Of a stretch of DNA of 64,000 nucleotides, positions 1-64,000 are shown one piece after another (the stretch's first letter is position 1; each line of letters begins with the position of its first letter). The stretch spans positions 10,182,001-10,246,000 of the forward strand of contig JAWNZC010000351.1 of the NCBI GenBank assembly GCA_035771165.1, in the 5' to 3' direction. Made by a program: the position numbers and the translations under genes. This DNA is from Paragorgia papillata. Lineage: Eukaryota > Cnidaria > Anthozoa > Scleralcyonacea > Coralliidae. Below the pieces are notes generated by a model. That model was not told where the DNA came from, did no database searches, and saw only the letters and a program-made list of their open reading frames with translations.

Positions 1-430
1 TGTTCCTTCCTACTTAATCAGTTTAACAAAATAAAACATAACGCTTCATTCAACAGAGATTCTCCGATATGGCGGGGAAATGGGTATTGTTTTTTTATAT
101 AGTAGCGACTTCTAACCGCCACATTCTTTTTTCACGAGAAAATTGAATTTTATGACTAAAACCTGGAGTTGTCCAAGAACATTTTGATAAAATATGAAGT
201 GAATATTATTTCCATTAAACTGCAAGAAGACTAGATTGATGTTAGAGGTGATACGAGTAAAACATTTTGACGTATTTGGAGAACAACTGTTCAAGCAAAG
301 CGTTCTTAAGCACTTGAAACTGTAAACTTGTAAAAACACTGGACGTGTTTTTTCCTAGCATTGTCTTTTGGCACATAGGTTGGAAATAACTTTAACCTAC
401 ACTAACATATCCCAAGGTCTACAATTAGAA
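1..430. repeat. Dispersed repeat, copy 1 (partner at 23,561-24,010)
   Basis: This stretch is nearly identical to 23,561-24,010, in the same orientation, with a few substitutions and small indels. Similarity stops at the same point in both copies, just after a short TTTTTCTCT tract. Here the sequence then runs into non-coding DNA, whereas in the other copy it runs into a GH9 cellulase exon. The left end lies at or beyond the window edge. No coding capacity is seen. Confidence 0.85.
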
Positions 431-1020
431 TTTTTCTCTTTGTCCTATCTGGGACAATACTTCATCATACACGCATATAGCTTCAACTTTGTTTTTTTTT
501 AATTCTATTGAAATCAGACAAAATTTCACAACAATGTGTAAATATAATTCAAATATAATTGCAAGAATTATAGTACATCTCCAACCCTCTTAGTATAAAA
601 TAAAACTATAAAAATTGGAAGCGTGGCGTATCTCCTCTATCTAGCCCTTACTAACTAGCGAACAACTTTTTTATTTTTATTTTTTCCAAATAATCTTCTG
701 GGCGATAAATCTTCTTGTGCTTTTAAATGCAACATGTCTTGTGCTCCTTCAGGCTTCCTTCCCGTTTCCCCGATGTATACCAAGCGACATTCACATGAAA
801 TGCGATTCGGGTTCGTTCTCACTTCCCCCAACTACCTTACTCGAGCAGCAAATTCCTTTCCAATTGTTGACCAATCAGAGTCAGACTTCCAATATCTGGA
901 ATGTTCATGACCTCCGACCTTGAGGCTTGAGCTGACCGTTTGAACCAATATTTCGAATTATTGCTTATAGTTTTAGCAAAAGTTTTGTGTAAATAGAATC
1001 AATAAGAATAGATGATAATT
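431..1020. other. Non-coding stretch with a dispersed 3' segment
   Basis: No gene is seen. The part from about 925 to 1,015 (GAGCTGACCGTTTGAACCA, then AATAGAATCAATAAGAATAG) recurs in part at 5,081-5,140 and at 14,845-14,930, so it belongs to a dispersed repeat rather than to a unique regulatory region. Confidence 0.5.
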
Positions 1021-1026
1021 ATTGTA

Positions 1027-1350
1027 CACTGCAAATCTCGCAGTGTTGTGAGAACACTTAAAAAGTGAAAAAATCACACCAATCAGTGTAAATTAACCAC
1101 ATTTGAGTTAAGTTTACACTCATTTGGTGTAAAGTAGAAAACAGGTATTTTTACCCAATTTTAGTGTAAACGTACCCTACAATTGTGTACCTTTACCCCA
1201 ATTTAGTGTGATTTAACACCAGAGAAAAGTATGTCAATACACTTGTTTGGTGTAAACAGAAAAGTCTAAATGTTAACACCATTTCAGTGTAGATACACAC
1301 TGGACCTAATTAATATTACACTAGAGACAGTGTATTAATACATTTGTCTA
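1027..1350. repeat. Array of GTGTAAA / TTTACAC palindromic words
   Basis: Degenerate units of about 20 bp alternate GTGTAAA and its complement TTTACAC or TTAACAC, so most units are small palindromes. The array begins with CACTGCAAAT, close to the CACTGTAAA terminus of the larger element at 6,557-9,052. I infer a small non-autonomous member of the same family. No ORF. Confidence 0.6.
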
Positions 1351-2631
1351 GTGTAAACCAACCCAAGAAATAATGATGAATATTTGATGTGCCTTTTAGT
1401 TATAAGCACCTGTTCAATGAAAAGCATGGCTGATTTCTATTTTATTTATACCAATAAAAACAAAGAAATACAATGAGACAGTTCAATAGAATATATAATT
1501 ATGTAAATCAAGGCAATTAATATACACAGCATCAGAAAGTTACGTGTATTATTCACTCTTCCCAAAATTATTTAAAAACGTGCATATTAGACTGCACTAC
1601 TAAAATTTAAATCTATAATGACGTTCAAGCGTGTACCTAATTATATACATTTGCCTTCATATAATATGCATGTTTTGCAGAGAATTACGAAGAGTCAAAC
1701 ATCTTTCTTTATCATTAACATGACTGTCTTGTTTCTGCATGCATGCATGCACGTATAACTATTGTTCAGCATATGATAAATCATATTTCATTCTTATAAA
1801 CTTTCTTACAAATCTATTTACACAAATTGAATATCATTATCTAGGGGGTGATGATCAAGGAAATCATCATAACATTTGAAAACAAACTCATTTAACACCA
1901 TTATTTCATATGAGTGCAAATACTTGAGAAATCTAAGTGTATGCAATATCGCTTGCAATAAAATAACAGCTCTCCATTAGGAAGCGAAATCAGATCATCA
2001 ATAATAATAAATTCTAGAAAATGCGAGTGCTTGATGTAGACAATGACTGAATTTGGTGTATACTTGTTACCATGAATGAGAGCCCAGCTGGCCCTAAAAG
2101 GAAAGTAACCAACTATATAAACTATTATAGAAGATAGGAGGACACTTTCTGCATGTATTTCCTCCTTTTCAAACTTTTCATTGCATTCCTTTATCTGAAT
2201 GGGTATAACTTATAAAAAAATACTTACATAAATAGGTTAGTTTCTTGTTCCAGATATGGATGACACTGACATAGAGACATTCTTTTGCGATCATCAAGCT
2301 CTTTCACGTGTACTGTTCTACCTGTTTGAATTATATACAAGTCAAATTATAAATGTACAGTATACAGTACCAATCATTTTAGGGTCTAAAGAGAGCAATT
2401 GTTTGCATAATGGGGTTATATTTTGACAAAAACACCTGAGTTTTTGACAAAGAAAACTTTACTAAAAACAATAACAAAAACTGCAATTATTATAATTATT
2501 AAACTTTTTTAAAGTGTCTAGTCTTCTAGCCGAACCAAAGGGTCTGCTAATCGGGGACACTGCTAAACCGGTTGGTTTTGGGGAGGGAGGAAAACCAGGG
2601 AACCAGGAGGAAAACCCTTGATGCACAGGAG
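1351..2631. other. AT-rich non-coding stretch
   Basis: Low-complexity AT-rich DNA with no convincing ORF, splice-flanked exon or RNA gene. A GGGAGGGAGGAAAACCAGG segment near 2,580-2,615 resembles, in reverse complement, the body of the 5S-type SINE at 44.6 kb. It may be a SINE scrap. Confidence 0.4.
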
Positions 2632-2946
2632 CACAGAGTAGAAATACAACCAGAAGTCCAACTCGCGTCAGAACCTTTGAAGTTTATGTGCTCGCACATG
2701 TCGCCTCGTGCATTTTGATTCTACGCCATCCTATGCAATCCTGGCAAGTTCCCCCGGCATTTGGACCTTCAAAAGAAGGTTAAAACTGCTGATGGAACTT
2801 GCCAGGATTGCATAGGATGGCGTAGGACATTGCGTAGTATCGCGTAGGTATGGCGTCGGATGGCGTAAAATATTGCGCCTGCACATTGAAGAAATGCGAA
2901 CAAGTTGTCACTCGAGTTGGACTTCTGGTTGTATTTCTATTCTGTG
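2632..2946. mobile_element. MITE, about 34-bp TIRs, 8-bp TSD (copy 1)
   Basis: The ends read CACAGAGTAGAAATACAACC and its near-perfect complement and pair for about 34 bp with one mismatch. The 8-bp target duplication CACAGGAG lies at 2,624-2,631 and 2,947-2,954. The interior is itself palindromic (GCCATCCTATGCAATCCTGG and complement), so the transcript would fold into one long hairpin. A second copy with the interior inverted lies at 46,545-46,849. TSD length and ends starting CA suggest the hAT superfamily; that assignment is inference. Confidence 0.85.
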
Positions 2947-2954
2947 CACAGGAG

Positions 2955-3835
2955 AGACCAAATGTTCTTATTTATAATAAAAAATCAGAGGGATCTTATT
3001 CTGGGAAGTGCTGAATATTTAGAAAATTCTGCCTGAGACACTTCATTAAAAGAGGACATTTATTTGAAGGGGGTGCTTAGTCGAATCATTATCATGGTAT
3101 AATTACTGTATAATTATTCCATAATTATAACTTCTTGAATTTGCTTCATTAAGCACAAATAATGGTTTTAAATCGAGGCTGGTCATGAAAGAAAACAGTA
3201 AATGTATTACAATCTCATTGTCAGCCTCAATTTGAACCCATTGTTTAGTGGGCACTAAAGCAAGATCAGGAAATGTCTATTAATATGTTTAGTATACGTA
3301 CTAAGTTTAAGATATTAATTACATGTACAAACCAGGTCCAATATCAGTAACAGTTTTCAGATAACAATCATCCTCACTCAGCCAGTATTACATTGGATTC
3401 GCTGGTGTCTCATGTCCAAAGTCTTAGGCAAGTTCTTGAAACTACCTAAAAAATGTGCCAGCTTCTTAAAATTAGTGGTGTTTAGCTTCAAATCTCATGC
3501 ACCACTGACATACAAGTGGCCCATACTGTACCTGCAACATTATAAGAAGGTTGTGCTTACTAGGTGAATCGTTAATAAAAAGTTAATACTGTATATAACT
3601 GAAATCTAATCAAAGTAGACTTCAAGTATCAGTAGTTCAAAACAGTTTAAACCTATCAGATGAGATATAATAATTATTCATATTTTTTTAGGATTGTTTC
3701 AGGTTATTTGTTTTTATTGGCAATGTTTCAGGCAGTCTTACTGCCCATCTTCAGGCCAAGATGTTTTGTTTGAAAATTATGAATAAAAAGTGATTAGGTA
3801 ATATGAATAGAGGATAATTAGGATGCTTTTCACCG
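2955..3835. other. Non-coding stretch, nothing recognised
   Basis: AT-rich DNA without a supported gene. No ORF with family features, tRNA-like box pair or long inverted repeat was found. Confidence 0.4.
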
Positions 3836-3945
3836 ATGCTGTCCCACATGTAGTTGTCACCAATGATCGCATGCGGATAAGTAATTGGTGAAAATCATGC
3901 ACTCAGACTGTTTCACTAGCTACACTTGTCTGTAGATTGAAATGT
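3836..3945 (+). repeat. Degenerate relative of the hammerhead repeat at 30.9-31.3 kb
   Basis: Matches the monomer of the tandem element at 30,878-31,318, from TTCACCGATGCTGTCCCACA through GTCTGTAGATTGAA, with scattered changes. The part holding CTGATGA, stem II and GAAA is missing, leaving ACTAGCTACACTTGTCTGTAG. The ribozyme is therefore lost while the flanking rod-like sequence remains. The pairing TTCACC with GGTGAA is perfect here though imperfect in the other copies, which argues for a structured RNA. AT-rich runs follow, as at the intact element. Confidence 0.7.
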
Positions 3946-4026
3946 GTAAAAACTATATAATTATAATATATATATATTAAAATAAGATTTTGGTATACTG
4001 ACTACCTTTGAATTTGTTTAGGATAA

Positions 4027-4263
4027 TTAATGAACCATAAAATGCTGCTTTGGGATCAGTCTAATAGTCGGGTAGGCTTTCTTGAATTCCTCCAAGTAGT
4101 CACAAATTAACATGCAAAGGTAAAGTGTTGTTCCTCTGGAAATAACAAGTGCCACCAAAATGTCAAATATTTTCATCAAATCACAAAACAGCTCCCAATC
4201 TGCATTTTCCTCCGGTATTAAATCATGAATGATAAGAGGTAAAAGCCTACAATGACACAACAT
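4027..4263 (-). pseudogene. C-terminal piece of a TE-derived protein, inverted-order remnant
   Basis: Reads LLPLIIHDLIPEE, then WELFCDLMKIFDILVA and KAYPTIRLIPKQHFMVH. From memory this resembles the later part of a widely repeated, uncharacterised invertebrate protein family, probably transposon-derived. The preceding parts of the same protein lie at 4,623-4,930 on the opposite strand and 4,932-5,051 on this strand. The segment ends at a stop directly after MVH, where relatives usually continue. It has no intact reading frame with the other pieces. Confidence 0.6.
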
Positions 4264-4622
4264 TTGTGATGCTAAAAAAATATATGTTATACACTAGAAT
4301 TAGTAATGGTAAGCTAACAGCCAAATCTGTACCATACATAAAAGTTTTATATAATTATAATATATAAATATAATTATAATTATTAATATAAATTAAAATT
4401 AACCCTTTCACTCCAACAACACTACAAACAGCAACATTGAAGGTGTTATAAAACCATTAGACCTGGATCAATCTCAGCTTTGGGTAGTTTTGGCTTTCTG
4501 CTCTAATTCAGGACCATGCTCAGCCTAACCAATATACAGGCAATTGGAAATAATCAACCAGTATTACTCATGGTCCTGATTGGCGCATATGGCGATCATT
4601 AACATTAACATTTCTAATTGAG

Positions 4623-4930
4623 CCAGGTGGATTACCTTCAGATATCATGCATGATATGCTGGAGGGAGTCTTTCCTCTTCATGTCAGAGCTATGCTGAGA
4701 AAGTTTGTTGTGGAGGACAAATAGCCTACAGTAGTTTCTAAGCCTTTCGTTTCCGCCATGAGCTTGGCCGCGTAGTCGGTTTGGGTTCTTAGACGAATGG
4801 TTCTTGAACGTGTCAACCGAGGAAGGCCTAGAAACTAGGCTAGAGGACAAATACTTTACTTTGGAAGACCTAAATAAGCGACTGGCCAGCTTTCCGTGTG
4901 GTGGTGTCATCGATTCTTCGAACAAACCTA
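4623..4930 (+). pseudogene. Middle piece of the same TE-derived protein, inverted
   Basis: The plus strand reads PGGLPSDIMHDMLEGVFPLH and continues to VVEDK. It is then interrupted by a 121-bp MITE and resumes as YFTLEDLNKRLASFPCGG up to SSNKP. The motif DIMHDMLEG should directly follow KYFHV of the minus-strand piece at 4,932-5,051, so this block has been flipped within the gene. Together the three pieces give the expected N-to-C order only if the block is re-inverted. The frame is dead. Confidence 0.65.
4722..4842. mobile_element. 121-bp MITE with 9-bp TSD inside the broken gene
   Basis: Starts TAGCCTACAGTAGTTTCTAA and ends GGCCTAGAAACTAGGCTA; the ends are imperfect inverted repeats of about 18 bp. 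The target duplication GAGGACAAA lies at 4,713-4,721 and 4,843-4,851. Removing the insert rejoins the coding phrase VVEDKYFTLEDL of the host fragment, which confirms the boundaries. A 9-bp duplication fits Mutator-like elements; superfamily is inference. Confidence 0.8.
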
Positions 4931-4931
4931 C

Positions 4932-5051
4932 AACATGAAAGTATTTTGAGGAGTTTAAGGGAGACTGATTCTTAATCCCATAGACGGAAGCCGATTCTGG
5001 ATCAGTGTCAACTAATTCTGCATGTCTATCATACATTTCTCTTGTTCGCAT
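4932..5051 (-). pseudogene. N-terminal piece of the TE-derived protein
   Basis: Minus-strand reading RTREMYDRHAELVDTDP, then SASVYGIKNQSPLNSSKYFHV. This matches the segment that in relatives leads straight into the DIMHDxLEG motif, here found inverted at 4,623. After KYFHV the minus-strand frame stays open for a while by chance but only reads the complement of the inverted block. Confidence 0.55.
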
Positions 5052-5930
5052 TGTAAATTCTTCCTCTGTAAACTAAAAATTGCTTATAGTTGAAAAGTTT
5101 TGCGTTAATAGAATCAATAAGAATAGATGATATTGTATTAATATAATAGAGACGCGGCGAACGTCAAAGCGGTTAACAATGAGCTACAATTTAGGTTGAG
5201 GGTGGCAAATATGGTGGACAATCTTTTGTTTTACGTTCATTAATATTTATAAAGCAACGCTGCTATTGGTTGATTGCTTCATTATACGTGAACAAAAACC
5301 TAGAACAAAGATTTCGGCCGCGTTTCCAGAAAATTTATTTCTATGGACTATATAGCTAGTGACTCGATCGTGCTAGCAAGGAAGGATCCTGGAATAACAA
5401 GTTGAGGTGTACGTCGGATCGGATAGACTTGGATCAAGTCTGTCTCTCGACTGTCTGTCCTGATCCACTACGAGTCGGATTAACCTTCGGAACTTATAAT
5501 CGGAGAGTTTGCCTAAACTGTCAATCCAAATCCGATCCGAAACCATAAAATTGTAGTCCGATCCGAAAACAGCTGCTCAAATGCGATGCGAAAAAACTCA
5601 GTCGAAAAAGAAAACCAATGGACAAACAATTTAATAAGAGAACTGATAAAACTGCCTTAATATATTGTGCAATGTCCATACAATACTAGTGAAGTTGTTA
5701 ATTTTATGACAAAAGCGAATTTGGTGCGGGTAAAAAAGTACAACTCGGATCCAATCCGGAGAAAAAAGGAACAAAATCCGACCCGAGAAAAAAAGGAACA
5801 AAATCCGATCCGAACGTATAAAAGTTTAGTTCAAATTGGATTCGCACACCTCTAATAAGGCAATTATTTTCTAGTATTCAGCACTTGATTTTCGTCGAGA
5901 AAGTAACTTAGCGCCCTTAAAGTAAGTAGG
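5052..5930. other. Non-coding; GATCCGA-rich subrepeats at 5,410-5,850
   Basis: No gene is seen. From about 5,410 to 5,850 the hexamer-like words ATCCGATCCGAA and GGATCGGAT recur on both strands, suggesting another short palindromic-word repeat. The part 5,081-5,160 repeats sequence also found near 960-1,020. Confidence 0.4.
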
Positions 5931-5944
5931 TTTTGAGTGGTACG

Positions 5945-6140
5945 CCAAAAAGTGGTAATACCCAAGTGTTTTGCGCACTAATTTATAACCCTATATACTC
6001 CCCTAACCCTAACCCTAACCCTAACCCTAACCCTAACCCTAACCCTAACCCCAACCCTAACCATAGTACCACCGTCCAACTGCACCCAACCCTAATATTA
6101 TATGCTATATTGCTGTGCAAAACACTTGGGTATATATTAG
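5945..6140. repeat. Interstitial telomeric repeat between inverted flanks
   Basis: About ten tandem CCCTAA units (one degenerate) occupy 6,002-6,062. They are flanked by an inverted pair, TACCCAAGTGTTTTGCGCA at about 5,958 and TGTGCAAAACACTTGGGTA at about 6,114. The right flank runs on into the left arm of the 5.3-kb palindrome. TTAGGG-type telomere repeats are standard in metazoans. Here they are internal and part of, or trapped by, a mobile structure. Confidence 0.75.
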
Positions 6141-7058
6141 GGTGCATCACATGCCCCTACTTTTTACTCTTAGCCCTACCTTTTTCTTAGTGGTGAGGTC
6201 CATCCTAAATAACAAAATTGTGAAGTTTGGAGTTGATTGGACAATTTTTAGGGGTAGCAAGTGGCCCTTTACTATTACGGCATGTCGCATGCGACAAAAA
6301 TAGCTCAGATTTACCATATTTTGACTCAGGAAGACCATAGAGATTTGATTTTGGTACCAAAAAATGCAGAATTGCCAAGTTTATATGCCACATGTTAATA
6401 TTCTAAGGTCTAGAACCTTCATTTTACAAGTTATCCTCTAAAACGTAATTTTTGGGTGGTTTTCATGGTATCGTGACAGTCAAATTTGAGCATTTGGTCA
6501 TAATTTGGTTATTGTATGACATTACACAACTAATTAAATGTTTCCATTGTTATACACACTGTAAAATTGGGAGTGTCAGCCCAACACCAAAAATGGTGTA
6601 AATCGTTGCAGCTGTGGAGACACCAAACGAGTGTATATTTACACTAACAATGGTGTAAAGGCTAACACAACAAGGGTGTAAAGTAACACCATGAACAGTG
6701 TAAAATTGCACCAAAAGTGTTTTTTTACACCATATTAGTGTAAAATTGCTTGCAGCTGTGGGGACACCAACTCAGTGTAAATTTACACTGTAAGTGTAAA
6801 ATCACACAAAAAGTGTTTATTTACACCACATTAGTGTAAAATTGCTTGCAGCTGTGGGGACACCAACTCAGCGTAAATTTACACTGTAAGTGTAAAATCA
6901 CACTGAAAATGTTCTTTTTACACCATTATTGGTGTAAAATAGCTTGCACACCAACTCAGTGTAAATCAACACTGTGCTCCTTTCTACACCAAGACTGCGT
7001 TGCCAAAAGAATTGGAATTGAACTGAAAGTAAACATTTTGTAAGACAGTGTGAAATAA

Positions 7059-8305
7059 CCCTTACAAAAAAATCCTATAGGAATTCCTATAGGAATTTCT
7101 ATAAGATTTTAGCCCAATTTCCTATAGTAATTCCTATAGGAATTCCTATTGAATCCTATAGGAATTCCTATAGAATCCTATAGGAATTTCCATTGAATCC
7201 TATAGGAATTCCTATAGGATTTCCCATTAAATCCTATAGGATTTCCTATTGAGCAAATCCTATGGAAATTCATCAGTGAGAAAAACAAAGCAAGTTCTCC
7301 AATAGAATATTCCATAAAAAAATTATATAGAATATTCTATTGGATTCTCTATGGAATATTCTATAGGATATGGTATAAGATGTAATAGAAAATGCTTTAG
7401 AATATTCTATAAGCTATCTTACAAGATATACAATAGAACAGTCTTTGGAATTCTACAAGATACTCCACAAAACATTTTATCAATAGTTACGCAGTACAAT
7501 ATTCTACATTAACACACCTTTTTTGTCCAAATGTTAACACATCTTATGTAATTAGGTTTTCTAACACACCTTAACTCCTTAAGTGTTGAAAGGCACGGCA
7601 CACCTTATGGTATGTTAAAAAACACATCTAGTAAGTTGTTTTTTTGGCCTGTCCAAATTTTGACACATCCTAAGTTGTGTTTTGTGAAAAGGTGTGTTAT
7701 TTCACACACCTTGGTCAGTTTTCAATGTTAAGATGTGTTATATATAGGTGTGTTAATAAAAAGGTGTGTTATGCAACATGCCCTGATGTATGTTATCTTA
7801 CACATGTAGGTGTGCATAATAACACACCCTGAAACAAGTTTTATTACCTGTAGCCTTTCTTTCGGAATTCTGATATGCTATTCTGTTTCAAAATTACACT
7901 CACATATTAATTCGGAATTATGGCAATGGTCTGATACTGCGGAATGCGGTTGAAGAACCGAACTAATGGCAATTTTTATCTCGATAAGGAATTTCAGGTG
8001 TGTCTCAACTGCTTTTTGTATGGAAATAAAATTATTTTAGACCAACGACCAAAATGTTTGCTAATAATATTTATTTTGTAATTTGGCCAACACAAATTTT
8101 AATTCCTATAAGAAGCGTATTTTCCTATAGGAATTCCTATCAAATTCCTATAGGAAAATTTATTCCTATAGGATCCTATAGGAATTCCTATAGGAAGCAT
8201 ATTTTCCTGTAGGAATTCCTATTCAAATTCCTATAGGAATTCCTATAGGAATTACAAATTCCTATAGGAATTCCTATAGGATCCTATAGGATGTTTTCGT
8301 AAGGG
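7059..8305. mobile_element. Nested element with CCCTTAC ends and CCTATAGGAATT arrays
   Basis: Begins CCCTTACAAAAAAATCC and ends TTTTCGTAAGGG. Both ends carry long runs of the palindrome ATTCCTATAGGAAT (7,067-7,270 and 8,100-8,292), and a drifted version GAATATTCTATAG fills 7,290-7,490. It sits wholly inside the 6,557-9,052 element and is therefore younger than it. The same CCCTTACG ends but a different internal palindrome occur at 39,973-40,282. Confidence 0.7.
7511..7835. repeat. Innermost AACACACC / GGTGTGTT array
   Basis: Repeated words TTAACACACCTT and AAGGTGTGTTA alternate over about 320 bp at the centre of the 7,059-8,305 element. This is a third palindromic vocabulary in the nest. No ORF. 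Confidence 0.55.
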
Positions 8306-8719
8306 AATTTAATACATAATTTAATACTTAAAAATAATTACATTGTAGAATACAAAATAATAAGTAAGAATGAACATAATATTGACGGGGTTTCCTAACT
8401 TAAACGCTTGCCAATTCTGATACAAGCATCAACACTCTTGTTGGCACCTTCTGTGTATCATAGACATTTAAAATGTTTCTTTGTAAAAAGACAAATGTGT
8501 TTAAACAATCCTTCGGATATTGAAGATTACAAACATAATAGGTAAGCATAAGTGCTCTCACTGCCTCAATTATTCCACCATTAATTATTCCTCTATTAAA
8601 TTTGCAAAGAAATATTACAAAAATATTGCAATTGATGTTTTCATATATGTCAGGTATAGTATGGGACCTTAAAAATATTTTCCATTAAACGCAAAACCGT
8701 GCTGGAAAGTTCGGCTTAA
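8306..8719. other. AT-rich interior of the nest
   Basis: Non-coding AT-rich DNA between the two right-hand arrays. No motif recognised. Confidence 0.4.
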
Positions 8720-9325
8720 CGCTTCCTGGTGTTGATTTACACCAAAACAGTGTGAAATATTGACTCTGTTGTGTCACACCAAACATGTGTCTTTCTACAC
8801 TTATCCAAGTGTAAACTTACACTGACATAGTGTTAGACTACCACTTTATAGTGTAAATGTACACGATCATAGTGTTAAATGAGTTATGTCCTGATTTACA
8901 CCAAACAAGTGTTGTGGCTACACGTGTCAAGTGTACAAATACACATAATGCGTGTAAATTAACACTAAAAAAGTGTAAGATGTCATTTTACACCAATTTG
9001 GTGTAATTTAACACCTATCAAGTGTTGGCTGAACACTGCCAAATTTACAGTGCATATATGTTAATACATAATTATGTATATTGTGTAAAAAACTGAAAAT
9101 TTATATGACATGTCCTCCAAAATAATCTAGTACTAGTTTGTAGTGTAAACAGCCAACCATTAACATACAGTACATCAGTATAATACAAAACAGTAGTTCA
9201 TCAGTACAACACGATATCCAGAATCCTAAACATTGCTACTAGTTCCATTTAAAGAGTGAGGTACCATGAGGATGAAAATAATTTTCTCTTTCTTGTATTT
9301 GTTTGTGTATGTCTGGAGTTTTCAA

Positions 9326-9740
9326 CTACCTGCAATACTTTCTGGTAGCGTTCTTCCTTGACAGCTCACAGTTCCAAGAAAATCGTAACCGAGCTTTGAC
9401 ACCTCTCTCTGCAGCATCATTTACCACACTGATGCTATTTACAATGAGCTTAGCTCTTTTGTACCCATCATCACCGTCCCAATCTGTTAGAGGTTTGTAA
9501 AGGAATTCTTGGTTTATCTTCATTATTCTGAAATCCATCCCAACATATCTAGAAAGATCTTGTGTTACCTCTGTTGGCATAGTTAGGAAAAGTTGGCTTT
9601 CCAAACAACAGTTGATCATTTTTTGGCGCAGTTGAGGGTACAGGAGCTGTGAGTCACCATGGGATATGACATGGGATATATACTACAAACTGCACAAAAC
9701 GACGTATCTTCTGTAGCTGATGAGTTGCAAATATAGCACC
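9326..9740 (-). pseudogene. Deleted inverted copy of the 10.1-10.7 kb frame
   Basis: The minus strand reads PTEVTQDLSRYVGMD, then YKRAKLIVNSISVV, matching the product of 10,106-10,741. It lacks the middle third and carries short deletions near its C-terminus. Sequence around 9,640-9,740 matches the start of the other copy with a small local duplication (GGGATATGACATGGGATATA). This is a decayed arm of the palindrome. Confidence 0.75.
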
Positions 9741-10064
9741 TTTTGGGAGTTCACTCAATATTTTTGTACCCAAGAGATCCATTCTTATGGCATAGAGAAG
9801 TTTTGCCATCCAACGTGCTTTGTGTAATGCACCAGGTCTGCTGAATGAAAACCCTTCTAATTAAAATATTGAGTGAACTCCCAAAAGGTGCTTGTAGTAA
9901 CCTAGTGATAGATAATAATTAATCATATACTATAATGACGTATGTAACACTGACGCAATCCCCATACTAAGGGGATTATGAAATACTCGAGAGACAGACA
10001 TTAACCATCCTTTGTATTAGCAAGACATGTTATAGAATATAAGCACTTTGAGAATATTACAGTG
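9741..10064. other. Loop of the palindrome
   Basis: Holds a short inverted pair: CACCTTTTGGGAGTTCACTC near 9,740 and its complement near 9,875. No gene. Confidence 0.4.
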
Positions 10065-10105
10065 CTATATTTGCAACTCATCAGCTACAGAAGATACGTC
10101 GTTTT

Positions 10106-10741
10106 GTGCAGTTTGTAGTCTTCAGCTATATCCCATGGTGGCTCACAGCTCCTGTACCCTCAACTGCGCCAAAAAATGGTCAACTGTTCATCAATTCTCT
10201 CATCAACTATATCCTTATAGATGATGTGATCGCTACGGCAGCTATCAAGTGTTTTGGTAACCATAATATTATGTGGTATCTTACAGAGGAACTTGTACCA
10301 CTAGCTCTTTTCAGCAACACAATAGATGTTAACATGAAAAAGAAGATGGTGACCAAGATGTTGGAGCTTAAAGGAGATGGTCTATGTACAAAGAGGCATG
10401 GTACAGGGTTTGGAAAGCCAACTTTTCCTAAGAGGCCAACAGAGGTAACACAAGATCTTTCTAGATATGTTGGGATGGATTCTTGGTCTTTTTTCAGAAT
10501 AATGAAGATAAACCAAGAATTCATTTACAAACCTCTAACAGATTGGGACAGTGATGATGGGTACAAAAGAGCTAAGCTCATTGTAAATAGCATCAGTGTG
10601 GTAAGTGATGCTGCAGAGAAAGGTGTCAAGCTCGGTTACGATTTTCTTGGAACAGCTGTCAAGGAAGAACGCTACCAGAAAGTATTGCAGGTAGTTGAAA
10701 ACTCCAGACATACACAACCAAATACAAGAAAGAGAAAATGA
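10106..10741 (+). CDS. Last-exon-like frame of an uncharacterised TE-associated protein
   Basis: An open frame of 211 codons from the first ATG. The frame is already open from about 10,050 (reads ATHQLQKIRRFVQFVVFS into the ATG), so the ATG is probably not the true start; AG dinucleotides near 10,070-10,090 could be acceptors. Product features include an IPWWLTAPVPSTAP segment, YLTEELVPLALF, TEVTQDLSRYVGMDSW and a basic end ENSRHTQPNTRKRK. From memory the family recurs in cnidarian genomes without known function. The decayed inverted copy at 9,326-9,740 and the location in a palindromic repeat argue that it is transposon cargo. No catalytic motif was recognised. Confidence 0.5.
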   Translation: MQFVVFSYIPWWLTAPVPSTAPKNGQLFINSLINYILIDDVIATAAIKCFGNHNIMWYLTEELVPLALFSNTIDVNMKKKMVTKMLELKGDGLCTKRHGTGFGKPTFPKRPTEVTQDLSRYVGMDSWSFFRIMKINQEFIYKPLTDWDSDDGYKRAKLIVNSISVVSDAAEKGVKLGYDFLGTAVKEERYQKVLQVVENSRHTQPNTRKRK

Positions 10742-11511
10742 TTTTCATCCTCATGGTACCTCACTCTTTAAATGGAACTAGTAGCAATGTTTAGGATTCT
10801 GGATATAGTGTTGTACTGATGAACTACTGTTTTGTATTATACTGATGTACTGTTGTTAATGCATGGTTGACTGTTTAGACTACAAACTAGTACTAGATTA
10901 TTTTGGAGGACATGTCATATAAATTTTCAGTTTTTTACACAATATACATAATTATGTATTAACATATAATTATGTATAACAATGGAAACATTTAATTAGT
11001 TGTGTAATGTCATACAATAACCAAATTATGACCAAATGCTCAAATTTGACTGTCACGATACCATGAAAACCACCCAAAAATTATGTTTAAGAGGATAACT
11101 TGTAAAATGAAGGTTTTAGACCTTAGAATATTAACATGTGGCATATGAACTTGGCAATTCTGCATTTTTTGGTACCAAAATGAAATCTCTATGGTCTTCC
11201 TGAGTCAAAATATGGTAAATCTGGGCTATTTTTGTCGCACGCGACATGCCGTAATAGTAAAGGGCCACCTGCTACCCCTAAAAATTGTCCAATCAACTCC
11301 AAACTTCACAATTTTGTTATTTAGGATGGACCTCACCACTAAAAAGAAGGTAGGTTCAATTACATTAACTTTTAAAAATCATGGGGCATATGATGCACCC
11401 TAGTATATATAACCCAAACATTTCTAGGTTCAGTTTGAGCGCTGTTGACTTTGTTATAGACTGCGAAAGAGAAATTTAAAGAATTTTATAGTGCTTTATA
11501 AATAAGTTTTC

Positions 11512-11586
11512 AGGAAACACCACGTAAAATATTTATTTGCATAGCAAATAAATATTTTAGCAAATAAATATTTTACGTGGTGTTTT
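11512..11586. repeat. Perfect-looking palindrome, AAATATTTATTTGC words
   Basis: AAACACCACGTAAAATATTT is answered by its complement AAATATTTTACGTGGTGTTT, with internal GCAAATAAATATTT repeats. It is a hairpin of about 75 bp, likely a tiny MITE remnant. Confidence 0.6.
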
Positions 11587-11589
11587 CAC

Positions 11590-12765
11590 AAAACGTATTT
11601 ATATTACATTATCGTCATGAAAACTTTCAAATAATTAATTTAGTGCTTATATAAACCCAAATACGATATTGCGGTACCATTAGCAGCGCTTATACATTCT
11701 GAGTTCGTACTGATTTGGATTCTGAGTGCATCTGTCTTTGTGTATCGAAAATGTATCGCTTTTCTGCCAGTTATTGCGGTGCCCTGACGAGTTGCCGTTC
11801 CATTGAGCAGCGGCTAGTTCGTTAGGTAGTTTAGCGTCGCCGTCCTCCACAGGCAACTCTGCGGCTATACTCAGAACTGTGGACTTTCAACTGTACAGGA
11901 AATATTTTAGTCGAGATCAGAATTGTGGCTTTTCAACTGTACGGGCCTCTCTCCTCCGTTGAGGCTTTGCCAGGTCTAGTGTACGCGCCGGGCGATGTTT
12001 TGGTAGAGATCTTTATGTTGGCAGAGCATGAAAGGGAGCGGAAGGGATTGGGCGCGCTAAAGTGGGCTAAAATTTAAAAATCTCGAGCAAAACATCACCC
12101 GTACATTGAAAAGTCACAATTCTGGTCTCGACTAAAGTTACATGCGGAATGCTCAATGCTTTTCTTCACAAACATGATGTCCTCAAAAAGCCGCCAAATT
12201 CCTAAAAACATCGCTTGTATATTCTCTTTCCCAGAGCCCACGTTTCTGTGTCCGTGGCATACCCAGAACTGTGGATTTTCAACTGTACAAGCAGATACAA
12301 TTGTGGTGCAAGGAGCTAGTTCGTCAGCCAGTTTTATAACTTCGCTTGTAAGTTTGTGCAGAATTGATAGCCACAGCCACACAAACGTCCTTGGGCTCTG
12401 GTATTGTCGCCTTGAGAGTGGAAGGGCGCGACGTTTTTGACGCGATGGATATTGGCAGCTTTTCCACGATCTCCGTGAAGCGAACTTGCGTTGCAAGTCC
12501 AAGAAAAATGTTGCTCGTATTACCTCAACTTAAAGTCGCAAATAACCACAACAATGACAACATTACTTACATTTTATTCAACGAACTGTACCGCATTCAA
12601 AGCAACACGATAAATTCCTATAAATTAGTCTGTTAATGCTATAACCTATATATACAGTTTTACATACTATAGAACATAAAAAACAAATAGTATAAACTGC
12701 ATGCTCCGTATACAATTCTTGTACAGTTTCAAGGTGCATAAATTTTCTTTGTTTTACGGCATTAG
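11590..12765. other. Non-coding region with an inverted repeat at 11,905-12,137
   Basis: The phrase AGAACTGTGG.TTTTCAACTGTAC occurs near 11,873, 11,921 and 12,270. The 11,905-11,942 version is complemented at 12,100-12,137, making a foldback of about 230 bp. No exon of the downstream SERBP1-like gene could be found here. Confidence 0.45.
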
Positions 12766-13188
12766 GAATACGAAGAAAAAATTAAGACGTCAGGACGAGT
12801 GAAGCAGACCATCGATATTGATATAAAATATGCCCCAGGTGATAAATTCCAAGATTCAAGAGGAGGACGCCGAGGTCGTGGTGGAGGGCCCCGAGGTGAC
12901 CGGGGTGGAGGTGGTGAACGTCGTGGTGCATGGCGGTGGTGGAGAGATGCGTGGAGGGAGAGGGGGAGAGGCTTTGGTAGCCGAGGAAGAGGTGGCTTTG
13001 GTAATAGAGGTGCTTTTGGTGACAGAGGTGGCTTTGGTGACAGAGGTGGTTTTGGTGACAGAGGTGGCTTCTGTGACAGAGGTGGTTTTGGTGATAGAGG
13101 TAGTTTTAGTGGTAGAGGTGGTTTTGGTGATGGACGCGGTGGTGGTGGGCGAGGTGGATTTGGCCAGATGCGTGACAATGGAGTGTAA
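12766..13188 (+). CDS. Last exon of a SERBP1/HABP4-like RGG RNA-binding protein
   Basis: An acceptor (TTTGTTTTACGGCATTAG, then GAATAC) opens a frame reading EYEEKIKTSGRVKQTIDIDI. A glycine/arginine-rich domain of about 100 residues follows, with GGFGDRGGF units and RGRGG boxes, which typically bind RNA. The frame hits TAA at 13,186 after RDNGV. Past that stop the same frame continues IDFNELNFDTEEFPTLV and a second stop at 13,242. That acidic tail ending in a FPxL motif is what SERBP1-family proteins carry at their C-terminus. So either this copy has a nonsense mutation, or readthrough or a sequencing error is involved. Upstream exons were not found, so this could be a gene fragment. Family assignment rests on RGG domain plus tail and is moderate. 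Confidence 0.55.
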   Translation, partial: EYEEKIKTSGRVKQTIDIDIKYAPGDKFQDSRGGRRGRGGGPRGDRGGGGERRGAWRWWRDAWRERGRGFGSRGRGGFGNRGAFGDRGGFGDRGGFGDRGGFCDRGGFGDRGSFSGRGGFGDGRGGGGRGGFGQMRDNGV

Positions 13189-13242
13189 ATTGATTTCAAT
13201 GAGCTTAATTTTGACACAGAGGAATTCCCAACTTTGGTTTAA

Positions 13243-13829
13243 ACAATAGTTTTAATCCTGCGACATAATCCACTTTTCTGAGCAAATGGACTCTTTGATA
13301 ACAAGAAACTTTGGAAGCGTTGTTTCAAAAGGCGTGTGGCGTTCGTTGATGTCTCTTGCGCAGTGTTCCCGCTGTAGTGTTTCACTGAAGTTGTAGAATT
13401 TTACTTGTGTAAGAAATTGTTGACATTTTTGTTCAGTTGAATAATTGTGTATGTAATGTAGAACATCTTTGCAAGTGAACATTTTGTAGAAGCCGTATAC
13501 CAAAATTTGCCTGGACGGAATGAAAGAATTTGAAATACTCTAGTGTGTTATGGACCAAAGTGATTGTCAGAGTAGCCCACTGGATAAAATATATTGACCA
13601 GTAACTTGATAAAACAGGATCATAAAAACACAAGTTTGCTTGTCTTTTAATTTATGTATAGAATCCACTTTACGTTTGATTTAATGTCACGTAACATGCG
13701 CTCAAAACTATTGATCGTATCTCATTTTTAGTTCAAATCTCACGCGGTTTTCTTTGTTATTCACAAGTCTTTATCTCCCATATTATCAATGCACGGTCTT
13801 TATCTGTATAAAGCCCAGGAAGTATTCTT
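13243..13829. other. 3' flank of the RGG exon, nothing else recognised
   Basis: Probable 3' UTR and intergenic DNA, with no supported gene. Confidence 0.4.
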
Positions 13830-13955
13830 GGTTTTCATCTGACGTCACGCGGCCATGTTGGTGCACAATGTTTATCCTTTGGGAATTTAACTCAAATTCA
13901 AATATTTTGTATTGTTTCCACCCCAACGGGGCCAGCGATCACGCGAGTGAAAACC
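13830..13955. mobile_element. MITE family M (copy 1, diverged)
   Basis: Contains TCATCTGACGTCACGCGGCC at the left and CACCCCAACGGGGCCAGCGA followed by GTGAAAAC at the right, the two signature ends of the family also present at 14,070, 14,485 and 57,483. Confidence 0.6.
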
Positions 13956-14069
13956 GAGAATACAGATAAAGACAAAACCTTGTGAAATTTGAACTAAATA
14001 CGCGCCTCGGGAAGTATGACTTAATGCCTCGGTTGTCGGTAATTAACTTATACATAATTATAGAATGGA

Positions 14070-14250
14070 TGGTTTTCACTCACGTGATCGGTGGCCCCAT
14101 TGGGGTGGTGAAACAATACGACATTTTTAAATAAGAATAGAGCTAAATTCCCATAGGATAAAGATGGTACACCAATATGGCCGCCATTTCATTGTTTCGG
14201 TGCACCAATTTATATGGCCGCCGTGACGTCAGATGAAAACGATCTATTGT
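14070..14250. mobile_element. MITE family M (copy 2)
   Basis: Runs from TTTTCACTCACGTGATCGG through CCCCATTGGGGTGGTGAAAC to GCCGCCGTGACGTCAGATGA. It is inverted relative to the copy at 14,485-14,660, making a local inverted pair. It contains the phrase AATATGGCCGCCATTTCATT. Confidence 0.7.
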
Positions 14251-14484
14251 TTTATCGTTAGGTATATCGTTTGGTATGTTTTTGAACCATCGTATGAGCT
14301 ACCGCTAAAATAAAGAGATTTTGAGTGGTACGCTAGCTAAAAAGAAAATGTTTGAACACAAGCAATTTTTGCATTACTGTAAATATGGCAGATTCAACAT
14401 TTTCCTACCTTCATAATTATGATTTCTTCATAATGCTACTTTTGATGTGTTTCCCAATCCCCAAATGCTCGTAAAAAGTTCCTT

Positions 14485-14660
14485 CATTTCATCTGATGTC
14501 ACGGCGGCCATATTGGTGTACCGAAACAATGAAATGGCGGCCTTTTTGGTGTACCAACTTTATCCTATGGGAATTTAGCTCTATTCTTATTCGAAGATTT
14601 TGTATTGTTTCACCACCCCAATGGGGCCACTGATCACGAGAGTGAAAATGATCCATAAGC
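14485..14660. mobile_element. MITE family M (copy 3)
   Basis: Same ends as copy 2 but in opposite orientation: TCATCTGATGTCACGGCGGC to GGGGCCACTGATCACG followed by AGTGAAAA. Confidence 0.7.
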
Positions 14661-15820
14661 TACACTAAGCTAAATGCTCGAATTAGCACTTAACTTCAAA
14701 TAAGCGTCCATGCATTCTCGAATTATCGCTTCTCCTAAAGCCCACGTTTTGTTAATAAGCGCTCCTCCCCCTATATATAAACCTCCAATAAACCAAACGC
14801 GCCCTTGCTGTCTCCTTAAACCGACCAATCACAGCAAGGCTGCCGGCTTGAGCTGACCGTTTCAACCACGGTTTTAAGTTCAGTAAAAAAATGTTCGTAA
14901 ATAGAATCAATAAGATGATGTAACTGTTGTAATCGCGATGTGAATATATGTACATCAGTGTTGGTTTTCGATACACAGAGTATGACTTAAAGTCCCATTT
15001 GGTTTAACGGAAAACAAAACATCCAAAAACGGGATAGATTTGTCTTGATTTCGTAATTCCATAGTGAATTTGATTGAAGGGTGAATGCTGTTAACGTTGA
15101 CCATGGTCAAGAAAATTAGTTCTCAAACTCATTAATTCATGAACGAAAAACAAAATAAATTAATGTTTAATCAGTGCTTTGAAATCGGAAGAAAAGTACT
15201 AGTACTTTGAAATAATGCAAAATACGTTTCCAAATTTTTGGGACTTTGAAATAAGGCAAATTATATTACGTTTCAGAGGTATCTTCGGAGTTTTGAGAAG
15301 TCAGTTCAAATACTCGACGTCGGACTTTACCGGGATTACAAAGCCCTCGTGCATTAAAAAGCCTTTTCAAAAAGCACTTGGACTAATTGAAATCCCAGCA
15401 AAGTCCTCCGTCTCGTATTTGAACTATTACTTAAAGCATTCAAACCGTGTGACCATCAACATAACGTTTCCACATACCTGGTTTTAACGGAGCAGTTGCA
15501 AGAGCCCTCTTCTCAAACTCCTCCATATATATAGCCTAACGAGAGAGTATATCCACGACTCAACGGGGATATTGACCAATCATAATGTTGAAATAACATT
15601 TATTATTCTTTATTCTATTTATTGCTTAATCAAAATGTTTTAACAAGAATAAAGTTTCTTTAAAGCCATATACTGATTAAATTAAAGAGAAAACGTACAT
15701 TATTCATAAATAAATGACTTCACGGCTTCAAGATCGACACTCATTTTCACACTCAATATCAACAAAAAGCACAGCAATTAGAATTTCAGCATGTTGGCAA
15801 GTAGTTTTCTGACTTCCTTG
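14661..15820. other. Non-coding stretch downstream of the repeat-protein gene
   Basis: No supported gene. The part 14,845-14,930 is another fragment of the dispersed repeat seen near 930-1,015. The 3' end of the minus-strand gene should lie within the last few hundred bases of this interval. Confidence 0.4.
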
Positions 15821-18800
15821 CTATAGTTTCATCTCAGTTTCAGTTGTTTTGATCTGATATACTTCTTGGTGAGTTGATTCATCATTTCGACAGACACAAC
15901 AGCAAAAGAACTCGACCATTCTCCAACCAAACGATTTTGTCATCAGTTTCTTGTCATTCCTACTTTTTGCGAAATTGTTTTTCTTTTCTTCTTTCTTTTC
16001 TTTCTTCTTACCACATTTTTTATTTATCTTCTGTTCTGTTTTATCTTTCTTATTTTTCTCCTCATTCTTTTTGGTTTTCTTCATCTTCTTTTCTTCTTTC
16101 CTGTCTTTGCTTCGAGGATAAGAAGTCAGTGTTTCGTGGCAAGGGACAACAGACTTTTCATCTATGGCAAGTAAATTAAATATAAGTGCTACATATGCAC
16201 GTTTTACTTTAGATCGGTATAGCAATAAATGTATACGATCATTTAAAATCATATGTTATTTGCTGTACAAAAGAAGCTCTTATACAAGGGTGGAAGACGC
16301 GGGGGGAGCTGCTCTCCAATAATTTAGTAACGCTATAAAAATCGTCTTAATATTTTTCTACGTATTCTAAAAATACACCAGAGCACAGTTTAAACTCGCT
16401 AAAGTTAAACGTACCTTGACGATTATGGAGAATTTCCAACTCGATACAATTTCCATTAATACCATTGATATTGGACGGTTTAGTCACATAAAGATCTTCT
16501 GTCAAATTTTCAGCATCAGACTCTTCCTCATTAGGTTGACCCCCGGCTTTGGCCAACCAATGAGCAAGATGCTCTTCTCCGCCACCACACTGAGGTAGAT
16601 CTGTGACTGTTTTCCACGATTTATCAGGAGTCTTCTTGTTGTCTAGTAGATCATGCCCTTGTAAATCATCGGATGCACCCGGCTGTACATGTACTGCAAT
16701 AGACGGTTCAGACGCAGGTAGACAATCCAGCGTGTTGCATAAATGCGGGAAAGTCCTTTCTTCAGAGGCTGAAACAGCGGTCTTTTTGGAAACCTTATGA
16801 AGAGGCTCATCTTTAAAGGTTAGAACACTGCCTTTGTTCCACCATCCGGGAAGAGACAATTCGTTGGTAAGTGGAAGTCCGGCACTCTTCCACACGTCAT
16901 CAAAGGTCTCTTCTTGGAGTGGTGAAACATTGTCAACGCTCTGCTTATTAAGATGGGTCCCTTCATCGGAGCCTGTTGTTCTGAGATATGTTTTAATTTC
17001 AAAACCCGGTTCATCATGATCAACATGGATACTCTTTAGTTCGACAGGACATTTGGTGTCGACAACAGTCTGACGTTCTGCGTTGGATACCGCAACAGGA
17101 CAATTGGTGTCAACAACTGGTTGAAGTTCTGCGTTGAATACCGCGACAGGACAATTGGTGTCAACAACAGGCTGGAGTTCTGCGTTGGATACCGCGACAG
17201 GACAATTGGTGTCAACAACAGGCTGGAGTTCTGCGTTGGATACCGCGATAGGACAATTGGTGTCAACAACAGTCTGAAGTTCTGCGTTGGTTTGTGCGAC
17301 AGGACAATTGGTGTCAACAACAGGCTGGAGTTCTGCGTTGGATATCGCGACAGGCCAATTTGTATCAACAACAGGCTGGAGTTCTGCGTTAGATACCGCG
17401 ACAGGGCAATTGGTGTCGACAACAGGCTGGAGTTCTGCGTTGGTTAACGCAACAGGACAATTGGTCTCCACTTCAGGCTGGAGTTCTGCGTTGGTTAACG
17501 CAACAGACCAATTGGTGTTCACTTCAGGCATGAGTTCTGCGTTGGATAACGCGACAGGACAATTGGTATCAACAACAGGCTGGAGTTCTGCGTTGGATAT
17601 CGCGACAGGCCAATTGGTGTCAACAACAGTCTGAAGTTCTTCGTTGGTTTGTGCGACAGGACAATTGGTGTCAACAACAGGCTGGAGTTCTGCGTTGGAA
17701 ATCGTGACAGGCCAATTTGTATCAACAACAGGCTGGAGTTCTGCGTTAGATACCGCGACAGGGCAATTGGTGTCAACAACAGGCTGAAGTTCTGCGTTGG
17801 ATACCGCAACAGGATAATTGGTGTCCACTTCAAGCTGGAGTTCTGCGTTGGGTGGCACGACAGGACAATTGGTGTCCAGTTCAGGCTGCAGTTCTGCGTT
17901 GGTTAACGCAACATGACAATTGGTGTCCACTTCAGGCTGGAGTTCTGTGTTGGTTAACGCAACAGACCAATTGGTGTTCACTTCAGGCATGAGTTCTGCG
18001 TTGGTTTGTGCGACAGGACAATTGGTGTCAACAACAGGCTGGAGTTCTGCGTTGGATATCGCGACAGGCCAATTTGTATCAACAACAGGCTGGAGTTCTG
18101 CGTTAGATACTGCGACAGGGCAATTGGTGTCAACAACAGGCTGAAGTTCTGCGTTGGATACCGCAACAGGACAATTGGTGTCCACTTCAGGCTGGAGTTC
18201 TGCGTTGGGTGGCACGACAGGACAATTGGTCTCCAATTCAGGCTGGAGTTCTGCGTTGGTTAACGCAACAGACCAATTGGTGTTCACTTCAGGCACGAGT
18301 TCTGCGTTGGATAACGCGACAGGACAATTGGTATCAACAACAGGCTGGAGTTCTGCGTTGGATATCGCGACAGGCCAATTGGTGTCAACAACAGGCTGGA
18401 GTTCTGCGTTGGCTATCGCGACAGGCCAATTTGTATCAACAACAGGCTGGAGTTCTGCGTTAGATACCGCGACAGGGCAATTGGTGTCAACAACAGGCTG
18501 AAGTTCTGCGTTGATTACCGCAACAGGACAATTGGTGTCCACTTCAGGCTGGAGTTCTGCGTTGGGTGGCACGACAGGACAATTGGTGTCCAGTTCAGGC
18601 TGGAGTTCTGCGTTGGTTAACGCAACATGACAATTGGTGTCCACTTCAGGCTGGAGTTCTGCGTTGGTTAACGCAACAGACCAGTTGGTGTTCACTTCAG
18701 GCATGAGTTCTGCGTTGGATAACGCGACAGGACAATTGGTGTCGACAACAGGCTGGAGTTTTGCGTTGGATATCGCGACAGGCCAATTTGTATCAACAAT

Positions 18801-20027
18801 AGGCTGGAGTTCTGCGTTAGATACCGCGACAGGGCAATTGGTGTCAACAACAGGCTGAAGTTCTGCGTTGGATACCGCAACAGGACAATTGGTGTCCACT
18901 TCAGGCTGGAGTTCTGCGTTGGGTGGCACGACAGGACAATTACTGTCCAGTTCAGGCTGGAGTTCTGCGTTGGTTAACGCAACATGACAATTGGTGTCCA
19001 CTTCAGGCTGGAGTTCTGCGTTGGTTAACGCAACAGGACAATTGGTGTCCACTTCAGTCTGGAGTTCTGCGTTGGTTAACGCAACAGGGCAATTGGTGTC
19101 CACTTCAGGCTGCAGTTCTGCGTTGGGTGGCACGACAGGACAATTGGTCTCCACTTCAGGCTGGAGTTCTGCGTTGGTTAACGCAACAGACCAATTGGTG
19201 TTCACTTCAGGCATGAGTTCTGCGTTGGATAACGCGACAGGACAATTCGTGTCAACAACTGGCTGAAGTTCTGCGTTGGTTGGCGCTACAGGACAATTGG
19301 TGTCAACAACAGTCTGAAGTTCTGCCGTGGTTATTGCCACAGGACAATTGGTGTCCACTTCAGGCTGGAGTTCTGCGTTGGATGTTGCAATAGGAGAATT
19401 GGTGTCTACTTCAGGCTGGAGATCTGGGTTGGTTAACGCGACAGGACAATTGGTGTCCACTTCAGGCAGGAGTTCTGCGTTGGATGTCGCAACAGGACAA
19501 TTGGTGTCCACTTCAGGCTGGAGTTCTGCGTTGGGTGGCACGACAGGACAATTGCTGTCCACTTCTGGCTGGAGTTTTGCGTGGGTTAACGCAACGGGAC
19601 AATTGGTGTCCACTTCAGACTGGAGTTCTGCGTTGGTTAACGCAACAGGCCAATTGGTGTACATGTCCACTAAAGGTTGGAGTTCTGCGTTGGGTGGCGC
19701 GACAGGACAATTGGTGTCCACTTCAGGCTGGAGTTCTACGTTGGATGTCGCAACAGGACAATTGGTGTCCACTTCAGGCTGGAGTTCCGCGCTGGTTGGC
19801 GCTACAGGACAATTAATGGTGTCTTCACCAGGATGAAGATCTTGATTTGTCAGTTTAATATGACTATTATTAACCACATCAGGTTGAAGACCGTCTTTTG
19901 TCACTTTGACAGGTCTATTGTTATACCTATTAGGTTGGAAATCCTGTTCGTTCAGCAAATAATCATCAAAGATATTGTTTCCCATCTCTATATAGTGTGA
20001 AAGAATAGTATTAATGACATGCTTCAT
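15821..20027 (-). CDS. Two-exon gene for a protein with about 57 repeats of 17 residues
   Basis: Exon 1 is 16,415-20,027 and exon 2 is 15,821-16,161. The donor reads CAAG|GTACGT and the acceptor ACTTGCCATAG|ATGAAAAG; the 253-bp intron keeps phase 1, and the joined CDS is 3,954 nt (1,317 residues). Residues 1-25 are unique. About 57 units follow, with consensus TNAELQPEVDTNCPVAL; the first units are degenerate, as at the edge of an array, and two units carry 1-2 extra residues. One position per unit is Cys in most units and Trp in about 13. A block of 6-10 units recurs, marked by AELMPEVNTNWSVAL. After the array come about 200 acidic unique residues (GWWNKG, HLAHWLAKAGGQ). Exon 2 adds a Lys/Glu-rich basic stretch and a Cys cluster FFCCCVCRND. 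No signal peptide or membrane span is evident and no known family is recognised. Function unknown. Alternative start: Met15 (MGNNIF). Confidence 0.75.
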
Positions 20028-20094
20028 AATGCATAATATATACTATTTTCCCCAGGGTGGGGACTTCGCCACAGATTTTTAGGAAATTAGCGCC

Positions 20095-20165
20095 ATTTTT
20101 CAAATGGCCGGAGTTTGCCGAGGGTTGGGGGTGGGGGGGGGGGTGGGGGGTGGGGCACGCTTGGA
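20095..20165 (+). repeat. G-rich tract, possible G-quadruplex
   Basis: Several runs of three or more G within 60 bp (GGGTTGGGGGTGGGG and following). It lies about 100 bp upstream of the repeat-protein start codon, on the non-template side. A regulatory role is possible but unsupported. Confidence 0.45.
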
Positions 20166-20529
20166 CTTGGCTGTTAGAGAAACAATTTTAGAGTTTGTAC
20201 ATTTTGATTGATTCACTGAGTGGTGATTCTGAGACAACGCAAACTATATATAATTTTTAACACAGAAGTCAAAATGTTTGAGTTAGAGACTTGTTTTGTA
20301 ATTATTTTATCGATGAATAAAACTTGCTTGTAAAGTCTGCTAAAAGCTATAACAATTTAGGACAAATGGCAACCGGGATTTGGAGACAATTGCTGATGAT
20401 TGCAAGAGTAAATAAAATCCCCCTGATATACTAATATAGAGGGCAAAATTACCAATATAGATTCGCCAACGAGGAATGTTTTGTATTAAAATTCAGAAGT
20501 CAGAACAAAAAACCATAAAACTCGAAAAT

Positions 20530-21925
20530 TGAGAAATGCAAAATGGACAATTTGCATTATAGCAATGCATCATGGGAAAAATGGTACGAAGCGAGCATTT
20601 TGCTTGTGAGAAGAATGGATTGTTTTAAGCACATTTTTTGTACCGCAGGAGAATTTCGAAAAGGGCAATGTATTTGTGGGACTATAAAGAACGTTGTGTG
20701 CCAAGAAAAGCGAAATCAGAGCAGAAATGGACGAGAAAATTGCTATAGAGCTATTGAAAGAGTGGAGAATATGCTAATAAATCCGTTCCAGAAGGGAGGT
20801 TTCTCTCGACATTTTCACGTGAGTAAGCTTAGTGAACATAGGACAGCTCATCATTTTGCCTCACAGACATGTGTGTTGTTGTTCTATCGCGATCTTGTAT
20901 TTTCTGAATTACCAAGTGTTCTGTAATGATTTTTTCGTTTGTTGAATTTGACAACTTTTGGTGATGATGTCTGTCATTCGTTCGATTAAGCATGTCCTCT
21001 GATAAAAATACAATTTTCCTTCCAGATTCCCTGACAACTTGGTACGTTTTCCCCGATGGTGCCTGGGGGGGGGGCTATGGTACCCCAACAGGGGGTGTAG
21101 CACCCCTGCCCCCCTCTGCCTCTGGCACCACCCCTGTGTTTTACAAAGCTTGTTGCCTACAACACAGCAACAAAACTCGTTAAATTTTCAACGTTTTAAA
21201 CGAATTTATAGTTATGAATATATATTTACAGCCTACAATAGTTCTAGAACCAACTGGTTTATTTGACAGGATATGAACCGACCACAACAAAGGAAACAGA
21301 ATAGGAATAAAAAACAACAGTAGAAACCCAGGCAAAAGTGCTTTCTTCTTGGTGTTTTTACAAAGTGCCAGTGCTGTTGCCGATAAAATCGGGTTGTTTC
21401 CGCGCCAAAAAATTTAAAGACTCTTTAAAAACATTGTCTTCAGAGGACATGCTTAATCGAACGAATGACGACATCATCGCCAAAAGTTGTCAATTTCAAC
21501 AAACGAATAAATCATAAGAACACTTGGTAATTCAGAAAATACAAGATCGCGATAGAACAACAACACACACATGTCTGTGAGGCAAAATGATGAGCTGTCC
21601 TATGTTCACTAAGCTTACTCACCTGAAAACGTCGAGAGAAACCTCTCTTCTGGAACGTATTTATTAGCATATTCTTCACTCTTTCAATAGCTCTATAGCA
21701 ATTTTCTCGTCCATTTCTGCTCTGATTTCACTGTCTTTGGCACACAACGTTCTTTATAGTCCCACAAATACATTGCCCTTTTCAAAATTCTCGTGCGGTA
21801 CAAAAAATGTGCTTAAAACAATCCATTCTTCTCACAAGCAAAATGCTCCCTTCGTGGCGGCCATTTCGCCTGCAAGTGAAGCGCCATTTTCCCCATATGC
21901 ATTGCTATAATGCAAATTGTCCATT
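20530..21925. mobile_element. 1.4-kb foldback element
   Basis: Arms 20,535-21,002 and 21,440-21,920 are inverted copies, for example TGGACAATTTGCATTATAGC at 20,543 and its complement at 21,905. The loop includes a G/C-rich segment at 21,060-21,140 (GGTACCCCAACAGGGGGTG). An apparent 127-codon frame in the left arm has no family features and is best read as part of the repeat. No transposase. Confidence 0.8.
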
Positions 21926-22677
21926 ACTTGCATGTGATTGGTTACTTGTACTTACATGTGATTGGTCGCTTTGTTGCATAGCAACAGTGAACCACATCTG
22001 ACTTATTTTTCAATTAGGTTTTTATCTTTTTTGTTGACTTTGGACTAATTTAAACTATGGAAAGACTTTAAACTTTTAGTAAATACACTGGAAACTTTAC
22101 ATTTGCTCAGTTGTGATAACAAAAAAAGTCACAGGCACAGCGACATGCAGAGGGAGGCCGCGAGGGAAATTGCAGTGTTGCTAAGCACCGAGTGAGGACT
22201 CAGTGATATTTTTTTAACAACTTTAATGGATGTATAATACAGTAATATACTAATGTCCACATGGGAAGAGCGCGAACGAGACTCGAGGACCCAAATTAAA
22301 GGTATGTGTACATTTAAAACAATTTTCTGGATATAACATAGCTCTTGTATAACTTTGCCCTTTATATTATTAACAAGTAATTACATGGTTCGTCGTAAAA
22401 TCAAGATTTAGTTTTACTGTGTTTTCATGGCTTCCGAATTGGAAGAAATTTCTTTCGTCGCAAAAAAATTTAAATGCATGTGAAAATATACCTAAAAAGT
22501 CTAATCGCGGTGATAAATTACTTTAAAATAAAACAAATAAAAACTAAAATCCGATATAAACAAACATTTCAAAGAATCCCAGTCTGTAAATGCTTTTCAA
22601 GTGAGACCGTCGGTGATAATTTGTTTATATATGTAAATTGTACTTTTATAAAATCTTATTGTATTTTAAGTATTTAC
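21926..22677. other. Non-coding; probable first intron of the 22.7-22.9 kb gene
   Basis: No exon recognised. If the minus-strand exon at 22,678 is real, its next exon lies here or further left and was not found. Confidence 0.35.
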
Positions 22678-22921
22678 CTTGCTTCTGGTTACTTTGCAGA
22701 TCAGCTAAGCCATTACGAAACAGTTCCTCTTGTGTTCTACCATAAACTACACGCAATTTTACATCCGCGATAAAGTTATCAACATAATGATTTCCTTCTA
22801 CTCCATGCCTTGCTCTTTCCAAACTTTTTAAAAATCGGATGTCTTCAGCTAGATTCCACGAAATCATCTTATATTCCTCGTGAATCCAATGAGTTGTGTT
22901 TGTAACCTTGAGATGTTTCAT
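22678..22921 (-). CDS. Probable first coding exon of an unidentified gene
   Basis: Starts with an ATG and runs 81 codons plus one base to a clean donor (AGCAAG|GTAAATAC). The peptide contains WNLAEDIRFLKSLERARHGV, then YVDNFIADVKLRVVYGRTQE and ELFRNGLADLQ. The composition is that of a normal soluble, mainly helical protein with charged and hydrophobic residues alternating. I do not recognise the family. A TE-borne origin cannot be excluded. Confidence 0.4.
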
Positions 22922-23330
22922 TTTCGCAACAAAAACTTTAAAAAATTTAATTTAAACTGCTGTACCAAAACGTACGTACAGTCGCAATTTCACTCAATTA
23001 CGACAAGCATTGATTATGACGTCACGTCCATTGTTCGTGTCGTAATAATTAGTAGGAAGAACAAAGGATCATGGATTTTTCATTAGCACTATTCACTACG
23101 TCATAAAATTTGCAACGGAACTGCTCGAGCGCGAATTGCGGGCTGCTCTGATTCTATCAGCGGTTACAGTTTTCATGCCATCTGCGACGCACCGAATATT
23201 TTGCGCAATTTAAATTACAAAATCAGACTGATCAACTATGGGACTTCTTCCACTAACTTATTTCCTTTTCTTTTATTTTGCTGCCTTTAAAAATATCTGT
23301 GTACCGAACGCATGTAGTGTATAAGTAAGG
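22922..23330. other. Presumed upstream region of the 22.7-22.9 kb exon
   Basis: Contains GACGTCACG near 23,020, a CRE-like word, but no other recognisable promoter element. No gene. Confidence 0.3.
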
Positions 23331-23516
23331 TCTTAAAGCCAGAATCAAATGAGAACGCAAGTCATCGTAAGTTGGCAGTCACGCTATCTCAGTCAGCCGC
23401 ACTGAATAGTTTCCCGAAAATATCATGTACCGTGACAAAGTTAAAACTTGTTTAAAACACTCATGAAACCTTGCCAACTTGCGATGACTTGCGTTCTCGT
23501 TTGATTAGGGCTTAAG
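23331..23516. mobile_element. MITE, about 45-bp TIRs
   Basis: Left end CTTAAAGCCAGAATCAAATG is complemented by CGTTTGATTAGGGCTTAAG at the right. The pairing extends through GAACGCAAGTCATCGTAAGT and its complement. Confidence 0.7.
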
Positions 23517-23560
23517 ACTGAAAAGTAAATAATATATCCAATCAAAGTTGTATCTTTTAT

Positions 23561-24010
23561 GTTCCTACTTAATCAGTTTAACAAAATAAAACATAAAGCT
23601 TCATTCAACAGAGATTCTCCGATATGGCGGGGAAATGGGTATTTTTTTTTTATATAGTAGCGACTTCTAACCGCCACATTCTTTTTTCCATTCTTTTTTC
23701 ACGAGAAAATTGAATTTTATGACTAAAACCTGGAGTTGTCCAAGAACATTTTGATAAAATATGAAGTGATTATTATTTCCATTAAAGTTCCTGCAAGAAG
23801 ACTAGATTGATGTTGGAGGTGATATGAGTAAAACATTTTGATGTATTTGGAGAACAACTGTTCAAGCAAAGCGTTCTTAAGCACTTGAAACTGTAAACTT
23901 GTAAAAACACTGGACGTGTTTTTTCCTAGCATTGTCTTTTGGCACATAGGTTGGAAATAACTTTAACCTACACTAACATATCCCAAGGTCTACAATTATA
24001 ATTTTTCTCT
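23561..24010. repeat. Dispersed repeat, copy 2
   Basis: Near-identical to 1-430. It carries a small local duplication of CATTCTTTTTTC relative to copy 1. It ends within 10 bp of the start of the conserved GH9 coding sequence. Confidence 0.85.
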
Positions 24011-24015
24011 TACTG

Positions 24016-24321
24016 TTTTACGAGGCACAGCGTTCTGGTATACTTCCTCCATCTAACCGTATTCCTTGGCGTGGAAATTCAGCAATGAAAGATCGTGGAA
24101 GTAACGGAGAAGATCTGGTTGGTGGTTGGTATGATGCAGGTGATCATGTAAAGTTTGGTTTTCCAATGGCCTTTTCAACCACTCTTTTAACTTGGGGATT
24201 GCTCGAATATCGCGAGACTTATCTAGTTGCTGGTGAATTGCAAAACACGTTGAGCTGCATAAAGTGGCCCTTGGATTACTTCATTAAAGCACACGTCACG
24301 TTAGATGTACTCTATGGACAG
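24016..24321 (+). CDS. Exon of a GH9 endoglucanase (cellulase)
   Basis: The frame reads FYEAQRSGILPPSNRIPWRG, then SNGEDLVGGWYDAGDHVKFG and FPMAFSTTLLTWGLLEY, and ends VLYGQ before the donor ACAG|GTAATA. FYEAQRSG, the WRG motif and the catalytic DAGD are hallmarks of GH9 endo-beta-1,4-glucanases, which many invertebrates encode. The 5' boundary is uncertain: no good acceptor precedes FYEAQ, and the dispersed repeat abuts this point, so the normal exon start may have been displaced. No other GH9 exon was found, and microsatellites follow directly. It could be one exon of a gene with large introns or a stranded fragment. Confidence 0.75.
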
Positions 24322-24374
24322 GTAATATGAAAAAAACTGCACAAAGCAATACTTACACATCAATTATAATACGA

Positions 24375-24990
24375 CACAATATAACACCAGCTAATTGCAA
24401 CACAGAAAAAAAGAATGCAACAGTGTAGAGTACGGTACAGTAGTACAATGTAAGACAGAACAAAGTGAAGTGAAGTGAAGTGAAGTGAAGTGAAGTGAAG
24501 TGAAGTGAAGTGAAGTGAAGTGAAGCGAAGTGAACTGAAGATAAGTGATGTGTGTTGCGGTGGGGTAAGGTGAAGTACAGTACAGTATAGTACAGTATAA
24601 AACCAGCTAATTGCAACACAGAAAAAAAGAATGCAACAGTGTAGAGTACGGTACAGTGGTACCATATAAGACAGAACAAAGTAAAGTGACATGAAATGAA
24701 ATGCCGAGTGACGTAAAGTAAAGTAAAGTAAAGTAAAGTAAAGTAAAGTAAAGTAAAGTAAAGTAAAGTAAAGTAAAGTAAAGTAAAGTAAAGTGAAGTG
24801 AAGTGAAGTGAAGTGAAGTGAAGTGAAGTGAAGTGAAGTGAAGTGAAGTGAAGTGAAGTGAAGTGCAGTGCAGTGCAGCGCAGCGAAGCGAAGTGAAGTG
24901 AAGTGAAGTGACGTGAACCGAAGAAAAGTGATGTGTGGTGCGGTACAGTACAGTACAGTACAGTACAGTACAGTACAGGACTAAGTCATG
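24375..24990. repeat. Pentanucleotide satellites (GAAGT, AAAGT, ACAGT) with a 95-bp direct repeat
   Basis: Runs of GAAGT (24,465-24,530 and 24,793-24,900), AAAGT (24,715-24,793) and ACAGT (24,945-24,978). A unique phrase starting CACCAGCTAATTGCAACACA is repeated (near 24,385 and near 24,602), which suggests that a whole block was duplicated. Confidence 0.85.
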
Positions 24991-25087
24991 AATGAAGTTA
25001 CAACTGATTACACTGACGTAGGAGGCTGGCCTAAAGAGCCTTGAGATGAAAAATAAATAAACAAATCAGCAACACATGCATAAAATA

Positions 25088-25290
25088 CAAATCGAAATAT
25101 AGTAAGGTTTGAGTACTGCCGAAATTATATAACGTGGTTTCTAATGTTTGGAGCGAAGGCCCTTCGTCAGAGAGAAACTACGTTCAATAATTTCGGCAGT
25201 ACTCAAACCTTAGTTACTATATTTCTATTTGTATTTCAACACTGCCTACGCAGCACACTACTTTTATTTCATGGTGTATTTAATGACTTT
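25088..25290. mobile_element. Hairpin element family H, copy A
   Basis: A stem of about 26 bp is formed by AAGGTTTGAGTACTGCCGAA and its complement about 100 bp later. Inside is GCGAAGGCCCTTCGTCAG. The family terminus follows: CAACACTGCCTACGCAGCAC, then ACTACTTTTATTTCA. Other copies are at 27,295, 42,560, 55,711 and 63,915. Confidence 0.65.
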
Positions 25291-25298
25291 TTTATGGC

Positions 25299-25372
25299 TT
25301 GTTCGTTCGTTCGTTCGTTCGTTCGTTCGTTCGTTCGTTCGTTCGTTCGTTCGTTCGTCCGCCCGTTCGTCC
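25299..25372. repeat. (CGTT)n microsatellite
   Basis: About 15 tandem CGTT units, degenerate at the right end. Confidence 0.9.
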
Positions 25373-25785
25373 GTTCATCCATTAACAGAAAATAAACATG
25401 GTTTGGAAGTTCGGCAAAAGTTATTGTTTTATGTTTTTGGGTTCAACCACTCAACCGTACTGTTTAAATATTGATAAAGCTAAAACAAAGGATTTGTGCA
25501 CTTCAGGTACCTTTACATAAATCGTAGTTCAATTGTTAACCGCTTTGAAGTTTGCCGGGTTTCCAAACCATATTTATTTTCTATTAACTATGGTGACACA
25601 GATAGTCTAGATTTGCGGATAAAGCCGAATAAAAACATTATATAAACAAACGAAAATTATTACTTCAGGGTCTTTTTTTTTGATCGGCTAGATTTAGTCT
25701 ACCCTGGGTGCCAGACGTTCTTCCACGTTTCACACTTGTAGAAATAATGGAGGCATGGAGAGATGCAATGATGTGAGGCATTAAC

Positions 25786-25990
25786 CCTTTGACTCCTAAG
25801 CGCGCATGTAGACGCACCTTTAGTATTTTACTCTGGCTAACGCCAAGACGATTTTACTCGTCAAGGGAAGACCCCTGGTAGTCAAGGGGTTAAAAACCTA
25901 TCTCAATGCTTAACCCTTTAGTATATTACTCTGGCTGACGCCAGACGATTTTACTCGTCAAGGGAAGACCCCTGGTAGTCAAGGGGTTAA
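25786..25990. mobile_element. Two adjacent copies of a TTAACCC...GGGTTAA MITE
   Basis: TTAACCCTTTGACTCC to GTAGTCAAGGGGTTAA, repeated from 25,911 without the first part. Both copies contain CTCTGGCTAACGCCAAGACG-type sequence and TTTTACTCGTCAAGGGAAGA. An inverted fragment lies at 34,405-34,475. Confidence 0.7.
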
Positions 25991-26360
25991 TGTAAGGTTG
26001 GTTCCACCCAATTTAACGCCTGGAATCCCCACGTGCTTCATTATCCCTATATAAAAACGTGAAAGAAGGGAACAAAGAGACATTGAGTTGGCATCGACCG
26101 TTTGGGTTAGCAAGGACCTCGTGTTTCATGAGTGATAGACACTTCGGATTTGCTTCGTTGTCTATTCGCGTGTAGATTTTTCTTATTATTATTCGCGATC
26201 CATAGAACACTCAAGCTCGTTGTCAATCTTGTTAATTATTAAACATGCTTGCCTCAGCATGGACAACTATCACGCTGAGCAAAGACGCGTTGGTTAGTGT
26301 ATCGATCCTGACCAATCAGCTGCACGAGACACGAATTTTAGATTTAATTATCTTCGCTGC

Positions 26361-27203
26361 ATGAACTCAGCTATTCTTTGTATCGAGACATGCAGTGTAA
26401 TAAGAAGCTCGTACAAGATGGTCAAGGAGTTGCTAATCCAACTATCGGGGTTATTCCTGGATGGTTTTCTTCAGTATCCAGTCTTTTGTTCACTGATGTT
26501 TTGTATTCCACTTTATATTTTCTATCCAGTGTATTATGATAAAGCAGACGCAACTAAAGGATGGCGATGGGTGGTAAGATGTATCGTAGTCTTCGTGCTC
26601 TTGTCAGTGGCATCCATTTTCCTTACACCAGTTCTCACACTAGCTCCAGATCGCATCATATTCCGTCCAACACCTTCGTGCTCAACCTACGACAGTCCTA
26701 CACACTACATATGCCTTACTTTAGATGATCAACACCGACAGGTATTCTACACAACGACATGGCGAAAGTGTAATAATTCTGATCCAAATGTAAAAAATGC
26801 CAGCAATTATTACATCATTTCCTCCTGGATACCTTCGTTTGATCATTTTGTCACAACTAAATCAATGAAATTCCAACCGGAAAGCTCGCCTAGTGAAAAC
26901 AAACCAGCGTATACTTTGCCTGAAAATTACTGCGTGCGAGCTGCTGGACCAACTGGAGGAGATCAACTCAAAGTCGCATTCTACAACATAAGCGGAACCC
27001 GTAGTCACCTGCTCGACTCTGGCTACGTCAACGCAAGCTTTCTCAAACCCTTTTACTCAGGATGGTACCTTGTATCCAACTGCAGGTCGGACTTGTCAAG
27101 ACGGCTCTATAATTGTACAAACGGATATGTGAGTTCGAACTATGTACGACTGTCCCAGTATACTAGAACTCTTCTGCTCGAAAACAGAGATGAAGTTTTG
27201 TAA
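26361..27203 (+). CDS. Intronless membrane protein of unknown family, up to 280 residues
   Basis: The open frame starts at the first ATG; Met20 (MVKELLIQL) is an equally good start. Two hydrophobic segments, about residues 40-58 (CSLMFCIPLYIFYPVYY) and 70-95 (VVRCIVVFVLLSVASIF), precede a region of about 185 residues with several Cys and N-glycosylation sequons (NNS, NAS, NIS, NCT). This suggests a two-pass or signal-anchored protein with a lumenal or extracellular domain. Coding quality is good: no stops, and unbiased composition unlike the repeats nearby. An AATAAA lies about 85 bp downstream but belongs to the repeat at 27,290. Family not recognised. Confidence 0.55.
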   Translation: MNSAILCIETCSVIRSSYKMVKELLIQLSGLFLDGFLQYPVFCSLMFCIPLYIFYPVYYDKADATKGWRWVVRCIVVFVLLSVASIFLTPVLTLAPDRIIFRPTPSCSTYDSPTHYICLTLDDQHRQVFYTTTWRKCNNSDPNVKNASNYYIISSWIPSFDHFVTTKSMKFQPESSPSENKPAYTLPENYCVRAAGPTGGDQLKVAFYNISGTRSHLLDSGYVNASFLKPFYSGWYLVSNCRSDLSRRLYNCTNGYVSSNYVRLSQYTRTLLLENRDEVL

Positions 27204-27289
27204 CTGATCAATATTTTGTACAATTCAGTTTTAAGAGCGTTTTAGTCATGTTACTGAAATATTTCTGAACCGTCAATATAGACAATGAA

Positions 27290-27440
27290 ATAAAAGTAGC
27301 GTGCTGCGTAGGCAGTGTTGAAACAACAAGTCAATCGAAATATAGTAAGGTTAGATATACTGCGAAGGGCCAGCCTTCGCTCGAAACGTTATATAGACTA
27401 TACTACGTTCTCAGTTTCGGCAGTATATCTAACCTTACCA
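27290..27440. mobile_element. Hairpin element family H, copy B
   Basis: Starts GAAATAAAAGTAGCGTGCTG, then AGGCAGTGTTGAAACAAC. The stem TAAGGTTAGATATACTGC and its complement enclose GAAGGGCCAGCCTTCGCTCG and AAACGTT. The stem sequence differs from copy A but still pairs fully. Confidence 0.7.
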
Positions 27441-27628
27441 TAGACCACTTTCATAAAGGCCTTCACTTTAAATATTCATTTATGTGCATCTAAATGAGCC
27501 TTTCTGGCCTCGTTATGAAGCAAAGATTCTTTTGAATTGCAGACACACAAACGAGACCATGCAGAGGCTTATTAAGAAGCACATAAAAGAATATTCAAAT
27601 TAGTCGCTATTATGAAAGTGGTCTATAT
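27441..27628. mobile_element. MITE, TATAGACCACTTTCATAA ends
   Basis: Left end ATAGACCACTTTCATAA and right end TTATGAAAGTGGTCTAT are perfect inverted repeats. The interior is also partly palindromic. It resembles the MITE at 46,945-47,315 in its interior (AAATTAGCCTTT-like words). Confidence 0.75.
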
Positions 27629-27985
27629 TTCGAATATAGACAATGACCCAATGTGCTAGCTTTGGAAACGAACATCTTCTAATAAAAACAAAAAGCTGAT
27701 ACAAAGCGCACTGAGCATAACAGGCAGTTGGTTCCAGGAACCATACGGGAACCACGACTCAATTCATGATTATTTTCGACGCACGTCGACTTCGGTTGCT
27801 TACAATTCGGAGAATTTAAATTTGGAGAATTTAAATTCGGTGAAAACGAACGGAAGAGATCATGTGAGAAAGTGATAATTTCTCGGAAAACTGAGGACCA
27901 CAATGTATAAATGTAATGTACGACAACAAAACTAACATTTTATCTGACAAAATTCAGGGCCACGGAAACATATTATTATTATTAT

Positions 27986-28193
27986 TCACACTATATACCG
28001 GATAGTTTTTGTGCCAGCACGAAAACCATACCAGATATAGGCCTTCTGTTTACACACAAAACACCTGTTATATTTGTGCCAAGTAGTACATCTTGCATCG
28101 GATAACTTTTTGTATAGTTTCGTGCCGAGTTTGTTCGCACTACACCGGATAGGTTTTCGTCATCGAACAAAAAGCTATACGGTATAGTGAACG
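27986..28193. mobile_element. MITE, CACTATATACCGGATAG ends
   Basis: TTCACTATATACCGGATAG at the left pairs with CTATACGGTATAGTGAA at the right. Internal repeats of CCGGATAG.TTTT.GTGCC occur on both strands. Confidence 0.7.
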
Positions 28194-28334
28194 TGGCCTT
28201 ATTAGAACCTTGGACTTTTTGCTGATACGTGTCTTGATTGATTGACCTCCATAATTATAGCCGACTATTATTATAAACAAAACACAAACCTTGAACGAAT
28301 ACTTGAGGACCAAGGACCAACTCAATTTTAATAT

Positions 28335-28729
<395 letters not shown>

Positions 28730-28929
28730 AATTCGACACTCCCTGTAGAAAGTATATAGTAAAAAAAATCATCAACATATCAATAAGAACCTCGTATTAT
28801 GTATTTTGTCGACGTAACAAAGAATGGTATAACCCGAAACTAATGACATTCTAAGATTTTTATTCTCATGTGGCATCAGTTCAAATAGTCAGTGGTAAAC
28901 TACCTGTAAAAGCGAGGTTTATCATTGTA

Positions 28930-28984
28930 ATTTCTACGTTTAATGATCAATAAATAAAGTTTACATTATTATTATTATTATTAT
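28930..28984. repeat. Retroelement 3' tail with (ATT)n
   Basis: GATCAATAAATAAAGTTTAC followed by (ATT)n looks like the polyadenylation region and microsatellite tail of a retroposon. It ends where the next LINE begins. Confidence 0.4.
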
Positions 28985-30600
28985 AAAAAAACAGCAAAAA
29001 ATCCTGCTGACATCGCCAACCTTCTAAACCACTACTTCTATTCCGTTTTCGTGCCTCGTGTTAATTCTGATGAACATCTCCTTTTAGACCACGCTGAAAA
29101 CTCTTCAACTGTGGTTTCTGATATATCTCTAACAGATGCCGAGGTTTATGATACTCTTAGAACGCTTAATGAAAACAAAGCCACTGGAGCCGATAAGATT
29201 CTTGCAAAACTTCTGAAACACTGTGCTTTGTGCATTTGTCCATCTTTATGTGCACTTTTCAACAAAAGCTTGTCTGTGGGTAAAGTACCGTCCGAGTGGA
29301 AGCTATCCAACATCACCCCGATTTCGAAAGGAAGCAAAGCTGGCGAGGCCACCAACTACAGACCAATCTCACTCCTGTCACAGGTTTCTAAAGTGCTTGA
29401 GCGTTGCATCTTTAACAAGCTTATTGATCATGTGTCAAGCCAACTCCAATTTGGGTTTCTCAAGGGAAAGTCGACAACATCTCAACTACTACATGTTCTG
29501 CACGATTTCGGCAACATGCTAGACAACAGATGCCAAGTGGATGCTATTTACCTCGATTTTGCCAAAGCTTTCGACAAGGTCAGTCACAGCCTGCTGTTTA
29601 TGAAACTTCATCGATTTGGTATAAGAGGTAACCTTCTGCGGTGGTTTGAAGACTATCTTTCTGGGCGATACCAGAGAGTTACTGTACTTGGCGAGAGCTC
29701 TGATAAACTTCCTGTCTTGTCTGGAGTGCCTCAGGGATCAATCCTGGGACCTCTTCTTTTCCTAATTTATGTTAACGATCTCCCAGACTCCATCTCAAGT
29801 AGATCATCTTTGGCCATGTTTGCAGACGACACCAAGTGTTATCGCGCGGTCCAAACGATTAGGGATGGCGATGGTCTTCAGATTGACCTTGACAACATCG
29901 CGCGTTAAATGGTGCAGTGAATGGAAGATGAAGTTAAACAATTCCAAATGTGTGGTCCTAAATATCTCGAGAAACCTTCAGCCTATCACCATCCAATACA
30001 AGCTTCTTGAGACTTCCATCAAAAGTACAGGAAGTCAAAAAGACCTGGGAATTATTGTTGCCAGCGACCTCAAATGGAATCAGCAAGTGCAGGCAACTTC
30101 AGCTGAGGCCAACAAAATGTTGGGATTTGTCTGGAGATCAACGTTCGACATCCACGACCAACAAGTACGTAAAGCTCTCTACTTGGCCATAGTCCGAAGC
30201 ATATTAGCATACTGTAGCCAAGTGTGGGCACCTCATACGGTTAAGAACATCCAGATAATCGAACGTGTGCAAAAACGAGCTAAGAGTAACCATGAATTCA
30301 AATCCTTCAAATGGCCTTATGTTAGAAGAAATTAAATGTAGAACTGTAACTTTTCAAAACAGTTACTACTTGCGGGCACCTCGAGTCTGGAACACTTTAC
30401 CTAGAACCATCAGAGACATCTCAAGATCTCTAAAATCTTTCAAAAAGGAATTATTCAACCACTATCTAGAATTAACTAATCACGTTTACGATCCTGACAA
30501 TCCAAGAACATTCAAGTCCTTATGTGTTAAATGCCATTCATCTCGACCAATGTCTGGCTTATTGGCAAGATCGTGTTGCTAGGACATGACTTGACAGATA
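28985..30600 (+). pseudogene. 5'-truncated non-LTR retrotransposon, reverse transcriptase part
   Basis: Begins mid-ORF (KTAKNPADIANLLNHYF) and continues through NKATGADKI, NYRPISLLSQVSKVLE, YLDFAKAFDKVSH, SGVPQGSILGPLLFLIYVND and the catalytic MFADDTK. All core RT blocks are present and the active-site DD is intact. The frame then shifts once near 29,897 (LDNIAR/KWCSEWKMKLN) and again near 30,280 before the C-terminal domain (RAPRVWNTLPRTIRDI, then SFKKELFNHYL). It ends near 30,600, followed by a (TTA/TTG)n tract. A CR1/L2-like clade is likely but not certain. Non-functional because of truncation and two frameshifts. Confidence 0.85.
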
Positions 30601-30621
30601 ACTCACTGTAACTTTTATTAT

Positions 30622-30687
30622 ATAATTATAGTTACTATTATTATTATTATTGTTTTCCTTTTTGTTATTGTATTATTATTATTATTG

Positions 30688-30719
<32 letters not shown>

Positions 30720-30757
30720 GTTACTGTTACTGTTTTTGTTATTATTATTGTTGCTTT

Positions 30758-30813
<56 letters not shown>

Positions 30814-30836
30814 ATTATTATTGTCATTAATATAAT

Positions 30837-30877
<41 letters not shown>
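30622..30877. repeat. (TTA/TTG)n and (TA)n microsatellites
   Basis: Mixed TTA, TTG and TTGTTG runs to 30,830, then (TA)n from 30,841 to 30,877. The first part is probably the LINE tail. The second directly precedes the hammerhead element. Confidence 0.9.
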
Positions 30878-30881
<4 letters not shown>

Positions 30882-30980
30882 ACTTCACGCTATCTGAATG
30901 TACTTCACCGATGCTGTCCCACATGCGGTTGTCACCGACGATCGCATGTGTATAAGTAATTGATGAAATTCATTCAGATT

Positions 30981-31038
30981 GTTCCAAGCTGCACTGATGA
31001 GCTGTTGTACAGCGAAACACCGTGTCTGTAGATTGAAC
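30981..31038 (+). ncRNA. Type I hammerhead ribozyme 1
   Basis: The core CTGATGA is at 30,994-31,000. Stem II GCTGTTGTACAGC closes as GCTGT/ACAGC with a TGT loop. GAAA is at 31,014. A minimal stem III (CACCGTGTC region, 3-4 bp) ends in GTC, with predicted cleavage after C31026. Stem I is open-ended: GTTCCAAGCTGCA pairs with TGTAGATTGAAC over about 11 positions with two mismatches. All invariant core bases are present. The very short stem III is typical of retroelement-borne hammerheads, which may act as dimers. Confidence 0.85.
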
Positions 31039-31257
31039 TATGTACGCTCCTTCACTTCGGTGTTGTTGAGCACTCTGTGAAGTTGCCATGGGTACCTATT
31101 AGCGATAACGCAACGCTCACTACCCTTGTGGAAGTTTGAGCACTCTGGGCCCATGCGCACTTCACGCTATCTGAATGTACTTCACCGATGCTGTCCCACA
31201 TGCGGTTGTCACCGACGATCGCATGTGTATAAGTAATTGACGAAATTCATTCAGATT

Positions 31258-31315
31258 GTTCCAAGCTGCACTGATGAGCTGTTGTACAGCGAAACACCGT
31301 GTCTGTAGATTGAAC
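31258..31315 (+). ncRNA. Type I hammerhead ribozyme 2
   Basis: Identical in sequence to ribozyme 1, exactly 277 bp downstream. CTGATGA at 31,271, GAAA at 31,291, predicted cleavage after C31303. Identity of both core and stems supports a recent tandem origin through a multimeric RNA. Confidence 0.85.
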
Positions 31316-31339
31316 TATATATATATATATATGTAATAT

Positions 31340-31440
31340 TTATAAACCGCGCAGGAGGGCTTTATCGGATATAAAAACGAGGCGATAGCCGAGTGTTTTA
31401 GAGCCGATAAAGCCCGTACTGCAAGGTTTTTAAATGGCTT
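31340..31440. mobile_element. Short hairpin repeat, CGCAGGAGGGCTTTATCGG
   Basis: GGGCTTTATCGG.TAT pairs with GAGCCGATAAAGCCC about 50 bp later, and ACCGCGCAGG faces a partly complementary end. A small MITE-like hairpin of about 90 bp. Confidence 0.5.
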
Positions 31441-31639
31441 CTAAAAAGAATCACTTCATACGTTCATTGGCGTAGTAATTTTGAAAATTAAGCTTATCTC
31501 AGCCGTTAAAAACCAGCGAGAAACTTAGAGCGAGTCTATATCACATATATAGATCCGATACGCTCATGATTTTTCTTTGTGTTTTCCTCATGAATTATTA
31601 ATGAATTTTAGAAATATATATATAGTATGGGACCCCGTT

Positions 31640-31728
31640 ATTGGAGACTAGTCTCTGTGGTCAGTTCCTGCCTTTGTCTTTGTAATATCATTTGTGTATT
31701 GTCATTGGCGAAACTTGTAAATAAATAA

Positions 31729-31791
<63 letters not shown>
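31640..31791 (+). repeat. Retroposon 3' end with (ATT)n tail
   Basis: CCTTTGTCTTTGTAATATCA followed by AATAAATAAATTATT and about 18 ATT units. This is the typical layout of a LINE or SINE 3' end. No coding part remains. Confidence 0.55.
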
Positions 31792-31792
<1 letters not shown>

Positions 31793-32270
31793 TCCACCCG
31801 AGTTCACTGTGTCACAATTACAATAATCATACGAAATCATTAAATTTTGAATGTTAAATTAAATTAAATGTTAAATTATGTTGAATTTGGTTGAAAATTG
31901 GAGAACTATTTCATAAAAATATGACCGCAAGATTCTCCGTGTAGAAGTAATGAACGCGTGCACTTCTCCCTCGAGAAAATTGGAGCTACTGGATTTTCTG
32001 AAGACAAATTAGGTATACAGACAAAAAATTGGATTCAAACGGAAGAACAGGTATAAGGGCAACCAGCATCCATATTACATACTCCTGCCGAATGTCTAAA
32101 CCGGGGAGTCGATGATAGAGATTTTACAAACATGGTGATTGTCTTCATATGTTTTATTAATAATTTGTTATAGGGAAAATAATATATAAGGAAAATAATC
32201 AAGACGTTTGCTGACAGGAAACCTTTTCAATACACGAGCTTATATCGGCTACCAGTCTGTTAGTATAGGT

Positions 32271-32401
32271 AATCATATGATAGCGAGTACAATTAAGGAT
32301 TTACACTACAAGTGAGCCGTCAGGCGAGTGCAATTTGGCATAATTTTCAAATATCACGAGTAGTGTAAATCCTTAATTGTACGAGCAAAATCATATTACT
32401 C
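32271..32401. mobile_element. MITE, 131 bp, about 40-bp TIRs
   Basis: AATCATATGATAGCGAGTAC and CAATTAAGGATTTACACTAC are both complemented at the right end (GTAGTGTAAATCCTTAATTG, then ATCATATTA). Confidence 0.75.
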
Positions 32402-32512
32402 ATTTATTATATGCATGACAAAATTATGACACGTACCGGTACGCTTCGTACTCACTCACGCCTTTAATAAGCCCGGTTTCCATATAGCCGTAAGAGCCGG
32501 CGGCATGGTAGC

Positions 32513-32793
32513 CTGATTATCAGACGGTATGGTGTTCGCTCACTCCACCTCCCCTTCTGATGGACTTCACGGGGTTTCATGTTCTGTGACGTATTATCCT
32601 TTAACCAATCAGAGCGAAGGTTTTAGTTTTTGAGAACTAATTATGTATGCAAGGTATGCCCGAAAAGTGAAACAAATGCATTGCGATTGGCTGCTGCAAT
32701 ACAAAGGATAATACGTCACAGAACATGAAACCCCGTGAAGTCCATCAGACGGGGAGGTGGAGTGAGCGAACACCATACCGTCTGATAATCATC
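32513..32793. mobile_element. MITE, 281 bp, about 85-bp TIRs
   Basis: GATTATCAGACGGTATGGTG onward through TTCATGTTCTGTGACGTATT is complemented in full at the right (AATACGTCACAGAACATGAA to CATACCGTCTGATAATC). The arms are very similar, implying recent activity. It inserted in a fragment of another MITE family (GGTTTCCATATAGCCGTAAG, also at 47,755). Confidence 0.8.
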
Positions 32794-32844
32794 TTTGTTA
32801 TACGCATGCTTTGTTATACGCGAATTGCACGATCATGCGCACGC

Positions 32845-33265
32845 ATCATTTTAGCGGGCCACATGCATAATTTTGGCGGGCCACAAGCATAATTTTGGCG
32901 GGCTACAGGCATAATTTTGGCGGGCCACAGCAGGGGCGGATCCAGGATTTTTTTAAAGAGGGGGTTGACACCTCTAGGGGGGGTCCGGGGTTATGCTCCC
33001 CCGGAAAATTTTTGATTTCTGATACCCTGAAATGCTATTTCCTGCATTTTGGGGACAATATTAGGATCAAAAATAGTGATTTTTATACGCTATATTATAC
33101 ACTAAACACAATTTATATATTATATATAATTTAATATACTGTTCAAAGAATACATATATAATAGGCCAGGGGGGTTGCAACCCCCATAACCCCCCTGGAT
33201 CCGCCACTGCACAGGTATAATTTTGGCGGGCCACAGGCATAATTTTGGCGGGCTACATGCATAAC
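32845..33265. repeat. Tandem 24-bp repeat split by a MITE
   Basis: Units of CATAATTTTGGCGGGCCACA occur four times before 32,930 and about three times after 33,213. Confidence 0.8.
32931..33213. mobile_element. MITE with CAGGGGCGGATCCAGGA ends
   Basis: The left end CAGGGGCGGATCCAGGA is complemented by CCTGGATCCGCCACTG at the right. CACAG flanks both sides. The ends resemble hAT termini. It sits inside the 24-bp tandem repeat, so it arrived after the array formed. Confidence 0.75.
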
Positions 33266-33871
33266 AAATGCGGTATATGAAAGAAATTCGACAATTTCTG
33301 AAGATATTAGCATAAGGAATTATTTCTATCTTTAAAAATAGTTAAATTTCGTTTAGTATTGGCCACGTTTTAATGCACGTGGCCCGCGAAAATGATGCGC
33401 GCGCAACATCGTTCAACTGGCCTATACTCAAAACACTGCCTACACAGGATCCTACTGTTTTACACTCCTTATAATTAGGCCTGCGCTGGATGGACTGTTA
33501 TCTCGGTATTTGTTCTTTGCTCCAGTGAACAACGTTACACGCGTGGTTCGCGTTCAATCCGAGGACCAAGTCTGTGTTCTTTCACTAGTTTGACGACGTA
33601 ATGCGAAGTGGGATGTTGCTCAAAAATCATAACCTAAAAACCCAAGAACATTTGACGTACATTAGAACTAAACTACTGAGATGTCCTATAACAATAGAGA
33701 AGATGACGTCATTGTTTACTCACCGTATTTTGGCCTTCGTGCAACCATGGTGCTGGGACATACAGGGTTTCTTGTGGACCAATCTTCCAGTACCTACCAA
33801 GATTGTGACCGTTTACAAATACCACACCTTTATCCCAGCCCTAGAAAAATGATAAGAAAAGTGATAATTTA
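33266..33871. other. Non-coding stretch with one doubtful small ORF
   Basis: A 63-codon plus-strand frame (33,681-33,872, [20 protein letters not shown]) has a protein-like composition but no donor site or relatives that I recognise. Nothing else was found. Confidence 0.3.
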
Positions 33872-34141
33872 AGGTGTTACACGATGCGATTTTTCTTGTA
33901 ACATGCAACAAATTTACTCATGGAAAAAAAACTCGAAAGTTGCAGGAAGGATGTTACACGTTCGGTTGTTGCAAGTTGCAGCAAAAAGTAGAACCCATCG
34001 AACTTTTCTTGCAACTTGCAACACGGCAAAAATAACAAAATCGCAAGTTGCTACGGGGTGTTACACAGTGCGATTTTTATTGCAACCTGCAACATTCAGG
34101 CTATTTGTTGCAAGTTGCAAAATATCGCATCGTGTAACAGT
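33872..34141. mobile_element. MITE, GGTGTTACACGATGCGAT ends
   Basis: TGTTACACGATGCGATTTTT at the left and ATATCGCATCGTGTAACA at the right are inverted. The interior repeats GCAACTTGCAAC / GTTGCAAGTTGC palindromic words and a central second terminus TGTTACACAGTGCGATTTTT. Confidence 0.75.
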
Positions 34142-34151
34142 AGCTTTATAA

Positions 34152-34376
34152 AGGCCTGGCCAAACGCTTTCAACATTTCATGCAACATCGTTCAACATTG
34201 TTGAATTCAACCGTGATTCAACATGTTAAAAGCGTTTGGCCACCCTGTTGAATGATGTTGAACGTTGTTGAATGGTGTTGAACGAAATTTGAACATGTTC
34301 AAATTTTCGTTCAACATGCGTTCAACAATGTTGAACGATGTTGCATGAAATGTTGAAAGCGTTTGGCCAGGCCTTA
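34152..34376. mobile_element. MITE, GGCCTGGCCAAACGCTTTCAA ends
   Basis: AAGGCCTGGCCAAACGCTTT followed by CAACATTTCATGCAACATCG is complemented at the right end through AAGCGTTTGGCCAGGCCTT. The interior is full of GTTCAAC/GTTGAAC words, so the whole element folds on itself. A third internal copy of the end (AAAGCGTTTGGCCACC) lies near 34,230. Confidence 0.8.
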
Positions 34377-35625
34377 GGTATAGTTGCGATCAATGTTGTC
34401 TTTAACCCTTTGGCCTCGAGAACTCTCCCTTGACAAGTAAAATCGTCTGGCGTTAGCCAGAGTAAAATACTCTTTCTGCATCATTCCAAAAGAAACAATA
34501 TACATGCGCGAAAGGTTAATACGAAAACGTTAATATAATTTATCTTCGTTCTCCTATTTCTTATTAATTTTATTATTTTTATCAGTTGCTTGTACATTTG
34601 TAATCTAATAAATATATTGTTTACTCTATACTCACTTTTACCCTATCCAATAGTTTATCTATTGTAATTTAAATTTTCAAATTTAATCCGTTTTCGACCG
34701 GGTTTTTTTGTAATCTTATTAGCTTGTATATATATATTGATATTTATCCACTTGTATTCAAACCGCGCTCTCGTGATGTTGCGAGATGCAACGAAACGTT
34801 AAAAACATGTTTTTTAAAATATTCTGACTTGTTTTGTCTCTTATTATGGCTGTATTAAGAATTTTGAGCTGGGCTCCTATTTTTATTTTACGATTTGTAT
34901 TGTGTGTTCAGCGCAATAGTCTTAAACAAATAATTGACCGTTATGATGCCTGTTTTTAAATATCAGATTAGCGTTATACCTTCATATCTAGGAACGTATC
35001 TTTGGGTTTTCCAGTTATAGAGAACGAGCCTTTGAATAAAGCTGGAGTTGACGACATCATTTTATTAGGTATATCTGTCCAAAGAGAGGAACTATAAAAA
35101 ATCAAAATCAAGTTGTAAATTAATTAATGTTCAGACAAAGATATTGCTATTATAGAGACAAGCAATTCTTAGGTAGTAACAGTTAATATGTTGTATGTAA
35201 ATTTCCAATTGCTCCGTTCTTCGGGAATCTGCCACAACTATAGGATACGCTGGTGGTGCGCCCGTCAAGATGGACAAGCAATAATTGTTATGCATATCAA
35301 ATGTTGGTTCAAATGACAACAACATTTGCTTAGAAAATAAAATGTGGGAATAATTTTGCATTAAAGCGCATGCATGCCCATGTATCACCATAGCCTTTCA
35401 GTGTTACACATTTGTGCATGATATATTTTGTTACTAGGAAACCTTTTCAAACGAGAACTAAGTTATTTAATTACCTCGAAGCACGGCATGCATTAATCTG
35501 TATAAAACTCTCAGGCCTACAGCTTTCGAGTTCTATATGGCTTAACGCCACGGTTCTCGATCGTTACACTAACATAATTTTTTACCATTATAGTGAATTT
35601 TGTTATCACAGATACAGCGGCAACG
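34377..35625. other. Non-coding; MITE scrap at 34,405-34,475
   Basis: 34,405-34,475 is an inverted piece of the TTAACCC MITE at 25.8 kb (CTCCCTTGACAAGTAAAATC). At 34,766-34,803 the hairpin GTTGCGAGATGCAAC is followed directly by GAAACGTT, a motif also seen in other repeats of the window. No gene. Confidence 0.45.
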
Positions 35626-35799
35626 CCCTCCGTGGCTCAGTGGTCAGAGCATTGCACTAGAATCGCAAGGTCGTGGGTTCAATTCCTGCCGGAAGGCCTG
35701 TGTAGTTGCATTTTTCGCAACTGGTCCCGGTTTGGTCTTAAAATGTATATATTCTACACTCGAATTTTCCTTCACCCAAAATCCTTAGAACATATATAT

Positions 35800-35800
<1 letters not shown>
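35626..35800 (+). mobile_element. tRNA-derived SINE
   Basis: CCGTGGCTCAGTGGTCAGAG (box A) and GGGTTCAATTCCTGCC (box B) are about 30 bp apart, as in a tRNA. A body TAGTTGCATTTTTCGCAACT with its own small hairpin follows, and then AT repeats. No paired acceptor stem, hence a SINE. Confidence 0.75.
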
Positions 35801-35802
<2 letters not shown>

Positions 35803-35846
<44 letters not shown>

Positions 35847-35880
35847 TATAAAATATATATAAAATATATATTATATATAG
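35803..35880. repeat. (AT)n microsatellite
   Basis: AT dinucleotide runs following the SINE. Confidence 0.9.
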
Positions 35881-36129
35881 CTCGCAGCAAGTACTTGTAT
35901 CTAATTAAAAAGAATTCGCAGTGCTTATTTTTTCGCTCTGAGTTATTTTTAATTAGATGCATGTGTAATCTTGCATGCATAATTAACTTGAATACCGACA
36001 CATCTCCCTTCTTCTTTCCAAGCTACTAATTTATAAATACTATAATTAAATAGGTGCTAATTAAAATACAATAACTAAGTTAATATTTTTCCTGTCACTC
36101 AATCGTTGCACCATGCCAGAATTCCTTTC

Positions 36130-37030
36130 CGACATTAGTAGTCTACTGGACATAGCAGGACGGTTTTTGTTCGGCGGCCAAACAGACGCTGTACCGATGA
36201 CGTCGCTAGACCCTCGGTTGGAGTATTTCGGAAATCAAGGAACCCTAGGTAGGGATCTGCTCCAACTGCAAACGCTTTTTCCATTACGCGTTTTGTTGTC
36301 TTTATGGCGTTCTCGGCCTTGCCATTAGACTGGGGATAATCAGGCGAACTCGTACAATGCCGAAGTAAACCGAAGTAAGCATCTGCGAAGTTCTGAAACT
36401 CATCCGAGGTAACCACTTTATCTGGTATGCCATGCCTGGCTAGGTGGGCCTTGAGTTTTCCAATAACTTCTTTTGATGGTTTATTGTACAGTCTATTCAC
36501 TTCGAAGAAGTTTGAATAGTAATCTGTACAGACAAGATAGCTTCTTCCTCAAAATTCGAATAGATTCGTACCAATTACTTCGGCCACGGTCGCGATGGCA
36601 CCAGGTGTGGCATCATGGGCTCTCTGGCTCTTGAGAGTAGGTCTTGCATATTTGGCATTCTGAAACGTACTCTGTAATCTCCTTATTCATGTTTGGCCTG
36701 AATACCACACTTCGTGGGCTCGTCTGAGACATGCTTGAGTCCCAAGGTGACTTGCGTGGTTTTTCGTTATAAACTTTTTTCGTAGAGATCGAGGTACAAC
36801 CACGCGTTCCCCCTTGAAGATGATTCCATCTTGTACTGTTAACTTTTCTCTGAAGGCTACATACTTCTGAACCTGGGGAGGAATTTCCTTCTTTGCCTCA
36901 GGCCAACCTTGCTTGATTACACGTGCCAAAATCTTGAGCCCGGGGTCCTCTTGTGTACAGGTTTGGATTCTCTGAAGTGTTTCTTCTTTGACTAGCAGAT
37001 ACTGCAGCATGTTGATCTGTTCAGTAGCAA
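36130..37030 (-). pseudogene. Ty3/gypsy-type pol remnant (integrase)
   Basis: On the minus strand: an RNase H/integrase linker (LQRIQTCTQEDPGL), then VQDGIIFKGERVVVPRSLRK and the HHCC zinc-binding region (HASHLGTQACLRRAHEVWY, and further on CQICKTY). A decayed core follows: CTDYYSNFFEVNRLYNK, VVTSDEFQNF and DYPQSNGKAENA, which supply the three acidic DDE positions. Stops interrupt it between about 36,500 and 36,690 and in the first part. No intact LTRs are visible. Short related sequences at 35,960 and 37,120 (CTTGCATGCATAA.TAAC.TG) might be LTR scraps. Non-functional. Confidence 0.75.
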
Positions 37031-37582
37031 TTTCGGTGGGAGATCTAACATCGTCGACTGCAAGTACCTGAGGACCCTGTTCTCTGTCTCGCAGTACTCG
37101 GTACTCAGGTTAATTATGCTAATATCTTGCATGCATAAATAACCTGAATACCAACACAAGATGCAAGTACCCGCATCTCGCTGCGAGCCTGTTTCAGCGA
37201 TGACTGGAAAACGGGCTTTAGAATGGTTCCGGCACGTTTCACAGCCGGTCGGTTTTGAAACCTTGAAATTCACTAAAAACGCGTTTAATTTTGGGCCATT
37301 TTAAGGAATATATATATATATATATTTGGAACTAACAACACTGTTGGAACGGTTCCAACAAGTTTTCCAGTCGGCCAGTTTTGAGACCTGGATAATCGGA
37401 AAAAACTAATAATCGGATAAACGCGTTTTGGACCATTTTGAGCCGAAAATGACAGTACAAAGTAGACACACACACAAAAAAATGTAATCTTTTTTTTTGT
37501 TTTATACAATAAAAATTCATGCAAGTAGATTATTAAAGGATTTTTAGAGCATGGTAAAAACCCCCAAAAAACAAGTCGGACG
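37031..37582. other. Non-coding, repeat-like
   Basis: Phrases such as GGAACGGTTCCAACAAG and TTTTGAGACCTGGATAATCG suggest a repeat, but no boundaries could be set. No gene. Confidence 0.35.
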
Positions 37583-37590
37583 ACGTGATC

Positions 37591-37629
37591 CAGTGAACTC
37601 TACATAAAGACTTTATATAGAGTTCACTG
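37591..37629. mobile_element. 39-bp element made only of two hAT-type TIRs
   Basis: CAGTGAACTCTACATAAAG and CTTTATATAGAGTTCACTG face each other with one base between. The 8-bp duplication ACGTGATC lies at 37,583-37,590 and 37,630-37,637. The ends match those of the 978-bp element at 38,287-39,264, so this is a deletion derivative that still shows a target duplication. Confidence 0.85.
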
Positions 37630-37637
37630 ACGTGATC

Positions 37638-38102
37638 TGACATCAATTTGACGCCATCCACGTATGTGTCCTTTGATAGATTACGGTCAACAACCAATGG
37701 AAATGCACAGACGTCGCGTTAAATATACATAATAGATGATATGAAAATGTTTGTACCGCAATTACCGTTCTAAAAGCTTTTTCACAAACAGATCATTAAA
37801 ATCAAACGGAATGATTTTCCATCCTTTTTGTCGTTGTTTGTCCACCTCTACCTTACCAAGAATACCTATCATAAAACAAACAAACCAATCAACGTTAGGA
37901 AATGAGTGGGTAATGCTTTTAGGCCTTTTACTCAGGCTCTAGATGCACATGAGAATCCTGAATAAATAGACCTCGTAGTATTATTAGAGTTCTATCTAGG
38001 AGATTTCAGAGGTGAAGGATCCTCCCCCCAAAAAGAACAGACCAGACCCCAGACATCTCGTTATCAGGCGCTAACCGGTAAAATTCACCGTTTACATTTA
38101 CC
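37638..38102. other. Non-coding stretch, nothing recognised
   Basis: No supported gene or boundary-defined repeat. Confidence 0.35.
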
Positions 38103-39418
38103 ATAGATAATGGTAGATAATGGAAGGGGAACTGGATAGGAAACTTAAAACGATGTTACGAAACCGGAAACGATGTTAGCACTACTTGCTATGGTAATTA
38201 TACACTTATAAGCAACTAATGCACCTAACGGGTGGTCCCAAATGGCCATATGGCAGCTATTGCTGAAATTAAACAACAGTGTAATACAGTGAACTCTATA
38301 TAAGGACTGGAACGATACCTACAAACCAAATTTTGAAGCCGTCATGGAGGCTGACATGCAGGGCGGCCCCAGTCCTCTTTATATGCAAGAAAATCTTTAT
38401 TTTTTAAGTTATATTTTGTTATGAACCAATTACAAAGAAATGCAAACATGCTACAGTAATAGATACTTCTTCTAAAGCCTTTTAGCAGCAAAAACGTAGC
38501 TTGAATATTTGACAAAAACACATTTTGAGTCCGAAACCGCGCGGATCTCTTGATTTTTTGTAGGGCAGCTCCAAGTGTTGAGTCAGTTGAGGTATCAAAA
38601 GTCCAGAAAAAAGTCTATGAACTATCTTGAATTAAATAAAGATAGCATTAATCAGGGCTAAAGCCTACTGAAATATAGTGGCTATAATCTGTCGAGCATA
38701 TGGATGCTGACATGATCAATAAAAACCATAAATATTAAATTTTCTGAACAGTCAAAAAATCGAACAAAACACAGAAATACGAACCGACAGTGTTTTAAAG
38801 GCATCAAAGATAAAAAATATACGTGGTCTTACAATGATTCAGAAGGTATGAGGAGACTATTCATAAGAGCAAAGGCACAGCTTGACAGGGTTGCAAGAAT
38901 TCATAAAATAAAGACGAATAAATACTAAATATAACCAGAATTTTCGTCAGGAGTTTCCATCAATCCAAGCAAAATTTTGCTTTCGTTTGGCAATATATTT
39001 CCTACTTCAATCTATTTTTGCCAGCAAACATACCTCAGACAGAAAGGACAATGATTCTAATACATACTGACTTCGTTATATCAATTCAAAAGAAGTTCAA
39101 CTACAAAAAAATAAAAAATTCTCGCTGGGCCAATGTTTTCTACCGCTCCTTGGACGTTGGTCAGACGTTCATGTGTTGCCCCCAGCAGCCGGAAGTTTGG
39201 CTTCACCCAATCATAGGGCCGGCCTTATGGAGGTATCGTTCCAGTCTTTATATAGAGTTCACTGGTGTAATATCACTTAAGTTCAGTAGTGTCTGATTTT
39301 AGCCCCCGTTAGGTTCATTAGCCGCTTATAAGTGTATAATTACCATAGCAAGTTGTGCAAACATCGTTTCTGGTTTCGTAACATCGTTTCCTATCCAGTT
39401 TCCCTCCATTATCTATGC
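38103..39418. mobile_element. Outer MITE split by a younger hAT element
   Basis: Ends ATAGATAATGG...GGGGAACTGGATAGG and the complement CCTATCCAGTTTCCCTCC. A related unsplit copy lies at 47,459-47,755. Without the insert the element would be about 330 bp. Confidence 0.8.
38287..39264. mobile_element. 978-bp non-autonomous hAT-type element
   Basis: TIRs start CAGTGAACTCTATATAAGG and pair for about 35 bp with the right end (ATAGAGTTCACTG). The target duplication GTGTAATA lies at 38,279-38,286 and 39,265-39,272. The sister MITE at 47.6 kb has the single empty site AGTGTAATATCACTTAAG, which proves the insertion. The interior has no transposase; a 92-codon frame at the right end lacks family features. 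Confidence 0.9.
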
Positions 39419-39890
39419 ATTTACCGTTTATTAAACCAGTAAAGATCTACCTAATATGAACGAGTTTTCTGATTGGCTATAAGTATAACCAATCACATTG
39501 TCGATTATCAATTCGTTTCCATGCTACTTACTAATTAGGGTTAGGGGAAGGTGTAGGGTTATGTTATCTAAACCAATCAAAAGCCTTCTTAGTATTGGTA
39601 GGTGATGACCCTATTAAACTGATTACTGCTAGAAAAGCTCTTGTACATTTAAGCCTGATTCACACTTGTGAAATAAACACAGCATGATGATCTACGTAAG
39701 CGCAGTAAACACTTCATGGTCAATTCCATTAAAGGACAAAGGAGTTAACCTACTATGAAGTGTTAACTGAATCAGAAATAAATCCCAAGGTTTACTTGAC
39801 GTACGGAAATAAACAGAACCTGCCGCCAATAAACGCCTGAACATAATCTTATATACAGGGGGGGGGGGGTCGTGCAGCACAGCACACGCA
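39419..39890. other. Non-coding; short poly-G near 39,857
   Basis: No gene. Contains TTAGGGTTAGGGG near 39,535, a two-unit telomere-like scrap, and a G run at about 39,857-39,868. Confidence 0.4.
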
Positions 39891-39972
39891 GCAAAGTACA
39901 TGCAGTCCAGTCCAGCAAAGCAAAGCACATGCAGTACAGTGCAGTGCAGTGCAGTGCAGTAGAGTAGAGTAG
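39891..39972. repeat. GCAGT/AGAGT pentamer tract
   Basis: GTGCAGTGCAGTGCAGT then AGAGTAGAGTAG; continues as GGAGT repeats at 40,283 beyond the inserted element. Confidence 0.8.
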
Positions 39973-40282
39973 CCCTTACGAAAATTTCATATAAGACTTC
40001 ATATACGATTTCATATATGAATTACAAATTTCATATATGAAAATGTTCCAATTCCATATATGGAATTTCTTATTCCATATATGAAATTTTTATCTTCATA
40101 CAAAAATTTCATATATGGAATAAGAAATTTCATATATCGAATTGGAACATTTTCATATATGAAATTTGTAATTCATATATGAAATGTCTAATTTCATATA
40201 TGAAATTACAACCTTAATATATGAAATTGACATTTCATATATGAAATCGTATATGAAGTCTTAAATGAAATTTTCGTAAGGG
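39973..40282. mobile_element. 310-bp element: CCCTTACG ends, TTTCATATATGAAA words
   Basis: Ends CCCTTACGAAAATTTCATAT and ATGAAATTTTCGTAAGGG. The interior is built almost wholly of the palindrome TTTCATATATGAAA on both strands. It inserted in the pentamer satellite, whose units continue on both sides. The ends match the 7,059-8,305 element, but the internal palindrome is different. Confidence 0.8.
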
Positions 40283-40420
40283 AGAGTGGAGTGGAGTGGA
40301 GTGGAGTGGAGTGGAGTGGAGTGGAGTGGAGTGGAGTGGAGTGGAGTGGAGTGGAGTAGAGTAGAGTAGAGTAGAGTAGAGTAGAGTAGAGTAGAGTAGA
40401 GTAGAGTAGAGTAGAGTGCA
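40283..40420. repeat. (GGAGT)n / (AGAGT)n satellite
   Basis: About 15 GGAGT units then about 12 AGAGT units. The apparent minus-strand proteins of Leu/Tyr/Ser/Thr here are artefacts. Confidence 0.95.
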
Positions 40421-40857
40421 GTACATGACGTGACATGACATGACCCGACACAATAATTATAAAATTGACCTTGCAGAAAATTGACCTTGGAATTACCTTT
40501 CCTTTGATCCGAAATATGTTCTCCATAATTCACTCGTCCACAGTTTTCAACCAGAATGTCAAGAATTCTATTGTCTGGAGCCTAGGGAAGTTCAGTAAGA
40601 AAATCTTATTCTATATAATATTCTGGTCTATATTCACATAATTTCACATAAAACAATTTCCTGCATTCGTTAGTATGTAACCTTTACCTTAACAGGCGAT
40701 TTGATGTTCATGGTCGCCTTGTTTCTTGGCCATTTGACGATACCTTTTGCTAACCGGTTGATAAAGACCTAAGAAGTACAAATTACGAAAAAAACAAATA
40801 AGGAATAGAAAAATAAAGAATAGAAATAAGAAGTAAGACATAAAAAAAATACAAAAT

Positions 40858-40859
40858 AG

Positions 40860-40911
<52 letters not shown>

Positions 40912-41345
40912 GGACAAGAACAAGAACAAGGACAAGCACAAGAACAAGGACAAGAACAAGGACAAGAACAAGGACAAGAACAAGAACAAGGACAAGAACA
41001 AGGACAAGAACAAGGACAAGGACAAGACAAGGACAAGCACAAGCACAAGCACAAGCACAAGCACAAGCACAAGCACAAGCACAAGGACAAGGACAAGGAC
41101 AAGGATGAAGCCGATGAAGCAATAAACTTCCTATTACCGTGGTCATCACAGAAAAATCTCAGACCAAGAAGAAAGAAAAGAAGAAACAGAAGAAGAAGAA
41201 GAAGAAGAAGAAAGAAAAGAAAGAACGAAAGAAGAAGAAAAGAAAGAAAAGAAAGAAAGAAAGAAAGAAAGAAGAAGAAAAGAAAGAAAAGAAAGAAAGA
41301 AAGAAGAAGAAAGAAAAGAAGAAAAAGAAAACAAGAATAAAACCA
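40858..41345. repeat. CAA, AAGGAC-type hexamer and GAAA purine repeats
   Basis: (CAA)n at 40,861-40,911, then AAGGACAAGAAC hexamers, then AAGCAC units to about 41,090, then a pure-purine tract at 41,165-41,340. A direct repeat CGATGAAGCAATAAACTTCC...CAGAAAAATCTCAGACCAAG at 41,108-41,166 recurs at 41,364-41,424. The block grew by duplication around the purine tract. Long charged or hydrophobic frames here are not proteins. Confidence 0.85.
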
Positions 41346-41424
41346 TGCAAGAACAATAAAAATGCCGATGAAGCAATAAACATCCTATTACCGTGGTCGT
41401 CACAGAAAAATGTCAGACCAAGGT

Positions 41425-41764
41425 CTCTAATGAACAGACCCCGTCTTGCAAGCTCGTTCTCTATATACTGTCAAGAGCAAGACCTAGGCCTGGGATATAT
41501 CTTCTCATCAAGAACGAGCTCTCGGTTAATAATATTTATCGAAGAATATTTATTGGTCTACATGTTTAGTCAGGACCGACCTCTAAAGCTCTCCGCGACC
41601 TCTTACTTAAGTTACAAAAATAGACTTAAAAGATGTCAGAATTTACAATTTACAGTTACCAGTTGTGTAATTTTATATAACGTAATTACTCTCAGCACTG
41701 ACGCAGACGTTCAGTAGACGTTCGTCAAGTTCAAATGCTCAGAAAAAGTTTCTGCTGATTTCCA
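41425..41764. other. Non-coding stretch
   Basis: GCAAGCTCGTTCTCTATA near 41,448 is partly complemented by AAGAACGAGCTCTCG near 41,510. No gene. Confidence 0.35.
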
Positions 41765-41836
41765 GACAGGAATCAAACCAGCAATCTTCTAATGACCGGT
41801 TACACGCTCTAACCATTCAGCGACTGAGGCTTGGTT
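41765..41836 (-). mobile_element. tRNA-derived SINE head
   Basis: The minus strand reads TCGCTGAATGGTTAGAGCG (box A) and GGTTTGATTCCTGTC (box B) with tRNA spacing. Confidence 0.6.
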
Positions 41837-42559
41837 ACAAAGGTTGCAAACTCATAGTCATATGTGCTCATATTAAAGTGGTAGCGTTTGCATATGAGAT
41901 GAAGTTAAAGTAATATTATGGGTAGTATGTATACATGAAGTGCATGGGGTATGTTTGCGGACTTGATGTGTAATGTGACAGACGTTCAGCACCCATGCTC
42001 AGCCGGCTAGCCAACTCACCTGACCATAGTCTCTTAAATTTTCGATAACGAGTTCTTTAGCGTTTTGGGATATTATCGTTCTGTATAAAGTGTAACCATA
42101 GGACTGTCCGGCACCGTTGTTCACTGGTAGATCTTCCATCGATAGTACATGTTCACTACTGACTTCTTGCTAGTAATAAGAATACGAATATCAACAACTT
42201 TAACCAAGAAAACAACAACGACATCATGCAACAGAAACAATTGAAAAGAAAAGTCAATATTATAGACACAGCAGAAAAATCAATAATTAATAAAGAAAAC
42301 CTAGAAACGTATTATATAATTATGCTAAAAATTAGTTCATGGTATAATTACCCCCGATAACAAGATCATGTTTTCTAAAGTAATGTACTTCGTCATTGCA
42401 ACAGTACCTGAAAAACAAACAATGCTGTTTAAAAATGCATCTTGGATCACTCACAAAGCAAAACTAACTACACAATGCACCACAAAAGACACAAAGACAC
42501 GGTCGAAAACAGACTGACACACAAAATCAGTCGATGACATTTGACCTGTCTCACGGAAA
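41837..42559. other. Non-coding stretch, nothing recognised
   Basis: No supported exon or repeat boundary. Confidence 0.35.
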
Positions 42560-42564
42560 ACAAT

Positions 42565-42703
42565 TTTTTTTCTTCTGACGAAAGGCCTTCGCTCGAAACG
42601 TTAGACTCCTACGCTCTCTGTTTCGGCAGTATATAAAACCTTACTATATCTCGATTGTTGTTTCAACACTGCCTACGCAGCACACTACTTTTATTTCACT
42701 GTT
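42565..42703. mobile_element. Hairpin element family H, copy C (5' part lost)
   Basis: CTGACGAAAGGCCTTCGCTC followed by GAAACGTTAGAC. Then TTTCGGCAGTATATAAAACC and the family terminus CAACACTGCCTACGCAGCAC with ACTACTTTTATTTCA. The left stem strand is missing. Confidence 0.65.
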
Positions 42704-42961
42704 TGAAACCAAAAATTAAGCTACTTACTATATTCTCGTGTTCTGGGTCCGCACAGGGGAGTTATTTGCATGAGATCGCTCTTTGGTCGCTAAGTCTACA
42801 CCGAAACTTTAAGCAAATATCGTCTAGGAGTGACTATTGAGGTCATTTTGCTTTGACTATTGCAATATATCACTAAATACCTTCTTTGCATCTGTACCTT
42901 GTATGAAAATAACTTCTCCTAATACAAACGTTACTTAATCTGTTCTTTCCATTGTGAATGT

Positions 42962-43342
42962 TAGGCCCTGTTTACATGAAGCGGATTGATAGTCCAATCG
43001 GATCGAAAAACGTCAATGCGGGCACATGTTTCCATGGAAAATCCGATCTGCTAGGAAGATTGTTTCGGTTTTCGAACACTATTTTCTGTGCTTCCCTCAA
43101 TGTCTGCCATTTAGCACGACACGAACCAACTTCACTCATGAGTATCAAGTCATTTTCAAGTCAAATCATGTTTAGATGAATCAGATTAAAGACAATCCAC
43201 TCCACTGCGTGGATTGATTTCAGCCATTCGTTTCGATCAGATCGAAAACTTTCAATCTTCTTCATGTAAACACAACAAGGAGAAACGACATCGGAGATTT
43301 GACTTGAACACTCAATCCGCTTCATGTAAACAAAGTAGGATG
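42962..43342. mobile_element. MITE, CCTGTTTACATGAAGCGGATT ends
   Basis: The left end TGTTTACATGAAGCGGATTG pairs with CAATCCGCTTCATGTAAACA at the right. An internal repeat TTCAATCTTCTTCATGTAAACA is present. About 380 bp. Confidence 0.75.
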
Positions 43343-43669
43343 ATAAAAAAGTAAAACCCTGCATGTTCTGTTTGCTCTATTTCCACGTGGAATTAACTTT
43401 TCGTAAATACAGTATAAATAGTTTTCATTGAACCTTCCTTACAATATTGATTTATTTCTTACTGGTAATCAGTTGAACATTACCACTAACAAGTAAACTT
43501 TATTGCTTGTCACTATCTATCAAGTATAGACAGTATGCAACATATTATGACTGTATAGTATTATTTTTACATGTGTGTAATGCAGTAGGCAAATTTTTAC
43601 ATGCTAAACTAGTCAAACATCTTTTTTTATCAAATTAAATTTTAGTACATTGCCGTGTGCTCTAATGTC

Positions 43670-44109
<440 letters not shown>

Positions 44110-44424
44110 CTAATGTCATACTAATTACACTGACAGTGTCTTTGATGATTATCTCAACCAAAAGGACTATGCACAGGATCCGATTAATCGGATTCTATTT
44201 TTCTCCTGGTGCATGTGATAAAGATTACTTTTTTATAAAATATTTTTTAGGCAAATTCTCGCAAGTAATTACTACATATAGTTGTTATTAAACCATATGC
44301 ATCATAAAGAAAATCGAATCCAATTAATCGAATCGTGTGAATAGTCCTAAACGTAGACGCATGTACGCATTACGTGCCTATTTTTATACAGAACTATCGA
44401 AACTAAGTGAACTATTGGGAAGCA

Positions 44425-44770
44425 TGAGTGGCGTGTGCAGTTAGCGCGCTGCCTCTCACCAAAAAGTTAAGCCCAGTTAAACGGGGTTAGTACTTGGATG
44501 GGCGACCGCTTGGGAATAACCCCGTTGTCGAGCTTGGAACTCATGTGAGTAGAGTTGTAGTTGATCTCTCCTGTGCTTCGAGGGTTTGTCGCCGGGTTCT
44601 CCGGTTTTCCTCCCTCCATAAAATCAAAACCTAACATCTTAGCTGTGATCCGTGGTCTGAACTGTGTCGTATGGCGACTGCTTGGAGTGCCTTCAATATG
44701 CCTCGACACGGCCACGTTGATCTGCGTCCTTCTCACGCGGCTGCAAGTAAGGATGATTAGCCCCCCACTC
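44425..44770 (+). mobile_element. SINE with tRNA-like 5' half fused to a 5S rRNA-like part
   Basis: GCAGTTAGCGCGCTGCCTCT followed by CACC resembles the 5' half of a tRNA-type SINE. It runs directly into AAGTTAAGCCCAGTT, then TTAGTACTTGGATGGGCGAC and CGCTTGGGAATA, which match the internal promoter and 3' region of 5S rRNA. The body is GGGTTCTCCGGTTTTCCTCC. Too divergent and incomplete for a working 5S gene. Confidence 0.7.
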
Positions 44771-44878
44771 CTTTGTTTTTATCGATAGTAGACTTTAAAA
44801 TCAATTAATCGCGATCAATACAAGACACTCACTATCGCAATACACCAATACACCGATGTATTGCTATATATACCCCCT

Positions 44879-45391
44879 ATACTACTGCCAAAATCAATAG
44901 AGTGCTCGTCGGGCCCAAAATCATGACGCCTCAATAACAAGACTAACGCAAAGGAATGTAATCACGTGAGCGAAAGAATGCAGTCTTTACGGAAAGTTTA
45001 TTTCATATAGTTCTTTATTATGGCAGCGTTCGACGTTACATCTCAAGGACGCAAACACCACCTTGGGAAGTCCATAACAAGCCTGACACAAAGGAATGTA
45101 ATCACGTGAGTGAAAGAATACAGTCTTTACGACAAGTTTATTTCATATGGTTCTTTAGTTCTTTATTACGGCAGCGTTTGACGCTACATCTAAAGGACGA
45201 AAACACTACCGTGGGAAGTCCACGACATATTTACAACGTGTACATATAAGGCGTTGACTCGCGAGATCTTTTTAACGATCGAAACGTCTTTGTTTACCTC
45301 TCTCACATAATTACTTTCCTTTGCGTTAGGCTTGTTATTGACGCGAGGTTATTTTGGGCCCAACGAGCACTCTACTGATTTTGGTAGTACT
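44879..45391. mobile_element. MITE, about 37-bp TIRs, with internal 127-bp tandem duplication
   Basis: TACTGCCAAAATCAATAGAG...CGTCGGGCCC pairs with GGGCCCAACGAGCACTCTAC at the right end. Inside, AAAGGAATGTAATCACGTGA...GCAGCGTT occurs twice (44,949 and 45,090). Near 45,255-45,285 the hairpin GATC...GATC is followed by GAAACGTC. Confidence 0.75.
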
Positions 45392-45494
45392 TTCCCCCTA
45401 TATCTCTCTTGTACATTTACCAGAACGGAAACACTATTACTAAACCAAGTAATGTACAAGCTATAGCGTTAATGCACCACACCCATTCGAGTAA

Positions 45495-45950
45495 TATGTA
45501 TTAGCATATACCTCGCAGGTGAATAGTGCTTTTCACGCAATCTGATTGGTTCCTCTAGCTCGGGATATCCTGCACTATTCACCTGCGGGCAAAACAAAAT
45601 GGCGGACAGTTTTGCTTTATGTTTATCGAAGCAGGATATTTTGTTAATAAACAAGGCTGGTGTAGTAGAATAACAGAAAAGTCAACAAAATTAGGTAGAA
45701 GAGTGTCCACAGGTATGTTTCTTTACAATTTTCTAGCCATTAATTAATATATTCAAAAGTTGTAAAAACTGTTTTGTCGACAAATATTGAGTACGCCAAG
45801 TGCTCAAGTTGCTAGCGGCCGTGTCTTGTATAAAAATATAAGAATGTTAAACTTGTTATTTCATTTATGAGGTATATGCTAAAACAATTATTCACCTCAG
45901 TGTCGGTGAATAGTGTAGATATTCACCTCCACTTCGGTGAATAATTGTTA
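45495..45950. mobile_element. MITE, TTAGCATATACCTC ends
   Basis: TTAGCATATACCTC at the left pairs with GAGGTATATGCTAA at about 45,870. GCAGGTGAATAGTGC and GCACTATTCACCTGC form an internal hairpin, with further TTCACC/GGTGAA hairpins at the right end. Confidence 0.55.
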
Positions 45951-46039
45951 AATATAATAGTACTGACCATAAGAAGCTTTCTCTATTGCAGGTGGAAGAA
46001 TCAGTTCATTGGGAACTAAAAATAAAAGAAAACACAATA

Positions 46040-46137
46040 AGAGTTTAAACAAACAATCAAACAAACAAACAAACAAATAAACGAACGGACAAACAAACAA
46101 AAGTTTAAACAAACAAACAAACAAACAAACAAACAAG
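46040..46137. repeat. (CAAA)n microsatellite
   Basis: AACAAACAAACAAACAA tracts interrupted by AAGTTTAAAC. Confidence 0.9.
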
Positions 46138-46544
46138 AGGTCACTCAGAGACTGCATATACCGTACCTCCGCCAGCGAGTTATTAAAGATTTTTAAAATG
46201 AAAATGAGCCATCTTGCTAACCAGGCTAGCTCACGAGACCTACACATGAATGAATGACTAAAATACTTGATTGCACTCGTACCAAAATCATACAAAAATG
46301 TTTGCATAAAATACGGATGAGCGCAATCAAGCATCTTTTCTACACGGAGAATCTTGTGGTCAGATTTTTATTAATTTCTCATCCCAATTTCAACGAAATT
46401 CAACAAAATATTGAATGGGTTGGTCCTTGGTCTAAGACCAATCTTTCCACAAACGTTCATGAAAACCTGTGCGATATTTTGTGAGATATCCGGGTGACAG
46501 ATAGACCAACAGACAAACAAACAGAGGTGAAAACGTAACCTGGC
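46138..46544. other. Non-coding stretch, nothing recognised
   Basis: No gene. The CAAA-like composition continues weakly near 46,510. Confidence 0.35.
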
Positions 46545-46849
46545 CACAGAATAGAAATACAACCAGAAGTCCAACTCGAGTGACAACTTGTCCGCATTTC
46601 TTCAATGCGCAGGCGCGATATTTTACGCCATCCTACGTGATCCTATGCAATGTCCTACACCATCCTACGCAATCCTGGCAAGTTCCCCCGGTAGTTTTAA
46701 CCTTCTTTTGAAGGTCCAAACTGCCGGGGGAACTTGCCAGAATTGCGTAGGATGGCGAGGAATCAAGATGCGCGAGGCGACATGCGCGAGGACATAAACT
46801 TCAAAGGTTCCGACGCGAATTGGACTTCTGGTTGTATTTCTATTCTGTG
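46545..46849. mobile_element. MITE, copy 2 of the 2,632-2,946 family
   Basis: Same ends (CACAGAATAGAAATACAACC and complement). ACCTGGC flanks both sides as a 7-bp duplication. The interior is in the opposite orientation to copy 1, as expected when a near-perfect palindrome is read either way. Confidence 0.85.
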
Positions 46850-46944
46850 ACCTGGCGGAGGCAATGAACGAATGAACGAGCAGGCAAGCAAGCAAGCAGA
46901 CGAAAATTATTCATTGAACATTTATAATTTGTCTTTATACACCG

Positions 46945-47315
46945 TATTCATAAAGATAGCCGCCAATATATATTCTTTTATAAGCATTTAAATTAGCCTT
47001 TCAAACCTCGTTCATATGTAAGATTCTTTCAATTATAAACACAACAACGAAGCTGGAAAGGCTAATTTAAATGCATATAAAATATATAAATTGGCAATAT
47101 CGTTCCCAGAACCTTTGCCGCACGAAAACGAAGGCTCTGGGATAATCCATCATCGCGAAGTGTTTTGATTGGCTAGCTCAAGCTAGCTTATTTTGAAGAG
47201 GCAACAAGTTTTCCTGTTTCCGGTGATGCATTATCCCAGAGCCTTCGTTTGCGTGTACGCGAAGGCTCTGGGTACGAGATTGATAAATTGGCAGCTATCT
47301 TTATGAATGTGTATT
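46945..47315. mobile_element. MITE pair, one nested inside the other
   Basis: Outer: ACACCGTATTCATAAAGATA...AAATTAGCCTTTC, with complement GAAAGGCTAATTTAAATGC and GCTATCTTTATGAATGTGT. Inner (about 47,105-47,274): CCCAGAACCTTTGCC... ends in GCGAAGGCTCTGGG, and GAAGGCTCTGGGATAAT is complemented within it. ATAAATTGGCA occurs on both sides of the inner element, as a target-site duplication with a few extra bases. Confidence 0.7.
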
Positions 47316-47458
47316 ATTCATACATGCATGAAGACTAAAATTTAAATTTTCAACATCTGGATTACATACTAATCACCGGTTTCCCTTATCACGTCTACCG
47401 ACTATACAACTACGACTATACCAAAATACTTAGTTTACTAAGTTTCTTTAACTGCATC

Positions 47459-47755
47459 ATAGATAATGGAAGGGGAACTGGATAGGAAACTTGAAACGAT
47501 ATTACGAAACCGGGAACTATGTTTGCACAACTTGCTATGGTAATTATACACTTATAAGCAGCTAATGCACCTAATGGGTGGTCCCACATGGCCAGGATCA
47601 GCTATTGCTGAAATTAAACAATAGTGTAATATCACTTAAGTTCAGCAGTGTCTAATTTTAGCCATGTGGGATCACCTGTTGGGTGCATTAGCCCCTTATA
47701 AGTGTATAATTACCATAGCAAGTTGTGTAAACATCGTTTCCGGTTTCGTAAAGCC
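47459..47755. mobile_element. Unsplit sister copy of the 38.1-39.4 kb MITE
   Basis: AGATAATGGAAGGGGAACTG onward through GTGTAATATCACTTAAG to GTTTCCGGTTTCGTAA. It provides the empty site for the hAT insertion at 38,287. Its own right end is displaced by the next element; AAGTTTCCTATG resumes at about 47,898. Confidence 0.8.
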
Positions 47756-47897
47756 TGGTTTCCATATAGCCGTAAGAGCCGGCGGCATGGCTGCGGCATG
47801 GCTGCGGCAAGGGGCGATGGTCCAATCATAGACAGTGTTGAATTAGCCAGCAATAAAAAGCTGTATGTGATTGGACCATTGCCTCTTGCCGCAGGCT
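47756..47897. mobile_element. MITE, AGCCTGGTTTCCATATAGCC ends
   Basis: AAGCCTGGTTTCC to CTTGCCGCAGGCTT. GGGGCGATGGTCCAATCA and TGATTGGACCATTGCCTC are inverted. Inserted in the right end of the preceding MITE. Confidence 0.65.
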
Positions 47898-48522
47898 TAA
47901 GTTTCCTATGCAAATATTAAATTCCCAAAAAAGAAACAGAAAGACAATAGTTTAGATTAACATCACAAACAAACCGACTGAATGGGTGGCTTGCAATTGA
48001 TAGTATGATAAAACATATTGTATCCCACTGAATAAATAAAACTATCAGAATTCCTGTCAGGCCTGAGACTTCAGATCGATAAAAGGGCAGAAGAAGCAGG
48101 CACTCGTCAAATGGCAGCTATATTGGATTTTAACATTTAGTTGCTTTAGTCATATGCTTTTAACCTATACTTAAAAAACAGGGATTTTTTAAGTGCAATT
48201 ATATAGAAAGCGTGAATTAAACTACATTCTACTTTCGCGTATATATGTTTATAAACGATAAAAACCACATGACTGGACAGCATTTAACATTTTTTCACTT
48301 ATAGTGAGCCTGGAATACTATACAAGCTGTCTATTTTTCTACCACTAGAAAAAGCTATAAGAAGGTAGCGCTGAACCACCACCCCAGTACTTTCTGGCAT
48401 CCATAATGTACGTCATATACACATTTCACAGCTTACGATGGCATGGATCAGAAATAGCCATCAACTATTTTGGTTAGTCTTCTTCGCTCAAATCTACCCC
48501 TTGAGCAAAACTGTATGATATA

Positions 48523-49440
48523 TTAAGGAGAGATCCGAGGAGGGCGACTATATTTAACATGCCGTTCATTTGTGTTAAAATTGAAACGAAATCGTTTGTC
48601 CATCGCAAAATAGACAAGAGCTGTGGCTGCTGTACTCGCGTAAGTGCCGATCTCGCATCCAAAATATATACAAGAATAAAACTCGATGTCGTCGAATGCG
48701 GTAAGTATGGCGGCCACGCCAAATGGAATCCAGCATAAGGAGTAAGTTAGAACCATGGCAAAAGCTTGCTTTTTTAAGCTAATTTCTTTTACAGTCTTTG
48801 CCATACCAAGAACTCGTTCCGCCTCTAGTCGATGTTTCTTGAGTTTGGTGTGAATTGCGGATAAGGACCGTCTGATCACTTGACACGAAACTGTTATGCA
48901 AACAGTTACAAGAACGATAGTGGCAAAAAATGAAATTACGGCCGACGAATTTCTGGTCTTCTTGTTGTGCGTTTGGCAGATGTAATAGCCTTGAGACTCT
49001 GCAACAAAGAAACCACACATCACAGCCGAAACTAGTGCTGACGACAAAAACCAGCCCAGTGCAATAACTATCACCGTTTTGCGGAAACTAAGACGTCGTT
49101 GCCCAGGGAACTTGACTACACTTTCGTAACGATCGTAACACACAACTGACATTGAGATTATGTTGGTAAATAGAGCCACAAAGTTAACTATGGTAAAGAA
49201 GATGCAATAGTTTTGAAACGGACGTACGACGTGTCCTCGGGCTAGTACTTCTCCCGGTAAAGATCCGAACAGAGAAAGATAATTCGAGATAATGATATTC
49301 AGTAACAGCACTTTATCGTTACGTTTTCCTTTCGCCAGTTTTCGCAACACGAAATAGAGAAACAACAAATTGCTGATCACTCCGACACCAAAGATAACCC
49401 AAGCCAAGTAAGCTAAAACGTTTGAGTGAGAGCACGACAT
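48523..49440 (-). CDS. Class A (rhodopsin-like) G-protein-coupled receptor, copy 1, 305 residues
   Basis: Seven hydrophobic segments: TM1 about 9-33 with GVISN, TM2 43-62, TM3 80-104 ending CYDRY (the DRY motif at 103-105), TM4 122-145, TM5 166-190, TM6 225-248 with CWIPFG, TM7 258-280. Cys79 and Cys155 are placed for the conserved TM3-ECL2 disulfide. Missing features: no Asp at the usual TM2 position, and TM7 has TALVYFAMDKRF instead of NPxxY. This is common in lineage-specific cnidarian receptors. Intronless, with a short N-terminus without signal peptide. Ligand unknown. About 97% identical to the copy at 54,299, which lies in an inverted duplication; the two genes are transcribed away from each other. 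Start chosen at the only upstream ATG shared by both copies. Confidence 0.85.
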   Translation of the reverse strand: MSCSHSNVLAYLAWVIFGVGVISNLLFLYFVLRKLAKGKRNDKVLLLNIIISNYLSLFGSLPGEVLARGHVVRPFQNYCIFFTIVNFVALFTNIISMSVVCYDRYESVVKFPGQRRLSFRKTVIVIALGWFLSSALVSAVMCGFFVAESQGYYICQTHNKKTRNSSAVISFFATIVLVTVCITVSCQVIRRSLSAIHTKLKKHRLEAERVLGMAKTVKEISLKKQAFAMVLTYSLCWIPFGVAAILTAFDDIEFYSCIYFGCEIGTYASTAATALVYFAMDKRFRFNFNTNERHVKYSRPPRISP

Positions 49441-49679
49441 TTGTGTTCTTAGTCATTGGAATCACTAAACACACATTAGGCAAAGACAAGCTGTACAAGG
49501 CCTCATTATAATTTTATTCATTATTAATGCATGATATTAATAGATTTCTAGTCAGGTGAATCTTCAACGTCAATAATTACTTTAAACATCTTAGTTCATC
49601 CATGCGTCGATTCTCTCTGATGTGCCGCGGTTATCACTCGGGCTACTGTGGTAGGCCTTAGCCGAGTCTAGGTTTCGCC

Positions 49680-49720
49680 TCGTCCCCCCCCCTTTTTGGG
49701 GGGGGGGCCGGGGGGAGGGG
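49680..49720. repeat. Poly-C / poly-G hairpin tract in the GPCR 5' flank
   Basis: CCCCCCCCCTTTTTGGGGGG can fold on itself. The matching place in the right arm (54,018-54,040) is a C run followed by AATAAAAAAGGGGG. Length differs between arms. Confidence 0.7.
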
Positions 49721-50236
49721 TGTCACGATTTTGCATTTTTGTACTTTTTACTTCCGCAACTATTTATACTTCCAGTGAGACATGTTGTACGTTCTTTGCT
49801 CCTTTCGCTTTTGGAATTGGACAAAAAGTTGAACAGCCTTGCCTTTTGATCAAGGTGTTCTTGCACATTGTTGGTAGATCTGCACAAGGTCTCATTATAT
49901 TTCTATTCGCTGTTAATGCATGATATTAATAGATTTCTAGTCAGGTGAATCTTCAATGCCAATAATTGCTTTAAACATCTTAGTTCATACATGCGTCGAT
50001 TCTCTTTCATGTGCCGCGATTATTACTCGGGCTACCTGTGGTAGGCCGAGTCTAAGGTTTGGGCTCGGTCACGATTTTGCATTTTTGCACTTTTTACTTC
50101 CACTACTACTCATACTTTCGGTTGAGTTGTTAGCCGTGTGATGGAATGAGGCCGTGAGGCATCTTGTAAGTTCTTTGCTCCTAGTTTTGATTTTGGAGTT
50201 GGACAAAAAGTTGAACAGCTTTGCCTTTTGATCAAG

Positions 50237-50712
50237 ATAAGATATGATAAGATATGATAAGATATGATAAGATATGATAAGATATGATAAGATATGATAA
50301 GATATGATAAGATATGATAAGATATGATAAGATAAGATAAGATAAGATAAGATAAGATAAGATATGATAAGATATGATAAGATATGATAAGATATGATAA
50401 GATATGATAAGATAAGATAAGATAAGATAAGATAAGATAAGATAAGATAAGATAAGATAAGATAAGATAAGATAAGATAAGATAAGATAAGATAAGATAA
50501 GATAAGATAAGATAAGATAAGATAAGATAAGATAAGATAAGATAAGATAAGATAAGATAAGATAAGATAAGATAAGATAAGATAAGATAAGATAAGATAA
50601 GATAAGATAAGATAAGATAAGATAAGATAAGATAAGATAAGATAAGATAAGATAAGATAAGATAAGATAAGATAAGATAAGATAAGATAAGATAAGATAA
50701 GACAAGACAAGA
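50237..50712. repeat. (GATAA)n / (GATAT)n pentanucleotide satellite
   Basis: About 95 units. GATATGATAA dimers dominate at the left and pure GATAA at the right. It creates three overlapping open minus-strand frames of ISYLILSYL type, none real. Confidence 0.95.
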
Positions 50713-51110
50713 CAACTTTATTTAGACACGGTAGGACCTTCAGGAATTAAATACAAAGTGTATACAACATAACAAAACTAACTAACTACAACTATACTAC
50801 AAAATAAATACAGTATTACTCTAAATAGATACAACAATATATATAATAAACAGATAAATAAAAGGAAAAGACCTGCTTTACAAGGACGCCGTGTATGTAG
50901 TTACGATTAGTCACCCTGAACATCGTGGCAACGTATTTGAGACTTGAAGCTTGTCAATGATGCTTGTCTTAAGTTTGAGGGCAAACTGTTCCACAGCACC
51001 GCTTCACTACATGTATACTGAAACGTCTTTTGTAAAAGTCAGTGCGAGGGAGCGGTACAGCCAGTTTTCCCTCTGTATGATTATATGATGTTATTTCCAT
51101 TCGGTTAATA
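50713..51110. other. Non-coding, between satellite and duplication
   Basis: No gene. CAACTTTATTTAGACACGG at 50,713 is reminiscent of retroposon 3' tails in reverse. Confidence 0.35.
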
Positions 51111-51480
51111 AATTGCCCATTGTTGGTAGATTTCGAAATAGACTGACTGACTTTGTAGTCAAACAGTGATCAGATGTGGCTGATAGCTGTCTTGATCGTA
51201 ATAATTATGTTCACCGTGCAGTGTGAAGTATATATGCACCACATTCAGCCTTCGATCTGATCTTCCTCGACTCACTCCCACCTTTGCTACAGCGCGGTAT
51301 AGAGCCATTGCGGAGGAAGGAAAGGCCTTCGATTCAGGCTTCGATTTTGTGATTGTTGCAATAACACTACAATCAGTATCTTTTACCCAAGCACCTCCGC
51401 ACTTTGCCAGTAGCCCGAGTGAACGCCTAACCCAGGCGTCTTGTTTTATAAATAGGAGGCCAGTTGTATAAAACTCATAA

Positions 51481-51715
51481 AGCTCTACCTACAGTGAAAG
51501 TTAACTATACCAGGCCTTTCTATACAACCGGCCCAAGGTTATTTACTTTGCATATTAAATAGCCTATTATATTGCTCTATAATTACGTCTGCAAACTTGT
51601 CGTATATTCATTCTACAAGCTGTGTCAACAGCAACTTAGCCGTATGTCTTGCGTAGCATGCGCCACACAGCCTCGTACCCAGGCGCTTATGTTCCACGCG
51701 CGCACCACACGCGGC

Positions 51716-51753
<38 letters not shown>

Positions 51754-51810
51754 CTGCATGTACGAGGCTGTGCGCCACAGACGTCCGAAACCCACTTTAG
51801 TGATTATTAA
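51481..51810. repeat. Segment duplicated at 58,040-58,285
   Basis: TTTGCATATTAAATAGCCTA, TGTCAACAGCAACTTAGCC-like and TGAGGCTGTGCGCCA-like phrases occur in both. The copy here has gained (TA)n at 51,717-51,750. Confidence 0.75.
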
Positions 51811-52259
51811 AGCTTGGTTTCCATTTGGTCGCAACGGTGTCGTAGCAGTTGCGAAAGCAAAGCGTTGTGACGTGTTGCAGAGTGTCGCACATTTGTTGCG
51901 AAATGTTGTTATACCGGTTTCCATATGGTCGCAGCAGTCGGGAGCGGCAAGGGCGCCAAAGTACCCAAAACTATTGCTTACGCCACCATGGCGGTTGGCC
52001 ATGACGTTTTAAGCTCTCGCGGCATTTGCCGTATTTTATACTTTTATCTTATTTATGGTGAGTTGACAACAAATAAAAGCGTTTGTACAACTCTGGTATC
52101 CAACTGTGCCGTTTTTCAAGTTGCCAGGGAGGATGCAATCGTGAAATTAGAGACATACGTGAAACGCCGGATAACCGTCAAAAAACGACCGTTAACTTGT
52201 AGTACTCTGCTGATTCATGGCGCTCGGATCTTTCGTCACGCTTCAGTCGCTCTACTTCT

Positions 52260-52585
52260 TACTCGTTTGTCTGGAGATGTCCACATTAATCCTGGTCCTC
52301 CCTCTACGGCATTTCAAAACGAAGCGATGGGGAAAAGTCTACGCTGTTTGTCATTTAACGCTCAGAGCCTTCGAAGTGTTTTTTTTACCTGCCGATGTTC
52401 TTCTTTCTGTTTACTGCACGTATATACGACCTATTGTGGAATATTCATGTAAGTCGTGGCATTTTAATCTTCCTTTGTATCTGAGTGACCAGATTGAGAA
52501 TATCCGAAAGAGAGCACTCAGAGTTATATTTCCAGCCACAAAGTACATTGATTCCATGTCGATGGCTAAGTTAACGACTCTATAG
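52260..52585 (+). pseudogene. LINE remnant with the middle deleted
   Basis: The plus strand reads LSGDVHINPGP, then KSLRCLSFNAQSLRS, which is the region just before and at the start of a LINE APE endonuclease. Without a stop of a full domain it jumps to VYCTYIRPIVEYSCKSWHFN and NIRKRALRVIFPATKY, the C-terminal part of a LINE reverse transcriptase. About 2-3 kb of endonuclease and RT must be missing. A frameshift lies between the two parts. Confidence 0.7.
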
Positions 52586-53589
52586 AACGAAGATCTGTAC
52601 TTTGCAATCGTTTTTTCTCGAACATGATTTCTCCCTCTCATAAATTGAATGCCTTATTTGATTTTGCAGTCCAGACTTCTATTTTTGCCTCTCGTCTATC
52701 CTTTGTATGGTTTCTTCCGAGTTCTCTGTGTTGTTACACGATATGGATTATGCGACCAATGATATTAAATTGTCAGAATCAATGAGTGCCTGTCCGTTGA
52801 ATAAGCCACGATAACTAGTTTCGTATAATCGCATAAGGGATATTAAAATGACAGTTATCTGGGCAAAATAATCACTATAAATATTCCGAACACTTTGATT
52901 TTTATTTTGACTTGAAAATGACGTTATAGGTTCGTCGAAACGTTGTCACTTTTTTAATAAAATGTTTTTATCGTTTAATTTTGTCTTAAGTCTCTTAAAG
53001 AAACCGTTATTTATCATAATAAATAACAACGAAAATATTTAGTGCATAAAAACGCACTTTACTGACCTATCATTTAAATAATCAGTTTACTCACACCTAG
53101 TTTTACAGTAATTGTCACAAAATTTGACTGTCTGTACTAAATTTTAAATTATACTGCGAGTTGGCGTTGCCCTTTGGGCTTTGGGAATTAAAAACTGTTG
53201 ATGATAATATACAATTATTGGGTGAGGTTGAGCATGATAGCTTGATAATTAAATTTTGTCGCACTTCTGCGACAAAAGTACGACGGCTTTTTAATAATTA
53301 TTGACGGTCTGGCCTGCGTTCTTGCGTATATTTTGTAAAAGAAATGCTCATATTTAATTATAGTACAAGTCGATTGACAGATATCAATGAAAAGTGACCA
53401 TGCCGCTCCAATCAGAAACCCCGTTCGTGGACGAACGAGTTTTTCAAAAATTAAGACTTTGGCAGCAGGCGTTATTTCAACCAGCTCGCTTCTCCCCAAT
53501 CCTCCAAGAACGCAGGTATATCTCCCCAAGCTCCCCATATGCCTGCACTGCAGGCGCGTCGTAGATCTTAAAGTCCCTAACTACGCGAC
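52586..53589. other. Non-coding spacer of the inverted duplication
   Basis: At 52,925-52,950 GACG...CGTC is followed by GAAACGTT, the recurring hairpin motif. It is followed by AATAAAATG, which looks like a polyadenylation region of a retroelement. No gene. Confidence 0.4.
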
Positions 53590-55690
53590 AAGTAGTTAAA
53601 CTGTCTTTTAAGAGTTTTATACAACTGGCCCCTTATTGTATATAACAAGACGCCTGGGTCAGGCGTTCACTCGGGCTACTGGCAAAGTGCGGAGGTGCTT
53701 GGGTAAAATATACTGATTGTAGTGTTATTGCAGCAGTCACAAAATGGAAGCCTGAATCGAAGGCCTCTCTTCTCCGCAGAGGCTCTGTACCGCGCTAGAA
53801 AAGGTGGGAGTGCGCAGTGGAAGATCAGATCGAAGGCTGAATGTGGTGCATACGTCACACTTGTGAACATATTTATTACGATCAAGATAGTTGTCAGCTA
53901 CATCTGATCACTGTTTAACTACAAAGTCAGTCAGTCACTTTCAAAATCTACCTACAACGTGCAAGAACACCTTGATCAAGTAGTGGAAGTAAAAAGTACA
54001 AAAATGCAAAATCGTCACACCCCCCCCCCCCCCCCCCCCAATAAAAAAGGGGGAAAACTGAGCCGAAACCTAGACTCGGCCTACCACAGTAGCCCGAGTA
54101 ATAATCGCGGCACATCAGAGAGAATCGACGCATGGATGAACTAAGATGTTTAAAGCAATTATTGGCATTGAAGATGCACCTGACTATAGAAATCTATTAA
54201 TATCATGCATTAATAATGAATAAAAATATAATGAGGCCTTGTACAGCTTGTCTTTGCCTAATATGTGTGTTTAGTGATTCCAATGACTAACAACACAAAT
54301 GTCGTGCTCTCACTCAAACTTTTTAGCTTACTTGGCTTGGGTTATCTTTGGTGTCGGAGTGATCAGCAATTTGTTGTTTCTCTACTTCGTGTTGCGAAAA
54401 CTGGCGAAAGGAAAACGTAACGATAAAGTGCTGTTACTGAATATCATTATCTCGAATTATCTTTCTCTGTTCGGATCTTTACCGGGAGAAGTACTAGCCC
54501 GAGGACACGTCGTACGTCCGTTTCAAAACTATTGCATTATCTTTACTATAGTTAACTTTGTGGCTCTATTTACCAACATAATCTCAATGTCAGTTGTCTG
54601 TTACGATCGTTACGAAAGTGTAGTCAAGTTCCCTGGGCAACGACGTCTTAGTTTACGCAAAACGGTGACAATTATTGCACTGGGATGGTTTTTGTCGTCA
54701 GCACTAGTTTCGGCTGTGATGTGTGGTTTCTTTGTTGCAGAGTCTCAAGGCTATTACATCTGCCAAACGCACAACAAGAAGGCCAGAAGTTCGTCGGCCG
54801 TTATTTCATTTTTTGCCACTATCGTTCTCGTAACTCTTTGCATAACAGTTTCGTGTCTAGTGATCAGACGGTCCTTATCCGCAATTCACACCAAACTCAA
54901 GAAACATCGACTAGAGGCGGAACGAGTTCTTGGTATGGCAAAGACTGTAAAAGAAATTAGCTTAAAAAAACAAGCTTTTGCCATGGTTCTAACTTACTCC
55001 TTATGCTGGATTCCATTTGGCGTGGCCGCCATACTTACCGCATTCGACGTCATCGAGTTTTATTCTTGTATATATTTTGGATGCGAGATCGGCACTTACG
55101 CGAGTACAGCAGCCACAGCTCTGGTCTATTTTGCGATGGACAAACGATTTCGGTTCAATTTTAGCGCAAATGCATGAACGTCGTGTTAAATATAGTCGCC
55201 CTTCTAGGATTTCTCCTTAATATATCATATAGTTTTGCTCAAGGGGTAGATTTGAGCGAAGAAGACTAACCATCGTCAGCTGTGAAATGTGTATACGAGA
55301 TACATTATGGATGCCAGAAAGTACTGGGGTGGTGGTTCAGCGCTACCTTCTTATAGCTTTTTCTAGTGCTGGACAAATAGACAGCTTGTAGTATACCAGG
55401 CCTCTATAAGTGAAAAATGTTAAATGCTATCCAGTCATGTGGTTTTTATCGTTTATAGACATATAGGCGAAAGTAGAATATAGTCTAATTCACGCTTTCT
55501 ATAATTGCACTTTAAAAAACGCGTTTAAAAGCATGCAATTAAAGCAACTAAATATTAAAATCGCCAATATAGCTTCTTCTGCCCTTTTATCGATCTGAAG
55601 TCTCAGGCCTGGCAGGAATATTGATAGTTTTATTTATTCAATGGGATACACTGTATTTTATTACTATCAATTGCAGCCACCCATTCAGTC
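53590..55690. repeat. Right arm of inverted duplication (GPCR copy 2)
   Basis: Complement of parts of 47,970-51,480. The ends are near CACCCATTCAGTC (55,678) and the TTTATACAACTGGCC region (53,610). Confidence 0.85.
54299..55177 (+). CDS. Class A GPCR, copy 2, 292 residues, C-tail shortened
   Basis: Same seven-helix protein as copy 1, with about ten substitutions, mostly conservative and in loops. All motifs (GVISN, CYDRY, CWIPFG, the Cys pair) are kept, so function is plausible. Near 55,170 this copy reads AATGCATGAACG where copy 1 has AATGAACG. The 4-bp insertion shifts the frame and ends the protein at FSANA, replacing the last 16 residues (copy 1: NERHVKYSRPPRISP). The lost tail is still readable downstream in another frame (RRVKYSRPSRISP). 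The tail may affect trafficking or desensitisation; that is inference. Divergent orientation relative to copy 1. Confidence 0.85.
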   Translation: MSCSHSNFLAYLAWVIFGVGVISNLLFLYFVLRKLAKGKRNDKVLLLNIIISNYLSLFGSLPGEVLARGHVVRPFQNYCIIFTIVNFVALFTNIISMSVVCYDRYESVVKFPGQRRLSLRKTVTIIALGWFLSSALVSAVMCGFFVAESQGYYICQTHNKKARSSSAVISFFATIVLVTLCITVSCLVIRRSLSAIHTKLKKHRLEAERVLGMAKTVKEISLKKQAFAMVLTYSLCWIPFGVAAILTAFDVIEFYSCIYFGCEIGTYASTAATALVYFAMDKRFRFNFSANA

Positions 55691-55710
55691 CGTGCGAAAC
55701 ATAACGCGTA

Positions 55711-55860
55711 CAAAAAAGTAGAGTGCTGCGTATGCAGTGGTAAACTGCCGAGGTTTTCGTAGCAGAAAACTGAGAAAGCCCTTCATCAGAGTGAAATGTG
55801 AAGGGCTCTGCTTGAAACGTCAGTCAGTTTTCCGTTACCAAAAACCTCGGCTTCATAACG
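55711..55860. mobile_element. Hairpin element family H, copy D
   Basis: AAGTAGAGTGCTGCGTATGC, then AACTGCCGAGGTTTT and its complement AAAACCTCGG near 55,842. The internal GAAAGCCCTTCATCAGAG / GTGAAGGGCTCTGCTTGAAA carries the family motif with new stem sequences. Confidence 0.6.
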
Positions 55861-55939
55861 CGTATATACGTTTTCGTTTTAAATTTGAGTTTAAATTTCG
55901 TTTCAAAAATAAGTTCAGAAAATTCAGCAGAGCCAGCGG

Positions 55940-56335
55940 AAGTAGTATACTAGTATGATTGGGAATCAAGTTTGAGTTCCAGGTTTGATCAGCAAAATTA
56001 AAATCTCCGGTGATGAGAATTTTATCGTAGTTTTCAGTGACTTGTAAAAACGATGTAAATAAATCAAGCCAATCGTTGAGATCACAGTTAGGTGGTCGAT
56101 ATCAAACAGAAAAAAGACATTCTTCAAGTTTTTACTTTCTAGTTCAATCGCAATGATCTCCAAACGATCAGACCAGTTCCCTGAAGTTATTCCGTTATAC
56201 TGTAATCCATTTCGCAATGCTAATGACACTCCACGTTTGTCATAGGAACGGTCTTTTCTAATAATGTCATATCCAGCAGGGAGTATTTCATTATCGGAAA
56301 CACTGTTGTTGAGCCAAGTCTCGGTGACTGCTCAA
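55940..56335 (-). pseudogene. LINE APE-endonuclease fragment
   Basis: The minus strand reads TETWLNNSVSDNEILPAGY, then DIIRKDRSYDKRGVSLALRN, YNGITSGNWSDRLEIIAIEL and, past a frameshift, ILITGDFNFADQTW. TETWL and GDFN are APE-type endonuclease motifs of non-LTR elements. Short, with at least one frameshift. Confidence 0.7.
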
Positions 56336-56739
56336 AGTCTAAATTTTCCTCGTAAACTAGATCTTGAAAAGATTTAAAATTTTTCGTAAGCCTACCATCG
56401 GGGAGTTTGTTAAAACTTGAATTGAATTGAATAATCTTTAATATCCAAAATAGCAGTAAAAACTGAATTGCTTAGGAATTACATCATAACATAAGTAATA
56501 TAAAGTAAGTATAGGTTAGTGACCGAAACCGAGGTCACTACGCTTCATGACACAGACGATATTTGTCGTTATTTAACAAAAAAATGGTATTCTAGACGTA
56601 GTTTTAAAGCGATATAGTAGGTCATTTAATATGCAAGGTCAATAACCTATTTATTAACCGCGGCACACCAAAGATAATTTATGCACGAATAAACTAAGAA
56701 GTATTAATATACATGGTATGAAGGGATAAAATGTTATTA
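56336..56739. other. Non-coding between LINE pieces
   Basis: AT-rich; no gene or repeat boundary seen. Confidence 0.35.
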
Positions 56740-57070
56740 GAGTAAACATGATAAGAAAGTAATAATATAAAAACTAAGGTTTCTTAATATACAATTGTAA
56801 GCTCGAGTAGCAGCTGGAACAAAGCTGTTTGAAAAACGATCTGTTCGACACTTGGGCTCTAACAGAGCAGCAGGGCCCCTCAAATTATATGGTATAAAAT
56901 TTTTAGGTGGAACTTGGTGTGAACAAGATACTATAATTTCATATATTAAATTATTAATAATAGTAGAATGCTCGTTATGAAGCGATATTTTATTTTCAAT
57001 GGACTGGCTAAGTAAATATCTCGAGAATATAATAAATGGAAAATAATATATATTGCTAGCAAATGTCAAA
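56740..57070 (-). pseudogene. LINE C-terminal fragment
   Basis: Reads VPPKNFIPYNLRGPAALLEP, then KCRTDRFSNSFVPAATRAYN, typical of the end of LINE ORF2 in invertebrates. Separated from the endonuclease piece by about 400 bp, on the same strand but with the order of the two reversed relative to an intact element, so probably two insertions. Confidence 0.5.
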
Positions 57071-57482
57071 ACTTTGTGACAAAATTACCTAAGTCGCGCT
57101 CACTTATATAAATAAATATAACTCCTAGTATGACAATCTTGTTCGATGGTTCAAAAGCCTGCTTCTCAGGTTGAAGGTTCCAAAAAATTTGATAAAACAA
57201 CAGTCGCAAATTGTACAACATTCACTTTAAATAGCTTTCAACATTGTACATTACAATGCGCTGAATTTGCAAACCACAGAAAGCGTGCAAGGTTGTTGTC
57301 GGATTAATGAAGTCGGAACTTGGAAGTAACCGTGTGCTTTATTTTCATTGGCTATATTTTGACACCTGCGTGACTGGGGGGCGTTTGGCAAAAAGATAGA
57401 CCTTGGCGACCTCTCTTCTCCCCAGCCCCCAACCCGTAGAAACACTGCAGGCTACGACGCGGCCTTAAAACGTTAAAAAGCA
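57071..57482. other. Non-coding stretch
   Basis: No supported gene. Confidence 0.35.
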
Positions 57483-57633
57483 ATGGGGGGTGGTGAAACA
57501 ATACGAAATTTTTGAATAAGAATAGTGCTAAATTCCCATAGGATAAAAATGGTACACCAATATGCCCGCCATTTCATTGTTTCGGTACACCAATATGGCC
57601 GCCGTGACGTCAGATGAAAACGATCTATACATT
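57483..57633. mobile_element. MITE family M (copy 4)
   Basis: CAATGGGGGGTGGTGAAACA through ATTCCCATAGGATAAAAATG to GCCGCCGTGACGTCAGATGA. Lacks the outer CACTCACGTGATC part. Confidence 0.7.
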
Positions 57634-57639
57634 TATTTT

Positions 57640-57945
57640 AAAAGACACGGTAAATTAACTGCTGTATTTCATGCTTAAGCTTGTTTAATGACTTTCAAAA
57701 CGATCAAGTTCTTGCTAAAACGGCTGCAGTGTCTGAGCTGAAGTCAACGTTAAGAAACAGCTCTCACTTCTCTGCGTGTTCGCGTCGTTCTGAAGACGTA
57801 AAAATGCTGAGAGTGGCGTTGTTTACAGAACGAGGACGGTATTGATATATACTCTTGGGATTACAAATTATTCATTCACTTTGTTTTCATAAGAATTCTT
57901 TTGTTTTTAAGGCGCGTCATCGAACTTGCCGCGTCGTGGATCTTA
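57640..57945. repeat. Inverted repeat, left copy (partner 61,366-61,660)
   Basis: ACACGGTAAATTAACTGCTG to GGCGCGTCATCGAACTTGCC is repeated in reverse complement at 61,366-61,660 with moderate divergence. The pair encloses about 3.4 kb with a Cys-rich exon and two galactosidase exons. Confidence 0.8.
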
Positions 57946-58039
57946 AATTCCCTATTAACTTATAATAATTCATTAATTCCCTATTATCAAATGCTGGTCC
58001 TGATTGGCTAAAATTAAGCCCCCTTAATAACTACAGTTA

Positions 58040-58285
58040 AAATTAACTACCTTTCCATACAATCGGCCATAGGTTAGTTACTTTGCATATTAAATAGCCT
58101 ATTATATTGCTCTATAACTAGTACTACGTCTGCAAACTTGTCGTATATTCATTCCACAGGTTGCGTCAACAGCAACTTAGCTGTATGTCTTGCGTTGTAT
58201 GCGCCACACACAGCACCGCACGTTCCACGCGCGCACCTGGGTATGAGGCTGTGCGCCATAGACGTCCGAAACCCGCTTTAGTGAT
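58040..58285. repeat. Segment duplicated from/at 51,481-51,810
   Basis: Direct copy without the TA expansion; contains TGCGCCATAGACGTCCGAAA. Confidence 0.75.
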
Positions 58286-58333
58286 TCTGGGTGGTGACAA
58301 TTATTTTTCTCTGAGAGGGGAGGCAAAGTAATA

Positions 58334-58835
58334 TTGTGTTCGGAGTCGGCTAGCGTCAGCGTCATGATTTTCCTACTTTTATTAAAAATATTATCACTCG
58401 CGATATTTCCCATTGAATGTAAAAACATAATATCAGTCTTGAGCAATGTCATTAAAAGTAAAGCTGTACCAGAAAGTCCAAGAAAAATCTACGCAACTCA
58501 AAATATAAACACAAATTGCTGTCGCCTGTGTCGTTCTGTTTGTGATGTGCGACACTCGAAAAAATTAATTCAAAATAAAGAACAAGATCTTATCGGCCGC
58601 GGAAGATATATACTGTGCTTCAATTCCCAATGTCGATTCACTTCCACGTTTGGTCTGCAGAGCTTGTGAAAGGCGACTTTACAGTTTCGAGACATTTAAG
58701 TATGTTATTTCTGAAAGCCAAGCCACTTTTACGAGAGTTAAAAGATGCAGTACTTCCACTCCTCAACGGCATTTAAAAAAGATAGAAATGGCCGGACCTT
58801 TATTTACTTCAACCGAAAACCAACATGACAAAAAG
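58334..58835 (+). pseudogene. Frameshifted first exon of a Cys-rich (zinc-finger-like) protein
   Basis: After an N-terminal hydrophobic stretch the frame reads NTNCCRLCRSVCDVRHSKKL, then IQNKEQDLIG. It must shift by one base near 58,598 (GGCCGCGG) to continue AEDIYCASIPNVDSLPRLVC and RACERRLYSFETFKYVISES. The paired CxxC spacing (CRLC and CRAC) resembles zf-AD-type zinc-binding domains and a family repeated in coral genomes. The exon ends at a strong donor (AAAAAG|GTACGT at 58,835/58,836). Either a pseudogene with a 1-bp insertion or a sequencing error. No second exon was identified. Confidence 0.5.
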
Positions 58836-60174
58836 GTACGTAAAAAAATGGGCTGTTGTTCTTTCATAATTATGTTTTTGCGACCGATTTTGACAAAAGT
58901 AAAACCCTCTATCCTTCCCCGACAATAACCGACAGAAACTCACCAAAAATGAAAAACTCCTGAAATTCGGCACAATATAACTATCTGTTTATTAGTTAAT
59001 TCATGTTTCCAAATTTCTCTCTCCCCTTCTTGAATCGCAGATATCATTAAAATTATACAAAACAGCAGTTGGTTTTACTGTGTAATTTATATCTTGGCAT
59101 TTGAGGCTTAGAATTTTGTAAGAAATGTTATTGAAATGACACGTACAAACGTTTAAAACAGAACTGAAAAACTCTTCTGCATACTTCTTCGACAAAACTT
59201 AACTTCATTATAAACTACAATCAGTGACAAAATAACGTGGGACACTGTTAAAAATCGCATATTATATACTTAACGATGAATAATCGCTATTGCTGACTGA
59301 AAGGTCATATATAAGGTTAGGCCAAGCATTGCATGGAGTGAACTAAAAAAATGGCAGATAACTTAAGTTTTTAATACAATATCCATTGGCGTTATACTGG
59401 TTTTAAATTGAAAACAATGCTCTATACTTGGTACCAAATGACGATGCCAGACTTCGAACTGTTTGATCGACCTGCCACTGCTATTGTAAAAAATAAAGTG
59501 CGAAAACTAACCTGCTTTAAAATTCCAAAGCGATAAATCGAAGATAGAATTTTCAGCTAGCCAAGACAATGTTTTAGGCATGAAATCTCCAATATAAGTA
59601 ATCTTCAATTGATGTCTCCATTTTTAAACAAGTAATTATTGACCAGTAAGTGTTTGCAATGATAATCGACAACCATGCAGGTAGAAACATTTCAGGTTTT
59701 ATTAATAACAACTAGATTAGCCGGCGTAGACGACAGAACTCACCAAAATAACAAAAAGAACATCCCATCCCGTATTAAATTTTTTGCTCGGTGCAACGTC
59801 AGCAGCTCTTACCAGGGTCTTTTCTCCAGCGGGCGCAGAGAAAAACCCTGGGTACGAGGTTGGCGTGTAACCAGTCAATAGCTTCGATCCCTGACTATGA
59901 ATCCGAAATATTTTTTCAGTATTTCAGTTTGCTATGTTTTTATGTTTATACTATATGCATAGCTTTTAAAATACTATTATTATATGGCACGAATTACTTC
60001 CGGTAAAATCACGCGCTGTAATTGGTTGCTAACGATGAACATTATAAAAGTAAATTTTAGTATCCAGACGAGAAAGAAACAACAGAAAATAACGCTAGTC
60101 CGGTGTTTTGACGAAGTTAAAGGAAGCGAAGACCAAGAAATACAAGATTGATTTTGTAATAAAAAGTGCCATAT
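58836..60174. other. Non-coding; possible small exon near 59,520-59,590 (minus)
   Basis: The minus strand around 59,520-59,590 reads GDFMPKTLSWLAENSIFDLS before a donor-like AAAGCAG|GTTAGT. It could be an exon of the galactosidase gene or of another gene, but I recognise no family. Nothing else was found. Confidence 0.25.
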
Positions 60175-60334
60175 AATAAACTACTTAATAACCTCGACCG
60201 TTCAGTCTTTACGGTAAAATATCAAACCTCGGCCTTGAACGTATTAACCTCGCTATCGCTCGGTCAATACAGCAAGACCTCGGTTTGATATTTTACCGTA
60301 AAGACCTCACTCTCGGTTATTAAGTAGTTATTAA
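60175..60334. mobile_element. MITE, 160 bp, about 55-bp TIRs
   Basis: TAATAAACTACTTAATAACC through TTTACGGTAAAATATCAAAC is complemented in full at the right (GTTTGATATTTTACCGTAAA to GGTTATTAAGTAGTTATTA). Confidence 0.8.
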
Positions 60335-60372
60335 TGACTTTTTTAAAAGTAAATTATCATTGTGTTACTCAC

Positions 60373-60465
60373 TCGTGTCAGTTGGCTTTAATTCTTTCAA
60401 GAGTTCGTGGAGCTTGAGATATTTCGGCGTTATGTCCCCAGCTTCAGATAGCGGACAGTCGTAAT
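60373..60465 (-). CDS. Exon of a beta-galactosidase-1-like (GH35) gene
   Basis: Acceptor TTTCTTAG|ATTACGAC, donor CACGA|GTGAGT, 93 nt, phase 1 at both ends. With the G from the exon at 61,243 it reads DYDCPLSEAGDITPKYLKLH, then ELLKELKPTDT. In GLB1 and GLB1L proteins the DYDAPLSEAGD segment directly follows the TSY phrase encoded by the other exon. The product would be a lysosomal or secreted galactosidase. The catalytic glutamates lie in upstream exons not seen here. Confidence 0.85.
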
Positions 60466-60570
60466 CTAAGAAAAGAAAAATTAAACACATGAAACTTTCT
60501 TGATTTAATTCTTTTTAGAAGCAGTACTCAAAGTTATCAATATACGACTGTTTCGAAACAAGGTCACGCC

Positions 60571-60813
60571 CAGTGACTTCTATATATAACCGGAGTGATA
60601 TATTTGTGGCGGACAACGTGCCGGACACGCAGGTCTGAAGGACGTATAGTTCCAGTCTTCTACGCGGTCTGGTCAAGTCTGATTTGGTCAAACGACCGCG
60701 TAGGAAACTGGAACTATACGTACTTCAGGCCTACATGTCCGCCATGTTTGGCTTCAATCTTTGCCCGGTGAATGAACAGTAGATACCACTTCAGTTATAT
60801 ATAGAGCTCACTG
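60571..60813. mobile_element. MITE with CAGTGA ends, 9-bp imperfect TSD
   Basis: CAGTGACTTCTATATATAAC pairs with TTATATATAGAGCTCACTG. GGTCACGCC and GGTCACACC flank it. Ends are related to those of the hAT-type element at 38,287. GGACGTATAGTTCCAGT and its complement form an inner hairpin. Lies in the intron between the two galactosidase exons. Confidence 0.8.
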
Positions 60814-61242
60814 GGTCACACCATGCACGTGTCCTTTTAGACCAGTTCATTGCTGTTCATTTTAGAGCACTGGTGATATTAATTCTGCTCTGAAGGTCAC
60901 GTGCATTGACAATCAGCGGAACCTGAGTGTTGTTTTTGACACTATATACATAGTTATTTTTTGTTTTCTTCTTCTTATCCCAAGGACATTGAAAAGTGAT
61001 TCATCCTTACCCTCAATGCATGTGTTGCGCTAAGGCGCGCGCGACGAAAATGACGCAACTTGTGTGTAAGGACACATGTCACAACTGCAATTTTGTGCAA
61101 TTTTTAATGTGTGAAATCGCACACCCCTACCGTTTTGAAGGTGTATTGCTGCACGAGTGGTAAGCATTAAAAGAAACAACTATAGTGCTGGCATTAGAAA
61201 CTATCAAGAAAACTGCTTTTATATGTATCACCTTCGACATAC

Positions 61243-61317
61243 CATAACTAGTAATCGTAGGTTGGTAGCCATCCTCATCATGGTTTCCTCCATTCATAAA
61301 ACCAAAGTTAGTTCCAC
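61243..61317 (-). CDS. Exon of a beta-galactosidase-1-like (GH35) gene
   Basis: Acceptor TTGTTATTACAG|GTGGAAC, donor AGTTATG|GTATGT, 75 nt, phase 1 at both ends. It reads GGTNFGFMNGGNHDEDGYQP, then TITSY. The GGTNFGFMNG and QPTVTSY-like segments are strongly conserved in GLB1/GLB1L. The next exon (60,373-60,465) follows in phase 1, 777 bp downstream. Earlier exons would be at higher coordinates; none was recognised up to 64 kb, so they may lie outside the window. Confidence 0.85.
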
Positions 61318-61365
61318 CTGTAATAACAACAATAATATTAACCATAATGGGAACTTTAAGATCCA

Positions 61366-61660
61366 CGAAGCGGCAAGCTCGATGACGCGCTTAAAAACAA
61401 AAGAATTCTTAATGAAAACAAAGTGAATGAATAATTTGTAATGCCAAGAGTATATCTCAATACCGTCCTCGTTCTGTGAACAACGCCACTCTCAGCATTA
61501 TTACGTCTTCAAAACGACGCGAACACGCTGATACGTAAGAGCTGTTTCTTAACGTTGACTTCAGCTCAGACACTACAGCCGTTTTAGCAGGAACTGGAGC
61601 GTCTAAAGTCCTCAAACAAGCTTAAACATGAAATATGGCAGTTAATTTACCGTGTCTTCT
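61366..61660. repeat. Inverted repeat, right copy (partner 57,640-57,945)
   Basis: AAGATCCACGAAGCGGCAAG to GGCAGTTAATTTACCGTGTC. Lies within or upstream of the galactosidase gene, just 5' of its 75-nt exon. Confidence 0.8.
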
Positions 61661-63274
61661 TTTAAATTCATTGCTTTTGAACTATTTTAAGATAGGGCCT
61701 TATTTTAAGATAGGGAACTATTTTAAGATAGGGATTTAAAGAACGGTCCTCGCGTGGCGGTCCGAAAATCGTGTTTTATATACCAAAGACTTTCGTTTGC
61801 AAAGACGAAATCCTATTGGTCAAATCATGGTCATGCACGTGTTGTTCAACAAACTCAATGTTTCTTTCAGCCGCGAGAAACTGCATTGCAATGTTTCCCT
61901 CTGACGTCAGCTTTAATCATGCGTTGTTCACTTGTTCAAATTGTTAATCATGATTATTGCATCAGATCAAGAACTTTGGACTCTTCGGAGCATTTAAAAA
62001 AAAAGAGCTTGTTTCGAGTTTCGAGCTTGCTTGGTACGAATTAGCCAATTTTCAAAACAAAAAAGAATATCTATATATATCTTCAAAGACGTCTGAAGAA
62101 AACCCGGAGAACTTAATTTAAAGCTGTTCTTCGTACTTGTTGAGCCTGGTTATTTGTTTAGTTGAATTGAAATTACGAAGACAAAGTCAAAGTGTTAACT
62201 TCGGTAAGTCTTTTTGCCTTTTGCAAGTTTCGAGTCAGTTTGGTATTTTGTATTTGATATGTATAACAAAATGAAAAGCCCTCGGGTGACATTGAAGCCT
62301 TCGGGTCCGTAAAACTCGATGTTTACTCGGCGCCGGTCAACAAGTGTATAATGTTTCCCGCGTCAGCCATGACAGCGGGCAATATTACTGTTAAGGTTTT
62401 GCTCAACATTTTTGTTGTATTTACACTTGATAACAAAACACTTATTTACTGGTAGCTGTGTTTTGTTACCTCTCGAGCGCGCGTTGTTGCCATCGGCTTC
62501 GCCTCGCGAATCAACGGCAGCCTCGGGGCTATAAAACACACTGTTTCCCTCGGTACTACTCGAGTCAACACATTTTTCACATTGATTTCGCAGTGTCAGA
62601 ATATGAGATTTTTTCTTCATGGAAAGAAAGATTGATTGCAAAATCAGTCAAGATAAAAAGATAGAAAAGTACTGTAGAGAAGCAGAACATATTATTTCAA
62701 GAGCTTCCTCGAAAAGATTGATGATGGGATGGACAAAAAGAGTAATGAAACAATAAACCTGTATAAGAATAATATTTAGAGCTATAGTTTCTATGATTCT
62801 ATAAGTCTTCGTTACAAAATTTATCTTTCACAATGGTTTATCCGTATCTATAATATTGTTTATAAAATAAGGTGTCCTCTACGCAAGCTCTGATTGGCTG
62901 GGCCCCGTACATTTATAAGAGTATGAAGATCATGACGTAACAAGGCGTGAAGTGGCGTAGGATGGTGTCATTTGGCGGGAAAAGCTAGCGAACTTTCAAA
63001 ACTATCCCACTTTTAGTTTGTTTTTCCCCTTCATATTTTAAACAAATAAAACATACCGCTCCTCTACTCAACTTCTTTCGTGTTCAAATGACGTCAAACG
63101 TGCCTTTATAAGAGTATACATATGCACGGATCTTTATGTTTTATTTGTTAGAGTGCCAATAACCCCAAAACGTTTTTTGCACGAATAAACATCGCCAATC
63201 CAAATGATGAAGAATGCAATATAAATTAACTAAATTGGTAAAATCCTCTTGATTTAAGAATCGATCGAAGTGGC
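61661..63274. other. Non-coding stretch; no exon recognised
   Basis: A short triple repeat ATTTTAAGATAGGG lies at 61,685-61,735. CCTTCGGGT / CCCTCGGGT words near 62,280 look repeat-like. Upstream galactosidase exons were looked for and not seen. Confidence 0.35.
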
Positions 63275-63540
63275 GATAATGACGGACACGACGGAGTACT
63301 TGGGAGACTGCGTCGAGAAGGGTTTGTGACGTAATACCAGGAATTCTATATTTTTTTACTGTAAAGTAAATAGGAAAGAACGTACCCAGGTTACGTTTAT
63401 AGCCAGTTTGGCGATATTTTTCATTTTAATTATTTTATTATAGTTCCAGTGTACTACACTTTACAGATTTTTGAAGACGAATTCCTGGTGTTACGTCATA
63501 CGCATCCTATACCCATTCCCCTCACTGCTCCGTCATGGAA
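63275..63540. mobile_element. Probable MITE
   Basis: GTAATACCAGGAATTC at 63,332 is complemented by GAATTCCTGGTGTTAC at 63,480, and CATGACGGAGCAG-type ends face each other further out. Confidence 0.5.
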
Positions 63541-63914
63541 AAAACAGATGCGAAATTTTGCAAGTTTGAAGGGGCATAAAAATTGAAAGAAGTGTTCAAT
63601 AACAGAAAATATATGTTGGTGCTAATATACTCAACAAGGGCTATTTGAATCCCGAGAAAATGTTTTTGGGGTATAGTGGCATTTTATATACAATTTTTCT
63701 TGGACTCATGACTACCCAATTAATCTAAATCGCATTAATTGTACAGTAGTTATACAGAAACGTGTTATCCAAACATTAAACAATATCCGTGAATGACACA
63801 TGCACTGATCTTATAATATGTCGAAATTTTTATGTATTTATAACAGATGGATTTTTTTCATTTTTATTAATTTGAGACAAATAGAGTTTTGATGTTTGAT
63901 TAAATTATAACAGT

Positions 63915-64000
63915 GAAATAAAAGTAGTGTGCTGCGTAAGCAGTGTTGAAGTTATATATCATACACGAGGAGGAGTGTTTCATCAGGATTTCCAAACACC
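63915..64000. mobile_element. Hairpin element family H, copy E (cut by window end)
   Basis: GTGAAATAAAAGTAGTGTGC, then GCGTAAGCAGTGTTGAA; the interior GTGTTTCATCAGGATTTCCA differs from other copies. Continues past the window. Confidence 0.6.

Follow-up and report, generated by a model that had tools for sequence, protein, structure and literature searches.

The window, by which we mean the whole stretch of 64,000 nucleotides of Paragorgia papillata DNA analysed here, contains a tandem repeat with a unit of 277 nt that is bordered by (TA)n tracts and carries two type I hammerhead ribozymes (Table 1). Judged from its sequence, the repeat is almost certainly of the retrozyme type, a non-autonomous and non-coding metazoan non-LTR retrozyme. 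The first-pass annotation had reported two such hammerheads 277 bp apart, and inspection of the sequence together with a strict descriptor confirmed them at 30994-31026 and 31271-31303, a spacing of 277 nt. All core nucleotides are in place as had been claimed: CTGATGA is followed by the 5-bp stem II (GCTGT/ACAGC, with a 3-nt loop) and then by GAAA, stem III is minimal with 3 bp (ACA/TGT, loop CCG), and the cleavage triplet is GTC. Stem I is the open one and consists of 5 bp (CTGCA/TGTAG), an internal loop and 4 bp (GTTC/GAAC); the hammerhead has both this internal loop and the 3-nt loop II, loops 1 and 2 being linked by tertiary contacts in canonical hammerheads. The end of the interval annotated for the dimer, 30878..31318, runs into the TA tract by about 3 bases. 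The 5' end of the copy corresponds approximately to unit position 127-129 (ATGCGCAC). The arms 30876-31044 and 31153-31321 are identical at 167 of 169 positions, with mismatches at T30964/C31241 and at G31042/A31319, the latter in the TA flank, and arms of 169 bp follow from 1.58 units of the repeat.

Table 1. Features of the retrozyme copy and related sequences in the window.
Feature	Position	Strand	Remarks
Old retrozyme remnant	3829..3948	+	82-83% identity over longer piece; AT-rich 3' flank
(TA)n target tract, 5' side	30841..30877		seen in the sequence; TA run of 35
Retrozyme copy, 1.58 units of 277 nt	30878..31315	+	3' end at unit position 12
First type I hammerhead	30981..31038	+	stem I GTTC..CTGCA / TGTAG..GAAC; core from 30994
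Predicted cleavage site 1	31026..31027	+	after C31026; GTC 31024-31026; predicted from hammerhead rules
Predicted 277-nt unit between the two cleavages	31027..31303	+	without long ORF
Second type I hammerhead	31258..31315	+	stem I end = element 3' end
Predicted cleavage site 2	31303..31304	+	after C31303; GTC 31301-31303
(TA)n target tract, 3' side	31316..31332		junction GAAC followed by TATATATATA, within GTCTGTAGATTGAACTATATATATA
Flank of the repeat to which the TA tract belonged	31333..31415		inverted repeat 31357-31376 / 31396-31415

Searching both strands of the 64-kb window with the strict descriptor returned the sites 30994 and 31271 only. The same descriptor matched nothing in 300 dinucleotide shuffles, and a chance motif was therefore rejected; a looser descriptor gave matches in 2 of 100 shuffles. 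The covariance-model check proposed in the first-pass annotation turned out differently, since Rfam at the gathering score called neither window hammerhead and below threshold found the second copy only, as a weak Hammerhead_HH9 (18.6 bits, gathering 52, E 0.14). The descriptor search detected no minus-strand hammerhead in the window, other ribozyme classes being covered by Rfam only, and a scan of viral contigs for the hammerhead gave 0 matches.

The GC content of the unit is 48%. Around the 277-nt circle the longest ATG frame has 49 codons, on the antisense strand, and the ORF scan round the circle found no reverse transcriptase (RT) or GIY-YIG ORF. The circle is predicted to fold at -92.2 kcal/mol, whereas shuffles average -69.5 (z -4.9; 0 of 200 shuffles as low), with 69% of the nucleotides paired. 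Within this predicted circle the active hammerhead fold costs about 7 kcal/mol, and the minimum-energy fold of the isolated 58-nt hammerhead differs from the active one; both count against the explanation that we prefer below.

The 3' flank of the window copy (GTAATATTTATAAACCGCGC) recurs beside a plain TA tract in one region (L030) and beside an insertion of PLE-B, a Penelope-like element (PLE) group described below, in another (L116). The same flank thus adjoins the tract with different or no insertions, so the TA target predates the element. Insertion into (TA)n hides any target-site duplication, which in metazoan retrozymes exceeds 4 bp when there is one. The old remnant in the window lacks 27 nt of the hammerhead core and retains both stem I strands.

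Several other features were recorded in the window. A LINE-type reverse transcriptase (RVT_1) lies at 29051-30335, just upstream of the retrozyme, with (TTA/TTG)n microsatellites between it and the TA tract of the retrozyme. The 1226-aa ORF at 16347-20027 (-) is largely a 51-bp repeat with about 54 copies (NCPVALTNAELQPEVDT-like units). Receptor genes at 48523-49440 (-), which matches the rhodopsin family, and 54299-55177 (+) form an inverted pair within an inverted duplication that is 1.8 kb long and about 90% identical. Matches to tRNA families occur at 28392-28458 (-) and 35626-35697 (+); the former is partial, has a (TTA)n tract close by and may be the head of a SINE. A telomere-like interstitial repeat, (CCCTAA)10, is located at 6001-6062.

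Genomic copies and their insertion ends

The genome searched comprises 618 Mb in 473 contigs, the window being part of contig C351. The hammerhead pattern CTGATGAGN{6,16}CGAAACN{3,7}GTC occurs 5,979 times genome-wide (reversed control 0), and the first 100 listed places belong mostly to the retrozyme family of the window. A DNA search with the element gave at least 80 matches of 96-100% identity among the best 40 of 303 candidates scored. Further tandem copies, on whose existence the first-pass annotation had made its reading depend, are present in large numbers. We examined 160 complete units, 123 of them distinct; 122 of the 160 measure 277 nt. Identity to the unit of the window has a median of 97%. 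The mean minor-allele frequency is 1.0% in the hammerhead core and 2.4% in the rest of the unit (one-sided p 0.027, with equal medians), which indicates a modest conservation of the hammerhead across copies. Some copies have changes in the core, A9 being altered in 9 of the 123 distinct units. Outside TA tracts we also observed three orphan retrozyme pieces of 90 bp (L087, L088 and L089; C1:4855510-4873770) whose hammerhead core is intact; they are about 9 kb apart, have identical flanks and have lost the distal stem I partner.

Insertion ends were mapped in 71 segments with both ends inside the retrieved regions. These came from L009-L043, L044, L048, L049, L051, L052, L057, L074-L093 minus L092 (omitted as belonging to another family) and two stretches of the window; L076 and L081 contribute no row, and the set excludes 5 segments truncated at the edge of a region as well as all matches no longer than 60 nt. 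Regions L009-L043 surround the top-scoring DNA matches and are biased towards long, similar copies. The others (L044, L048, L049, L051, L052, L057 and L074-L093) were taken in contig order from the pattern list, L074-L093 having lengths of about 630-940 bases and a bias towards short copies.

A single 3' end, at unit position 12 (GTGTCTGTAGATTGAAC) and followed by (TA)n, was found in 62 of the 71 segments (aligner 3' positions of 11-18 include TA letters shared by chance). This standard end coincides with the end of stem I and is 12 nt downstream of the cleavage site. A TA run of at least 8 follows it in 61 of 62 segments and is present on both sides in 49, while only 0.49% of window bases fall within such runs. 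Against our preferred explanation count the 13 of 62 standard segments whose 5' side has no TA run of 8 and the nine of 71 that lack the standard 3' end, namely five interrupted or rearranged segments (L017, L023, L043 and two in L057), the three orphans and the window remnant. At the genome scale, GTCTGTAGATTGAAC occurs 6,244 times; in 2,749 cases it is followed by TATATATATA (the end junction, GTCTGTAGATTGAAC+(TA)5) and in 2,314 by TATGTACGC, as inside arrays, the reversed controls of the three counts being 1, 0 and 0. The remaining 1,181 occurrences are diverged or different.

The 5' ends are variable, with 43 different unit positions among the 62 standard segments, and 69% of them fall between unit positions 62 and 135, where 27% would be expected if they were uniform. 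At 38 clean 5' junctions the TA microhomology averages 1.55 nt against 0.68 expected (0 of 20,000 resamples as high), although 8 of these junctions share position 82 and hence are not all separate evidence. The standard segments span 0.25 to 11.7 units, longer arrays running beyond their regions, and 44 of the 62 are shorter than 2 units, in a sample whose small regions favour short copies. Units of the same array differ at 1.6 of 137 positions and units of different arrays at 4.5 (41 arrays; none of 2,000 permutations gave so low a value), which is what copying of each array from one template would produce; local homogenisation could add to this. Five of the 41 arrays differ internally at 4 or more of the 137 positions, equal to the between-array level, which counts against the preferred explanation. 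Sixteen adjacent retrozyme pairs comprised four '-+', three '+-' and nine in the same orientation.

The microsatellite flanks noted in the first-pass annotation are (TA)n, and beyond being a matter of layout they are the insertion target. Because the 3' end lies 12 nt past the cut, the template was continuous across the cleavage site, and the source RNA was a religated circle or an uncleaved multimer and not a cleaved linear monomer. The pattern is that of target-primed reverse transcription from one internal site of such a template; the simplest template would be a circle round which copying ran for 0.3 to many laps.

A second retrozyme family was found as one array at C3:894 kb with units of 188/182 nt (L092, L121 and L122). 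Its hammerhead has stem III AC/GT, and a stretch of 101 nt around the ribozyme is related to the first family (79% identity). This array shares the 3' terminus, stopping between TGCAGATTGAA and TATATATATATA with a TA tract on the 3' side. When 11 hammerhead variants from both families are compared, the stems are paired in 94.7% of the cells, against 14-50% in slid controls. Changes on both sides were detected at 2 of 17 stem pairs, where column shuffles give 1.7, and this covariation is weak evidence for the hammerhead pairing.

Penelope-like elements in the same targets

PLEs have been proposed as the movers of retrozymes because both have type I hammerheads and a tandem layout and the two co-occur, according to the accessible text of PMC7229834 and PMC7761336, the latter of which describes retrozymes as having no conserved motif that helps to deduce the autonomous partner. 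A lizard PLE cleaves AT-rich DNA and begins its cDNA within the RNA, past the hammerhead cut, at a point that has no homology to the target (PMC11167929). In the accessible part of PMC3846280, Penelope elements are said to prefer simple AT-rich targets, trans-mobilisation of host genes by them is reported, and 5' microhomology is given as known for rotifer Penelope and LINEs.

A profile search of the genome with PF01541 (GIY-YIG) gave at least 104 matches among 150 of 540 candidates scored, and seven loci were examined. Group A (L095 and L097-L099) has GIY-YIG and, before the 3' end, a minimal hammerhead (CTGATGATGWCGTAG...ACGACGAAAGCTC); its RT scores above the Pfam cut-off in L098 and below it in L099. 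Group B, or PLE-B, comprises L094, L096 and L100, with GIY-YIG in L094. The PLE-B RT fragment resembles the group-A RT (BLASTP, 36% over 66 aa) and had no match to PF00078, so that its assignment as RT follows from the BLASTP match. By manual reading, L096 and L100 contain a minimal hammerhead-like motif, GCAC-CTGAAGA-GCTT-ATTA-AAGT-GAA-AAC-GTT-T-GTGC, to which L094 has no match.

The 3' region of PLE-B has at least 50 genomic matches among 40 of 52 candidates scored, and it shows two discrete 3' ends, after CACAACAACTTT and after ACCATTTTG, 44 nt apart in L096. These two ends can be compared with the 'tail' of 30-40 bp that Penelope elements may or may not carry (PMC11167929). From the 50 matches we chose 20 3' flanks in which the match reaches one of the two ends. 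A TA run of at least 8 begins within about the first 40 nt in 19 of these 20 flanks, and the other has TATAT; 16 of the 20 passed a stricter first TA test. In four of the 20 (L114, L115, L117 and L119) a retrozyme lies in the same TA tract as PLE-B. The 24 TA runs of the window scale to about 230,000 genome-wide, of which about 1% would hold a retrozyme, and chance sharing of a tract looks small. The co-location shows a shared target and not a direct link, and both elements may favour long tracts. On this sequence evidence PLE-B is a candidate autonomous partner of the retrozyme. The frames are broken in the PLE-B copies examined, which counts against this part of our explanation, and no clear sequence likeness was seen between the 3' ends of the retrozyme and PLE-B.

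The comparison of insertion targets covered retrozymes, PLE-B and PLE group A. Group A was rejected as partner, since its copies that end within the regions examined (both in L097, and L098, L129 and L130) do not abut TA tracts; this contrast is small, as 6 of 8 flanks sampled from 58 matches showed the element continuing. Head-to-head pairing was also considered as a signature of retrozyme and PLE. The PLE-B matches listed contain seven '-' then '+' pairs less than 10 bp apart or overlapping and none in reverse order, whereas neighbouring retrozyme segments occur in all orientations, and the idea was dropped. Finally, L098 had appeared to be a PLE bearing the retrozyme 3' end and is instead a PLE fragment nested inside a retrozyme copy: a truncated group-A PLE occupies L098:507-2378 and has a copy of unit positions 217-229 on either side, which may be a 13-bp target duplication.

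Proposed cycle and competing explanations

Together these data lead us to propose the following cycle. A transcript of a tandem copy would cut itself at each hammerhead, and the resulting 277-nt RNA would be closed to a circle by a host ligase. A Penelope-like enzyme would nick a (TA)n tract, and reverse transcription would always begin at the same place inside the RNA, just after stem I, between UUGAAC and UAUG. The cDNA synthesis would go round the template for 0.3 to many laps, and the other cDNA end would join the TA tract through 1-3 nt of microhomology. The account as a whole, with a retrozyme, a circular template and a PLE enzyme, seems probable to us; cleavage, circularity and the source of the enzyme are the parts of it that we infer. 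The narrower proposition that a Penelope-like enzyme copies ribozyme-made 277-nt circles in trans, over multiple laps, from a fixed start 12 nt past the cut and aimed at (TA)n, we regard as evenly balanced.

The template could instead be an uncleaved linear multimeric transcript on which the same TA-directed enzyme initiates at any unit, the hammerhead and the circle being dispensable. Such an RNA would likewise cross the cleavage site, and the lizard PLE inserts unprocessed RNA in vitro, its hammerhead mutants inserting normally (PMC11167929). Four sisters of 1.6 or 2.6 units (L009, L010, L011 and L013) begin within 3 nt of the 5' end of the window copy and have an uncommon base in common with it; a shared source is likely for these five and may have been linear. 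The commonest 5' end, position 82, tells another story: seven copies that have it differ from each other by 3.9%, compared with 2.3% in random sets, and as they are no more alike than random sets this end arose repeatedly, which rejects a single linear source for the seven. The lower mean variability of the hammerhead region, with its equal medians, also speaks against a dispensable ribozyme, and we consider the linear template unlikely. The enzyme, on the other hand, might come from a LINE. A fixed 3' end combined with variable 5' ends is general among target-primed elements, and the window has a LINE-type RT immediately upstream of the retrozyme. Hammerhead repeats of Nematostella have 15-bp LINE-type target duplications in the accessible text of PMC4918200, which differs from the (TA)n insertions seen here, where any duplication would be hidden. 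PLE-B, however, enters the same TA tracts as the retrozyme, the upstream LINE is followed by (TTA/TTG)n ahead of the TA tract, and both internal initiation (PMC11167929) and, in what is accessible of PMC3846280, a preference for simple AT-rich targets are reported for Penelope elements. A LINE as the mover is accordingly, in our estimation, a doubtful choice.

Two further explanations appear far less probable. The arrays might be a satellite that was made and dispersed through unequal exchange and recombination between TA tracts, with the ribozyme incidental, as many arrays are homogeneous and some are long (28 unit lengths in L041, which is cut by the region). This is disfavoured because one 3' end with so many different 5' positions is unlike recombination; the predominance of segments below 2 units, in a sample favouring short copies, points the same way, and the satellite is very improbable. 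We give as little credence to the copies being integrated forms of a viroid-like RNA replicon that multiplies from RNA to RNA. The fold predicted for the 277-nt circle is far below shuffles as in viroid-like RNAs, but the window has no minus-strand hammerhead, and with thousands of genomic copies DNA templates suffice. The proposed cycle, with a circle copied by a Penelope-like enzyme, thus remains our preferred explanation.

Relation to known elements and significance

The layout recognised in the first-pass annotation (type I hammerheads, tandem units, no long ORF and GC below 50%) agrees with that of published animal retrozymes, which the accessible text of PMC7229834 describes as tandem units of 150-450 bp, from dimers to long multimers; elements of this class are expressed as linear and circular RNA. 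The non-LTR retrozymes of Acropora millepora, Mytilus and axolotl in that text are also alike in having thousands of copies and a predicted highly paired circle. The units measure 277 (and 188) nt here and 220-245 in A. millepora, and the present family differs from those described there in having its target, fixed 3' end and candidate autonomous partner defined. The PLEs with minimal hammerheads, such as Poseidon of Anolis (PMC11167929), share the AT-rich target, the internal RT start, ends downstream of the hammerhead cut and tandem copies. Unlike them, the retrozyme lacks RT and endonuclease and its hammerhead has a stem III; its 3' end is 12 nt past the cut, compared with about 69 and 113 nt in PLE-B by our own count and about 85-92 nt in Anolis from the coordinates in PMC11167929. 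Plant LTR retrozymes, as far as the accessible parts of PMC4918200 and PMC7761336 describe them, are likewise non-coding retroelements bounded by hammerheads and copied via circular RNA, with type III hammerheads, a size of 600-1000 bp, LTRs with PBS and PPT and 4-bp target duplications. This class was rejected for the present element, in which stem I and not stem III is the open one.

The kind of element is therefore known. The family is apparently new, as the first-pass annotation had thought possible, though it may have been listed earlier in the supplements of PMC7229834; the novelty lies in the junction data and in the TA target held in common with PLE-B, and the mobilisation model is new and testable. 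In the titles and opening abstracts of accessible papers we found no report of the TA target or of the pairing described here.

The thousands of young copies provide, in one genome, ends exact to the base, the target and a PLE family that shares this target. A candidate PLE family would answer a point left open for animal retrozymes in the accessible text of PMC7229834 and PMC7761336. If the model is true, it would identify the autonomous partner of animal retrozymes and the chemistry of their insertion, and the hammerhead would have two roles, making the circle and, via the end of stem I, placing the start of the cDNA. Which enzyme, template and start site are used can thus be tested biochemically, as the protein family, the RNA and the DNA target are all defined.
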